This document shows, in pieces, positions 1-34,854 of a stretch of DNA of 34,854 bases. Every line of letters starts with the position of its first letter. Within the stretch, counting starts at the first letter, position 1. Made by a program: the position numbers and the translations under genes. Source of the stretch: a virus. The notes beneath the pieces were generated by a model, which saw nothing but the letters and a program-made list of their open reading frames with translations, did no database searches and had not been told where the DNA came from. The stretch lies in the IMG/VR virus record IMGVR_UViG_3300017781_000055, positions 1-34,854 of that record; one strand, 5' to 3'.

Positions 1-9
1 ATTTCATAT

Positions 10-156
10 TTATATTTCTTTAATTGATTTTATATTTTTATTTTTATAATATTCTTTTACTTCTTTTATACTTTTACTTTTCATATAGTATTTAAAGTTA
101 GTTTCTTTTCCTCTTTTATTCCAAACATTATTAGAAATTATTTCAAACATTTTCAT
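10..156 (-). CDS. Small lysine-rich hypothetical protein (48 aa)
   Basis: I do not recognise this protein. The minus strand reads from an ATG at 156 to a TAA at 10-12 and gives 48 residues, rich in Lys, Asn, Tyr and Ile, with no membrane segment and a basic C-terminal half (YYKNKNIKSIKEI). The start is chosen because a promoter-like element shared with the next two minus-strand genes (172-202) ends 15 bases upstream. The leader is A/T-rich without a Shine-Dalgarno sequence, as elsewhere in this window. Another ATG on the minus strand at 5-7, directly after the stop, may open a further gene that leaves the window, so this is probably the visible end of a leftward block of small genes. Confidence 0.5.
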   Translation of the reverse strand: MKMFEIISNNVWNKRGKETNFKYYMKSKSIKEVKEYYKNKNIKSIKEI

Positions 157-171
157 ATTATTATTTTTTAA

Positions 172-202
172 TTACACTTATATTATCCAATACACTTCGT
201 AT
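172..202 (-). promoter_or_regulatory. Promoter-like element, copy A
   Basis: Read on the minus strand this is ATACGA, 8 variable bases, then the 17-base box GGATAATATAAGTGTAA. The box is identical to copy C and differs from copy B (769-799) at two bases. It ends 15 bases before the start of the 48-residue gene. The same spacing and position before three separate minus-strand genes argues for a promoter. The layout (a conserved upstream box, a short spacer, then GG) recalls promoters of single-subunit phage RNA polymerases, but no polymerase gene is in the window, so recognition by a phage or host factor is undecided. Confidence 0.55.
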
Positions 203-232
203 TTAATTTGTAAAATAAAAGTATACTATTTG

Positions 233-283
233 TTTACAATTGTAAAATAGTTTACATATGTAACTCAATACCTACAAGTGTAG
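233..283. promoter_or_regulatory. Three phased TACA-NN-TGTA palindromes, operator-like
   Basis: Three palindromes share the pattern YTACA-NN-TGTAR: TTTACAATTGTAAA at 233-246, TTACATATGTAA at 252-263 and CTACAAGTGTAG at 272-283. Their centres are 18 and 20 bases apart, close to two helical turns, so they would face the same side of the DNA. They lie upstream (in minus-strand sense) of promoter-like copy A. This looks like a binding array for a dimeric regulator or an initiator protein. A further match, TTTACAACTGTAAA, lies at 1354-1367 inside a coding region. Confidence 0.5.
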
Positions 284-299
284 TAAATTAAAATAAAAT

Positions 300-345
300 G
301 TGACATTAGGTATATATAGTTATAATAATAAATAGCAATTGTCAC
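300..345. repeat. GTGACA/TGTCAC inverted repeat
   Basis: GTGACATTAG at 300-309 and CAATTGTCAC at 336-345 form an inverted repeat (GTGACA with TGTCAC) around 34 A/T-rich bases. The same pair of words, TGACATTAG and ATTGTCAC, recurs at 1123-1166 with almost the same spacing (36 versus 37 bases between word starts), just before the first plus-strand gene. Two copies with matched spacing suggest a shared control site rather than chance. Confidence 0.4.
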
Positions 346-379
346 ACTATTTACTTATTATTTAGGTATATGTAGTTAT
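306..379. repeat. 18-base direct repeat pair
   Basis: TTAGGTATATATAGTTAT at 306-323 recurs as TTAGGTATATGTAGTTAT at 362-379, with a single mismatch and the starts 56 bases apart. Both lie in noncoding DNA, so no coding constraint explains the identity. Confidence 0.6.
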
Positions 380-397
380 GCTATACAATGCTATACA
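378..397. repeat. 10-base tandem repeat, two units
   Basis: The unit ATGCTATACA occurs twice in direct succession at 378-387 and 388-397, overlapping the end of the second 18-base direct repeat. It is followed by the short palindrome CACCA-T-TGGTG (396-406). It is part of the noncoding repeat cluster. Confidence 0.6.
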
Positions 398-460
398 CCA
401 TTGGTGCAACGGTTCAACTTTATTTACAGTGGAGAGAACAGAGTAACGCCCACTTGAATG

Positions 461-757
461 TTATTTAGTCAAATCAACTCTTTCAATTACTACATCTCTA
501 ACATTGCTTGGCATGTCAGTTGACTGTGACCAATACTTTCTTTTAATCCAGCAAGGCATTAGATTTAACTTAGGTAACATTACCTTAAGAACCTCATCGT
601 GGTTGTATGTTATTTGTTGACCTTTATTGTTTACAAAGGTAATGATTTGATTTCTACCGTACCAGTTATCTCTGACAACAAAGTTGTTTCTTGTAATTGG
701 TGGGAATATCTCGTTTAATTCAGTTTTAGTTAATTTAGAGTACATTAGTTTATTCAT
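461..757 (-). CDS. Hypothetical protein (98 aa)
   Basis: I do not recognise this protein. From ATG at 757 it begins MNKLMYSKLTKTELNEIF and ends VVIERVDLTK. It is soluble-looking, with aromatic residues spread through it (VVRDNWYGRNQ, PCWIKRKYW) and no signal peptide. An in-frame ATG upstream at 835 would add 26 residues, but that extension would overlap the gene at 801-953 and run through promoter-like copy B (769-799). The internal start at 757, eleven bases after that element, is therefore preferred. It stands as the middle member of a row of three minus-strand genes, each with its own copy of the element. Confidence 0.6.
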   Translation of the reverse strand: MNKLMYSKLTKTELNEIFPPITRNNFVVRDNWYGRNQIITFVNNKGQQITYNHDEVLKVMLPKLNLMPCWIKRKYWSQSTDMPSNVRDVVIERVDLTK

Positions 758-768
758 AATTTTAATTG

Positions 769-799
769 TTATATTTATATTATCCGTTATTGTTCGTGT
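769..799 (-). promoter_or_regulatory. Promoter-like element, copy B
   Basis: On the minus strand this is ACACGA, 8 variable bases, then GGATAATATAAATATAA, differing from copies A and C only at two positions of the 17-base box. It fits exactly into the 43-base gap between the stop of the 50-residue gene (801-803) and the start of the 98-residue gene (757), ending 11 bases before that start. It fixes the start codon of the downstream gene. Confidence 0.55.
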
Positions 800-800
800 T

Positions 801-953
801 TTACCTGTAGATTCCGAAGCTTGCTGTTGATGCAAAGTCCAGGAACATTAATCCATATATCATATACGCTATTGCTGTTGTAGCTACTCCTCCGAGTGTG
901 AATGCCCATGTTAGTATTACGTAGTGAGTGAATTTTCTTATTTTATTATTCAT
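801..953 (-). CDS. Small membrane protein (50 aa)
   Basis: The minus strand from ATG at 953 to TAA at 801-803 encodes 50 residues. A basic N-terminus (MNNKIRKFTH) is followed by a hydrophobic stretch from about residue 11 to 38 (for example LTWAFTLGGVATTAIAYM), enough for one transmembrane helix, and a short polar tail. The basic N-terminus predicts that this end stays in the cytoplasm. Promoter-like copy C ends 11 bases upstream of the start. The function is unknown. A host-membrane-directed early protein is a reasonable guess from size and position, no more. Confidence 0.6.
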   Translation of the reverse strand: MNNKIRKFTHYVILTWAFTLGGVATTAIAYMIYGLMFLDFASTASFGIYR

Positions 954-964
954 AACTTATTTAT

Positions 965-995
965 TTACACTTATATTATCCAAGTAACATCGTGT
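965..995 (-). promoter_or_regulatory. Promoter-like element, copy C
   Basis: On the minus strand this is ACACGA, 8 variable bases, then GGATAATATAAGTGTAA, with the 17-base box identical to copy A. It ends 11 bases before the start of the small membrane protein gene. Together with copies A and B it defines the consensus AYACGA, N8, GGATAATATAARTRTAA. I saw no convincing copy in front of plus-strand genes. Confidence 0.55.
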
Positions 996-1033
996 TATGT
1001 ATGTAAAAGGTAAAAAGTTTTAACAAAAATGTT

Positions 1034-1059
1034 GTAAATAGGGGGCCGTGGGGTAAATA
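1034..1059. repeat. G-rich block flanked by GTAAATA direct repeats
   Basis: In an A/T-rich intergenic stretch, the block GGGGGCCGTGGGG (1041-1053) is flanked by GTAAATA at 1034-1040 and again at 1053-1059. The sudden G run is out of character for the surroundings. No role is evident. Confidence 0.35.
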
Positions 1060-1122
1060 ATTTTATTTTTTATTTATAGAATATGAGGTAAATATGGTGA
1101 TGTAACCCATTACTTCCCTGTA

Positions 1123-1166
1123 TGACATTAGCAAATTATGTATACTTAATAATAACCTATTGTCAC
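1123..1166 (+). promoter_or_regulatory. TGACATTAG...ATTGTCAC pair before the plus-strand genes
   Basis: TGACATTAG (1123-1131) and ATTGTCAC (1159-1166) repeat the word pair seen at 301-345 with nearly identical spacing, and the second word ends 13 bases before the first plus-strand start at 1180. The position at the head of the rightward gene block makes it a candidate promoter or operator for that block. Confidence 0.4.
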
Positions 1167-1179
1167 GTAATAATAAAGT

Positions 1180-1410
1180 ATGGCACAAAAACTAAGTAAG
1201 AAAGCAAAAGCTGCTAAAAAAGTAAGAGACAAGAAAACTGCAATGACAGCTAGACGTAAGAAAATGAAAGCAGAAAATCAAAGGCTACGTAAAGCAGCAA
1301 AGAAAAAAGGTATTAACCTTAAAGGAAAAGATTACGATCATAAAACTAAGAAGTTTACAACTGTAAAGAAAAACAGAGGTAACAGAGGAAGAGGAACTAA
1401 AAAAGAGTAA
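1180..1410 (+). CDS. Very basic small protein, probable DNA-binding
   Basis: The 76 residues are dominated by Lys and Arg (for example KKAKAAKKVRDKK and a C-terminal KKNRGNRGRGTKKE), with almost no acidic residues and few hydrophobic ones. The first half has the alanine/lysine pattern of an amphipathic or extended basic helix. The composition fits binding to nucleic acid, either compaction of phage DNA or association with packaged DNA or RNA, but no named domain is visible. It is the first gene of the rightward block, 35 bases ahead of the next. A palindrome TTTACAACTGTAAA at 1354-1367, matching the operator-like array at 233-283, sits inside its coding sequence. Confidence 0.7.
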   Translation: MAQKLSKKAKAAKKVRDKKTAMTARRKKMKAENQRLRKAAKKKGINLKGKDYDHKTKKFTTVKKNRGNRGRGTKKE

Positions 1411-1414
1411 AACC

Positions 1415-1430
1415 GCGTAATTATATACGC
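1415..1430 (+). other. Small hairpin GCGTA/TACGC
   Basis: GCGTA (1415-1419) and TACGC (1426-1430) pair around a 6-base loop in the 34-base gap between the basic protein gene and the next gene. There is no U-run after it, so it is more likely an RNA-processing or stability element than a terminator, if it matters at all. Confidence 0.3.
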
Positions 1431-1444
1431 ATAAACCAAAACCA

Positions 1445-1753
1445 ATGACATTTTATTACAAAACCTATTCCTGGGCGAATAATAGTAACCAAGGGGTATC
1501 CGAAGAAACCAGAAATACATGGGAATTTTTCGCAGACAAAAAAAACTGGAGAATTGTACAACTACCAAATGGATTTTATCAAACTGAGTGTTTAAGTTTA
1601 GATGCTAACGGTAAACCAACTGAAGATTGGCACGATGTAACCAGAAGAGAAACACTTGAATCAGCAGAAGCTGCAATCGATGGAAGTATTGAGCATTACA
1701 AAAAAAGACTAGAGTTCGCAAAAGGACCCAAAGTTGTAAAAACCTTTAAATAA
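1445..1753 (+). CDS. Hypothetical protein (102 aa)
   Basis: I do not recognise this protein. The 102 residues start MTFYYKTYSWANNSNQ and include the segments WRIVQLPNGFYQTE and DWHDVTRRETLESAE. The pattern suggests a small alpha/beta fold: strands in the first two thirds, then a helix (LESAEAAIDGSIEHYKKRLEF) and a basic tail. There is no signal peptide or membrane segment. It lies 26 bases ahead of the chaperonin gene, in the same direction. Its first 30 codons are relatively rich in G/C for this genome. The gene is likely real because its start and stop fit the tight packing. Confidence 0.6.
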   Translation: MTFYYKTYSWANNSNQGVSEETRNTWEFFADKKNWRIVQLPNGFYQTECLSLDANGKPTEDWHDVTRRETLESAEAAIDGSIEHYKKRLEFAKGPKVVKTFK

Positions 1754-1779
1754 CCACTTATACTAAAAAATTTAATTTA

Positions 1780-3342
1780 ATGGAATATAATAACCCAAGT
1801 GAGATAGTTAAGGATCTTTCCTTTGGAAAAGATGCTAGAGAAAAAATAATGCACGGGGTAGATAAACTTGCAAGCGCGGTTAAATCTACATTAGGTGCAT
1901 CTGGAAAATGCGTTATATATGAAGACGCACTAGGAAGACCGGTAATTACAAAAGACGGTGTAACCGTTGCGGAAAGCGTAGTCTTGATAGACCCGGTCGA
2001 AAACATTGGTGCAACTTTAATTAAAGAAGCTGCAAAAAATACAGTAAAGGAAGCAGGCGATGGTACCACTACGGCAACCGTCCTTGCACATTCTTTACTG
2101 CATTTAGCCAATAATAAAAAAGACAATAATAATATAAGAGATATTAAGAATGGTATTCAAAGTGGTTTGCATAAAGTTCAAAAGTATCTTAATAAAAAAG
2201 CTATTGAAGTTAAAGATAATATGCTTGAAAGTGTTGCGGCAATTAGTTGCAATAATGATACAGCTCTTGGAAAGGTTATATCGCAAGCTTACTCAAAAGT
2301 AGGTAAGGATGGTGTCGTCCTTATGGAAGAGTCTGAGACCCATGACACATACGTAAAATTCGTAGAGGGCACTAGAATTAACTGCGGGCTCAAATCGCCA
2401 TACTTTATGACAGACAAAGATAAAGGTAAAGCAATATTAGATAATCCATATGTATTAATAGTATCTTCACCTATACCTAATATACGTAAAATACAAGGTG
2501 TATTGGAGTTTGTTATTAAAGCAAAAAGAAGTTTGTTAATCGTTGCGGGCGTAGAACAACAACCTATGGCAGCATTACTTGCTAATAAAGTAAAGGGTAA
2601 CATTAAAGTAAATGTTGTAGATTTGCCTGGATTCGGCCCAACAAAACAAGATACAATTGAAGACCTTGCGATCCTTACCGGAGCGAAAGTCATAAACGAA
2701 GAATTAGGAGATGATCTCGATTTAATACAACCTGATGTTTTAGGTGAGGCAGTTCAATCTGTCACAGATGATAAACACACAGTATTACAAATAGCTGATC
2801 AAGGCACTGTGCTTAATGAACGAATTAAAACAGTTGAAAATAAAATCAAGGAAGAAAAAAACCCATTCTTTAAAAAGAAATTACAAGAAAGACTAGCTAT
2901 GCTCAATGGGCAAGTAGCTATGATTAAAGTTGGCGCAGACTCTAAAGTTGAGATGAAAGAAAAGAAAGACAGGGTTGAAGATGCAATATATGCCACTAAA
3001 GCTGCATTACAAGAGGGTATTGTTTCAGGCGGGGGTGTTGCTCTATTAAATGCTTCCCAAAAAATTAAGCCTAACGGCTTGGGTGAAAAAATACTATTAG
3101 ATTCAATTAAATCACCATATAAAACAATATTAGACAATGCTAATTTAACATATATCGAATATCCAACCTCAGGTATGGGCGTTGATGTTGTAAATGAAAA
3201 AGCAGTGCGAATGATTAGCAAAGGCATTATTGATCCTGTGCTTGTGACAAAAACAGCACTGAAAAATGCAGTTAGTGTAGTTAATACAATATTTTCAGCA
3301 GATTGTGTAATTAATAATGTAAGAAACTATGAAGGCAATTAA
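1780..3342 (+). CDS. groEL: Phage-encoded GroEL-type chaperonin (Cpn60)
   Basis: This is an ATP-driven folding chamber subunit, most likely used to fold phage capsid or tail proteins in the host cytoplasm. The 520 residues compare with about 540-548 in bacteria. Visible family features are the TLGASGK nucleotide loop (TLGPKGR in E. coli), ITKDGVTV with Asp59, GDGTTTA with Asp94, SPYF in the apical domain (206-209), VEDAIYATK with Asp401 (equivalent to the hydrolytic Asp398 of E. coli GroEL), SGGGVAL and IIDPVLV near the C-terminus. The Gly-Gly-Met tail of bacterial GroEL is absent and part of the C-terminal equatorial region is shortened. A ten-residue N-terminal extension (MEYNNPSEIV) is present. 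All key catalytic residues are intact, so it should be functional. It overlaps the following groES-like gene by 14 bases. Confidence 0.95.
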   Translation: MEYNNPSEIVKDLSFGKDAREKIMHGVDKLASAVKSTLGASGKCVIYEDALGRPVITKDGVTVAESVVLIDPVENIGATLIKEAAKNTVKEAGDGTTTATVLAHSLLHLANNKKDNNNIRDIKNGIQSGLHKVQKYLNKKAIEVKDNMLESVAAISCNNDTALGKVISQAYSKVGKDGVVLMEESETHDTYVKFVEGTRINCGLKSPYFMTDKDKGKAILDNPYVLIVSSPIPNIRKIQGVLEFVIKAKRSLLIVAGVEQQPMAALLANKVKGNIKVNVVDLPGFGPTKQDTIEDLAILTGAKVINEELGDDLDLIQPDVLGEAVQSVTDDKHTVLQIADQGTVLNERIKTVENKIKEEKNPFFKKKLQERLAMLNGQVAMIKVGADSKVEMKEKKDRVEDAIYATKAALQEGIVSGGGVALLNASQKIKPNGLGEKILLDSIKSPYKTILDNANLTYIEYPTSGMGVDVVNEKAVRMISKGIIDPVLVTKTALKNAVSVVNTIFSADCVINNVRNYEGN

Positions 3343-3586
3343 TTATTACGTTGTTATTGAAAAAATAAAAGAATCGCCAAAAAAAGTTGGCGGCCTTGAA
3401 CTAACAGAAGATCAAAATAAAGATGTTAGATATTTAAAGGGTAAAGTTATATCTGCTGGTAATCTAGTGGAAAATTTGAGCAAAGACAATATAGTACATT
3501 ATGATAAGCATGCTGGGCATGGGATCGAGTGGCAAAATAATTTATATTATGTATTAAAACTTGGCGATATAGTATTAGTTGAATGA
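3329..3586 (+). CDS. groES: Phage GroES-type co-chaperonin (Cpn10), short form
   Basis: This 85-residue protein is the likely lid partner of the adjacent phage GroEL. Compared with E. coli GroES (97 residues), it has the first strand (YYVVIEKIK), a mobile-loop segment with GGLEL (residues 21-25) in the place of the GGIVL that contacts GroEL, the LKGKVISAGN strand, and a closing LKLGDIVLVE. The roof region is short. The gene starts inside the end of groEL (14-base overlap), so the two are translationally coupled. The order, chaperonin first and co-chaperonin second, is the reverse of the usual bacterial groES-groEL operon. Its ATG at 3329 is the only start that keeps the first strand. Confidence 0.85.
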   Translation: MKAINYYVVIEKIKESPKKVGGLELTEDQNKDVRYLKGKVISAGNLVENLSKDNIVHYDKHAGHGIEWQNNLYYVLKLGDIVLVE

Positions 3587-4023
3587 GATTAAGTGCTAGT
3601 GACATAAGAAATTTAAATTTATTAAAATATTATAGGCTCATTCGAAAATGGGCCTGTAAAACTTATAGCCTATCCGATGCTGATCTAGAATTACTTATTT
3701 ATTTAGATTGTAAAGAACGATTTACACGTAATGATTTTATTGATGGCACCTACACATACAGTTGGGATAAAGATAGATGGGAAAGACTTAGAAGGAACGG
3801 TTGGATAGATGTGTGGAGGCATCGTAATAGAACAACAATAAAATACAGTATATATAAAACTTCTTTTAAATGTAAACAATTAATTATGCGAATATATCGT
3901 ATAATGCTTGCAGAAGAAGATTTACCTACAAGTGAACGAAGTAAGTTTTACAATAATAAATCATACACGGATAAAGTTTATAACAAAGCTATAGATGATA
4001 TGATTAAAGATAAAGACAGATAG
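3583..4023 (+). CDS. Putative winged-helix-like protein
   Basis: The function is not recognised. The 146-residue protein has a helix (SLSDADLELLIYLDC), a short segment around RFTRNDF, and then WDKDRWERLRRNGWIDVWRHRNR followed by strand-like TIKYSIYKTS. This is the pattern of a MarR-like winged helix, with a recognition helix and a beta wing. The C-terminal half (LIMRIYRIMLAEEDLPTSE, then a basic tail) is helical and could serve for dimerisation. The start overlaps the groES stop (ATGA), so the genes are coupled. A late transcription regulator and a small structural adaptor are both possible. The winged-helix reading is by eye only. Confidence 0.5.
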   Translation: MRLSASDIRNLNLLKYYRLIRKWACKTYSLSDADLELLIYLDCKERFTRNDFIDGTYTYSWDKDRWERLRRNGWIDVWRHRNRTTIKYSIYKTSFKCKQLIMRIYRIMLAEEDLPTSERSKFYNNKSYTDKVYNKAIDDMIKDKDR

Positions 4024-4024
4024 T

Positions 4025-4390
4025 ATGTATAAAATGAAAAACAACATACACGGTCTTTTAGGTATTAATAAAGAATTATCTACCTATAATGTACCAGTTT
4101 TTGAAAAGAATTTAGGTGATGGATTATGGGGTGCGGCAAATAATGACATGACAATTCATATTAATAAAAAATTAAATAAAAAGCAAAAACAGCAAGCTGT
4201 TGAGCACGAAATGGAACATATAAAACAATTTAGAAATGGAACTGTAAGATATGATTCTAAAAATATATATTATAAACCAAATTTAAATTCACCTATGCAA
4301 GTAATACCTCGTGATAAAATAATAGAGGGTAATCACGGTTTACCATGGGAAAAATCAATTTATAAGAAAACAAAAACGTATGCCAAGTAA
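4025..4390 (+). CDS. Small HExxH putative zinc metallopeptidase
   Basis: The 121-residue protein carries AVEHEMEHIKQF, in which His61-Glu62-x-x-His65 forms the classical zinc-binding and catalytic motif of metallopeptidases. Upstream are strand-like segments (MTIHINKKL) as in minimal zincin folds. The third metal ligand is not certain; His84-like residues are absent and the C-terminal GNHGLPWE His is a candidate. Such short HExxH proteins occur in several marine phages, with unknown targets (host protein, prohead processing or lysis). It starts one base after the upstream stop. An internal Met at residue 4 is an alternative start. It overlaps the next gene by 11 bases. Confidence 0.6.
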   Translation: MYKMKNNIHGLLGINKELSTYNVPVFEKNLGDGLWGAANNDMTIHINKKLNKKQKQQAVEHEMEHIKQFRNGTVRYDSKNIYYKPNLNSPMQVIPRDKIIEGNHGLPWEKSIYKKTKTYAK

Positions 4391-4667
4391 AAATGCTCCT
4401 TCAAGGAAAAAATCAAAAGGATATTACGCTAAAGTAAAAAAAGGTAGAGGAACTGGTAGTAAAGCCGGGGGAGGCATGACAGCTAAAGGCGTAGCTAAAT
4501 ACAGAAAAGACAATCCTGGAAGTAAGTTAAAAACAGCAGTTACAACACCTCCTTCTAAATTAAAAAAGGGTAGTAAAGCTTATAAGAGAAGAAAAGCATT
4601 TTGTGCTAGATCAAAAAGTTGGACAAGTGAAAGAGGTAAAGCAGCAAGAAGAAAATGGAATTGTTAA
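4380..4667 (+). CDS. Conserved basic marine-phage protein, GMTAKGVAKYR family
   Basis: The 95 residues contain the run GGMTAKGVAKYRKDNPGSKL, then KKGSKAYKRRKAFCARS and a C-terminal ARRKWNC. I recall this signature from small basic proteins in many marine phages and some giant viruses of aquatic algae, where it is an uncharacterised domain family. It is strongly basic and has two conserved cysteines (in FCARS and the terminal WNC), which could bind metal or nucleic acid. The function is unknown; a nucleic-acid-associated virion protein would fit the composition. It overlaps the peptidase-like gene and is followed two bases later by the next gene. Confidence 0.7.
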   Translation: MPSKNAPSRKKSKGYYAKVKKGRGTGSKAGGGMTAKGVAKYRKDNPGSKLKTAVTTPPSKLKKGSKAYKRRKAFCARSKSWTSERGKAARRKWNC

Positions 4668-4668
4668 T

Positions 4669-4839
4669 ATGATTAGAAATAAACCAAAGGGTTTAGGAGA
4701 CTCAATAGAAAATTTTACAACAAAAACAGGAATAAAATCTATGGTAGATAAAGTTTCAGAAGGGCTTAACATACCGTGTGGATGTGAAGGCAGACGTAAA
4801 GCTATGAATGCTTTATTTCCTTATAAATATAAAAAATAA
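4669..4839 (+). CDS. Small conserved phage protein with CGCxxRR and FPY motifs
   Basis: From ATG at 4669 the protein is 56 residues: KGLGDSIENFTTKTGIK, a helix (SMVDKVSEGLN), then PCGCEGRRKAMNALFPYKYKK. The pattern GLGDxIxxxTxxTGI...CGCxxRxxxxNxxFPY recurs in small proteins of many marine phages with no known function; the Cys-Gly-Cys pair suggests metal binding. The reading frame is open further upstream to an ATG at 4603, but that start would lie inside the preceding gene. The internal start two bases after its stop matches the family's N-terminus. Confidence 0.65.
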   Translation: MIRNKPKGLGDSIENFTTKTGIKSMVDKVSEGLNIPCGCEGRRKAMNALFPYKYKK

Positions 4840-4844
4840 ATAAG

Positions 4845-5279
4845 ATGGCAAAAAAAGTATCAGAAGCAAATAAAGGTATACAAGCTTTAGCAAAAAAAGC
4901 GCCTGAAGTTGTTAAAAAAATGGGCTACGCAATGCAAATGGGTAAAATAAAAAATACTTCACCTATGAATTTTTCAGAGCAAGACGAAATAACAATGGCA
5001 GGCTCTAATATGTTTAATTTAGGTGGTTTACCTGATGTTAGTAATATCCCTGGTGAAATTTATGGAACAGATACTAGTTCTAATTCTTTAACACCAACTA
5101 GTAGAAAAATAGAAGTTGATCCAGTTAATATATCAGGTAAATTTAAATCAAAAGAAGATAGATTTGGTAAGGATAGTGAAGTTGTAAAACAAAAAAGTAG
5201 AATTAGACAAGAAAGAGAAAGAATAAAAGGAGAAAGACTTAAAAGAAGGGCTAATAGAATGGCTGAAAGAAATAAATAA
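4845..5279 (+). CDS. Hypothetical protein with KMGYxMxMG motif (144 aa)
   Basis: I do not recognise a function. The N-terminus is basic and helical (MAKKVSEANKGIQALAKK), then VKKMGYAMQMGKIKNTSPMNF, a low-complexity middle rich in Ser, Asn and Gly, and a long charged C-terminal helix (QKSRIRQERERIKGERLKRR). The motif KMGYAMQMG with the following Ser/Pro-Met/Ile-Asn-Phe segment is shared with the next gene, so the two look like diverged duplicates at their N-termini. The position among small late genes before the holin suggests a minor virion or assembly protein. Confidence 0.55.
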   Translation: MAKKVSEANKGIQALAKKAPEVVKKMGYAMQMGKIKNTSPMNFSEQDEITMAGSNMFNLGGLPDVSNIPGEIYGTDTSSNSLTPTSRKIEVDPVNISGKFKSKEDRFGKDSEVVKQKSRIRQERERIKGERLKRRANRMAERNK

Positions 5280-5292
5280 AAACTCAACAAAA

Positions 5293-5697
5293 ATGTACAA
5301 AAAAGAAAAATCACCTACGAAAATGGGATACTCAATGAAAATGGGCGCTGGTAGTAAATATAACAGCTCTATAAATTTTAAAAAATCTGATGAAGATTTA
5401 ATTTCTGATTCACCAATGATGATGAATGATCCTAAAAAAAATAAGCTAAAAGATATTAAACCAGAAACAGCGCCTGAATCTGCCGGCCCTAGACCAAAAG
5501 GAACTAATTATGACCCAGCTAGAGGAGGTTATTTTCCTTCTAAAAAAATGGAATATTACGATAAAATTAGTGGATATAGTGGGTATAGCAAGGCTTATGA
5601 TCCAGCTGATAAAACTTTTAAAAGCTCTAGAAAACAAGCCGCTAAAGATTTAAAAAAAGTTACTAAAACTGGAAAAATGATTTTTAAAAGTATGTAA
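5293..5697 (+). CDS. Hypothetical protein with KMGYxMxMG motif (134 aa)
   Basis: This is a likely paralogue of the preceding gene: residues from about 10 read KMGYSMKMGAGSKYNSSINF, against KMGYAMQMG...SPMNF there. A Met-rich loop follows (SPMMMNDPKK), then a Gly/Tyr-rich segment (YYDKISGYSGYSKAYDPAD) and a basic helical C-terminus. There is no membrane segment. Its stop codon TAA overlaps the ATG of the holin gene by one base. The function is unknown. Confidence 0.55.
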   Translation: MYKKEKSPTKMGYSMKMGAGSKYNSSINFKKSDEDLISDSPMMMNDPKKNKLKDIKPETAPESAGPRPKGTNYDPARGGYFPSKKMEYYDKISGYSGYSKAYDPADKTFKSSRKQAAKDLKKVTKTGKMIFKSM

Positions 5698-6155
5698 TGT
5701 CTGATAAAAAGAAATTTAAAGACACAACCGTAGGTAAATTATTGTTTGGTGCGGCTTCAGTTGTTTCACCACAACTTGGTGCTGTATTAAATGGTATAAC
5801 TTCGCCTAAAGATGCAATTGCAGAAATAGGTAAAGCAAAAATATCTACAGACGATAAAATTAAATTACAGCAATTAATATACGATCAGCAGAATAAAGAA
5901 ATGGAAGAAATAAGTTTAAGATGGAAAGCAGATGCTGCTTCTGGATCTTGGCTTGCAGCAAACGTACGACCTATGGTTTTAATATGGTGTATTGTTGTTT
6001 TTTCATTTGCTGGTATATTAGATTCAGTAAATTCAATAGACTTTCAAATTGGGCCTTTATGGAATGATACTTTTGAAAAAGTTATGATGGCGGTTGTTAT
6101 TTCCTATTTTGGTTCGAGAGGGATTGAGAAGTCTGTTAACATTATAAAAAAATAA
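5697..6155 (+). CDS. Holin, 3-TM gene-transfer-release type
   Basis: This is a pore-forming inner-membrane protein that times lysis. The 152 residues match the family described as 'holin of 3TMs, for gene-transfer release': an N-terminal moderately hydrophobic segment (about 13-32), a charged helical middle, the signature RWKADAASGSWLAANVRP (75-92), then two hydrophobic segments at about 92-109 and 128-141 and a basic tail. The start overlaps the preceding stop by one base. No recognisable endolysin is next to it; the HExxH protein at 4025-4390 is the only hydrolase-like gene nearby. Confidence 0.8.
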   Translation: MSDKKKFKDTTVGKLLFGAASVVSPQLGAVLNGITSPKDAIAEIGKAKISTDDKIKLQQLIYDQQNKEMEEISLRWKADAASGSWLAANVRPMVLIWCIVVFSFAGILDSVNSIDFQIGPLWNDTFEKVMMAVVISYFGSRGIEKSVNIIKK

Positions 6156-6160
6156 ATTAA

Positions 6161-6856
6161 ATGGCTAGAATTAGTAGTTATAATCTAGATACGTCTGTAT
6201 CAAAGACAGATAAAGTTATAGGAACAGATTCTTCTGGGAATACTACTAAAAATTTTAAAATACAAGATGTATTACAATATGTAAATGATTCTGGTTTATT
6301 AAATATTGGTGATTTACTTACTTTTCAATATCAAGATCAAGGATCAACTCCAGCTGATGGTCATTTTCTTTTAAAAACAGGTGGTCCTTCTTTTAGTACA
6401 ATTACAGAATTAACTATATCACACAATGATCTATCTAGTCAAAATATAAAAGATTTATTTGATTATTTAGTAGGCCAAAATATTATTATATCACAAACAG
6501 ATAATAAAAATAATTTTGGTCATTTTGTATTTAATAATTTAGTTCAAGTAGGTGGTAATTCATATTCAACTATGTCTATAAGTAATTTAGAAAGTAATGA
6601 TGGATTAGCAGCTGATAAATACTATACTATTTCTTTATCTAATAAAGGACAATCAGATAAAAACTTTGTTTCAAATGACATTACCTTTACAGCTAATGTA
6701 GGACAAACAGTAAACCATAATTTAGGAAAAAATCCTACAGTAGTTCTTGTAGACTCAGCAGGAACAGAAGTTGTAGCAGACATACAACATAACTCAACAA
6801 CACAAATAACAGTAACAACAACATCAAGTTTTACTGGTAAAATATTCGCAAATTAA
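6161..6856 (+). CDS. Tail fibre or receptor-binding module protein (231 aa)
   Basis: The N-terminus (ISSYNLDTSVSKTDKVIGTD and SSGNTTKNFKIQDVLQYV) is of the type that opens marine-phage tail-fibre proteins. The middle is rich in Ser, Asn and Gly with beta character. The C-terminus (about 170-231) has VNHNLGKNPTVVLVDS, then VVADIQHNSTTQITVT. This segment is repeated, in diverged form, at the end of the next fibre gene (THNLGTKDVIVQLYD, FADVVRTSTTVITVSF), so it is a shared beta-sandwich tip module. It is predicted to be surface-exposed on the virion. It begins five bases after the holin stop and is followed six bases later by the next fibre gene. Confidence 0.65.
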   Translation: MARISSYNLDTSVSKTDKVIGTDSSGNTTKNFKIQDVLQYVNDSGLLNIGDLLTFQYQDQGSTPADGHFLLKTGGPSFSTITELTISHNDLSSQNIKDLFDYLVGQNIIISQTDNKNNFGHFVFNNLVQVGGNSYSTMSISNLESNDGLAADKYYTISLSNKGQSDKNFVSNDITFTANVGQTVNHNLGKNPTVVLVDSAGTEVVADIQHNSTTQITVTTTSSFTGKIFAN

Positions 6857-6862
6857 TAAAAA

Positions 6863-8029
6863 ATGGCTTTACAATACTTAACGCATATTAACTTAAATAA
6901 AAATGAATTACAAAATGCAGTAATTCAAAACTTAGGTACAGCACCAGGCTCACCTGTAGAGGGTCAAATATATTATGACAGTACAGGGGGTGATAAATCT
7001 ATTTACTTTTATAATGGATCTGCTTGGATAAATATATCAGGGGATATTTCAGAGGTTGTTGCGGGATCAGGTTTAACCGGTGGAGGAGATTCAGGCTCTG
7101 TAACTTTAAACATTGGCGCAGGCACTGGTATAACAGTAAGCGCTGATGCTATATCTACAAATGATGGTCAAATTGTACACGATAACTTAAATGGATTTGT
7201 AGGTAACGAACATATAGATCACAGCGGTGTAACTTTAACTGCAGGGACTGGATTATCAGGTGGCGGTGATATAACAGCTAGTAGAACTTTCAATATATCA
7301 AATACAGGAGTAACTGCTACAACATATGGTTCTGGGACAGCAATCCCAGTTATAGCTGTAAATGCACAAGGGCAGATTACATCAGCAAGTACAGCTGCAA
7401 TTAGTACTGATTTAACAATAGCTGCTGATTCAGGATCAAATGATGTTGTAAGCATTGGAACGGATACTTTAACATTTGCGGGTACATCAAATGAAATTGA
7501 AACAACTGTATCAAATAATCAAATTCAAATAGGTTTACCAAACAATGTAACAGTAGGCGGTAATTTAATTATTTCAGGTAATTTAACTGTATCGGGTACT
7601 ACAACTACAGTTAATACAGAAACAATAAATTTAGCTGATAATATTATTACTTTAAATAGTAATGCAACTGGAACACCAAGCGAAAATGCGGGTATAGAGA
7701 TTGAAAGAGGTGATTCTACTAATGTGTCTTTAAGATGGAATGAAGGAAGTGATATATGGGAATACACAAAAGATGGATCAAACTTTAAAACTATTCAAAG
7801 TGTACAAGAAAGTACATTTGCAGCATCCATCGGTGATGGATCAAATACATCTTATGCTGTTACACATAACTTAGGAACTAAAGATGTAATTGTACAATTA
7901 TATGATGTTAGCACTAATGATACTGTTTTTGCAGATGTTGTAAGAACTTCTACAACTGTTATTACTGTTTCATTTACTTCCGCACCTACAACAAACGACA
8001 TTAGAGTCCTTATTACTAAAATAGGATAA
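6863..8029 (+). CDS. Tail fibre protein with glycine-rich beta repeats (388 aa)
   Basis: After the N-terminal anchor-like segment (LQYLTHINLNKNELQNAVIQ and GTAPGSPVEGQIYYDST), two diverged repeats of the form GSGLTGGGDSGSVTLNIGAG and GTGLSGGGDITASRTFNI appear, typical of fibrous beta structure. A VGGNLIISGNLTVSGTTTTV segment then leads to LADNIITLNSNATGTPSENA, a stretch common in marine-phage fibres. The C-terminal module is shared with the preceding gene. It probably forms part of the host-recognition apparatus with its neighbours. It has its own start and lies 19 bases before the very long fibre gene. Confidence 0.75.
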   Translation: MALQYLTHINLNKNELQNAVIQNLGTAPGSPVEGQIYYDSTGGDKSIYFYNGSAWINISGDISEVVAGSGLTGGGDSGSVTLNIGAGTGITVSADAISTNDGQIVHDNLNGFVGNEHIDHSGVTLTAGTGLSGGGDITASRTFNISNTGVTATTYGSGTAIPVIAVNAQGQITSASTAAISTDLTIAADSGSNDVVSIGTDTLTFAGTSNEIETTVSNNQIQIGLPNNVTVGGNLIISGNLTVSGTTTTVNTETINLADNIITLNSNATGTPSENAGIEIERGDSTNVSLRWNEGSDIWEYTKDGSNFKTIQSVQESTFAASIGDGSNTSYAVTHNLGTKDVIVQLYDVSTNDTVFADVVRTSTTVITVSFTSAPTTNDIRVLITKIG

Positions 8030-8048
8030 AATAAAATAAAATAACTTT

Positions 8049-11000
8049 ATGTCTAAAAGATTTTTAACTGGCGCAACTTTTGCAGGTGATATAACATTAG
8101 ATGATGATTTAAATTTTTCTACTAATGGTTTTGCAGACATATCAAATACTGGTACTGGTGCAATGCGATTTAAACCAAGCAGCCAAACACTTGCTTTAAC
8201 TTTAACAGGCGCAAACGCAACTTTTGCAGGGGATGTAACTGCAAATGGTGATGGTAGTTTTGGAACATCAGGTGCAACAAATAATTCCAGTGTAAAAACA
8301 CTTGACGGCTCTATAATTACAAAAATTCAATCACAAACAGCAGGAGACACAGCAGGAATACTTGGAACTGAAAGCAACAATGTTTTAAAATTAGTTACAA
8401 ATAACTCAACTGCTATAACAATAGATACTTCACAAAACTCAACTTTTGCAGGTAATGTAACAATTTCTACAACTGGTCAAGGTCTTAAAATATCAACAGC
8501 AGCAGGTCAATCACACTTGCAGTTTACAGATTCTACTAATTCTAAAAATGCTTTTGTAAACTATGACAATGATGTCTTAAAGTATTTTAGTAATGGACCA
8601 GTTGAACAATTATCTATAAGTAGCACAGGTGCAACTTTTGCAGGAAATGTAACTGCAGATAAATTAGTTATAGATGGGGCATCAAATAGTAATGTGTCTC
8701 AACTTGCACTAACAAGAACAGATTTTTCTTGGGGTATATTTAATGAAACTAATCTAAGATTTTATGTACAAAGTGGAAACACAACCACTCCAAACACACA
8801 AGTTCTTGAAATAGGAACTTCAGGAAATTTAGATTTGTCAGCAGGTGGCATATTAAAAGGAATGAGTGTTTTAGAATTAAAAAACAATGGTAGTACTGAT
8901 GGTTCAGCAACTTCTCCAAGATTATATTCTCCTGCATCAGGAACTTTAGCTTTTTCTGGTAATGGTGCAGAAAGAATGCGTATAACATCTGGGGGTGATA
9001 TTGCTGTTGGTGTTACATCAGCTCAAGGAAGAATACATATACACAACTCAGGTACATCTTATTTACATATCAGCAATGACACAACTGGGTCTGGTTCTGG
9101 AAGTGGAACGGATATTGGGGTTTTTACAGGTACATCTGATTTACAAATAAACAATAGAGAAGCAGCATCAGTTGCAATTTCTACAAGTAATACTGAAAAA
9201 ATGCGTATTACTTCTGGAGGTGATGTAGGAATTGGAATTAATGCACCAAATGCAAAAGCTAATATTGAAAATGGTCATTTATTAGTTAGTCAAAGTGCTA
9301 ATACAACTCAAGAAAACATTTTATTACAGGGAGCAGGTTATCATATAGGTTCTACATTATATGGTAATGTAAGTATTAGGTCAAGTTATAATAATTCAAG
9401 TAATTCAGGTTCTCTTAATTTTTATACTGCTGCAAGTGGTACTACCACAGCAGAGAAAATGAGGTTAGATGGAGATGGTAATTTGGGCATAAATTCAACA
9501 TCCCCATCAACATATAATGCACAATTAGTTTCATTTAAAGATGGTGGTTCATTTGCTTATTTAGGTCATAATAATTCTGGGGGAACTTTCCCTAAAGTAT
9601 CGGCTTTAAGTTTTGGCAGTAGTGCTGTTTCATTTTCACATACAACTAATGGTGGAACAAATGCTTTAACAGGTTCAGCACAAATAGCAGCTATACAATC
9701 AGCTTCAAGCAATGCCGTTACTGATATGGCTTTTTATACAACAGCAGGTGGAAGTGTAACAGAGAAAATGAGACTTGATTCATCAGGAAATTTAGGCATA
9801 GGTATCAGTCCTGTAACTTTAAAATCTGCAACAACTTTACAAGTAAATGGAAATGCTAAATTAGGTGATGCAAATGATAGAGGTCTATTATCTTTAGGAG
9901 ATATAGCTTCAACAGGTGCAAATGCAGGTATTTGGAGAGGTGCTGCAGGTGCTTATGGTTCAGCAGGTAACTTCTTAAACATAGGAGGTTATGATGGTAT
10001 TACCTTTACAACAGGTAATGCTGATATATCATCTCAAACAACTGCATTAACCATAGATGCTTCACAAAATTCGACTTTTGCAGGTAATGTAACTGTATCA
10101 AATAGTTCTCCATCTATTAATTTAACAGATACTGATAATTCAAGCAATATTGCTTTTTCTTCTGTTGGAGGAGCATTAATTGTTAATTCAGCATCTGACC
10201 AAGTTTATCAAATTGGTGGAGCTGAAAAATTTAGAATTACAAGTTCAGGGGTTAGTGTTACAGGAAGTGGAACTTTTACAGATGATGTTACAATAGATAA
10301 TAGTTCACCTGAATTATACCTAACGCCTGATTCAGCTAAATATAGTTGGATGATAGCTGCTCAAGAAAATGTAGACCAACATTTTGAAATAACACCATCT
10401 ACGACAGTTGGTGGTTCTACTTTTAATGCACCTGCTTTGAAAATAAATGGTGCAAACAATGCAGCAACTTTTGCAGGGGATATTACTGCAACATCTAAAA
10501 AGTTTATATCAACAAGTTCTTCAAGTGGAGACTATGTTAGATTATATGCAGGTGGTGGAACTGCACAATGGGATATATATGGTAGTGGAGAAAATTTAAG
10601 ATTATCAGAAAACTCAAGTGGTGGTGGTATATTTCAAGTAGATTCAGGTGCAAGTTTTGGAGGTGAAGTATCTTTAAAATCAAGATTGAATTTACAGAGG
10701 TCAAGTGGTGGTGCAACAACTTTAATACAATTTAAAAATGAAAATGGTGTAGATAGGGCGCATATTGATTTTGGGGGGACAAATGAAGAATTAAGTTTTT
10801 TTTCAGGTTCAGGTGGCTCAGAACATATGCGTATAGACGGTTCTGGAAATGTTATTGTTAATGATACAAGTTCAGACCTTTCATCTTCAGGTAGAGGTGT
10901 AATTGAAATTAATGGTACTTCTCAAGCTATTTTAGGTTTAAAAGTTAATGGTGATGTAAAAACATATTTATTCCAAAACGGAAATAATGTTGAATTAAAC

Positions 11001-12467
11001 AATACTGCAAGTGGTAGTTTGACTTTAAAAACTGCTGCAACTACAGCTTTAACCTTAGACTCGTCACAAAACGCAACTTTTGCAGGGCGGGTTGGTATTG
11101 GTGGTGATAATCCTGGCGACAGACAACTTTACGTTGAGGGTACAGCATCAATAATAGAAATTGCATCAACAACTCACAATCAAAATGCTTCTGTTTGGTT
11201 TAGAAGTAATAGAGATGGTACCAATGCTGATAGATGGGAAATAGGCACAAACATAAGCCAAGGTAGTAATTTTGAGCTTTTAAATAGAGCTACAAGCACC
11301 GCCGCTTTTCATGTAGACTCATCAAATAACAATGCAACTTTTACAGGTAATGTTTTAATTGGTGCTACTTCAGCAGCAGCAGGTGTTTTAGTTGTTGATG
11401 GTAATAGTGCTAATAATATTTGGGTTGTGGGTAGAGATTCAGATGGTACAGGTTCTTTAAGTTTTAGAAATGCTGCTGACAACGCTTATAATGCAAGACT
11501 AGAAGCTGTGAGTGGAGCATTAAAATTCGAAACTAATGGTACTTTAGCATTAACCATAGATTCATCACAAAATGTAGGAATTGGAACTGATTCGCCTGAT
11601 GAAAAATTAGATATTACAGGTGGTTATTTAAAATTTAATGGTGGTGACTATGGTTTAAAAGGTTCTGCATCATTGTCATATAATGCAACATCTGACCATT
11701 ATTTTCAATCAGGTGGCAGTACTAAAGTAACTTTTAAAGCTGGCGGCAACGTCGGGATCGGCACAACTTCGCCTGGTTATAAATTGGAAGTAAACGGAAC
11801 TGCTTATATAAATGGTGAAACTACTGTTGATGACACTTTAAAAGTTGCAGGTACAATACAAATTACAGGTACTGGGGCTTTACCTCAGTCTGGAGCAGGT
11901 ATATATAGACCCGCTAGTGATACGTTAGGTTTCTTTACTTCAGGTAATTCAAGAATGCGCATATCATCAAGTGGTGATATATTATTTGGTACGAGTACAA
12001 AAGGTAATGATTTTGCTTATTTTGAAGCAGCAGATAATAATAGAAGAATTTTACACGTTGGAAGTTCATCAACAGGTTCTGAAACAGTAGTGATTTTCAG
12101 AAATCCAAATGGAGCTGTAGGAAGTGTAATAACAGATGGTTCTACTACAAGTTTTGGTTCATCATCGGATTATAGATTAAAAGAGAATGTAGTAGAAATG
12201 ACTGATGCTTTAGATAGAGTTAGTCAATTAAAACCTAGTCGATTTAATTTTATTGCAAATCCTGATAAAACATACGATGGCTTTTTAGCACACGAAGTAC
12301 AAGATATAGTGCCAGAAGCTATAAGTGGAGATAAAGATGAAGTAGATGAAGATGGTAACGAAAAGTATCAAGGAATTGACCAGTCTAAATTAGTACCATT
12401 ATTAGTTGGTGCGATACAAGAATTAAAAGCAGAAATAGAAAATTTAAAATCACAAATAAATAATTAA
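8049..12467 (+). CDS. Long tail fibre with C-terminal Peptidase_S74 chaperone domain
   Basis: This 1472-residue protein is built from eight units containing TFAG(N/D)(V/I) (one TFTGNV), interspersed with EKMRI(T/D)SxG(D/N)(V/L)GIG-type segments, the usual pattern of phage tail-fibre shafts. The last 101 residues (from Ser1372) form an intramolecular chaperone: SSDYRLKENV holds Ser1373 and Lys1378, the Ser-Lys pair that performs self-cleavage in this family, followed by LKPSRFNF, DGFLAHEVQDIVPEA and a C-terminal coiled coil (LVGAIQELKAEIENLKSQ). The chaperone is expected to trimerise the fibre and then release itself. The mature fibre probably recognises the host surface. The repeats make length variation by recombination likely. 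Confidence 0.9.
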   Translation: MSKRFLTGATFAGDITLDDDLNFSTNGFADISNTGTGAMRFKPSSQTLALTLTGANATFAGDVTANGDGSFGTSGATNNSSVKTLDGSIITKIQSQTAGDTAGILGTESNNVLKLVTNNSTAITIDTSQNSTFAGNVTISTTGQGLKISTAAGQSHLQFTDSTNSKNAFVNYDNDVLKYFSNGPVEQLSISSTGATFAGNVTADKLVIDGASNSNVSQLALTRTDFSWGIFNETNLRFYVQSGNTTTPNTQVLEIGTSGNLDLSAGGILKGMSVLELKNNGSTDGSATSPRLYSPASGTLAFSGNGAERMRITSGGDIAVGVTSAQGRIHIHNSGTSYLHISNDTTGSGSGSGTDIGVFTGTSDLQINNREAASVAISTSNTEKMRITSGGDVGIGINAPNAKANIENGHLLVSQSANTTQENILLQGAGYHIGSTLYGNVSIRSSYNNSSNSGSLNFYTAASGTTTAEKMRLDGDGNLGINSTSPSTYNAQLVSFKDGGSFAYLGHNNSGGTFPKVSALSFGSSAVSFSHTTNGGTNALTGSAQIAAIQSASSNAVTDMAFYTTAGGSVTEKMRLDSSGNLGIGISPVTLKSATTLQVNGNAKLGDANDRGLLSLGDIASTGANAGIWRGAAGAYGSAGNFLNIGGYDGITFTTGNADISSQTTALTIDASQNSTFAGNVTVSNSSPSINLTDTDNSSNIAFSSVGGALIVNSASDQVYQIGGAEKFRITSSGVSVTGSGTFTDDVTIDNSSPELYLTPDSAKYSWMIAAQENVDQHFEITPSTTVGGSTFNAPALKINGANNAATFAGDITATSKKFISTSSSSGDYVRLYAGGGTAQWDIYGSGENLRLSENSSGGGIFQVDSGASFGGEVSLKSRLNLQRSSGGATTLIQFKNENGVDRAHIDFGGTNEELSFFSGSGGSEHMRIDGSGNVIVNDTSSDLSSSGRGVIEINGTSQAILGLKVNGDVKTYLFQNGNNVELNNTASGSLTLKTAATTALTLDSSQNATFAGRVGIGGDNPGDRQLYVEGTASIIEIASTTHNQNASVWFRSNRDGTNADRWEIGTNISQGSNFELLNRATSTAAFHVDSSNNNATFTGNVLIGATSAAAGVLVVDGNSANNIWVVGRDSDGTGSLSFRNAADNAYNARLEAVSGALKFETNGTLALTIDSSQNVGIGTDSPDEKLDITGGYLKFNGGDYGLKGSASLSYNATSDHYFQSGGSTKVTFKAGGNVGIGTTSPGYKLEVNGTAYINGETTVDDTLKVAGTIQITGTGALPQSGAGIYRPASDTLGFFTSGNSRMRISSSGDILFGTSTKGNDFAYFEAADNNRRILHVGSSSTGSETVVIFRNPNGAVGSVITDGSTTSFGSSSDYRLKENVVEMTDALDRVSQLKPSRFNFIANPDKTYDGFLAHEVQDIVPEAISGDKDEVDEDGNEKYQGIDQSKLVPLLVGAIQELKAEIENLKSQINN
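8074..11347 (+). repeat. Eight dispersed copies of a CAACTTTTGCAGG coding repeat
   Basis: The 13-base word CAACTTTTGCAGG begins at 8074, 8218, 8440, 8632, 10465 and 11074, with single-mismatch copies at 10072 and 11335. All are in frame and encode the (A/S)TFAG shaft repeat of the long fibre. Near-identity at the DNA level, beyond what the protein needs, points to recent duplication or gene conversion among units. Confidence 0.8.
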
Positions 12468-12468
12468 A

Positions 12469-12804
12469 ATGGCAAACACTTACAAATGGACCATTAATGC
12501 ATTAGATGCAAAGGTCGCAGTAGAAGATGGCAACGAAAACGTTGTATACACAGTACATTGGGGCTATAGTGCTACTGATGAAAATGAAGAGCACTCAGTA
12601 AGTTCTATTGGAACTTATGGAGTAGAATACGATGTAGCCAATTTTACGGCTTATGTAGATCTTACAGAAGAAATGATAATTGGTTGGTTAGAAAATGGAT
12701 TAGATGTAAATTCAATGAAAGCAAATTTAAACAGCCAAATTGAAAAATTGATTACGCCAACTGAAACAACTTTTCATATGCCTTTTGCTTCTACTGTTGA
12801 ATAA
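12469..12804 (+). CDS. Conserved fibre-adjacent phage protein (111 aa)
   Basis: The opening MANTYKWTINALDAKV, the strand VVYTVHWGYSATDENEEH, and the later TAYVDLTEEMIIGWLENGL and LNSQIEKLITPTETTFHMPF match by eye a small family seen beside tail-fibre or tape-measure genes in many phages (from memory, DUF7936; not verified). It is a beta-rich front half followed by a helix. The role is not established; an accessory role in fibre or tail assembly is inferred from position alone. It starts one base after the long fibre's stop and is followed by a 95-base gap that holds no gene. Confidence 0.65.
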   Translation: MANTYKWTINALDAKVAVEDGNENVVYTVHWGYSATDENEEHSVSSIGTYGVEYDVANFTAYVDLTEEMIIGWLENGLDVNSMKANLNSQIEKLITPTETTFHMPFASTVE

Positions 12805-12899
12805 AATCCCGTAGAAGAAACTACATAAATTAGAAAACCAGTAAAATAAGTAATAATAATAAATAAGTAAATATAATTTAATAATTTAATTTTAAAACC

Positions 12900-13163
12900 A
12901 TGAATGAAAACAAAATTACACCAGAACAATTAGAAGAACTACAAGGATATGTAGGGAAACTAAACAATGCGGCAACGCAAATTGGAAACCTCGAATTACA
13001 AAAGCACCAGATTAATCATGCTGCTACTGAGGTTCAATCTGATTTAAACAAATTCCAAACGAAATTGGAAGAAAAGTATGGTAAAGTACAAATCAATATC
13101 CAGGACGGAACCTACAAACCAATTGAAGAAAAAGAGGTTGTAGAACCCGAAGTAGTAGAATAA
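12900..13163 (+). CDS. Small coiled-coil protein (87 aa)
   Basis: The protein is almost entirely helical: TPEQLEELQGYVGKLNNAAT, then NLELQKHQINHAATEVQSDL and a heptad-like segment to about residue 60, followed by KYGKVQINIQDGTYKPIEE and an acidic tail. The helical hairpin followed by a (V/I)NI(Q/E)DGTY strand is a pattern I associate with small uncharacterised proteins of marine myo- and podoviruses. It is the first gene after the 95-base noncoding gap, so a promoter may lie there. Function unknown. Confidence 0.6.
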   Translation: MNENKITPEQLEELQGYVGKLNNAATQIGNLELQKHQINHAATEVQSDLNKFQTKLEEKYGKVQINIQDGTYKPIEEKEVVEPEVVE

Positions 13164-13167
13164 AATC

Positions 13168-13386
13168 ATGTCATTGGTAAGAAAAATTAGTATAGGTAGA
13201 GATTATAAAAATGACGCTATGCACTACGCAGTAGGGCAAGAAGTATATGGTGGGCACGTAATATGTGACATTGTAGAAAAAGATAATAAGTTTTCTATTT
13301 ATATTAAAAAAAATAACGAAATATTACCGTGGAAAGATTTTAATAAAAATATGGCTATAGCTGTTGAATATAATTTACAATATTAA
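13168..13386 (+). CDS. Hypothetical protein (72 aa)
   Basis: The short protein opens VRKISIGRDYKNDAMHYAVG, then has strands around EVYGGHVICDIVEKD and FSIYIKKNNEILPWKDFN. The overall beta-rich pattern with ISIGxDYKxxAMHYxVGQ is one I have seen in small marine-phage proteins near the terminase, none characterised. The stop overlaps the next start by one base (TAATG), so it is translated together with the double GroES-like gene. Confidence 0.6.
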   Translation: MSLVRKISIGRDYKNDAMHYAVGQEVYGGHVICDIVEKDNKFSIYIKKNNEILPWKDFNKNMAIAVEYNLQY

Positions 13387-13970
13387 TGCAAAGTTTATTT
13401 AACTTTATAGTTAAACCTAAAAACGAAAGATACGATAATAAAAAATATATTGACGGCCAAGAATTATTGTTAAATACAGAAATTTCTAGCCATCAATATG
13501 TTAGTCGTAATGCTATAGTGGTAGCAACACCTAAATTACAGAAAACTGAAATGCAAGTTGGTGATGAAGTTATTGTACATCATAATGTTTTTAGGAGATG
13601 GTATGATGTTAGAGGTATTGAAAAAAATAGTAGAAGTTACTATAAAGAAGACAAATACTTTGTAACATTAGATCAAATATTTTTATATAAACGAAATCAT
13701 AAATGGCAAGCGCCTAAAGATTTTTGTTTTGTTAAACCAATTGAATCAAATGATGTTATTGAAAAAGAAATACCCTTACGTGGTATTATAAAGTATATTG
13801 ATAAAAAACTTAAAGATATACAAAAAGAAGATTTAGTTGGTTTTACACCAAGCAGTGAATATGAATTTATTGTTGACGGTGAGAGAATGTATAGAGTACC
13901 AACAAATTCAATATCTATTAAGTATGAACGCGAAGGAACAGAAAGAGAATATAATCCAAGCTGGCTATAG
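13386..13970 (+). CDS. Tandem double GroES-like barrel protein, putative second co-chaperonin
   Basis: The 194-residue protein reads as two GroES-type barrels in series. Barrel 1 (about 5-105) has FNFIVKPKNERY (first strand), a mobile-loop-like DGQELLLNTEISSH, SRNAIVVATP (RGEVLAVG in GroES), MQVGDEVIVHHNVFR (VKVGDIVIFND) and KYFVTLDQIFLYK (EEVLIMSESDILAV). Barrel 2 (about 112-185) has FCFVKPIES, LRGIIKYIDKK, QKEDLVGFTPSSEYEF and DGERMYRVPTNSISIKYE, with no obvious mobile loop. The assignment rests on strand order and key VGD residues seen by eye, not on a search. It sits just before the terminase genes, about 10 kb from the groEL-groES pair. It may be a capsid-specific co-chaperonin comparable in role to T4 gp31. 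Confidence 0.55.
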   Translation: MQSLFNFIVKPKNERYDNKKYIDGQELLLNTEISSHQYVSRNAIVVATPKLQKTEMQVGDEVIVHHNVFRRWYDVRGIEKNSRSYYKEDKYFVTLDQIFLYKRNHKWQAPKDFCFVKPIESNDVIEKEIPLRGIIKYIDKKLKDIQKEDLVGFTPSSEYEFIVDGERMYRVPTNSISIKYEREGTEREYNPSWL

Positions 13971-14196
13971 AGCAGTTAACGAACTTATAAAAGTAGCTAA
14001 AGAACCTATAATTGAAACTGAAGATGATGTTTCAGCCGATAGATTAAAAAATGCTGCAGCAACTAAAAAGCTTGCAATATTCGATGCGTTCGAGATTTTA
14101 AATAGAATTGAAATTGAAAAAGCATTACTTGAGGGAAGAAATATAGAAGAAAAACCAGAGTCATTTAAAGGCTTTGCTGAAAGAAGATCTAAGTAA
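13924..14196 (+). CDS. Small protein upstream of terminase, candidate small terminase subunit
   Basis: From ATG at 13924 the protein is 90 residues, mostly helical: EQKENIIQAGYRAVNELIKV, a short acidic loop (IETEDDVSADR), NAAATKKLAIFDAFEILNRI, then a charged tail ending FKGFAERRSK. The frame is open upstream to 13837, but that would extend deep into the preceding gene; the internal start leaves a 47-base overlap. The stop overlaps the terminase large subunit start by one base, the usual place of a small terminase subunit, and the size and helicity are compatible. No helix-turn-helix is clearly visible, so the role is inferred from position. Confidence 0.45.
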   Translation: MNAKEQKENIIQAGYRAVNELIKVAKEPIIETEDDVSADRLKNAAATKKLAIFDAFEILNRIEIEKALLEGRNIEEKPESFKGFAERRSK

Positions 14197-16409
14197 TGTA
14201 TAATCAATCGTTATATCGCGTTATAGAGCCTATAAAAATAAATACTATTAAAAGACTTAATAAAGCAAAAAAGTGGAAATATGGCTACGATAAAGATTAT
14301 GATGTAGTTGTTATTAGTCACACTGGACAGGTTGGTGAAATATATGATATACAAAATTTAAAAATAGCATTACCGCCGGTGCCAAAAAATTTGAATAGTG
14401 GAAAAAATAAATGGACTAAATCAGATTATCCAAAAGAGTTAGAAAAATTAAAAACTATATTTGACTGGAAAGATTTACCAAATAATTTTAAAGAAAAATG
14501 GAATGGGCATATTAATAGTGAATTTACCAAACGTGATGAAGGTTATTGGTTCTATAACAAAAATGTTCCTACTTATATCACTGGCTCTCATTATATGTAC
14601 CTGCAATGGACTAAAATCGACGTGGGTGCTCCAGACTTCAGAGAAGCAAATAGATTATTCTTTATATTCTGGGAAGCTTGCAAAGCAGATACAAGATGCT
14701 ACGGAATGTGCTACCTCAAAAATAGACGGAGTGGCTTTTCATTCATGGCATCGGCAGAGACTGTTAACCAAGCTACCATCTCTTCAGACTCTAGGTTTGG
14801 TATATTATCAAAAGCAGGATCTGATGCAAAAAAAATGTTTACAGATAAAGTCGTACCAATATCCGTTAATTACCCATTCTTTTTTAAACCCATACAAGAT
14901 GGAATGGATAGACCTAAGACAGAATTGGCTTATCGTGTACCCGCAAGTAAATTTACAAAAAAGAGTATACTCACAAACCAAAGGACCGAGGAGCTCTCAG
15001 GGCTGGATACTACCATCGACTGGAAAAACACAGGAGATAACTCGTACGACGGTGAAAAGCTTTCCCTCCTCGTCCACGATGAAGCAGGTAAATGGGAGAG
15101 GCCCGAGAACATACTCAACAACTGGAGAGTTACAAAAACCACGTTAAGATTAGGCTCAAGAGTTATTGGTAAATGTATGATGGGCTCAACAAGTAACTCA
15201 TTAGACAAAGGTGGTGAAAATTTTAAAAAATTATACAATGACTCAAATGTCACAAAAAGAAACCGTAATGGACAAACTCGTTCAGGACTCTATAGTTTGT
15301 TCATACCTATGGAATGGAACTTCGAAGGATTCATTGATTCTTATGGATTACCTGTATTCAATACACCAAAAAAAGCAGTCGAAGATAATTTCGGAGAACT
15401 TATTGATGTCGGGGTTATTGAACACTGGGAAAATGAAGTTGCTGGATTAAAAGGAGATCAAGACGGTTTAAATGAATTTTATAGACAATTTCCTAGGACT
15501 GAAGAGCATGCTTTCAGAGATGAAACTAAAAATAGCATATTTAATCTTGCTAAGATTTACGAACAAATTGATTTTAATGAAGAAGCTAGATACTCTGCTC
15601 TTGTTACTCGCGGCAGTTTTCAGTGGGAAAATGGGATCAAAGATTCGAAAGTAGAATTTGTACCAAATTTAAATGGTAGATTTAATGTAAGCTGGGTACC
15701 AGGTAAAAATTTACAAAATAGAGTAATTGTAAAAAATGGAACCAAGCACCCAGGGAATGAACATGTCGGTGCTTTTGGCTGTGATAGTTATGATATATCT
15801 GGAACTACTGATGGCAAAGGTTCTAAAGGATCACTGCATGGCCTTACTAAATTTAGTATGGAAGAAGCTCCCACAAATAGATTTTTTTTAGAATATATAG
15901 CTAGGCCACAAACAGCGGAGATGTTTTTTGAAGATATACTTATGGCATTACACTTTTATGGTATGCCAATACTTGCAGAAAATAATAAACCAAGATTGTT
16001 ATACTATTTAAAAAGAAGAGGTTATAGAGGTTATTCAATTAATAGGCCTGATAAAGTCTGGAATAAACTATCAGCTGCTGAAAAAGAGATAGGTGGTATA
16101 CCAAACTCAAGCGAAGACATTAGACAAGCGCATGCTGCTGCAATTGAAAGTTATATAAATTCATATGTAGGAATTAAAACAGATGGTGATTACGGTGATT
16201 TATATTTTAATGAAACATTAAATGATTGGGCTAAATTTGATATAAATAAAAGAACAAAATTTGATGCTGCGATAAGCTCAGGGCTTGCTATTATGGCATG
16301 CAATAAAAACTTATACACACCAAAACCTAGCACACAATTAAAAAATAAAGTAAACTTTAGTTTTGCTAAATATGATAATAAAGGCAATTTTTCAAAAATA
16401 ATACAATAA
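14196..16409 (+). CDS. terL: Terminase large subunit (packaging ATPase and nuclease)
   Basis: This motor subunit translocates DNA into the prohead and cuts it. At 737 residues it is long, with about 120 extra N-terminal residues. The ATPase domain has an unorthodox Walker A at 175-182 (KNRRSGFS, in place of the usual GKS/T form), Walker B LLVHDEA with Asp295 and Glu296, and a coupling motif near MGSTSN. The nuclease domain shows GAFGCDSYD (Asp530 or Asp533 as first metal ligand), a second acidic region around FEDILMALHFYGMPILAEN, and TKFDAAISSGLA (Asp690). The RR-G-F-S form of Walker A is one I associate with terminases of Bacteroidetes phages. Bases 14981-15130, encoding the run into Walker B, are about 51% G+C and use codons (CTC, TCC, GTC) rare in the neighbours. 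Confidence 0.93.
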   Translation: MYNQSLYRVIEPIKINTIKRLNKAKKWKYGYDKDYDVVVISHTGQVGEIYDIQNLKIALPPVPKNLNSGKNKWTKSDYPKELEKLKTIFDWKDLPNNFKEKWNGHINSEFTKRDEGYWFYNKNVPTYITGSHYMYLQWTKIDVGAPDFREANRLFFIFWEACKADTRCYGMCYLKNRRSGFSFMASAETVNQATISSDSRFGILSKAGSDAKKMFTDKVVPISVNYPFFFKPIQDGMDRPKTELAYRVPASKFTKKSILTNQRTEELSGLDTTIDWKNTGDNSYDGEKLSLLVHDEAGKWERPENILNNWRVTKTTLRLGSRVIGKCMMGSTSNSLDKGGENFKKLYNDSNVTKRNRNGQTRSGLYSLFIPMEWNFEGFIDSYGLPVFNTPKKAVEDNFGELIDVGVIEHWENEVAGLKGDQDGLNEFYRQFPRTEEHAFRDETKNSIFNLAKIYEQIDFNEEARYSALVTRGSFQWENGIKDSKVEFVPNLNGRFNVSWVPGKNLQNRVIVKNGTKHPGNEHVGAFGCDSYDISGTTDGKGSKGSLHGLTKFSMEEAPTNRFFLEYIARPQTAEMFFEDILMALHFYGMPILAENNKPRLLYYLKRRGYRGYSINRPDKVWNKLSAAEKEIGGIPNSSEDIRQAHAAAIESYINSYVGIKTDGDYGDLYFNETLNDWAKFDINKRTKFDAAISSGLAIMACNKNLYTPKPSTQLKNKVNFSFAKYDNKGNFSKIIQ

Positions 16410-18827
16410 ATGGCGAAAGTAATAACAAAAGGTATTTTTCCAAGTCAAGCTGTACCAGATGCAGAAAAGTCATCCTATGAATATGGGATGCAAGTTGCAA
16501 AAGCTATTGAAGCTGAATGGTTCAAAAAAGACTCAGGGAGTACACGTTATTTTGCAAATAGAGATAATTTTCACAGATTAAGACTATATGCAAGAGGTGA
16601 ACAGAGTATACAGAAATATAAAGATGAATTGTCCATTAACGGTGATTTATCATATTTAAATTTAGATTGGAAACCTGTTCCTATTATACCTAAATTTGTA
16701 GATATAGTAGTAAATGGTATTGCTGAAAGAACATATGACATAAAAGCATATTCAGTTGATGATATTTCTACACAGAAAAGAACTAAATATGTAGAAAACA
16801 TGATGAGTGATATGTACGCTAGAGATTTTAAATCTAGAATACAACAAGCAGTTGGTGTAAATACTTTTAAAACTGATCCTAAGAATTTACCAGAAAACGA
16901 TCAAGAACTATCACTACACATGCAGCTAAGCTACAAACAATCAACTGAAATTGCACAAGAACAGGCTTTAACTAATATATTTGATTTAAATAAATATCAT
17001 TTATTAAAGAAAAGATTAGATTACGATATAACTGTTTTAGGTATTGCGGCTGTTAAAAACAGTTTTAACACCGCTGAGGGTATTAAATTAGAATATGTAG
17101 ATCCTTCAGATTTAGTTTATTCATATACCGAATCACCATATTTTGATGATATATATTATGTAGGTGAAGTAAGAAGAGTAAGTTTAATTGATCTTAAAAA
17201 ACGCTATCCTGAACTTACCGAAGAAGATATAAAAAAAATAGAAGGTAAAGGTGGTAATTTAAAATTATATAATAAATCATATACAACTTCAGACGCTGAA
17301 GATAAAAACTATGTATATGTGCTGTATTTTGAATATAAAACTTTTGAAAATCAAGTTTATAAAATAAAACAAACATCTAGTGGTGCTGAAAAAGCAATTG
17401 AAAAAACAGACCAGTTTAATCCACCGAAAGACACAAGATCAAGATTTGAAAAAGTAAACAGATCAATTGAAGTATTGTATCAAGGCGCTAAAATTATTGG
17501 GCATGAAAATATATTAGAATGGAAAAAATGTGTTAATATGACACGTCCGAAATCTGATATAACTAAAGTTGCAATGAGTTATAATATTGTATCGCCAAGA
17601 ATATATAAAGGTAAGCCTGAATCATTAGTTGGCAGAATGACGTCGTTCGCAGATATGATTCAAATAACGCATCTTAAATTACAACAAGTACTCTCAAGAA
17701 TGGTTCCCGATGGGGTATTTTTAGATGCGGATGGTATTGCTGAAGTGGATTTAGGTAATGGAACAAATTACAATCCGCAAGAAGCATTGAATATGTATTT
17801 CCAAACAGGTTCTGTTATTGGTAGATCAATGACACAAGATGGTGAATTTAATAATGGTAGAGTACCTATTCAAGAATTAAGAGCAGGTGGAGGGAATGCA
17901 AAAATTTCAAGTTTAATTAATAGTTACAATTATTATTTACAAATGATGAGAGATGTAACTGGTTTAAATGAAGCAAGAGATGGAAGCACGCCTGATAAAA
18001 ATGCGTTAGTTGGTTTACAAAAATTAGCAGCAGCTAATAGTAATACAGCTACAAGACATATATTGCAAGCTAGTTTATATTTAACATTAAAAACAGCTGA
18101 AGCGGTTTCTTTAAGAATATCTGATGTTTTGGAATACAGTAACACTAAAAAATCATTTATACAATCTTTAGGTAAATTTAATGTAGGTACGTTGGAAGAA
18201 TTATATAATCTTCATATACATGATTTTGGTATTTTTCTAGAATTAACACCGGACGAAGAAGAAAAACAATTGCTTGAAAATAATATTCAAATGGCTCTTC
18301 AACAGCAACAAATAAATTTAGAAGATGCTATTGATGTAAGAGAAATTAAAAATCTTAAGTTAGCTAATCAATTACTAAAATTAAGAAGAAAGCAAAAATT
18401 TAGCAAGGATAGACAAATCCAAATGGAAAATATCCAAGCTCAATCACAATCAAACGCGCAGTCAGCCCAAGCAGCGGCAGCGGCAGATATTCAAAAACAG
18501 CAGGGTATTGCTGAAAGCAAGGTGCAAATCGCTGAAGCACAAAATCAATTTGATATTGCAAAACTTGAAAGAGAAGCTCAAATTAAAAAAGAATTAATGC
18601 AATTTGAATTTGAATTGAATATACGGCTTAAAACAGCCGATGCAGATGTGATTAAAAATAAAGAGAAGTATAAGGAAGATAGAAAAGACGAAAGAACGAA
18701 AATACAAGCATCCCAACAAAGTGAATTAATAGATCAGAGAAAATCTGGTAAACCACCAAAAAACTTTGAGTCCGCGGGATTTGATAATTTAGGTGGATTT
18801 GGATTAGAGCAATTTGATCCGAGATAA
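16410..18827 (+). CDS. Portal protein
   Basis: The 805-residue protein forms the ring at the DNA-entry vertex. N-terminal features are FHRLRLYARGEQSIQKYKDE, LSYLNLDWKPVPIIPKFVD and VVNGIAERTYD, the pattern of portals from Bacteroidetes podoviruses. The core follows with YDITVLGIAAVKNSF, LEYVDPSDLVYSYTE and RDVTGLNEARDGSTPDKNAL (the last is common to large portals). The C-terminal region from about residue 620 is a Gln/Ala-rich helical barrel and coiled coil (NIQAQSQSNAQSAQAAAAAD), ending in a charged tail. It begins directly after the terminase stop, and the scaffold and capsid genes follow. Confidence 0.9.
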   Translation: MAKVITKGIFPSQAVPDAEKSSYEYGMQVAKAIEAEWFKKDSGSTRYFANRDNFHRLRLYARGEQSIQKYKDELSINGDLSYLNLDWKPVPIIPKFVDIVVNGIAERTYDIKAYSVDDISTQKRTKYVENMMSDMYARDFKSRIQQAVGVNTFKTDPKNLPENDQELSLHMQLSYKQSTEIAQEQALTNIFDLNKYHLLKKRLDYDITVLGIAAVKNSFNTAEGIKLEYVDPSDLVYSYTESPYFDDIYYVGEVRRVSLIDLKKRYPELTEEDIKKIEGKGGNLKLYNKSYTTSDAEDKNYVYVLYFEYKTFENQVYKIKQTSSGAEKAIEKTDQFNPPKDTRSRFEKVNRSIEVLYQGAKIIGHENILEWKKCVNMTRPKSDITKVAMSYNIVSPRIYKGKPESLVGRMTSFADMIQITHLKLQQVLSRMVPDGVFLDADGIAEVDLGNGTNYNPQEALNMYFQTGSVIGRSMTQDGEFNNGRVPIQELRAGGGNAKISSLINSYNYYLQMMRDVTGLNEARDGSTPDKNALVGLQKLAAANSNTATRHILQASLYLTLKTAEAVSLRISDVLEYSNTKKSFIQSLGKFNVGTLEELYNLHIHDFGIFLELTPDEEEKQLLENNIQMALQQQQINLEDAIDVREIKNLKLANQLLKLRRKQKFSKDRQIQMENIQAQSQSNAQSAQAAAAADIQKQQGIAESKVQIAEAQNQFDIAKLEREAQIKKELMQFEFELNIRLKTADADVIKNKEKYKEDRKDERTKIQASQQSELIDQRKSGKPPKNFESAGFDNLGGFGLEQFDPR

Positions 18828-18855
18828 ATTTTAAACAATTATATAATATTTTATT

Positions 18856-20118
18856 ATGGCAGAAGACATTAAAGTTTCAGCTGTAGACGAACAACCAAAG
18901 TCTATGGCCGAAAAAGAAGAAACGGTATTAGAAAATGCCGGTATATCCACTAAAGAAGATGGAATGTACAAATTAGATTTAAACAAAATTAACGAACAAA
19001 AACAACAAAAAGATGCCGTTCCAGAGCAAAGCACAGATGAGATTCCTGTACGCAACGAATCCAAAACTAGCGAAGAAGTTCAAAAACAAAACATCAAAGA
19101 AAAAGCTGAAGAACCTACCGGAGAAAAAATCAGTAATGCAGATGTGCGGGATGAAGAAAAAGAAACTCCGATATTAGAAGAAATAACGAATGAAGTAGAA
19201 ACTAGTGATGATGAAGCTGCATCGACCGCAGAGCAAAAAGAAAGTAAAACTGAATCGGTTGAAGAAGCAAAAGTTAAAGAAGAATTAAATTTACCAGAAA
19301 ATATCCAAGACTTGATTAAGTTTATGGAAGAAACAGGTGGAAGTTTAGAAGACTACACTCGATTAAACGCAGATTATTCAAATGTTGATGATAGCACATT
19401 ATTGACAGAATATTATAAACAAACCAAACCTCATTTAAGCTATGATGAAATACAATTTCTTATAGAAGATGAATTTTCATTTGATGAAGAAATAGATGAG
19501 GATAGAACAATAAAAAGAAAAAAATTAGCTCATAAAGAAGCGGTTGCAAATGCTAAAGGTTTTTTAACAGGGCTCAAGGATCAGTATTACAAAGAAGTCA
19601 AGTTGAATTCTAAGTTAGCTCCTGAGCAACAAAAAGCAATAGATTTTTTCAATCGTTATAATAATGAGCAAAAGCAAGCTGAAGAGTTACTTCAAAAGCA
19701 AACATCACATTTTAAAAATGAAACTAATAAAGTTTTCAATAATGATTTTAAAGGTTTTAATTTCAAAGTTGGAGACAAAAAATTTAGATTCAATGTGAAT
19801 GATGCAAATAAAGTAAAAGAAAATCAAAGTGATTTATTAAATGTTTTTAATAAATATGTTAATGAAGATAAAATGCTTACTAACGCACAGGATTTTCACA
19901 AATCTTTATTTGCTGCTTCTAACCCTGACACACTAGCAAATCATTTTTATGAGCAAGGCAAAGCCGATGCAATAAAACAAATAACCGCAGAAGCTAAGAA
20001 CATTAATATGAATCCTAGAAAAACTGCAGATGGTTATGTTGAAACAAGTGGCGTTAAGGTTAGAGCAATAAGTGGCGATAGTAATTCTAAGCTAAAATTA
20101 AAACTAAAAAATTATTAA
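18856..20118 (+). CDS. Scaffold-like capsid assembly protein
   Basis: Located between portal and major capsid genes, this 420-residue protein has a long acidic, disordered N-terminal half rich in Glu, Lys and Ser (for example TEQKESKTESVEEAKVK in gist), then helices (LPENIQDLIKFMEETGGSLEDY, AHKEAVANAKGFLTGLKD, FNRYNNEQKQAEELLQ) and a C-terminal basic segment ending KLKLKLKNY. This is the usual architecture of phage scaffolding proteins: extended acidic coil plus basic capsid-binding tail. No protease motif is seen. The sequence is too diverged to name a family; the assignment relies on position and composition. Its last bases form the first unit of a 17-base tandem duplication. Confidence 0.7.
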   Translation: MAEDIKVSAVDEQPKSMAEKEETVLENAGISTKEDGMYKLDLNKINEQKQQKDAVPEQSTDEIPVRNESKTSEEVQKQNIKEKAEEPTGEKISNADVRDEEKETPILEEITNEVETSDDEAASTAEQKESKTESVEEAKVKEELNLPENIQDLIKFMEETGGSLEDYTRLNADYSNVDDSTLLTEYYKQTKPHLSYDEIQFLIEDEFSFDEEIDEDRTIKRKKLAHKEAVANAKGFLTGLKDQYYKEVKLNSKLAPEQQKAIDFFNRYNNEQKQAEELLQKQTSHFKNETNKVFNNDFKGFNFKVGDKKFRFNVNDANKVKENQSDLLNVFNKYVNEDKMLTNAQDFHKSLFAASNPDTLANHFYEQGKADAIKQITAEAKNINMNPRKTADGYVETSGVKVRAISGDSNSKLKLKLKNY

Positions 20119-20135
20119 AACTAAAAAATTATTAA
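20102..20135 (+). repeat. 17-base perfect tandem duplication at the scaffold/capsid junction
   Basis: The unit AACTAAAAAATTATTAA occurs twice, at 20102-20118 and 20119-20135. The first copy ends with the scaffold gene's stop codon and the second ends one base before the capsid ATG at 20137. The duplication therefore created the whole spacer, including the capsid gene's leader. Confidence 0.85.
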
Positions 20136-20136
20136 A

Positions 20137-21564
20137 ATGGCAAATGTAAATTTTACTGCTGGTTTACCGACTGATCTTACTCCTTATGTAAGTAAATCGG
20201 TACTAGCATCAAATTATTTAAACTTCCATGGTTCAAGTGGGGCAAACTGGTCACAACAATATTTACCAGAGCTATACTCTGAAGAAGTGGAAAAGTACGG
20301 AAATAGATCTGTATCTTCGTTTTTAAGAATGGTCGGGGCGGAAATGCCTATGGCTTCTGATCAAGTTATTTGGTCTGAGCAAGGAAGACTACACTTAGCT
20401 TACGAAGATGCTTCTATTACGGACGCAGGCGTAATAACTATTGCAAGCAGTGGTACTCACGCTGTAAGAGTTGGTCAAACGATTGTATTATCTGATAATC
20501 AAACGTCTCCAACTATTATAAAATGTTACGTATCAGAGGTAAACTCAGGCTTAACTACTTTAACAGTAATTCCTTATACAGGAGCTGCTACAGTTGGTGC
20601 GGTTACAGGGTTTGATACGGCAACTGATAGCGGATCGAATAAATGCTCATTCTTTGTTTATGGTTCTGAATTCAAAAAAGGACAACCGGCTATTGATGGA
20701 TCAGTAACTCCAGAATTTGAGTCTTTTACAAATAAACCAATTATTTTAAAAGATAAATTTGAAATTTCTGGTTCTGACGCTGCTCAAATTGGTTGGGTTG
20801 AAGTATCAGGCGAAGGTGGACAAAATGGATACTTATGGTATTTAAAAGCTGAAGGTGACACAAGAGTAAGATTCGAAGATTATTTAGAAACATCAATGAT
20901 TGAAGCGGAAAAATCCACAACAGCAGGTGGTGTTGATTCAATTTTAGGAGCTAACTCAGGAACTGAAGGTTTATTCTCAGCGTTAGAAAATAGAGGAATT
21001 GTCGGTACAGATGCATTCGATGCATCTTCTGATGTGATCTCTGACTTTGATTTAATTCTAAAAGAATTAGATAAGCAAGGGTCTATTGAAGAAAATATGT
21101 TATTCTTAGATAGAAACTCAAATCTAATTTTAGATGATGGTCTTGGTGCAGTGAATGCAAACTTTAGTGGAGGTACATCTTTTGGTGTATTTGAAAATTC
21201 ACAAGATATGGCTTTAAATTTAGGTTTTTCTGGATTTAGAAGAGGATCTTATGACTTTTATAAAACTGACTGGAAATACTTAAACAACAAGTCTACAAGA
21301 GGTTTATTTGCGGACATTAAAGGTGTTTTAGTACCAGCTGGAACTTCATCTGTATACGATCAAATTTTAGGATCTAACATTAGAAGACCTTTCTTACACG
21401 TAAGATACAGAGCTTCCGAAGCAGATGACAGGAAAATGAAATCTTGGATTACGGGTTCAGTAGGTGGAGCATCTACATCGGGTGATGACTTAATGAGTGT
21501 TCATTATTTATCAGAAAGATGTTTAGTTACTCAAGCTGCTAATAACTTTGTATTATTTAAGTAG
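20137..21564 (+). CDS. Major capsid protein
   Basis: The 475-residue protein directly follows the scaffold gene and is predicted to form the shell (HK97 fold expected). Visible segments are an N-terminal arm (NFTAGLPTDLTPYVSKSVL), EKYGNRSVSSFLRMVGAEMP, SDQVIWSEQGRLHLAY, a beta insertion rich in Thr, Val and Gly (about residues 90-180, HAVRVGQTIVLSDNQ to VGAVTG), then EVSGEGGQNGYLWYLKAEGD, RVRFEDYLETSMIEAEKS and a conserved-looking end (MSVHYLSERCLVTQ). The arrangement resembles capsid proteins of Bacteroidetes podoviruses. An intrinsic terminator follows 15 bases after the stop, which should let the cell make capsid-rich transcripts. Confidence 0.88.
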   Translation: MANVNFTAGLPTDLTPYVSKSVLASNYLNFHGSSGANWSQQYLPELYSEEVEKYGNRSVSSFLRMVGAEMPMASDQVIWSEQGRLHLAYEDASITDAGVITIASSGTHAVRVGQTIVLSDNQTSPTIIKCYVSEVNSGLTTLTVIPYTGAATVGAVTGFDTATDSGSNKCSFFVYGSEFKKGQPAIDGSVTPEFESFTNKPIILKDKFEISGSDAAQIGWVEVSGEGGQNGYLWYLKAEGDTRVRFEDYLETSMIEAEKSTTAGGVDSILGANSGTEGLFSALENRGIVGTDAFDASSDVISDFDLILKELDKQGSIEENMLFLDRNSNLILDDGLGAVNANFSGGTSFGVFENSQDMALNLGFSGFRRGSYDFYKTDWKYLNNKSTRGLFADIKGVLVPAGTSSVYDQILGSNIRRPFLHVRYRASEADDRKMKSWITGSVGGASTSGDDLMSVHYLSERCLVTQAANNFVLFK

Positions 21565-21579
21565 TATTTAAAGTAAATT

Positions 21580-21612
21580 TTACCCTCGTTGTAACTACGG
21601 GGGTAATTTTTA
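21580..21612 (+). terminator. Intrinsic terminator after the major capsid gene
   Basis: TTACCCTCGT (21580-21589) pairs with ACGGGGGTAA (21597-21606) in a 10-base-pair stem containing one G-U pair, with a 7-base loop, directly followed by a run of five T. It is placed 15 bases after the capsid stop codon, as expected of a strong rho-independent terminator that separates the capsid transcript from the downstream connector genes. Confidence 0.85.
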
Positions 21613-21642
21613 CCTCTATTAACATTTTTATTATATTATATC

Positions 21643-22446
21643 ATGGCAAAAAAACAAAAAGCAGAGGTGGCTGTTGAACAACCAATAATGGTTGCTCCAC
21701 CAAAAAAACAACAAGTAGTTAAAAATACTTGGGAAAGAAAAGATAGACAATATTATTTATTAGGCGATAAACAACCTATAGTATATATATTAAAATCTAA
21801 AGGAATAATGTGGTTTGACAAAGAAAAAGGATATGAAAGAGAAATCAAATACACACTAAATCAAAAAACACCATTTGTAGATGAATTTAAAGGCGAGATA
21901 AGACTTGACCATATTGTATTTAGAGACGGCGTTTTAAATGTATCAAAAGAAAAAACAGTTTTACAAAAAATTCTTTCAAATTATCATCCAGAAAAAAATC
22001 GTTCATACGCAGAGCTTGATACAGAAGCGGTAGCTGCAGATGATTTAGATATAATAAGTTTAGAATTTGAAGCATTATCAGCGGCAATGGAAATGGATAT
22101 TGAACATGCTGAGGCTATTGTAAGAACTGAGGCCGGTAGCAAAGTTTCAAAAATGACATCCAAAGAGTTAAAAAGAGACTTACTTATTATGGCTAAACAA
22201 AATCCAGCTTTATTTTTAGAGTTAGCAAATGACGATAATATCAATATAAGAAACTTAGGAATTAAAGCGGTTGAAAATAGATTGATTACACTTTCAGCAG
22301 ATCAAAGAACATTTAAATGGGCAAGTAATGATAGAAAATTATTTACAGTACCATTTGATGAAAATCCATATTCAGCTTTAGCTGCTTGGTTTAAAACTGA
22401 TGAGGGTATTGAAATCTATCAAACAATTGAAAAAAGACTAAAATAA
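21643..22446 (+). CDS. Structural or head-completion protein of unknown type (267 aa)
   Basis: I do not recognise a named family. The N-terminus is a Lys/Val/Pro-rich unstructured leader (AVEQPIMVAPPKKQQVVKN), followed by a beta-rich domain (ERKDRQYYLLGDKQPIVYIL, REIKYTLNQKTPFVDEF, RLDHIVFRDGVLNVSKEK) and a mainly helical C-terminal half (LDIISLEFEALSAAMEMDIEH, MTSKELKRDLLIMAKQNP). It lies between the capsid gene and the ring/connector genes, so a head decoration or head-completion role is likely. Expression should depend on read-through of the terminator just upstream or on a promoter in the 78-base gap. Confidence 0.55.
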   Translation: MAKKQKAEVAVEQPIMVAPPKKQQVVKNTWERKDRQYYLLGDKQPIVYILKSKGIMWFDKEKGYEREIKYTLNQKTPFVDEFKGEIRLDHIVFRDGVLNVSKEKTVLQKILSNYHPEKNRSYAELDTEAVAADDLDIISLEFEALSAAMEMDIEHAEAIVRTEAGSKVSKMTSKELKRDLLIMAKQNPALFLELANDDNINIRNLGIKAVENRLITLSADQRTFKWASNDRKLFTVPFDENPYSALAAWFKTDEGIEIYQTIEKRLK

Positions 22447-22451
22447 GTCAG

Positions 22452-22485
22452 TAGTGGTTGAGCCGCTACGGCGGCTTAATCATTA
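22452..22485 (+). terminator. Strong hairpin with UNCG tetraloop
   Basis: After the stop codon at 22444-22446, TGGTTGAGCCGC (22455-22466) pairs with GCGGCTTAATCA (22471-22482) across the loop TACG, giving a C(UACG)G tetraloop of the unusually stable UNCG class; pairing continues outward to about 22452/22485 with wobble pairs. No T-run follows, so it may end transcription weakly, mark an RNase-processing site, or protect the 3' end of the upstream message. Confidence 0.65.
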
Positions 22486-22499
22486 TATAAATTAAAATT

Positions 22500-23246
22500 A
22501 TGGCAATATCAGTTGATGCAGTATACAAAACAGTATTATCAATATTAAATAAAGAATCAAGAGGTTTTTTAACACCTGAAGAATTTAATAAAATAGGTTC
22601 TCAAGTTCAACTTGATATACTAGACCAACATTTTTATGATTATAATCGTGCAGTTATAAAGCATAATGCTGGAAGAGCTGTTGAAGATTATGGTAATATA
22701 CCTGAAAAAATAGAACAAAAAATAGATCCTTTTTTTGCGCAAGCTGATATTACTTTAACAAATGGTATTGGCACTTTACCTACAGATTTATATAAAACAA
22801 TAAATATTAGTATAACTAATAAAACTATTCAGTTAGAAAAAGTAAATAAAAAAAGTTTATCTTATTTATTATCTTCGCCCTTTACAAAACCTACAACATC
22901 ATTTCCTGTATATTATCAGAGAGCTACGGATATTATTGTGGAACCAGCGTTGTCAAGTGGTAGTTGGGCATTGGGTAATTTACTTATTGAATATATAAAA
23001 ACACCTGCTGACCCAGTGTGGGCATATGAAAAAAATACTACTACAGGTGCATTAACATTTTCAACAAGCACAGGTGGAAGTGTGATACCTACAACAGGTA
23101 AAGTGGATTTTACGCTACATGATTCAGACAAAGTTCAATTAATATTAGGTATATTAAAATATGCTGGATTAATAATAGCTGATACTACAATAGTACAAGC
23201 TGCAGCTCAAGAAGAAAATAAAACAATACAACTAGAAAATTCATAA
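22500..23246 (+). CDS. Head-tail connector (ring) protein
   Basis: The 248-residue protein begins with a helix (AVYKTVLSILNKESRGFLTP) leading into EEFNKIGSQVQLDILDQHFY, a pattern shared with ring proteins of crAss-like and other Bacteroidetes podoviruses. The middle is beta-rich (DITLTNGIGTLPTDLYKTIN and FPVYYQRATDIIVEPALSS) and the end is helical (DKVQLILGILKYAGLIIAD, AAAQEENKTIQL). It is expected to form a dodecameric ring under the portal. It starts 14 bases after the UNCG hairpin and is followed four bases later by the next connector gene. Confidence 0.65.
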   Translation: MAISVDAVYKTVLSILNKESRGFLTPEEFNKIGSQVQLDILDQHFYDYNRAVIKHNAGRAVEDYGNIPEKIEQKIDPFFAQADITLTNGIGTLPTDLYKTINISITNKTIQLEKVNKKSLSYLLSSPFTKPTTSFPVYYQRATDIIVEPALSSGSWALGNLLIEYIKTPADPVWAYEKNTTTGALTFSTSTGGSVIPTTGKVDFTLHDSDKVQLILGILKYAGLIIADTTIVQAAAQEENKTIQLENS

Positions 23247-23249
23247 TAA

Positions 23250-24350
23250 ATGGCATTTATAACGGAAACAGCATATCAGTATTATAATACTAGTCAAAAG
23301 TTTACAGCAACAGCTAATCAAACAAGTTTTACATTAACATTTGATCCGTTGCCAACGGCTAAAAGTAAATTTTTAATATTTGTTAATAATTCAGAAATTG
23401 ATGATGATCTGTATTCATATAATAATAGCACAGGTGTAATTACATTTGCAACAGGTAGAGCGGTGAGTGATGTTGTAATAGTAAAGCTTAAAGAACAAAA
23501 ATTAGGTAGTTATAGATATACACCATTAGCTGATATTATAAATAACTATATGGTTGCATACGTAGGGGATGGCAAATTAATAAACGCAACAAAAAGAAGC
23601 GATGTGTTATTTCATGCTAAAAGAGGTATACAAGAATTTAGCTATGATATTTCAAGAGTTGAAAAAATACAAGAAATAGAAGTTGGCACAAGCTTATCAG
23701 TGCCGATGCCACAGGACTACGTGCATTATGTGAGAATATCACACGTTGATGAAGCAGGTATTGAGCATATAATATATCCCGCAAGATATACATCTAAACC
23801 ATCTCAATCAATATTACAAGATAGTGATTATAATTACTTATATGATAATGATGATAGCTTGTTAACAGGTACACCCGTTACAGATACAAGATTTCAAGCA
23901 TTCGATGTTAAAAATATAAACGGAGCAGTTTCAAATGAAGATGTTAGTTATGACGCAGATAGAAATAGTGAAAGAATTATAGAATTTGGTAAAAGATTTG
24001 GATTAGAACCAGAAATTGCACAAAAAAATGGTGTATTTATTATTGATGAAACAAATGGGAGCATTGGCTTTAGCTCTGATTTAGCCGAAAAAGTAATTAC
24101 AATAAAATATGTATCTGATGGAATGGGAACAGATGCTGAAATGAAAGTACATAAATTTGCTGAAGACGCAATATATAAATATATAACTTATGGTGTTGCA
24201 AGCGCAAAAGCAAACTTTCCAGAATATATAATAAATAGATTTAGAAGAGAAAGAAGAGCAGCCATGCGAAACGCAAAATTAAGATTATCTAGTTTAAAAT
24301 TAGGTGAACTTACCCAGGTTATGAGAGGGAAAGCTAAAACAATTAAATAA
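23250..24350 (+). CDS. Tail tube or adaptor-type protein with fibre-like N-terminal domain
   Basis: The 366-residue protein starts with a beta domain (QKFTATANQTSFTLTFDPLP, FVNNSEIDDDLYSYNNSTGV) of the kind found at the N-terminus of T7-like fibre and tail-tube proteins. It continues with LADIINNYMVAYVGDGKLIN, AKRGIQEFSYDISRVEKIQE and VPMPQDYVHYVRISHVDEAG, which look like phage adaptor or ring proteins that contact the portal. The C-terminus is helical and basic (RRERRAAMRNAKLRLSSLKL). It sits between the connector and the muzzle genes, consistent with a tail-tubular protein A-type role. The combination of two such domains in one chain is seen in related marine phages, as far as I can recall. 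Confidence 0.65.
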   Translation: MAFITETAYQYYNTSQKFTATANQTSFTLTFDPLPTAKSKFLIFVNNSEIDDDLYSYNNSTGVITFATGRAVSDVVIVKLKEQKLGSYRYTPLADIINNYMVAYVGDGKLINATKRSDVLFHAKRGIQEFSYDISRVEKIQEIEVGTSLSVPMPQDYVHYVRISHVDEAGIEHIIYPARYTSKPSQSILQDSDYNYLYDNDDSLLTGTPVTDTRFQAFDVKNINGAVSNEDVSYDADRNSERIIEFGKRFGLEPEIAQKNGVFIIDETNGSIGFSSDLAEKVITIKYVSDGMGTDAEMKVHKFAEDAIYKYITYGVASAKANFPEYIINRFRRERRAAMRNAKLRLSSLKLGELTQVMRGKAKTIK

Positions 24351-24356
24351 TAATAC

Positions 24357-27300
24357 ATGCCAGAAATTAAAAACAATTTTCTTCAAGGTAAAATGAATAA
24401 AGACCTTGATGATAGATTATTACCTAACGGCCAGTATAGAGATGCACAAAATATACAAATATCTAAATCTGAAAATTCTGATGTGGGTGCTGTTCAGAAT
24501 ATTAAAGGAAATAATTATGCATATAATGCTACGCCTCTTAATTTAGCTTCTGGTGTTGAAACAATTGGTTATTATAAAGTTTCTTTGACTGGTGAAATAT
24601 TTTGGTTTGTAACAAATTTTACAGGCAATGATACTGTAAGTTCTAAAGATATGTCATATGCTACATCAAGTATAAACGGCACTCCTACAGTTTGCGCTAT
24701 ATATTATTGGAATGCAAATCAACCAAATACCTCTCCGCAAGCTATAATAGATAGCTTTAGATTAAATTTTTCAAAAAATCATCCTGTATTACATGTTAAT
24801 TTAATTGATAATTTACTATTTTGGACTGATAATTATAATCAACCAAGAAGAATAAATTTATCTCAAGCAACAGGACAGGCTATTGGCACTTTTTATCTTA
24901 ATGATAATTATTTAGAAGATAAAATTAGTGTTGCACAATATTCTCCGCCATCTCCCCCTAAGGTTACCATGAGCGCTGAGAGCAGCTCTGATGTCGGTAG
25001 TTTGCATATAAGAGATAAATTTGTTAAATTCGCGTATAGATTTCAATATGAAAATAATGAATATTCGTTAATATCCCCATTTACACAAACTTGCTTTCAT
25101 CCCGGTAAAGGTAAAAATTTTAATAATGCAACTTTTGTTGCGAACGACGCGGGTATATTGTCATCTACAGATGAAAGTAACGCTGTAAAAGAAACAATAG
25201 TGGAATCAATGCAAAATCTAGCTAATAGAGTTGCTTTATTTATTGATTTGCCTTCTAATATTGACAAATCAAATGTTGGTGCGTGTGATGCAAATGGAAT
25301 ATTAACTGGTACTAGTCATAATATAGATAATCCTAATGGTTCAATATCTGATAATGATATTTTATTAACTGCTAAAGGTGATGAATATATTGTAAATGGT
25401 GGAAATAAAACAACAACATTAACTACAAGTACTAGTGTTTCACCATCAATTATAAATAACACAAGATTATATTTTTTTAATAATGTAGCTGATTATGATG
25501 ATAAAATGCAAATTAAAAAAATACAAATATTATATTCTGAATCGGATAGTGCCGCTTTGAAAGTTGTAGAAACTTTAAATTTTAATGAAATTAAAAGCGA
25601 TATAACGCATAGGGTTGAGCCTATATCTAACAATATTAGTAAATTAATATATGGTTATAAATATATATATAACTCAATAAAGCCTATACAAACTTTACCA
25701 GAATCTGAATTAATTAGAATTTCAGATGTTATACCTGTAAAAGCTCATGCACAAGAGGTTAGTGGAAATAGAGTTATTTATGGTAATTTTAAACAAAATA
25801 GATCATTAGATACTGCCGTTAATAAAAGTTCATTTTTAATAACAAATGGTGATCAAACAAAATTCAATGATCAATATTTATTATCTTCAGTAAAATCAAA
25901 TAGAGAATATTCTGTTGGCTTAGTTTTATCTGATAGATATGGAAGACAATCAACAGTATTTTTACCAACGACTAGCACTACATTTGTAGACCCTAAAACA
26001 GGAACTGTTACAAATGGAGCAAGTTCTTGGACACACTCTGCACTAAAAATTACTTTTAATAATACAATAGGCGATGCTTATCAAGCAGATACAAATCCGT
26101 TAGGTTGGTATTCTTATAAAGTTGTAATTAAACAATCGGAACAAGAATATTATAATGTATATGCTCCAACAATAGTTGATAATATACCCACAAGTAATGT
26201 AAGATCATGGCTAGTGTTGCATGGAGACAATGTAAATAAAGTGCCTAGAGACGTAACTGATGTCAATACCGAAACAGGTACGCAAGGTTCACAAACTAGA
26301 CTATTACCTAAAATATTAGATTTAACTGGTACACAAACACAACAATCAGGAAATTCATTTATTGATGTTATTTCAATTGGAACTAACCAAGAACAAGGGT
26401 TTGGTTCAAGTAGTACTGATGAATTTTATTTAAATGAAAAAGGACCTTTATTGGCTGAATTGCCAGATGGATATGGAAGAAATCACGCTTCTAGCACTAC
26501 TTTTGATAATTTAGTTGTATTAGAAACTGATCCTTTTAAATCTGCTTTAGATATTTATTATGAAACTTCAACAGCCGGTTTAGTTTCACATTTAAATGCT
26601 GCTATAACAGAAACATTAGGTGTTGTGCCTTCAAGTATAGCTTTATCAGCTTCATCTTTTGCAGAAGCAACAGCAAGCGGTGGCACTGTAGCTGCAATAA
26701 CATCAACAGACACAAATAGTAATCCTGTAAATACACCATCTTATACTATTATATCTATAACAGATGCAAATGGAACAAACAGATCCGGCGCGTTTACAAT
26801 AAGCGGAAGTAATTTATTAACTGGTGAAGCATTTGAATTTACAAATACAAATACAGATGATTATACTATAAGAATAAAAGTTACAGATAATGGAGGAAAT
26901 ACTTTAATACAAGATAAATCTATATCCGTTACAAATAGCAACCCAACAATAAATGTAGGTATTGCTTTAACTATACCAGCATCTACAATATCTGGAACAG
27001 CAATTAGAACAATAACAGGTACAAACGGAAGTGCCAAAACAAGTGCAAATACTAATAATTTAACATTTTCTATTACAAGTGGTAATAGCGCTGGTAAATT
27101 TAGTATAAATGCCTCTACAGGAGTACTAAGTACAGCCTCTAGTGTAACATCAGGTGATTCTTATACATTAACAATTCAAGTTTCTGATATTGCAAATGCT
27201 ACAGCTTCAGATACTTTAAGCATAACCGTTAGCTCTGCATCAAGAACAGCTTTTTGGAGAAGTAATAGTGGTTATACATCTGCGTCTACTGCTGTAAATG

Positions 27301-27548
27301 AACCAACTCTTGTGCAAGTTTATTTTGAAAATACAAGCGGCAATCCTGCTGGTAATTTACCTGAAATAGGAGATACTGTTTACGACTCAGCAACAGGAAC
27401 AGCTGTATTTAACAGTGGGGCTGCTTCAAACGGATCAGGCGGAAATTTCCATTCTATGTGTGGTCCTTCCTATTGCCAAGCTAATGAGCCATTATTTGTA
27501 TTCAAAACAACTAGTAGTGGTGTTGTTGTAGTAAAACAAATAGGTTAA
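24357..27548 (+). CDS. Muzzle/tail-tubular-B-type protein, N-terminal part, with cadherin-like repeats
   Basis: The 1063-residue protein opens NNFLQGKMNKDLDDRLLPNG and YRDAQNIQISKSE, the typical start of the tail nozzle (muzzle) proteins of Bacteroidetes podoviruses, and contains LLFWTDNYNQPRRINLSQAT and FVKFAYRFQYENNEYSLISP (propeller-like blades). After about residue 755 come two cadherin- or Ig-like domains (ASSFAEATASGGTVAAITS, then AIRTITGTNGSAKT and KFSINASTGVLSTASS), followed by a C-terminal unit with the Cys pair SMCGPSYCQ (about 1032-1040). In relatives as I remember them, the N- and C-terminal parts of this protein are one chain; here the second part is the separate gene at 27580-28836. 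Confidence 0.7.
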   Translation: MPEIKNNFLQGKMNKDLDDRLLPNGQYRDAQNIQISKSENSDVGAVQNIKGNNYAYNATPLNLASGVETIGYYKVSLTGEIFWFVTNFTGNDTVSSKDMSYATSSINGTPTVCAIYYWNANQPNTSPQAIIDSFRLNFSKNHPVLHVNLIDNLLFWTDNYNQPRRINLSQATGQAIGTFYLNDNYLEDKISVAQYSPPSPPKVTMSAESSSDVGSLHIRDKFVKFAYRFQYENNEYSLISPFTQTCFHPGKGKNFNNATFVANDAGILSSTDESNAVKETIVESMQNLANRVALFIDLPSNIDKSNVGACDANGILTGTSHNIDNPNGSISDNDILLTAKGDEYIVNGGNKTTTLTTSTSVSPSIINNTRLYFFNNVADYDDKMQIKKIQILYSESDSAALKVVETLNFNEIKSDITHRVEPISNNISKLIYGYKYIYNSIKPIQTLPESELIRISDVIPVKAHAQEVSGNRVIYGNFKQNRSLDTAVNKSSFLITNGDQTKFNDQYLLSSVKSNREYSVGLVLSDRYGRQSTVFLPTTSTTFVDPKTGTVTNGASSWTHSALKITFNNTIGDAYQADTNPLGWYSYKVVIKQSEQEYYNVYAPTIVDNIPTSNVRSWLVLHGDNVNKVPRDVTDVNTETGTQGSQTRLLPKILDLTGTQTQQSGNSFIDVISIGTNQEQGFGSSSTDEFYLNEKGPLLAELPDGYGRNHASSTTFDNLVVLETDPFKSALDIYYETSTAGLVSHLNAAITETLGVVPSSIALSASSFAEATASGGTVAAITSTDTNSNPVNTPSYTIISITDANGTNRSGAFTISGSNLLTGEAFEFTNTNTDDYTIRIKVTDNGGNTLIQDKSISVTNSNPTINVGIALTIPASTISGTAIRTITGTNGSAKTSANTNNLTFSITSGNSAGKFSINASTGVLSTASSVTSGDSYTLTIQVSDIANATASDTLSITVSSASRTAFWRSNSGYTSASTAVNEPTLVQVYFENTSGNPAGNLPEIGDTVYDSATGTAVFNSGAASNGSGGNFHSMCGPSYCQANEPLFVFKTTSSGVVVVKQIG

Positions 27549-27579
27549 AATAGTAATAAAAAATGTAATAATTTATAAT

Positions 27580-28836
27580 ATGGCTTATACAGTTGAAGTT
27601 CAATTTTTTAATACATTTATTTTAAGATCAGAAACTACAAACACTTTGTATGTAGAAGAAGCAAGAATAAAAGGCGGCTATAATGAGCCATTTGTAGGCA
27701 TTGGGCCTAAAGCGCATTTAGTAGACGATACATATGCCGAAACAACAAGAGAAAATGCTTTAATATATTCTGGTATTTATAATTCTAGAACAGATATAAA
27801 TAGAACAAATGTATTTAGTGGGGGTGAGCCTATAACAAGGGCTGTTGATCCTGCAGATGGTAGTATACAGAAATTACATGCTGAGGACACTAACTTAAAT
27901 ATATTACAAGAAGATAAAGTAAGTTATGCTTTAATTGATAAAGATGCATTATTTGCTGCTGAAGGAGGACAGCTTACGGCATCAGGTGCCGCTGTGATTG
28001 GTCAAGTAATACCTTATTTAGGAAAATATGGTATTAGTAAAAATCCAGAAAGTTTTGCCTTTAAAGGTGGTAGAAAATATTTTGCTGATAAAAGTAGAGG
28101 AGCAATACTTAGATTATCAAGAGACGGTATTACTGAAATATCAGCAAATGGCATGAGAGATTATTTTAGAGATAATCTTAAAAACGTAACTAAGATAGTT
28201 GGCGGTTATGATGATCACTCTGAAGAATATGTTGTTTCATTGCAAGGCCCTACAAATGAAATTGAAGGAGGTTATAATACTTTAGTTTTTGATGAAAATG
28301 TTAGAGGCTGGGTAAGTTTTTATACATATAAACCAGATTTTGTTTTTAGTTTAAATAAAGATTTTTATAGTTTAAATAGCAATAATTTGTGGAAACATTA
28401 CAGTGATGATGTTGATTATAATAATTTTTATTTAAATAATAATACATTTTCACCTTCTCATATAACTTTTGTGGCTAATGCAGAACCTTCTTTTGTTAAA
28501 AACTTTAATAGTATAAATTATGAAGGTGATAGTAATTGGTCTATGGAAACATCAATTACAGATTTAAATATACAATCTTACAAAATATCTGGCTCAGATG
28601 ATACAACTTTATCTGGAGATATAATACCACAATTTGTTAAAAAAGAAAATAAATACTATTCTCAATTAATGAATAAAGATACAAGTGATGGCGACGGACA
28701 GATTACAGGAGACAATGGCTTACAGTTTAGTACATCGGGTTTAAAAGGATTTTTTACAACAGTAAAAATGGAAAATAGGGCCACTACAGGTGTTGAATTA
28801 TTTACTGTATCGCATAATATAACAAAATCAAGTTAA
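27580..28836 (+). CDS. Muzzle/tail-tubular-B-type protein, C-terminal part, as a separate gene
   Basis: The 418 residues read like the C-terminal half of a muzzle protein: EEARIKGGYNEPFVGIGPKA, ENALIYSGIYNSRTDINRTN, GSIQKLHAEDTNLNILQEDK, LGKYGISKNPESFAFKGGRK, YFADKSRGAILRLSRDGITE and GMRDYFRDNLKN. These segments normally lie within one long protein together with the NNFLQGKMNKDL-type N-terminus. Here there is a stop at 27546-27548, 31 noncoding bases with stops in all frames, and a new ATG at 27580 with its own A/T-rich leader. It is probably expressed and assembles with the first part in the nozzle. The next gene begins one base after its stop. Confidence 0.7.
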   Translation: MAYTVEVQFFNTFILRSETTNTLYVEEARIKGGYNEPFVGIGPKAHLVDDTYAETTRENALIYSGIYNSRTDINRTNVFSGGEPITRAVDPADGSIQKLHAEDTNLNILQEDKVSYALIDKDALFAAEGGQLTASGAAVIGQVIPYLGKYGISKNPESFAFKGGRKYFADKSRGAILRLSRDGITEISANGMRDYFRDNLKNVTKIVGGYDDHSEEYVVSLQGPTNEIEGGYNTLVFDENVRGWVSFYTYKPDFVFSLNKDFYSLNSNNLWKHYSDDVDYNNFYLNNNTFSPSHITFVANAEPSFVKNFNSINYEGDSNWSMETSITDLNIQSYKISGSDDTTLSGDIIPQFVKKENKYYSQLMNKDTSDGDGQITGDNGLQFSTSGLKGFFTTVKMENRATTGVELFTVSHNITKSS

Positions 28837-29235
28837 ATGAAATTAAATATTCGTAGACTCAATGATGAGGACTACAGTACACTAGTGAAATGGTGGGATG
28901 CATGGCCGGAATGGCAAGCCCCTCCTAAAACTTTTTTACCAGATACTGGTTTTATAGTTGAAAAAAATAATGTTGGTATAGTAGCAGGTTATGTATATAT
29001 GACCAATTCTAAGGCCGCTTTACTTGAATGGATAATATCTAATCCAGAATATAGAGAAAGTGACAGAAAAGACGCGATAACGCTCTTAATTCAAGCTGTA
29101 GAGCGTGTTTTAAAAGATCAAGGTATAAAACATGTATTTACGATTGGCAGACACAAAAGTTTAATAAACTTACATAAAAAATTAGGATGGTTAGTTGATG
29201 AAAAACCATCGTACGAAATAATAAAAAATTTATAA
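28837..29235 (+). CDS. GNAT-family acetyltransferase
   Basis: At 132 residues this is a single, small GNAT domain: an N-terminal strand (MKLNIRRLNDEDYSTLVKWW), TGFIVEKNNVGIVAGYVYMT, ALLEWIISNPEYRESDRKDA (strand 4 and the start of the CoA pyrophosphate-binding helix), LLIQAVERVLKDQGIKHVFT and a C-terminal NLHKKLGWLVDEKP. The acetyl-CoA loop is less canonical than the usual Q/RxxGxG/A, so substrate and activity are uncertain. Its place between muzzle and internal virion genes is one I recall in related marine phages, suggesting that it modifies a virion protein or enters with the DNA. Confidence 0.75.
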   Translation: MKLNIRRLNDEDYSTLVKWWDAWPEWQAPPKTFLPDTGFIVEKNNVGIVAGYVYMTNSKAALLEWIISNPEYRESDRKDAITLLIQAVERVLKDQGIKHVFTIGRHKSLINLHKKLGWLVDEKPSYEIIKNL

Positions 29236-29238
29236 CAA

Positions 29239-29835
29239 ATGGCAATATTCAGTGCAATAAATGCGGGCAAAGCAAGAAAGCAACAGGGCAAAGCTCAGGA
29301 TGCATTAAATAAACTTGTTAAAGATAGGCAGCCTATAATAAACCCTTATGAAAATGTAACTGATTTAAGTAATATGGTAAGTAATCCATTTGCTAATTTA
29401 CAGGTTGCAACTAAAGCAGCTGAAATGCAAGCTGAAGAAACTGATATATCTTTAGCAAACACATTAGATACGCTAAGAGCTACAGGTGCTGGGGCTAGTG
29501 GAGCAACAGCGTTAGCACAGGCGGCATTAAGAAGCAAAATGAGTGTTAGCTCTACAATAGAACAACAAGAAGCGCAAAACACTAGATTAAGAGCACAAGG
29601 GGAACAGTTTGCTCAACAGCAAAGAATAGCGCAGTCTGAAAGAATACAAGAAGCTGATATATTAGGTAAAACATTCCAATTTCAAGCTCGAGAACAAAGA
29701 AATGTTGCTGATTTGTCTAGGCAAGCTAGTTTAGTACAACAATTTGGGCAACAAAGAGCTGATGCTTTAGGCGCAATGGGCACTAATACAACCAGTTTAA
29801 TAGATTCCGCTGCTAGTTTCTTTAAAAACCCTTAA
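29239..29835 (+). CDS. Internal virion protein 1 (coiled coil, 198 aa)
   Basis: The protein is almost fully helical and rich in Gln and Ala. It contains KLVKDRQPIINPYENVTDLS, SNPFANLQVATKAAEMQAEE, LRATGAGASGATALAQAALR, and long coiled-coil stretches (SSTIEQQEAQNTRLRAQGEQ), ending at FFKNP. The composition and position, first of three genes between the nozzle and the end of the block, match internal core proteins of podoviruses that are ejected with DNA (T7 gp14-type). Homology to gp14 itself is not visible. It starts three bases after the GNAT gene. Confidence 0.65.
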   Translation: MAIFSAINAGKARKQQGKAQDALNKLVKDRQPIINPYENVTDLSNMVSNPFANLQVATKAAEMQAEETDISLANTLDTLRATGAGASGATALAQAALRSKMSVSSTIEQQEAQNTRLRAQGEQFAQQQRIAQSERIQEADILGKTFQFQAREQRNVADLSRQASLVQQFGQQRADALGAMGTNTTSLIDSAASFFKNP

Positions 29836-29847
29836 ATAAATATAATT

Positions 29848-31278
29848 ATGGCATTACCAAGAGTAACACCCGGATCATATAACTACGGAGCATATGCAAA
29901 TCCTACACCTATAAGATATAAGGGTGGTTTTGGAGAAGCGTTAGCTGGTGGAGCAATAGCTGTTGCAAAAGTTGTACAAACTAATAAATTAAAAAAACAA
30001 CAAGATGCTGCTAAATTAAATAAAATAAAAGCAGATGCTTTAGACAGCCAATTAAAATATAAAAATTCTTTATATAAAGCCAATCCTAACCCAGGAGAGC
30101 AAACACAGCAATCATATAATGAATTGGCAAACATGTGGTACCAAAATGAAGTAGATTTTAAAACACAAAAACCAAGAAAAGATGGAACTGTTTTGGATTT
30201 TGATGGTCATTCTGCGATGAAAAATAAATTAAACAATGCTTTATTAATTTCAGAAAGCGCTGCTAATTGGGTAAAAGAAAAAGCTGAGGGTGAAATGCCT
30301 AGTATAACACAAATTAGAGAAAGCGATAAAGATTTCAAACTATGGTCAAGAGATAAAGCATTAGTTAATAGTAATTTTAATGTTTCTTATGATGAAGATT
30401 TACAGCCATATATAGAATATTACGAAGTTGATTTTGATAAATACATGGATGGTTCTTATAAAAATATTGATGACATACCTATGAATAAAGTAAGCATGAA
30501 AATGTCTGATATATTTGATGATAAAAATTTATATCGACCCCAAACAAAATATTCCTGGGAACAAGATCAAGGATCAATAGATAAATATGCTGCAAATTTA
30601 ACTAAAGATGGAAAAGCTTTTGCTACTGGTGCAAAAAATGGTTATAGATATTTAACAGATAATAATATTAACACTTGGAAACAAACATTAACTAAAGATT
30701 TTAGCACGGATATAATTAATACAAGAGGTAAACAAATTTATGAAGATATTCTAGTTGATGAAAATGGAGAAAGATATGGCTATGGCTCTTGGGAAGGTAC
30801 GCCTGAACAAACAAATAAAGTAAAAGAAGCTTTTACTGATAAAATATTAGAAAAAGTTCCACGAGTTGGTGATAAAATATCAAGTACTGAAAGTAAAGAA
30901 GATACAGAAGAAAAAGATATTAATGAATTTACTGAAGAATTTTTGATGGATCCAGCGGGTATGTATAGTGATATAGTAATAAAAAGCGTTACTGAAGAAG
31001 GTTTTGGAGCTAGATATGATAGACCAATTCCTTTTGGACCGCTAAGACCCGGAGAGCCAGATGATATATCAAAAATAGTTCTTAAATTACCAGAAGAAAA
31101 AGATCAATCAATAGATTTAACCAATAGAGAAAAATTTGGACAATTTTTTACTGAAATAATAGATGCTACAAAATATTCTTCTGCACAAAAAACAAAATTG
31201 CAAAGTAAGAAAAATATAGATGAAGCATATGCTAAATTTCAAGATAATTATAGAAATCAATTTCTAATAGAAAATTAA
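29848..31278 (+). CDS. Internal virion protein 2 (476 aa)
   Basis: The start (MALPRVTPGSYNYGAYANPT, RYKGGFGEALAGGAIAVAKV) is hydrophobic and glycine/alanine-rich, followed by a Lys-rich helix (TNKLKKQQDAAKLNKIKADA). The rest is mixed, with DFDGHSAMKNKLNNALLISE, WEQDQGSIDKYAANLTKDG and a charged C-terminal region ending YAKFQDNYRNQFLIEN. It matches in style internal core proteins of marine podoviruses but has no recognisable enzymatic domain. It is followed two bases later by the giant open-ended gene, forming a three-gene core set. Confidence 0.55.
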   Translation: MALPRVTPGSYNYGAYANPTPIRYKGGFGEALAGGAIAVAKVVQTNKLKKQQDAAKLNKIKADALDSQLKYKNSLYKANPNPGEQTQQSYNELANMWYQNEVDFKTQKPRKDGTVLDFDGHSAMKNKLNNALLISESAANWVKEKAEGEMPSITQIRESDKDFKLWSRDKALVNSNFNVSYDEDLQPYIEYYEVDFDKYMDGSYKNIDDIPMNKVSMKMSDIFDDKNLYRPQTKYSWEQDQGSIDKYAANLTKDGKAFATGAKNGYRYLTDNNINTWKQTLTKDFSTDIINTRGKQIYEDILVDENGERYGYGSWEGTPEQTNKVKEAFTDKILEKVPRVGDKISSTESKEDTEEKDINEFTEEFLMDPAGMYSDIVIKSVTEEGFGARYDRPIPFGPLRPGEPDDISKIVLKLPEEKDQSIDLTNREKFGQFFTEIIDATKYSSAQKTKLQSKKNIDEAYAKFQDNYRNQFLIEN

Positions 31279-31280
31279 TT

Positions 31281-34200
31281 ATGATTAAAGTTTTATATAA
31301 TAATAAGGAATACGATGTTCCTGAAAATGAAGTAGATAAATTTGTTTCTATTTCTCCCGGCGCTCAAATTATGAAAAATGGAGATCCGGGAAAGACAGAT
31401 CCCACAACACCGGGTGCGGTTGTGGAGGAAACTGTAGCGCCCGATATGGATTTCACTTCGGATCCTGGTTCTTCGGATTCACTAAAAGAATTAGCTAGCA
31501 CAAGACTTCCAGGTAGTTTTATTCCATTTAGAAAACAAATTGGATTTGCGGCAAGTCTTTCTGATTTTGGTACAAAAGCTTTAGAATACATAAAAGGTGT
31601 ATCTGAAACAGCAACAAAATACAGATCTACTCAATTAGTTGAACAAGGCAAAATTACTCAGGAACAACAGAATCTGCTTTTAAATAATATACAAGAAGAT
31701 TTCACAGGACTACTAGAACCTTTAAGAGCTGGAACTAGCAAAATTCAAGATCTTTCTAGCAAAATGAAAGATGTTGTTTATGAAGAAGCTGATAGATCTG
31801 TATATGATGAATTTTTTAGCGAAGAAGGAAATGCTTTAGACGGTTTAGATAAAATTACAGATAATGTTATAGAAGCTTTACCTAGTGTGATGTCTGTTTT
31901 CGCGGGGCCTGCCGGAATGGCAACATTATTTGCTTCTGCATCAGGAAGTGCATATAAAGAAAAAACAGATGCGGACCCAAACGCGGCAGGTGATTTATCT
32001 ACATTAGCTATATCAACAGGTCAAGGTGGGGTGGAATTAGTTAGCGAGTTGGTTACAAGAGGTATTTTAAAAGGATTTGGTAATACAGTTTTTTCAAAAA
32101 TAACACCTAATGCTGCTAAAAATTTATATAAAAATGCTACTAAAACTTTAGCTGGAAAAGTTATAACAGGAGGTACTTTAGAAGGGGCTTCTGAAAATTT
32201 AGCGCAAGAAGTAAATAGACGTATAGATTATGAGTGGGGGGATAATAGAAATATTGATATGTATAGAAATCCAGATGGTTCTTATAATGTAGGAGATATA
32301 GTAGAAAGAGGATTTGAAACTTTTATTACAGGTTTTATAATAGGTGCACCTTTGGCTAGTATGAATAATAACCCGCCTATGCAGTCTTATACATTAGAAA
32401 AACTTTCTCCAACTGCTGCAACAAAACAAACTTTAGAGTCCGCTAAAAAAATTAAAGAATTAGAAAATTTATACGCTAAGGCTCCTAATGAAGCTATATT
32501 AGATGAAATATTAGAGCTGCAAAAAAGTGTTGTAAATAACAAAATATTAAATAAACAAGTTCTTGAGTCATTTGATAATACTGAATTATCTGAATATGTT
32601 GAAAATAAATTTAAAATTTCAGAATTAAAAAGACAAAAAAATTTAGCTAAAGATGTTGAAGTAAAAGATCAAATTGATAAAATAATTAGCAAACAAGAAA
32701 AAAAAGTAGACAAACAATATAACGAGCAAAAAGCCATTATATTAATGTTAAACTTTGGGCCTAATGTTACTAATACAGAAGTAAAACAAAAAGTACAAGA
32801 AAGTAAAAATAAAAAAGCATCTGACGAAGTACAAAAAATATATGACGAAAAAGGCGTAGATGGGGCATTTGAAATACTTGAAAAGTTTAAACCTATTACC
32901 AATAATTTAGTAAGAAAAAGAAGAGAAGCACCTAATTATGATGAACAACTTTTAAGAGATGAAATTGAAACAGGTGAAAGAGGTATTTTAGATTTAATAA
33001 GAGAATATAAACCAGACAGCGGAAGACCATTAGCAGGATATATAAATAAATTTTTACCAGCTAGAGCTATAGAAGCATCGAAAAGAGTGTTAGGCGAACA
33101 GTTTACACAAGATGTAACTGAAATAAGAGAATCAAGAATTGAATTAGACGATACTACTCAAGAGGTTTTAGATTTTGTAAGAACAGAGCCAAAAGCAAAA
33201 GAACAGCTAAGAGATATAGCCGGCATTACAAAAGAATCTGTACAAAAAGATGCTACACAAATATTAAAAGGTAAATTACCAGGTATAATAGAAAAAAGCG
33301 GTAGAGATAAAAATGAAATACTAACCGCTATAAATAAAGCTGCTGATTTTAAAATAGCTGATGCTGTTCTTGAAGAAATGGGCGGCAACTTTAATAATAA
33401 ACAAGAACAAAACAGTAGGTTTACAACATTTATGGATGTTAACTACGATGCTATAATTAAAGCTATCCCTAATTCTGTGAAAAATAAGTTAGCTTTGTTT
33501 GAGGCTAAGCAAGTTGGTAGAGAAACAATGCAAGAAGGTGATGCCGCTGGTAAAGGCGTATTTGAATATAAAACACCTACTAAACAAGAATTTATTAATT
33601 TTTATACTGAAGGTGCATTAAATGGTTTAAGAGCTAAAAAGAAAAGGTTAGCTAGTATATTATCACAAGAAATAGGTAAAGATGCAATAGCAGAAGTTTT
33701 AGCTGATCCTAATGTTCAAAAAGAATTTTTAGAAAGACAAGAACTGCAAGGTAAAGAGATACCTGAGGGTGCAATACCAAAGTTATTAGAAAAAATAGAT
33801 AGAGCAATAGAACAAATAGAAACTTTTGAAAAAACAACTCTCCAGTCAGGAATAATACCTATAACAAAAGGTGTTAAAATTGCTCTTAAAACTTTAAAAA
33901 CAGCAATTCAAGCAGGTAATACTTTTGCTGAAGCTATAAGTAAAGCTATAACAGCTTTTAAAAAATCATTAAAAGGCAAAGTAACTAGTGCTCAATCACA
34001 AGCTGCGGTTGATGTTATTAATTCTTATTTAGAAAATGAAAATGATTTAGAAGGTATAGATGTTAATGAATTATCTTCTGCAATAAAAGACGCAATAGAA
34101 AATCAAGTTAATTTAGGAAAACAAGGGAGTAGATTTAGTTCTGAAATAAATAAAGTTAATTTATATGAATCAATAGATAAAAATAAATTATCTTTTAAAT

Positions 34201-34854
34201 TAAAAGATTCAGAAACTTTAAAAAATATATCAAAAAATAGACTAAATGTAAATGATAAAAATATAACTGATGAGTTTAAAGGGCATAGTGAAAAATTATC
34301 TGAATTATTACCTTTGAATAGTAATTTATTAAAAGGTAATAAAACTTTTTTTACAGGATTATTTGGTTATCATAGAAGATCAACCGGGGATGGCAAAACA
34401 CAAAAATTTTATGATAATTTTGGAAAAAATAAAAAAGCAAATTGGATTTCTGAAAAAACTAGTAATTTATTTAATAATATAACAGAAATTATAACTGCAA
34501 CAAAATTTGAAAAATTACAGGAAGAAATTTCAAAAGCTAAAACAAAAGAACAAAAAATACAAATAGCTAAAAATAATTTAGAAGCATTAAAACAACAAAA
34601 TACTAATGTTAAAAATACTTATAATGCTTTTAATAATTTTTTAACAGACTACCTATATAGTTCTAAAAATCAAAAAGAATTTGAGTCCAGGCTTGATTAT
34701 ATGATAAAATTAAAAAGATTTAACTCTAGTAATATTAAAGGAGAAAGAGATTTAGTAATATTAAATGGGTTTTATTTTGGCAAAGCCGGCAAAACAATTA
34801 AATTAGAACATGTTAAATCCAGCAGCCAACAGTCCTTTGAAAGCTTACTATCTA
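31281..34854 (+). CDS. Giant internal virion protein, partial (at least 1191 aa)
   Basis: The frame opens with ATG at 31281, two bases after the preceding stop, and stays open to the last base, giving at least 1191 residues; the 3' end lies outside the window. Visible features are an N-terminal extended region, a hydrophobic Gly/Ala-rich stretch around 195-225 (SVMSVFAGPAGMATLFASAS) that could insert in the host membrane on DNA ejection, the LITRGILKGFG-like segment after it, the motif GRPLAGYINKFLPARAIEAS (about 580-600), EYKTPTKQEFINFYTEGALN and many charged helices. This mosaic resembles the large polyvalent virion proteins of marine phages. No lytic transglycosylase or peptidase motif was found in the visible part. 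Confidence 0.8.
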   Translation, partial: MIKVLYNNKEYDVPENEVDKFVSISPGAQIMKNGDPGKTDPTTPGAVVEETVAPDMDFTSDPGSSDSLKELASTRLPGSFIPFRKQIGFAASLSDFGTKALEYIKGVSETATKYRSTQLVEQGKITQEQQNLLLNNIQEDFTGLLEPLRAGTSKIQDLSSKMKDVVYEEADRSVYDEFFSEEGNALDGLDKITDNVIEALPSVMSVFAGPAGMATLFASASGSAYKEKTDADPNAAGDLSTLAISTGQGGVELVSELVTRGILKGFGNTVFSKITPNAAKNLYKNATKTLAGKVITGGTLEGASENLAQEVNRRIDYEWGDNRNIDMYRNPDGSYNVGDIVERGFETFITGFIIGAPLASMNNNPPMQSYTLEKLSPTAATKQTLESAKKIKELENLYAKAPNEAILDEILELQKSVVNNKILNKQVLESFDNTELSEYVENKFKISELKRQKNLAKDVEVKDQIDKIISKQEKKVDKQYNEQKAIILMLNFGPNVTNTEVKQKVQESKNKKASDEVQKIYDEKGVDGAFEILEKFKPITNNLVRKRREAPNYDEQLLRDEIETGERGILDLIREYKPDSGRPLAGYINKFLPARAIEASKRVLGEQFTQDVTEIRESRIELDDTTQEVLDFVRTEPKAKEQLRDIAGITKESVQKDATQILKGKLPGIIEKSGRDKNEILTAINKAADFKIADAVLEEMGGNFNNKQEQNSRFTTFMDVNYDAIIKAIPNSVKNKLALFEAKQVGRETMQEGDAAGKGVFEYKTPTKQEFINFYTEGALNGLRAKKKRLASILSQEIGKDAIAEVLADPNVQKEFLERQELQGKEIPEGAIPKLLEKIDRAIEQIETFEKTTLQSGIIPITKGVKIALKTLKTAIQAGNTFAEAISKAITAFKKSLKGKVTSAQSQAAVDVINSYLENENDLEGIDVNELSSAIKDAIENQVNLGKQGSRFSSEINKVNLYESIDKNKLSFKLKDSETLKNISKNRLNVNDKNITDEFKGHSEKLSELLPLNSNLLKGNKTFFTGLFGYHRRSTGDGKTQKFYDNFGKNKKANWISEKTSNLFNNITEIITATKFEKLQEEISKAKTKEQKIQIAKNNLEALKQQNTNVKNTYNAFNNFLTDYLYSSKNQKEFESRLDYMIKLKRFNSSNIKGERDLVILNGFYFGKAGKTIKLEHVKSSSQQSFESLLS

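Follow-up and report, generated by a model that had tools for sequence, protein, structure and literature searches.

Whether a phage that encodes both a GroEL and a GroES builds a folding cage of its own, and whether that cage consists of two rings or of one, is the question raised by a locus in the IMG/VR virus record IMGVR_UViG_3300017781_000055. The stretch analyzed, referred to here as the window, is 34,854 bases long and probably derives from a marine phage of a flavobacterial host (Bacteroidota), as suggested by isolated phages with a related terminase, which infect Flavobacterium, Cellulophaga, Maribacter or Tenacibaculum. On its plus strand, groEL (1780–3342) encodes a 520-residue group I chaperonin and groES (3329–3586) an 85-residue co-chaperonin, the two genes sharing 14 bases (3329–3342). 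Our preferred reading, with a probability of roughly 0.7, is that GroEL and GroES act as a cognate barrel and lid, giving the phage an ATP-driven folding cage of its own.

The GroEL reading frame covers the whole Pfam Cpn60_TCP1 profile (E 9.6e-50) and matches phrog_5725, ‘chaperonin groEL’ (E 1.2e-134), while the GroES frame matches Pfam Cpn10 above the curated cut-off (E 6.8e-8). The complete pair and the 14-base overlap, both proposed in an initial annotation of the sequence, are thus borne out. The ATP site also proved intact as annotated. Residues D59, D94 and D401 correspond to E. coli D52, D87 and D398, the SGGG glycine loop is preserved, and the equivalents of D52, D87, D398, D495 and the glycine loop are invariant in all 24 family members compared. 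An AlphaFold model (pLDDT 87) aligns over some 500 residues with GroEL (residues 9–516 with 2–526; Z ~35–39). Sequence family, a full three-domain fold and ATP-site residues place the protein among the group I chaperonins (GroEL/Hsp60). Missing are seven residues around E. coli E434 and six around E461–N467, which shorten two inter-ring-contact loops, as well as the Gly-Gly-Met tail; 11 residues follow from the E. coli 520 position onward, compared with 29 in E. coli and 21–33 in bacteria. The annotated loss of this tail therefore stands, but the accompanying truncation of the C-terminal equatorial domain does not, given the extent of the model alignment. Both genes are kept by selection, with a median omega of 0.13 over 310 pairs for GroEL and of 0.21 over 352 pairs for GroES. 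A truncated or decaying GroEL is ruled out by the model alignment and this purifying selection.

A scan of viral contigs in IMG/VR identified at least 597 confirmed relatives, of which the best 80, with 67–94% identity, were kept. In these 80 loci and the window, groES lies directly after groEL without exception (81/81), and the two genes share 14 bases in 40 loci, 1 base in 20, 4 bases in 13 and 17 bases in 8. The overlap could couple translation of the two genes. The same order is found in 13 of the 13 Elemovirus relatives with a readable GroEL and, with variable spacing, in 78/81 members of the group of Caudoviricetes phage ctfjg026. The isolated Flavobacterium phage elemoF_6-3D is already annotated with GroEL followed by GroES, and in Maribacter phage Panino groEL is followed by a small ORF and then a GroES homologue, both proteins having been reported by the authors of that phage (PMC11590407). 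A viral contig scan with the Panino GroEL as query returned no matches. A 2017 paper had reported GroEL from marine Bacteroidetes phages (PMC5332604). Bacteria, by contrast, carry groES before groEL in 75 of 75 decidable loci. The initial annotation was therefore correct that the order is reversed relative to bacteria, but its view of the overlapping arrangement as unusual does not hold within the phage clade. Conservation across relatives and annotated isolates makes the groEL–groES order a trait of the clade and not an oddity, and neither the phage chaperonin pair nor its gene order is novel.

In a 115-row tree, all rows with the groEL–groES order except one fall on one side of a single branch (SH-aLRT 94.6). 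Long branches meet at this point, so a single origin of the order is not proven. The exception is a 73 kb contig (L230) whose phage GroEL forms a lineage apart. It too has groEL before groES, overlapping by 4 bases, and the arrangement apparently arose there independently.

The pair is flanked on the plus strand by two genes for proteins of unknown function. A 102-residue protein is encoded just 5′ of groEL (1445–1753) and is present in 69/77 related loci, while a 146-residue protein with a weak match to phrog_17028 is encoded directly 3′ of groES (3583–4023) and follows it in 79/79 (both counts from the best 80 of at least 597 relatives). The start of the latter gene overlaps the groES stop, its linkage to the pair is as tight as that of groEL with groES, and it is possibly part of the chaperonin operon.

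The groES frame is not a chance ORF, an option ruled out by the Pfam match, its conservation across the 81 loci and its omega. The GroES model (pLDDT 92) matches Thermus Cpn10 in Foldseek (E 1.7e-5), and the GGLEL mobile loop noted in the initial annotation is found at residues 21–25. Family, fold and mobile-loop motif identify the protein as a GroES/Cpn10. Its roof β-hairpin departs from this pattern, as GroES of the clade is ~10 residues shorter there than most bacterial GroES; a flavobacterial example is ~6 residues shorter. Membership in the Cpn10 family stands nonetheless, since T4 gp31, a co-chaperonin, is also short at this position in the alignment. T4 gp31, likewise a phage co-chaperonin with the GroES fold, is among the Foldseek matches of the GroES model (E 2.7e-3, 12% identity). 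It pairs with the host GroEL instead of a phage-encoded one, and the gp31-capped cage is known to be enlarged; a literature search on the gp31 roof found nothing. The shortened GroES roof and the missing GroEL C-terminal tail both remove mass from the cavity, suggesting a roomier cage. The cage is probably enlarged, and the small-cavity form suggested earlier is not supported, as these deletions run the opposite way.

The contacts between rings show the most pronounced change. For this comparison, the inter-ring, groove and salt-bridge positions are those that we take to apply from the E. coli GroEL structure, apart from the four SR1 residues and the R197–E386 pair. The former are the residues changed in the single-ring mutant SR1 (R452, E461, S463 and V464; PMC12696368), and the latter pair was taken from PMC9598537. 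Conservation in 29 rows of the window clade was compared with that in 39 bacteria, using 11 inter-ring sites and 5000 random site sets. Mean conservation at the inter-ring sites is 0.09 in the window clade versus 0.62 in bacteria, and the mean conservation percentile is 0.06 versus 0.44, a drop as extreme as in none of the 5000 random sets. Conservation of the ATP pocket is unchanged (0.99 versus 0.95), and that of the strand contacts within a ring is higher in the window clade than in bacteria (0.83 versus 0.65). Positions K105, A109, R452 and E461 alone show the same drop, so the result does not stem only from gapped loop columns. It is also seen in the ctfjg026 (7 rows) and elemo (4 rows) groups, whereas other phage GroELs show a milder drop (0.28–0.30). 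Together with the two shortened contact loops, this loss of conservation makes a single heptameric ring, or a weak non-canonical ring pairing, somewhat more probable than not as the working form of the GroEL, a prediction made from aligned sequences. The single ring that the initial annotation had offered as one of two forms thus gains sequence support.

Lost conserved contacts are no proof that ring pairing is absent, as new contacts could replace them. A conventional double-ring GroEL14–GroES7 complex, with ring–ring contacts rebuilt from other residues and a mechanism like that of the host GroEL, would be consistent with the full group I fold and ATP pocket, with the partial relaxation of inter-ring sites in other phage GroELs, and with the reconstructed ancestor of the Bacteroidetes-group chaperonin, which is a double ring (PMC12696368). 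Rebuilt contacts should themselves be conserved, however, and in the window family positions 105, 109, 452 and 461 vary freely while E434 is deleted in 24/24 members. We therefore consider a rebuilt double ring rather unlikely, though it is the strongest of the alternatives. A further alternative places the phage subunits in or on the host chaperonin, with phage GroES, and perhaps a second co-chaperonin described below, capping host GroEL in the manner of T4 gp31, or with mixed GroEL rings. The canonical mobile loop of the GroES would fit such capping, and phage phi19:3, which has a tandem co-chaperonin and no listed GroEL, may use its host's GroEL in this way. Against this stand the linkage of the pair in all 81 loci (the window and the best 80 of at least 597 relatives), among which GroES never occurs without its own GroEL, and an identity of ~40% to bacterial GroEL, which makes mixed rings unlikely. 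The apical groove of the phage GroEL is also altered. In the family alignment, E. coli L234 is replaced by Gln in 24/24 members and Y199 by Leu or Ile, changes that suggest a specialized range of partners or clients. This groove points to pairing with the phage's own GroES and to a client set that may differ from that of host GroEL. Taken together, use of the host chaperonin appears improbable. The salt bridges of E. coli GroEL are changed as well, D83–K327 being mostly charge-swapped (K/R with D/N/E) and R197–E386 mostly lost (S/C with K) in the window clade, and the allosteric cycle may therefore differ.

A host groE operon acquired recently and little adapted to the phage would fit the closest cellular proteins found, which have 38–43% identity to the window GroEL and include many from Bacteroidota, the likely host phylum. 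Phylogeny speaks clearly against it. In a 55-row GroEL tree, from which the longest-branched phages were left out, the window GroEL belongs to a phage-only clade (support 100/100) with a stem of 1.32 substitutions per column. This clade is not nested in Bacteroidota, and its attachment beside them is not firm (71/91). Combined with the reversed gene order relative to the 75 decidable bacterial loci, these results rule out a recently captured operon, a scenario to which we assign a negligible likelihood. The phylogenetic check proposed with the initial annotation thus showed no sign of capture and, with the purifying selection on both genes, upholds its picture of a functional-looking two-gene phage set.

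Under our preferred reading of a phage-made cage, GroEL would serve as the barrel and GroES as its cognate lid while the phage infects its Bacteroidota host, and phage proteins, most likely abundant virion proteins, would be folded inside. Bypass of the host chaperonin is plausible. In cells infected with the more distantly related Cellulophaga phage phi38:1, the phage GroEL has been detected as protein (PMC13288928). No lid is used by the characterized phage chaperonins EL, OBP and AR9, of which the latter two form single rings (PMC9598537); an E. coli-like use of GroES is therefore not a given for a phage GroEL. EL is 22% identical to GroEL (PMC7185714). The window GroEL does not belong to this type, given its ~40% identity to bacterial GroEL and its linked groES.

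A second co-chaperonin gene, which the initial annotation had not linked to the pair, lies on the plus strand at 13386–13970, a short distance 5′ of the large terminase gene (14196). It encodes 194 residues with two apparent tandem Cpn10-like domains and matches phrog_13932, ‘co-chaperonin GroES’ (E 1.9e-19). In hhalign comparisons with GroES, its C-terminal half reaches 94.7% and its N-terminal half 48.5%, against at most 1.75% for shuffled controls. The homologue in Pachyvirus phi19:3 reaches 96.0% and 73.8% against GroES and 94.8% against the 194-residue family; the pairwise E-values from hhalign apply to one comparison only. Both this homologue, in its second half, and that of Calle exceed the Pfam Cpn10 cut-off. 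A tblastn search with the 194-residue protein missed the phi19:3 homologue, which annotation revealed. The gene also lies just 5′ of the terminase in ctfjg026, elemo, Calle and phi38:1, and ‘Chaperonin cpn10’ is a listed core gene of Pervagoviridae (PMC8776804).

Among virus contigs of at least 50 kb, the tandem gene is present in 33/33 with the window type of GroEL and in 0/11 with other phage GroELs; the L230 contig has only a weak match to its C-terminal half. The dependence on phage GroEL does not appear to be strict. It is weakened by phi19:3, which keeps a related tandem GroES-like gene with no GroEL match listed, as inferred from match tallies, and by several contigs that carry the gene and show no GroEL, although these may be fragments. 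The case of phi19:3 indicates that common descent of the packaging block may account for part of the co-occurrence. Judged from its sequence, the tandem protein has about an even chance of being a second lid or an assembly-specific co-chaperonin. A three-part machine, in which a single-ring GroEL would use the adjacent single-domain GroES and the tandem Cpn10 of the packaging block as two different lids, with the tandem lid acting in head assembly or packaging, is more speculative and at present doubtful.

Comparison with known systems places these features in context. Elemovirus vB_FspP_elemoF_6-3D (KNV11_gp43/gp44) shares the groEL-then-groES order, with a 1-base overlap, a short-roofed GroES and the tandem Cpn10 gene 5′ of the terminase. 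Its GroEL, however, is 36% identical, with Cys or Gly in place of the ATP-loop T91, a variable G88, and R197 and E386 kept. Phage ctfjg026 (MW202828), which encodes groEL and chaperonin 10, has the same order, the tandem gene 5′ of the terminase, and the terminase closest to that of the window in the phage collection (62.9%), but its GroEL is longer and ~36% identical, and gene spacing varies in its group. Cellulophaga phages phi38:1 and Calle (Pervagoviridae) also encode GroEL, GroES and a tandem Cpn10 protein, but in the order groES–orf–groEL and with 39% GroEL identity. Bacterial GroEL–GroES, from E. coli and Bacteroidota, shares the fold, ATP site and mobile loop, and differs in gene order, inter-ring sites, salt bridges, groove, GroES roof and GroEL tail.

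The window contains several further features. A 52-base element occurs three times on the minus strand (164–215, 761–812 and 957–1008; core GGATAATATAA), each copy ~10–25 bases upstream of a minus-strand ATG, and looks like a phage promoter or leader; its core is matched in 10/80 related loci (best 80 of at least 597). The surrounding region (1–1100) is AT-rich and poor in ORFs; the larger ones run on the minus strand, against the direction of the later genes, and the region is perhaps a boundary between two transcription blocks. A tail fibre of 1472 residues (8049–12467) ends in a Peptidase_S74 (endosialidase chaperone) domain. The 418-residue protein at 27580–28836 has a Pfam match to the Crassvirus muzzle protein (crAss_MUZ, E 9.6e-11). 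The proteins at 27580–28836 and 24357–27548, the first of which has a cadherin-like domain as well, align with separate parts of phrog_14478, an arrangement that looks like a single muzzle-like protein split in two. Inside the structural gene block, a 132-residue protein (28837–29235) falls just short of the GNAT acetyltransferase cut-off (20.6 versus 20.7 bits), a borderline match. Searches of the 34,854 bases for tRNAs and Rfam families found none.

The phage GroELs characterized biochemically so far are distant, lid-free proteins of giant phages. The family described here is widespread in IMG/VR, closer to bacterial GroEL, and combines its own lid genes with an apparent natural decay of the ring–ring interface. 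What deserves experiment is the loss of conservation at the ring interface, together with the tandem co-chaperonin gene. If the three-part machine exists, it would parallel, in a virus, the chloroplast Cpn60, which has both Cpn10 and Cpn20 as lids. These questions, including why a phage would carry two kinds of lid, can be tested, as relatives are available in culture (elemo, phi38:1, Calle and Panino). Whether two rings are required for a group I chaperonin to work, otherwise studied largely with engineered mutants, can be asked here of a natural family.
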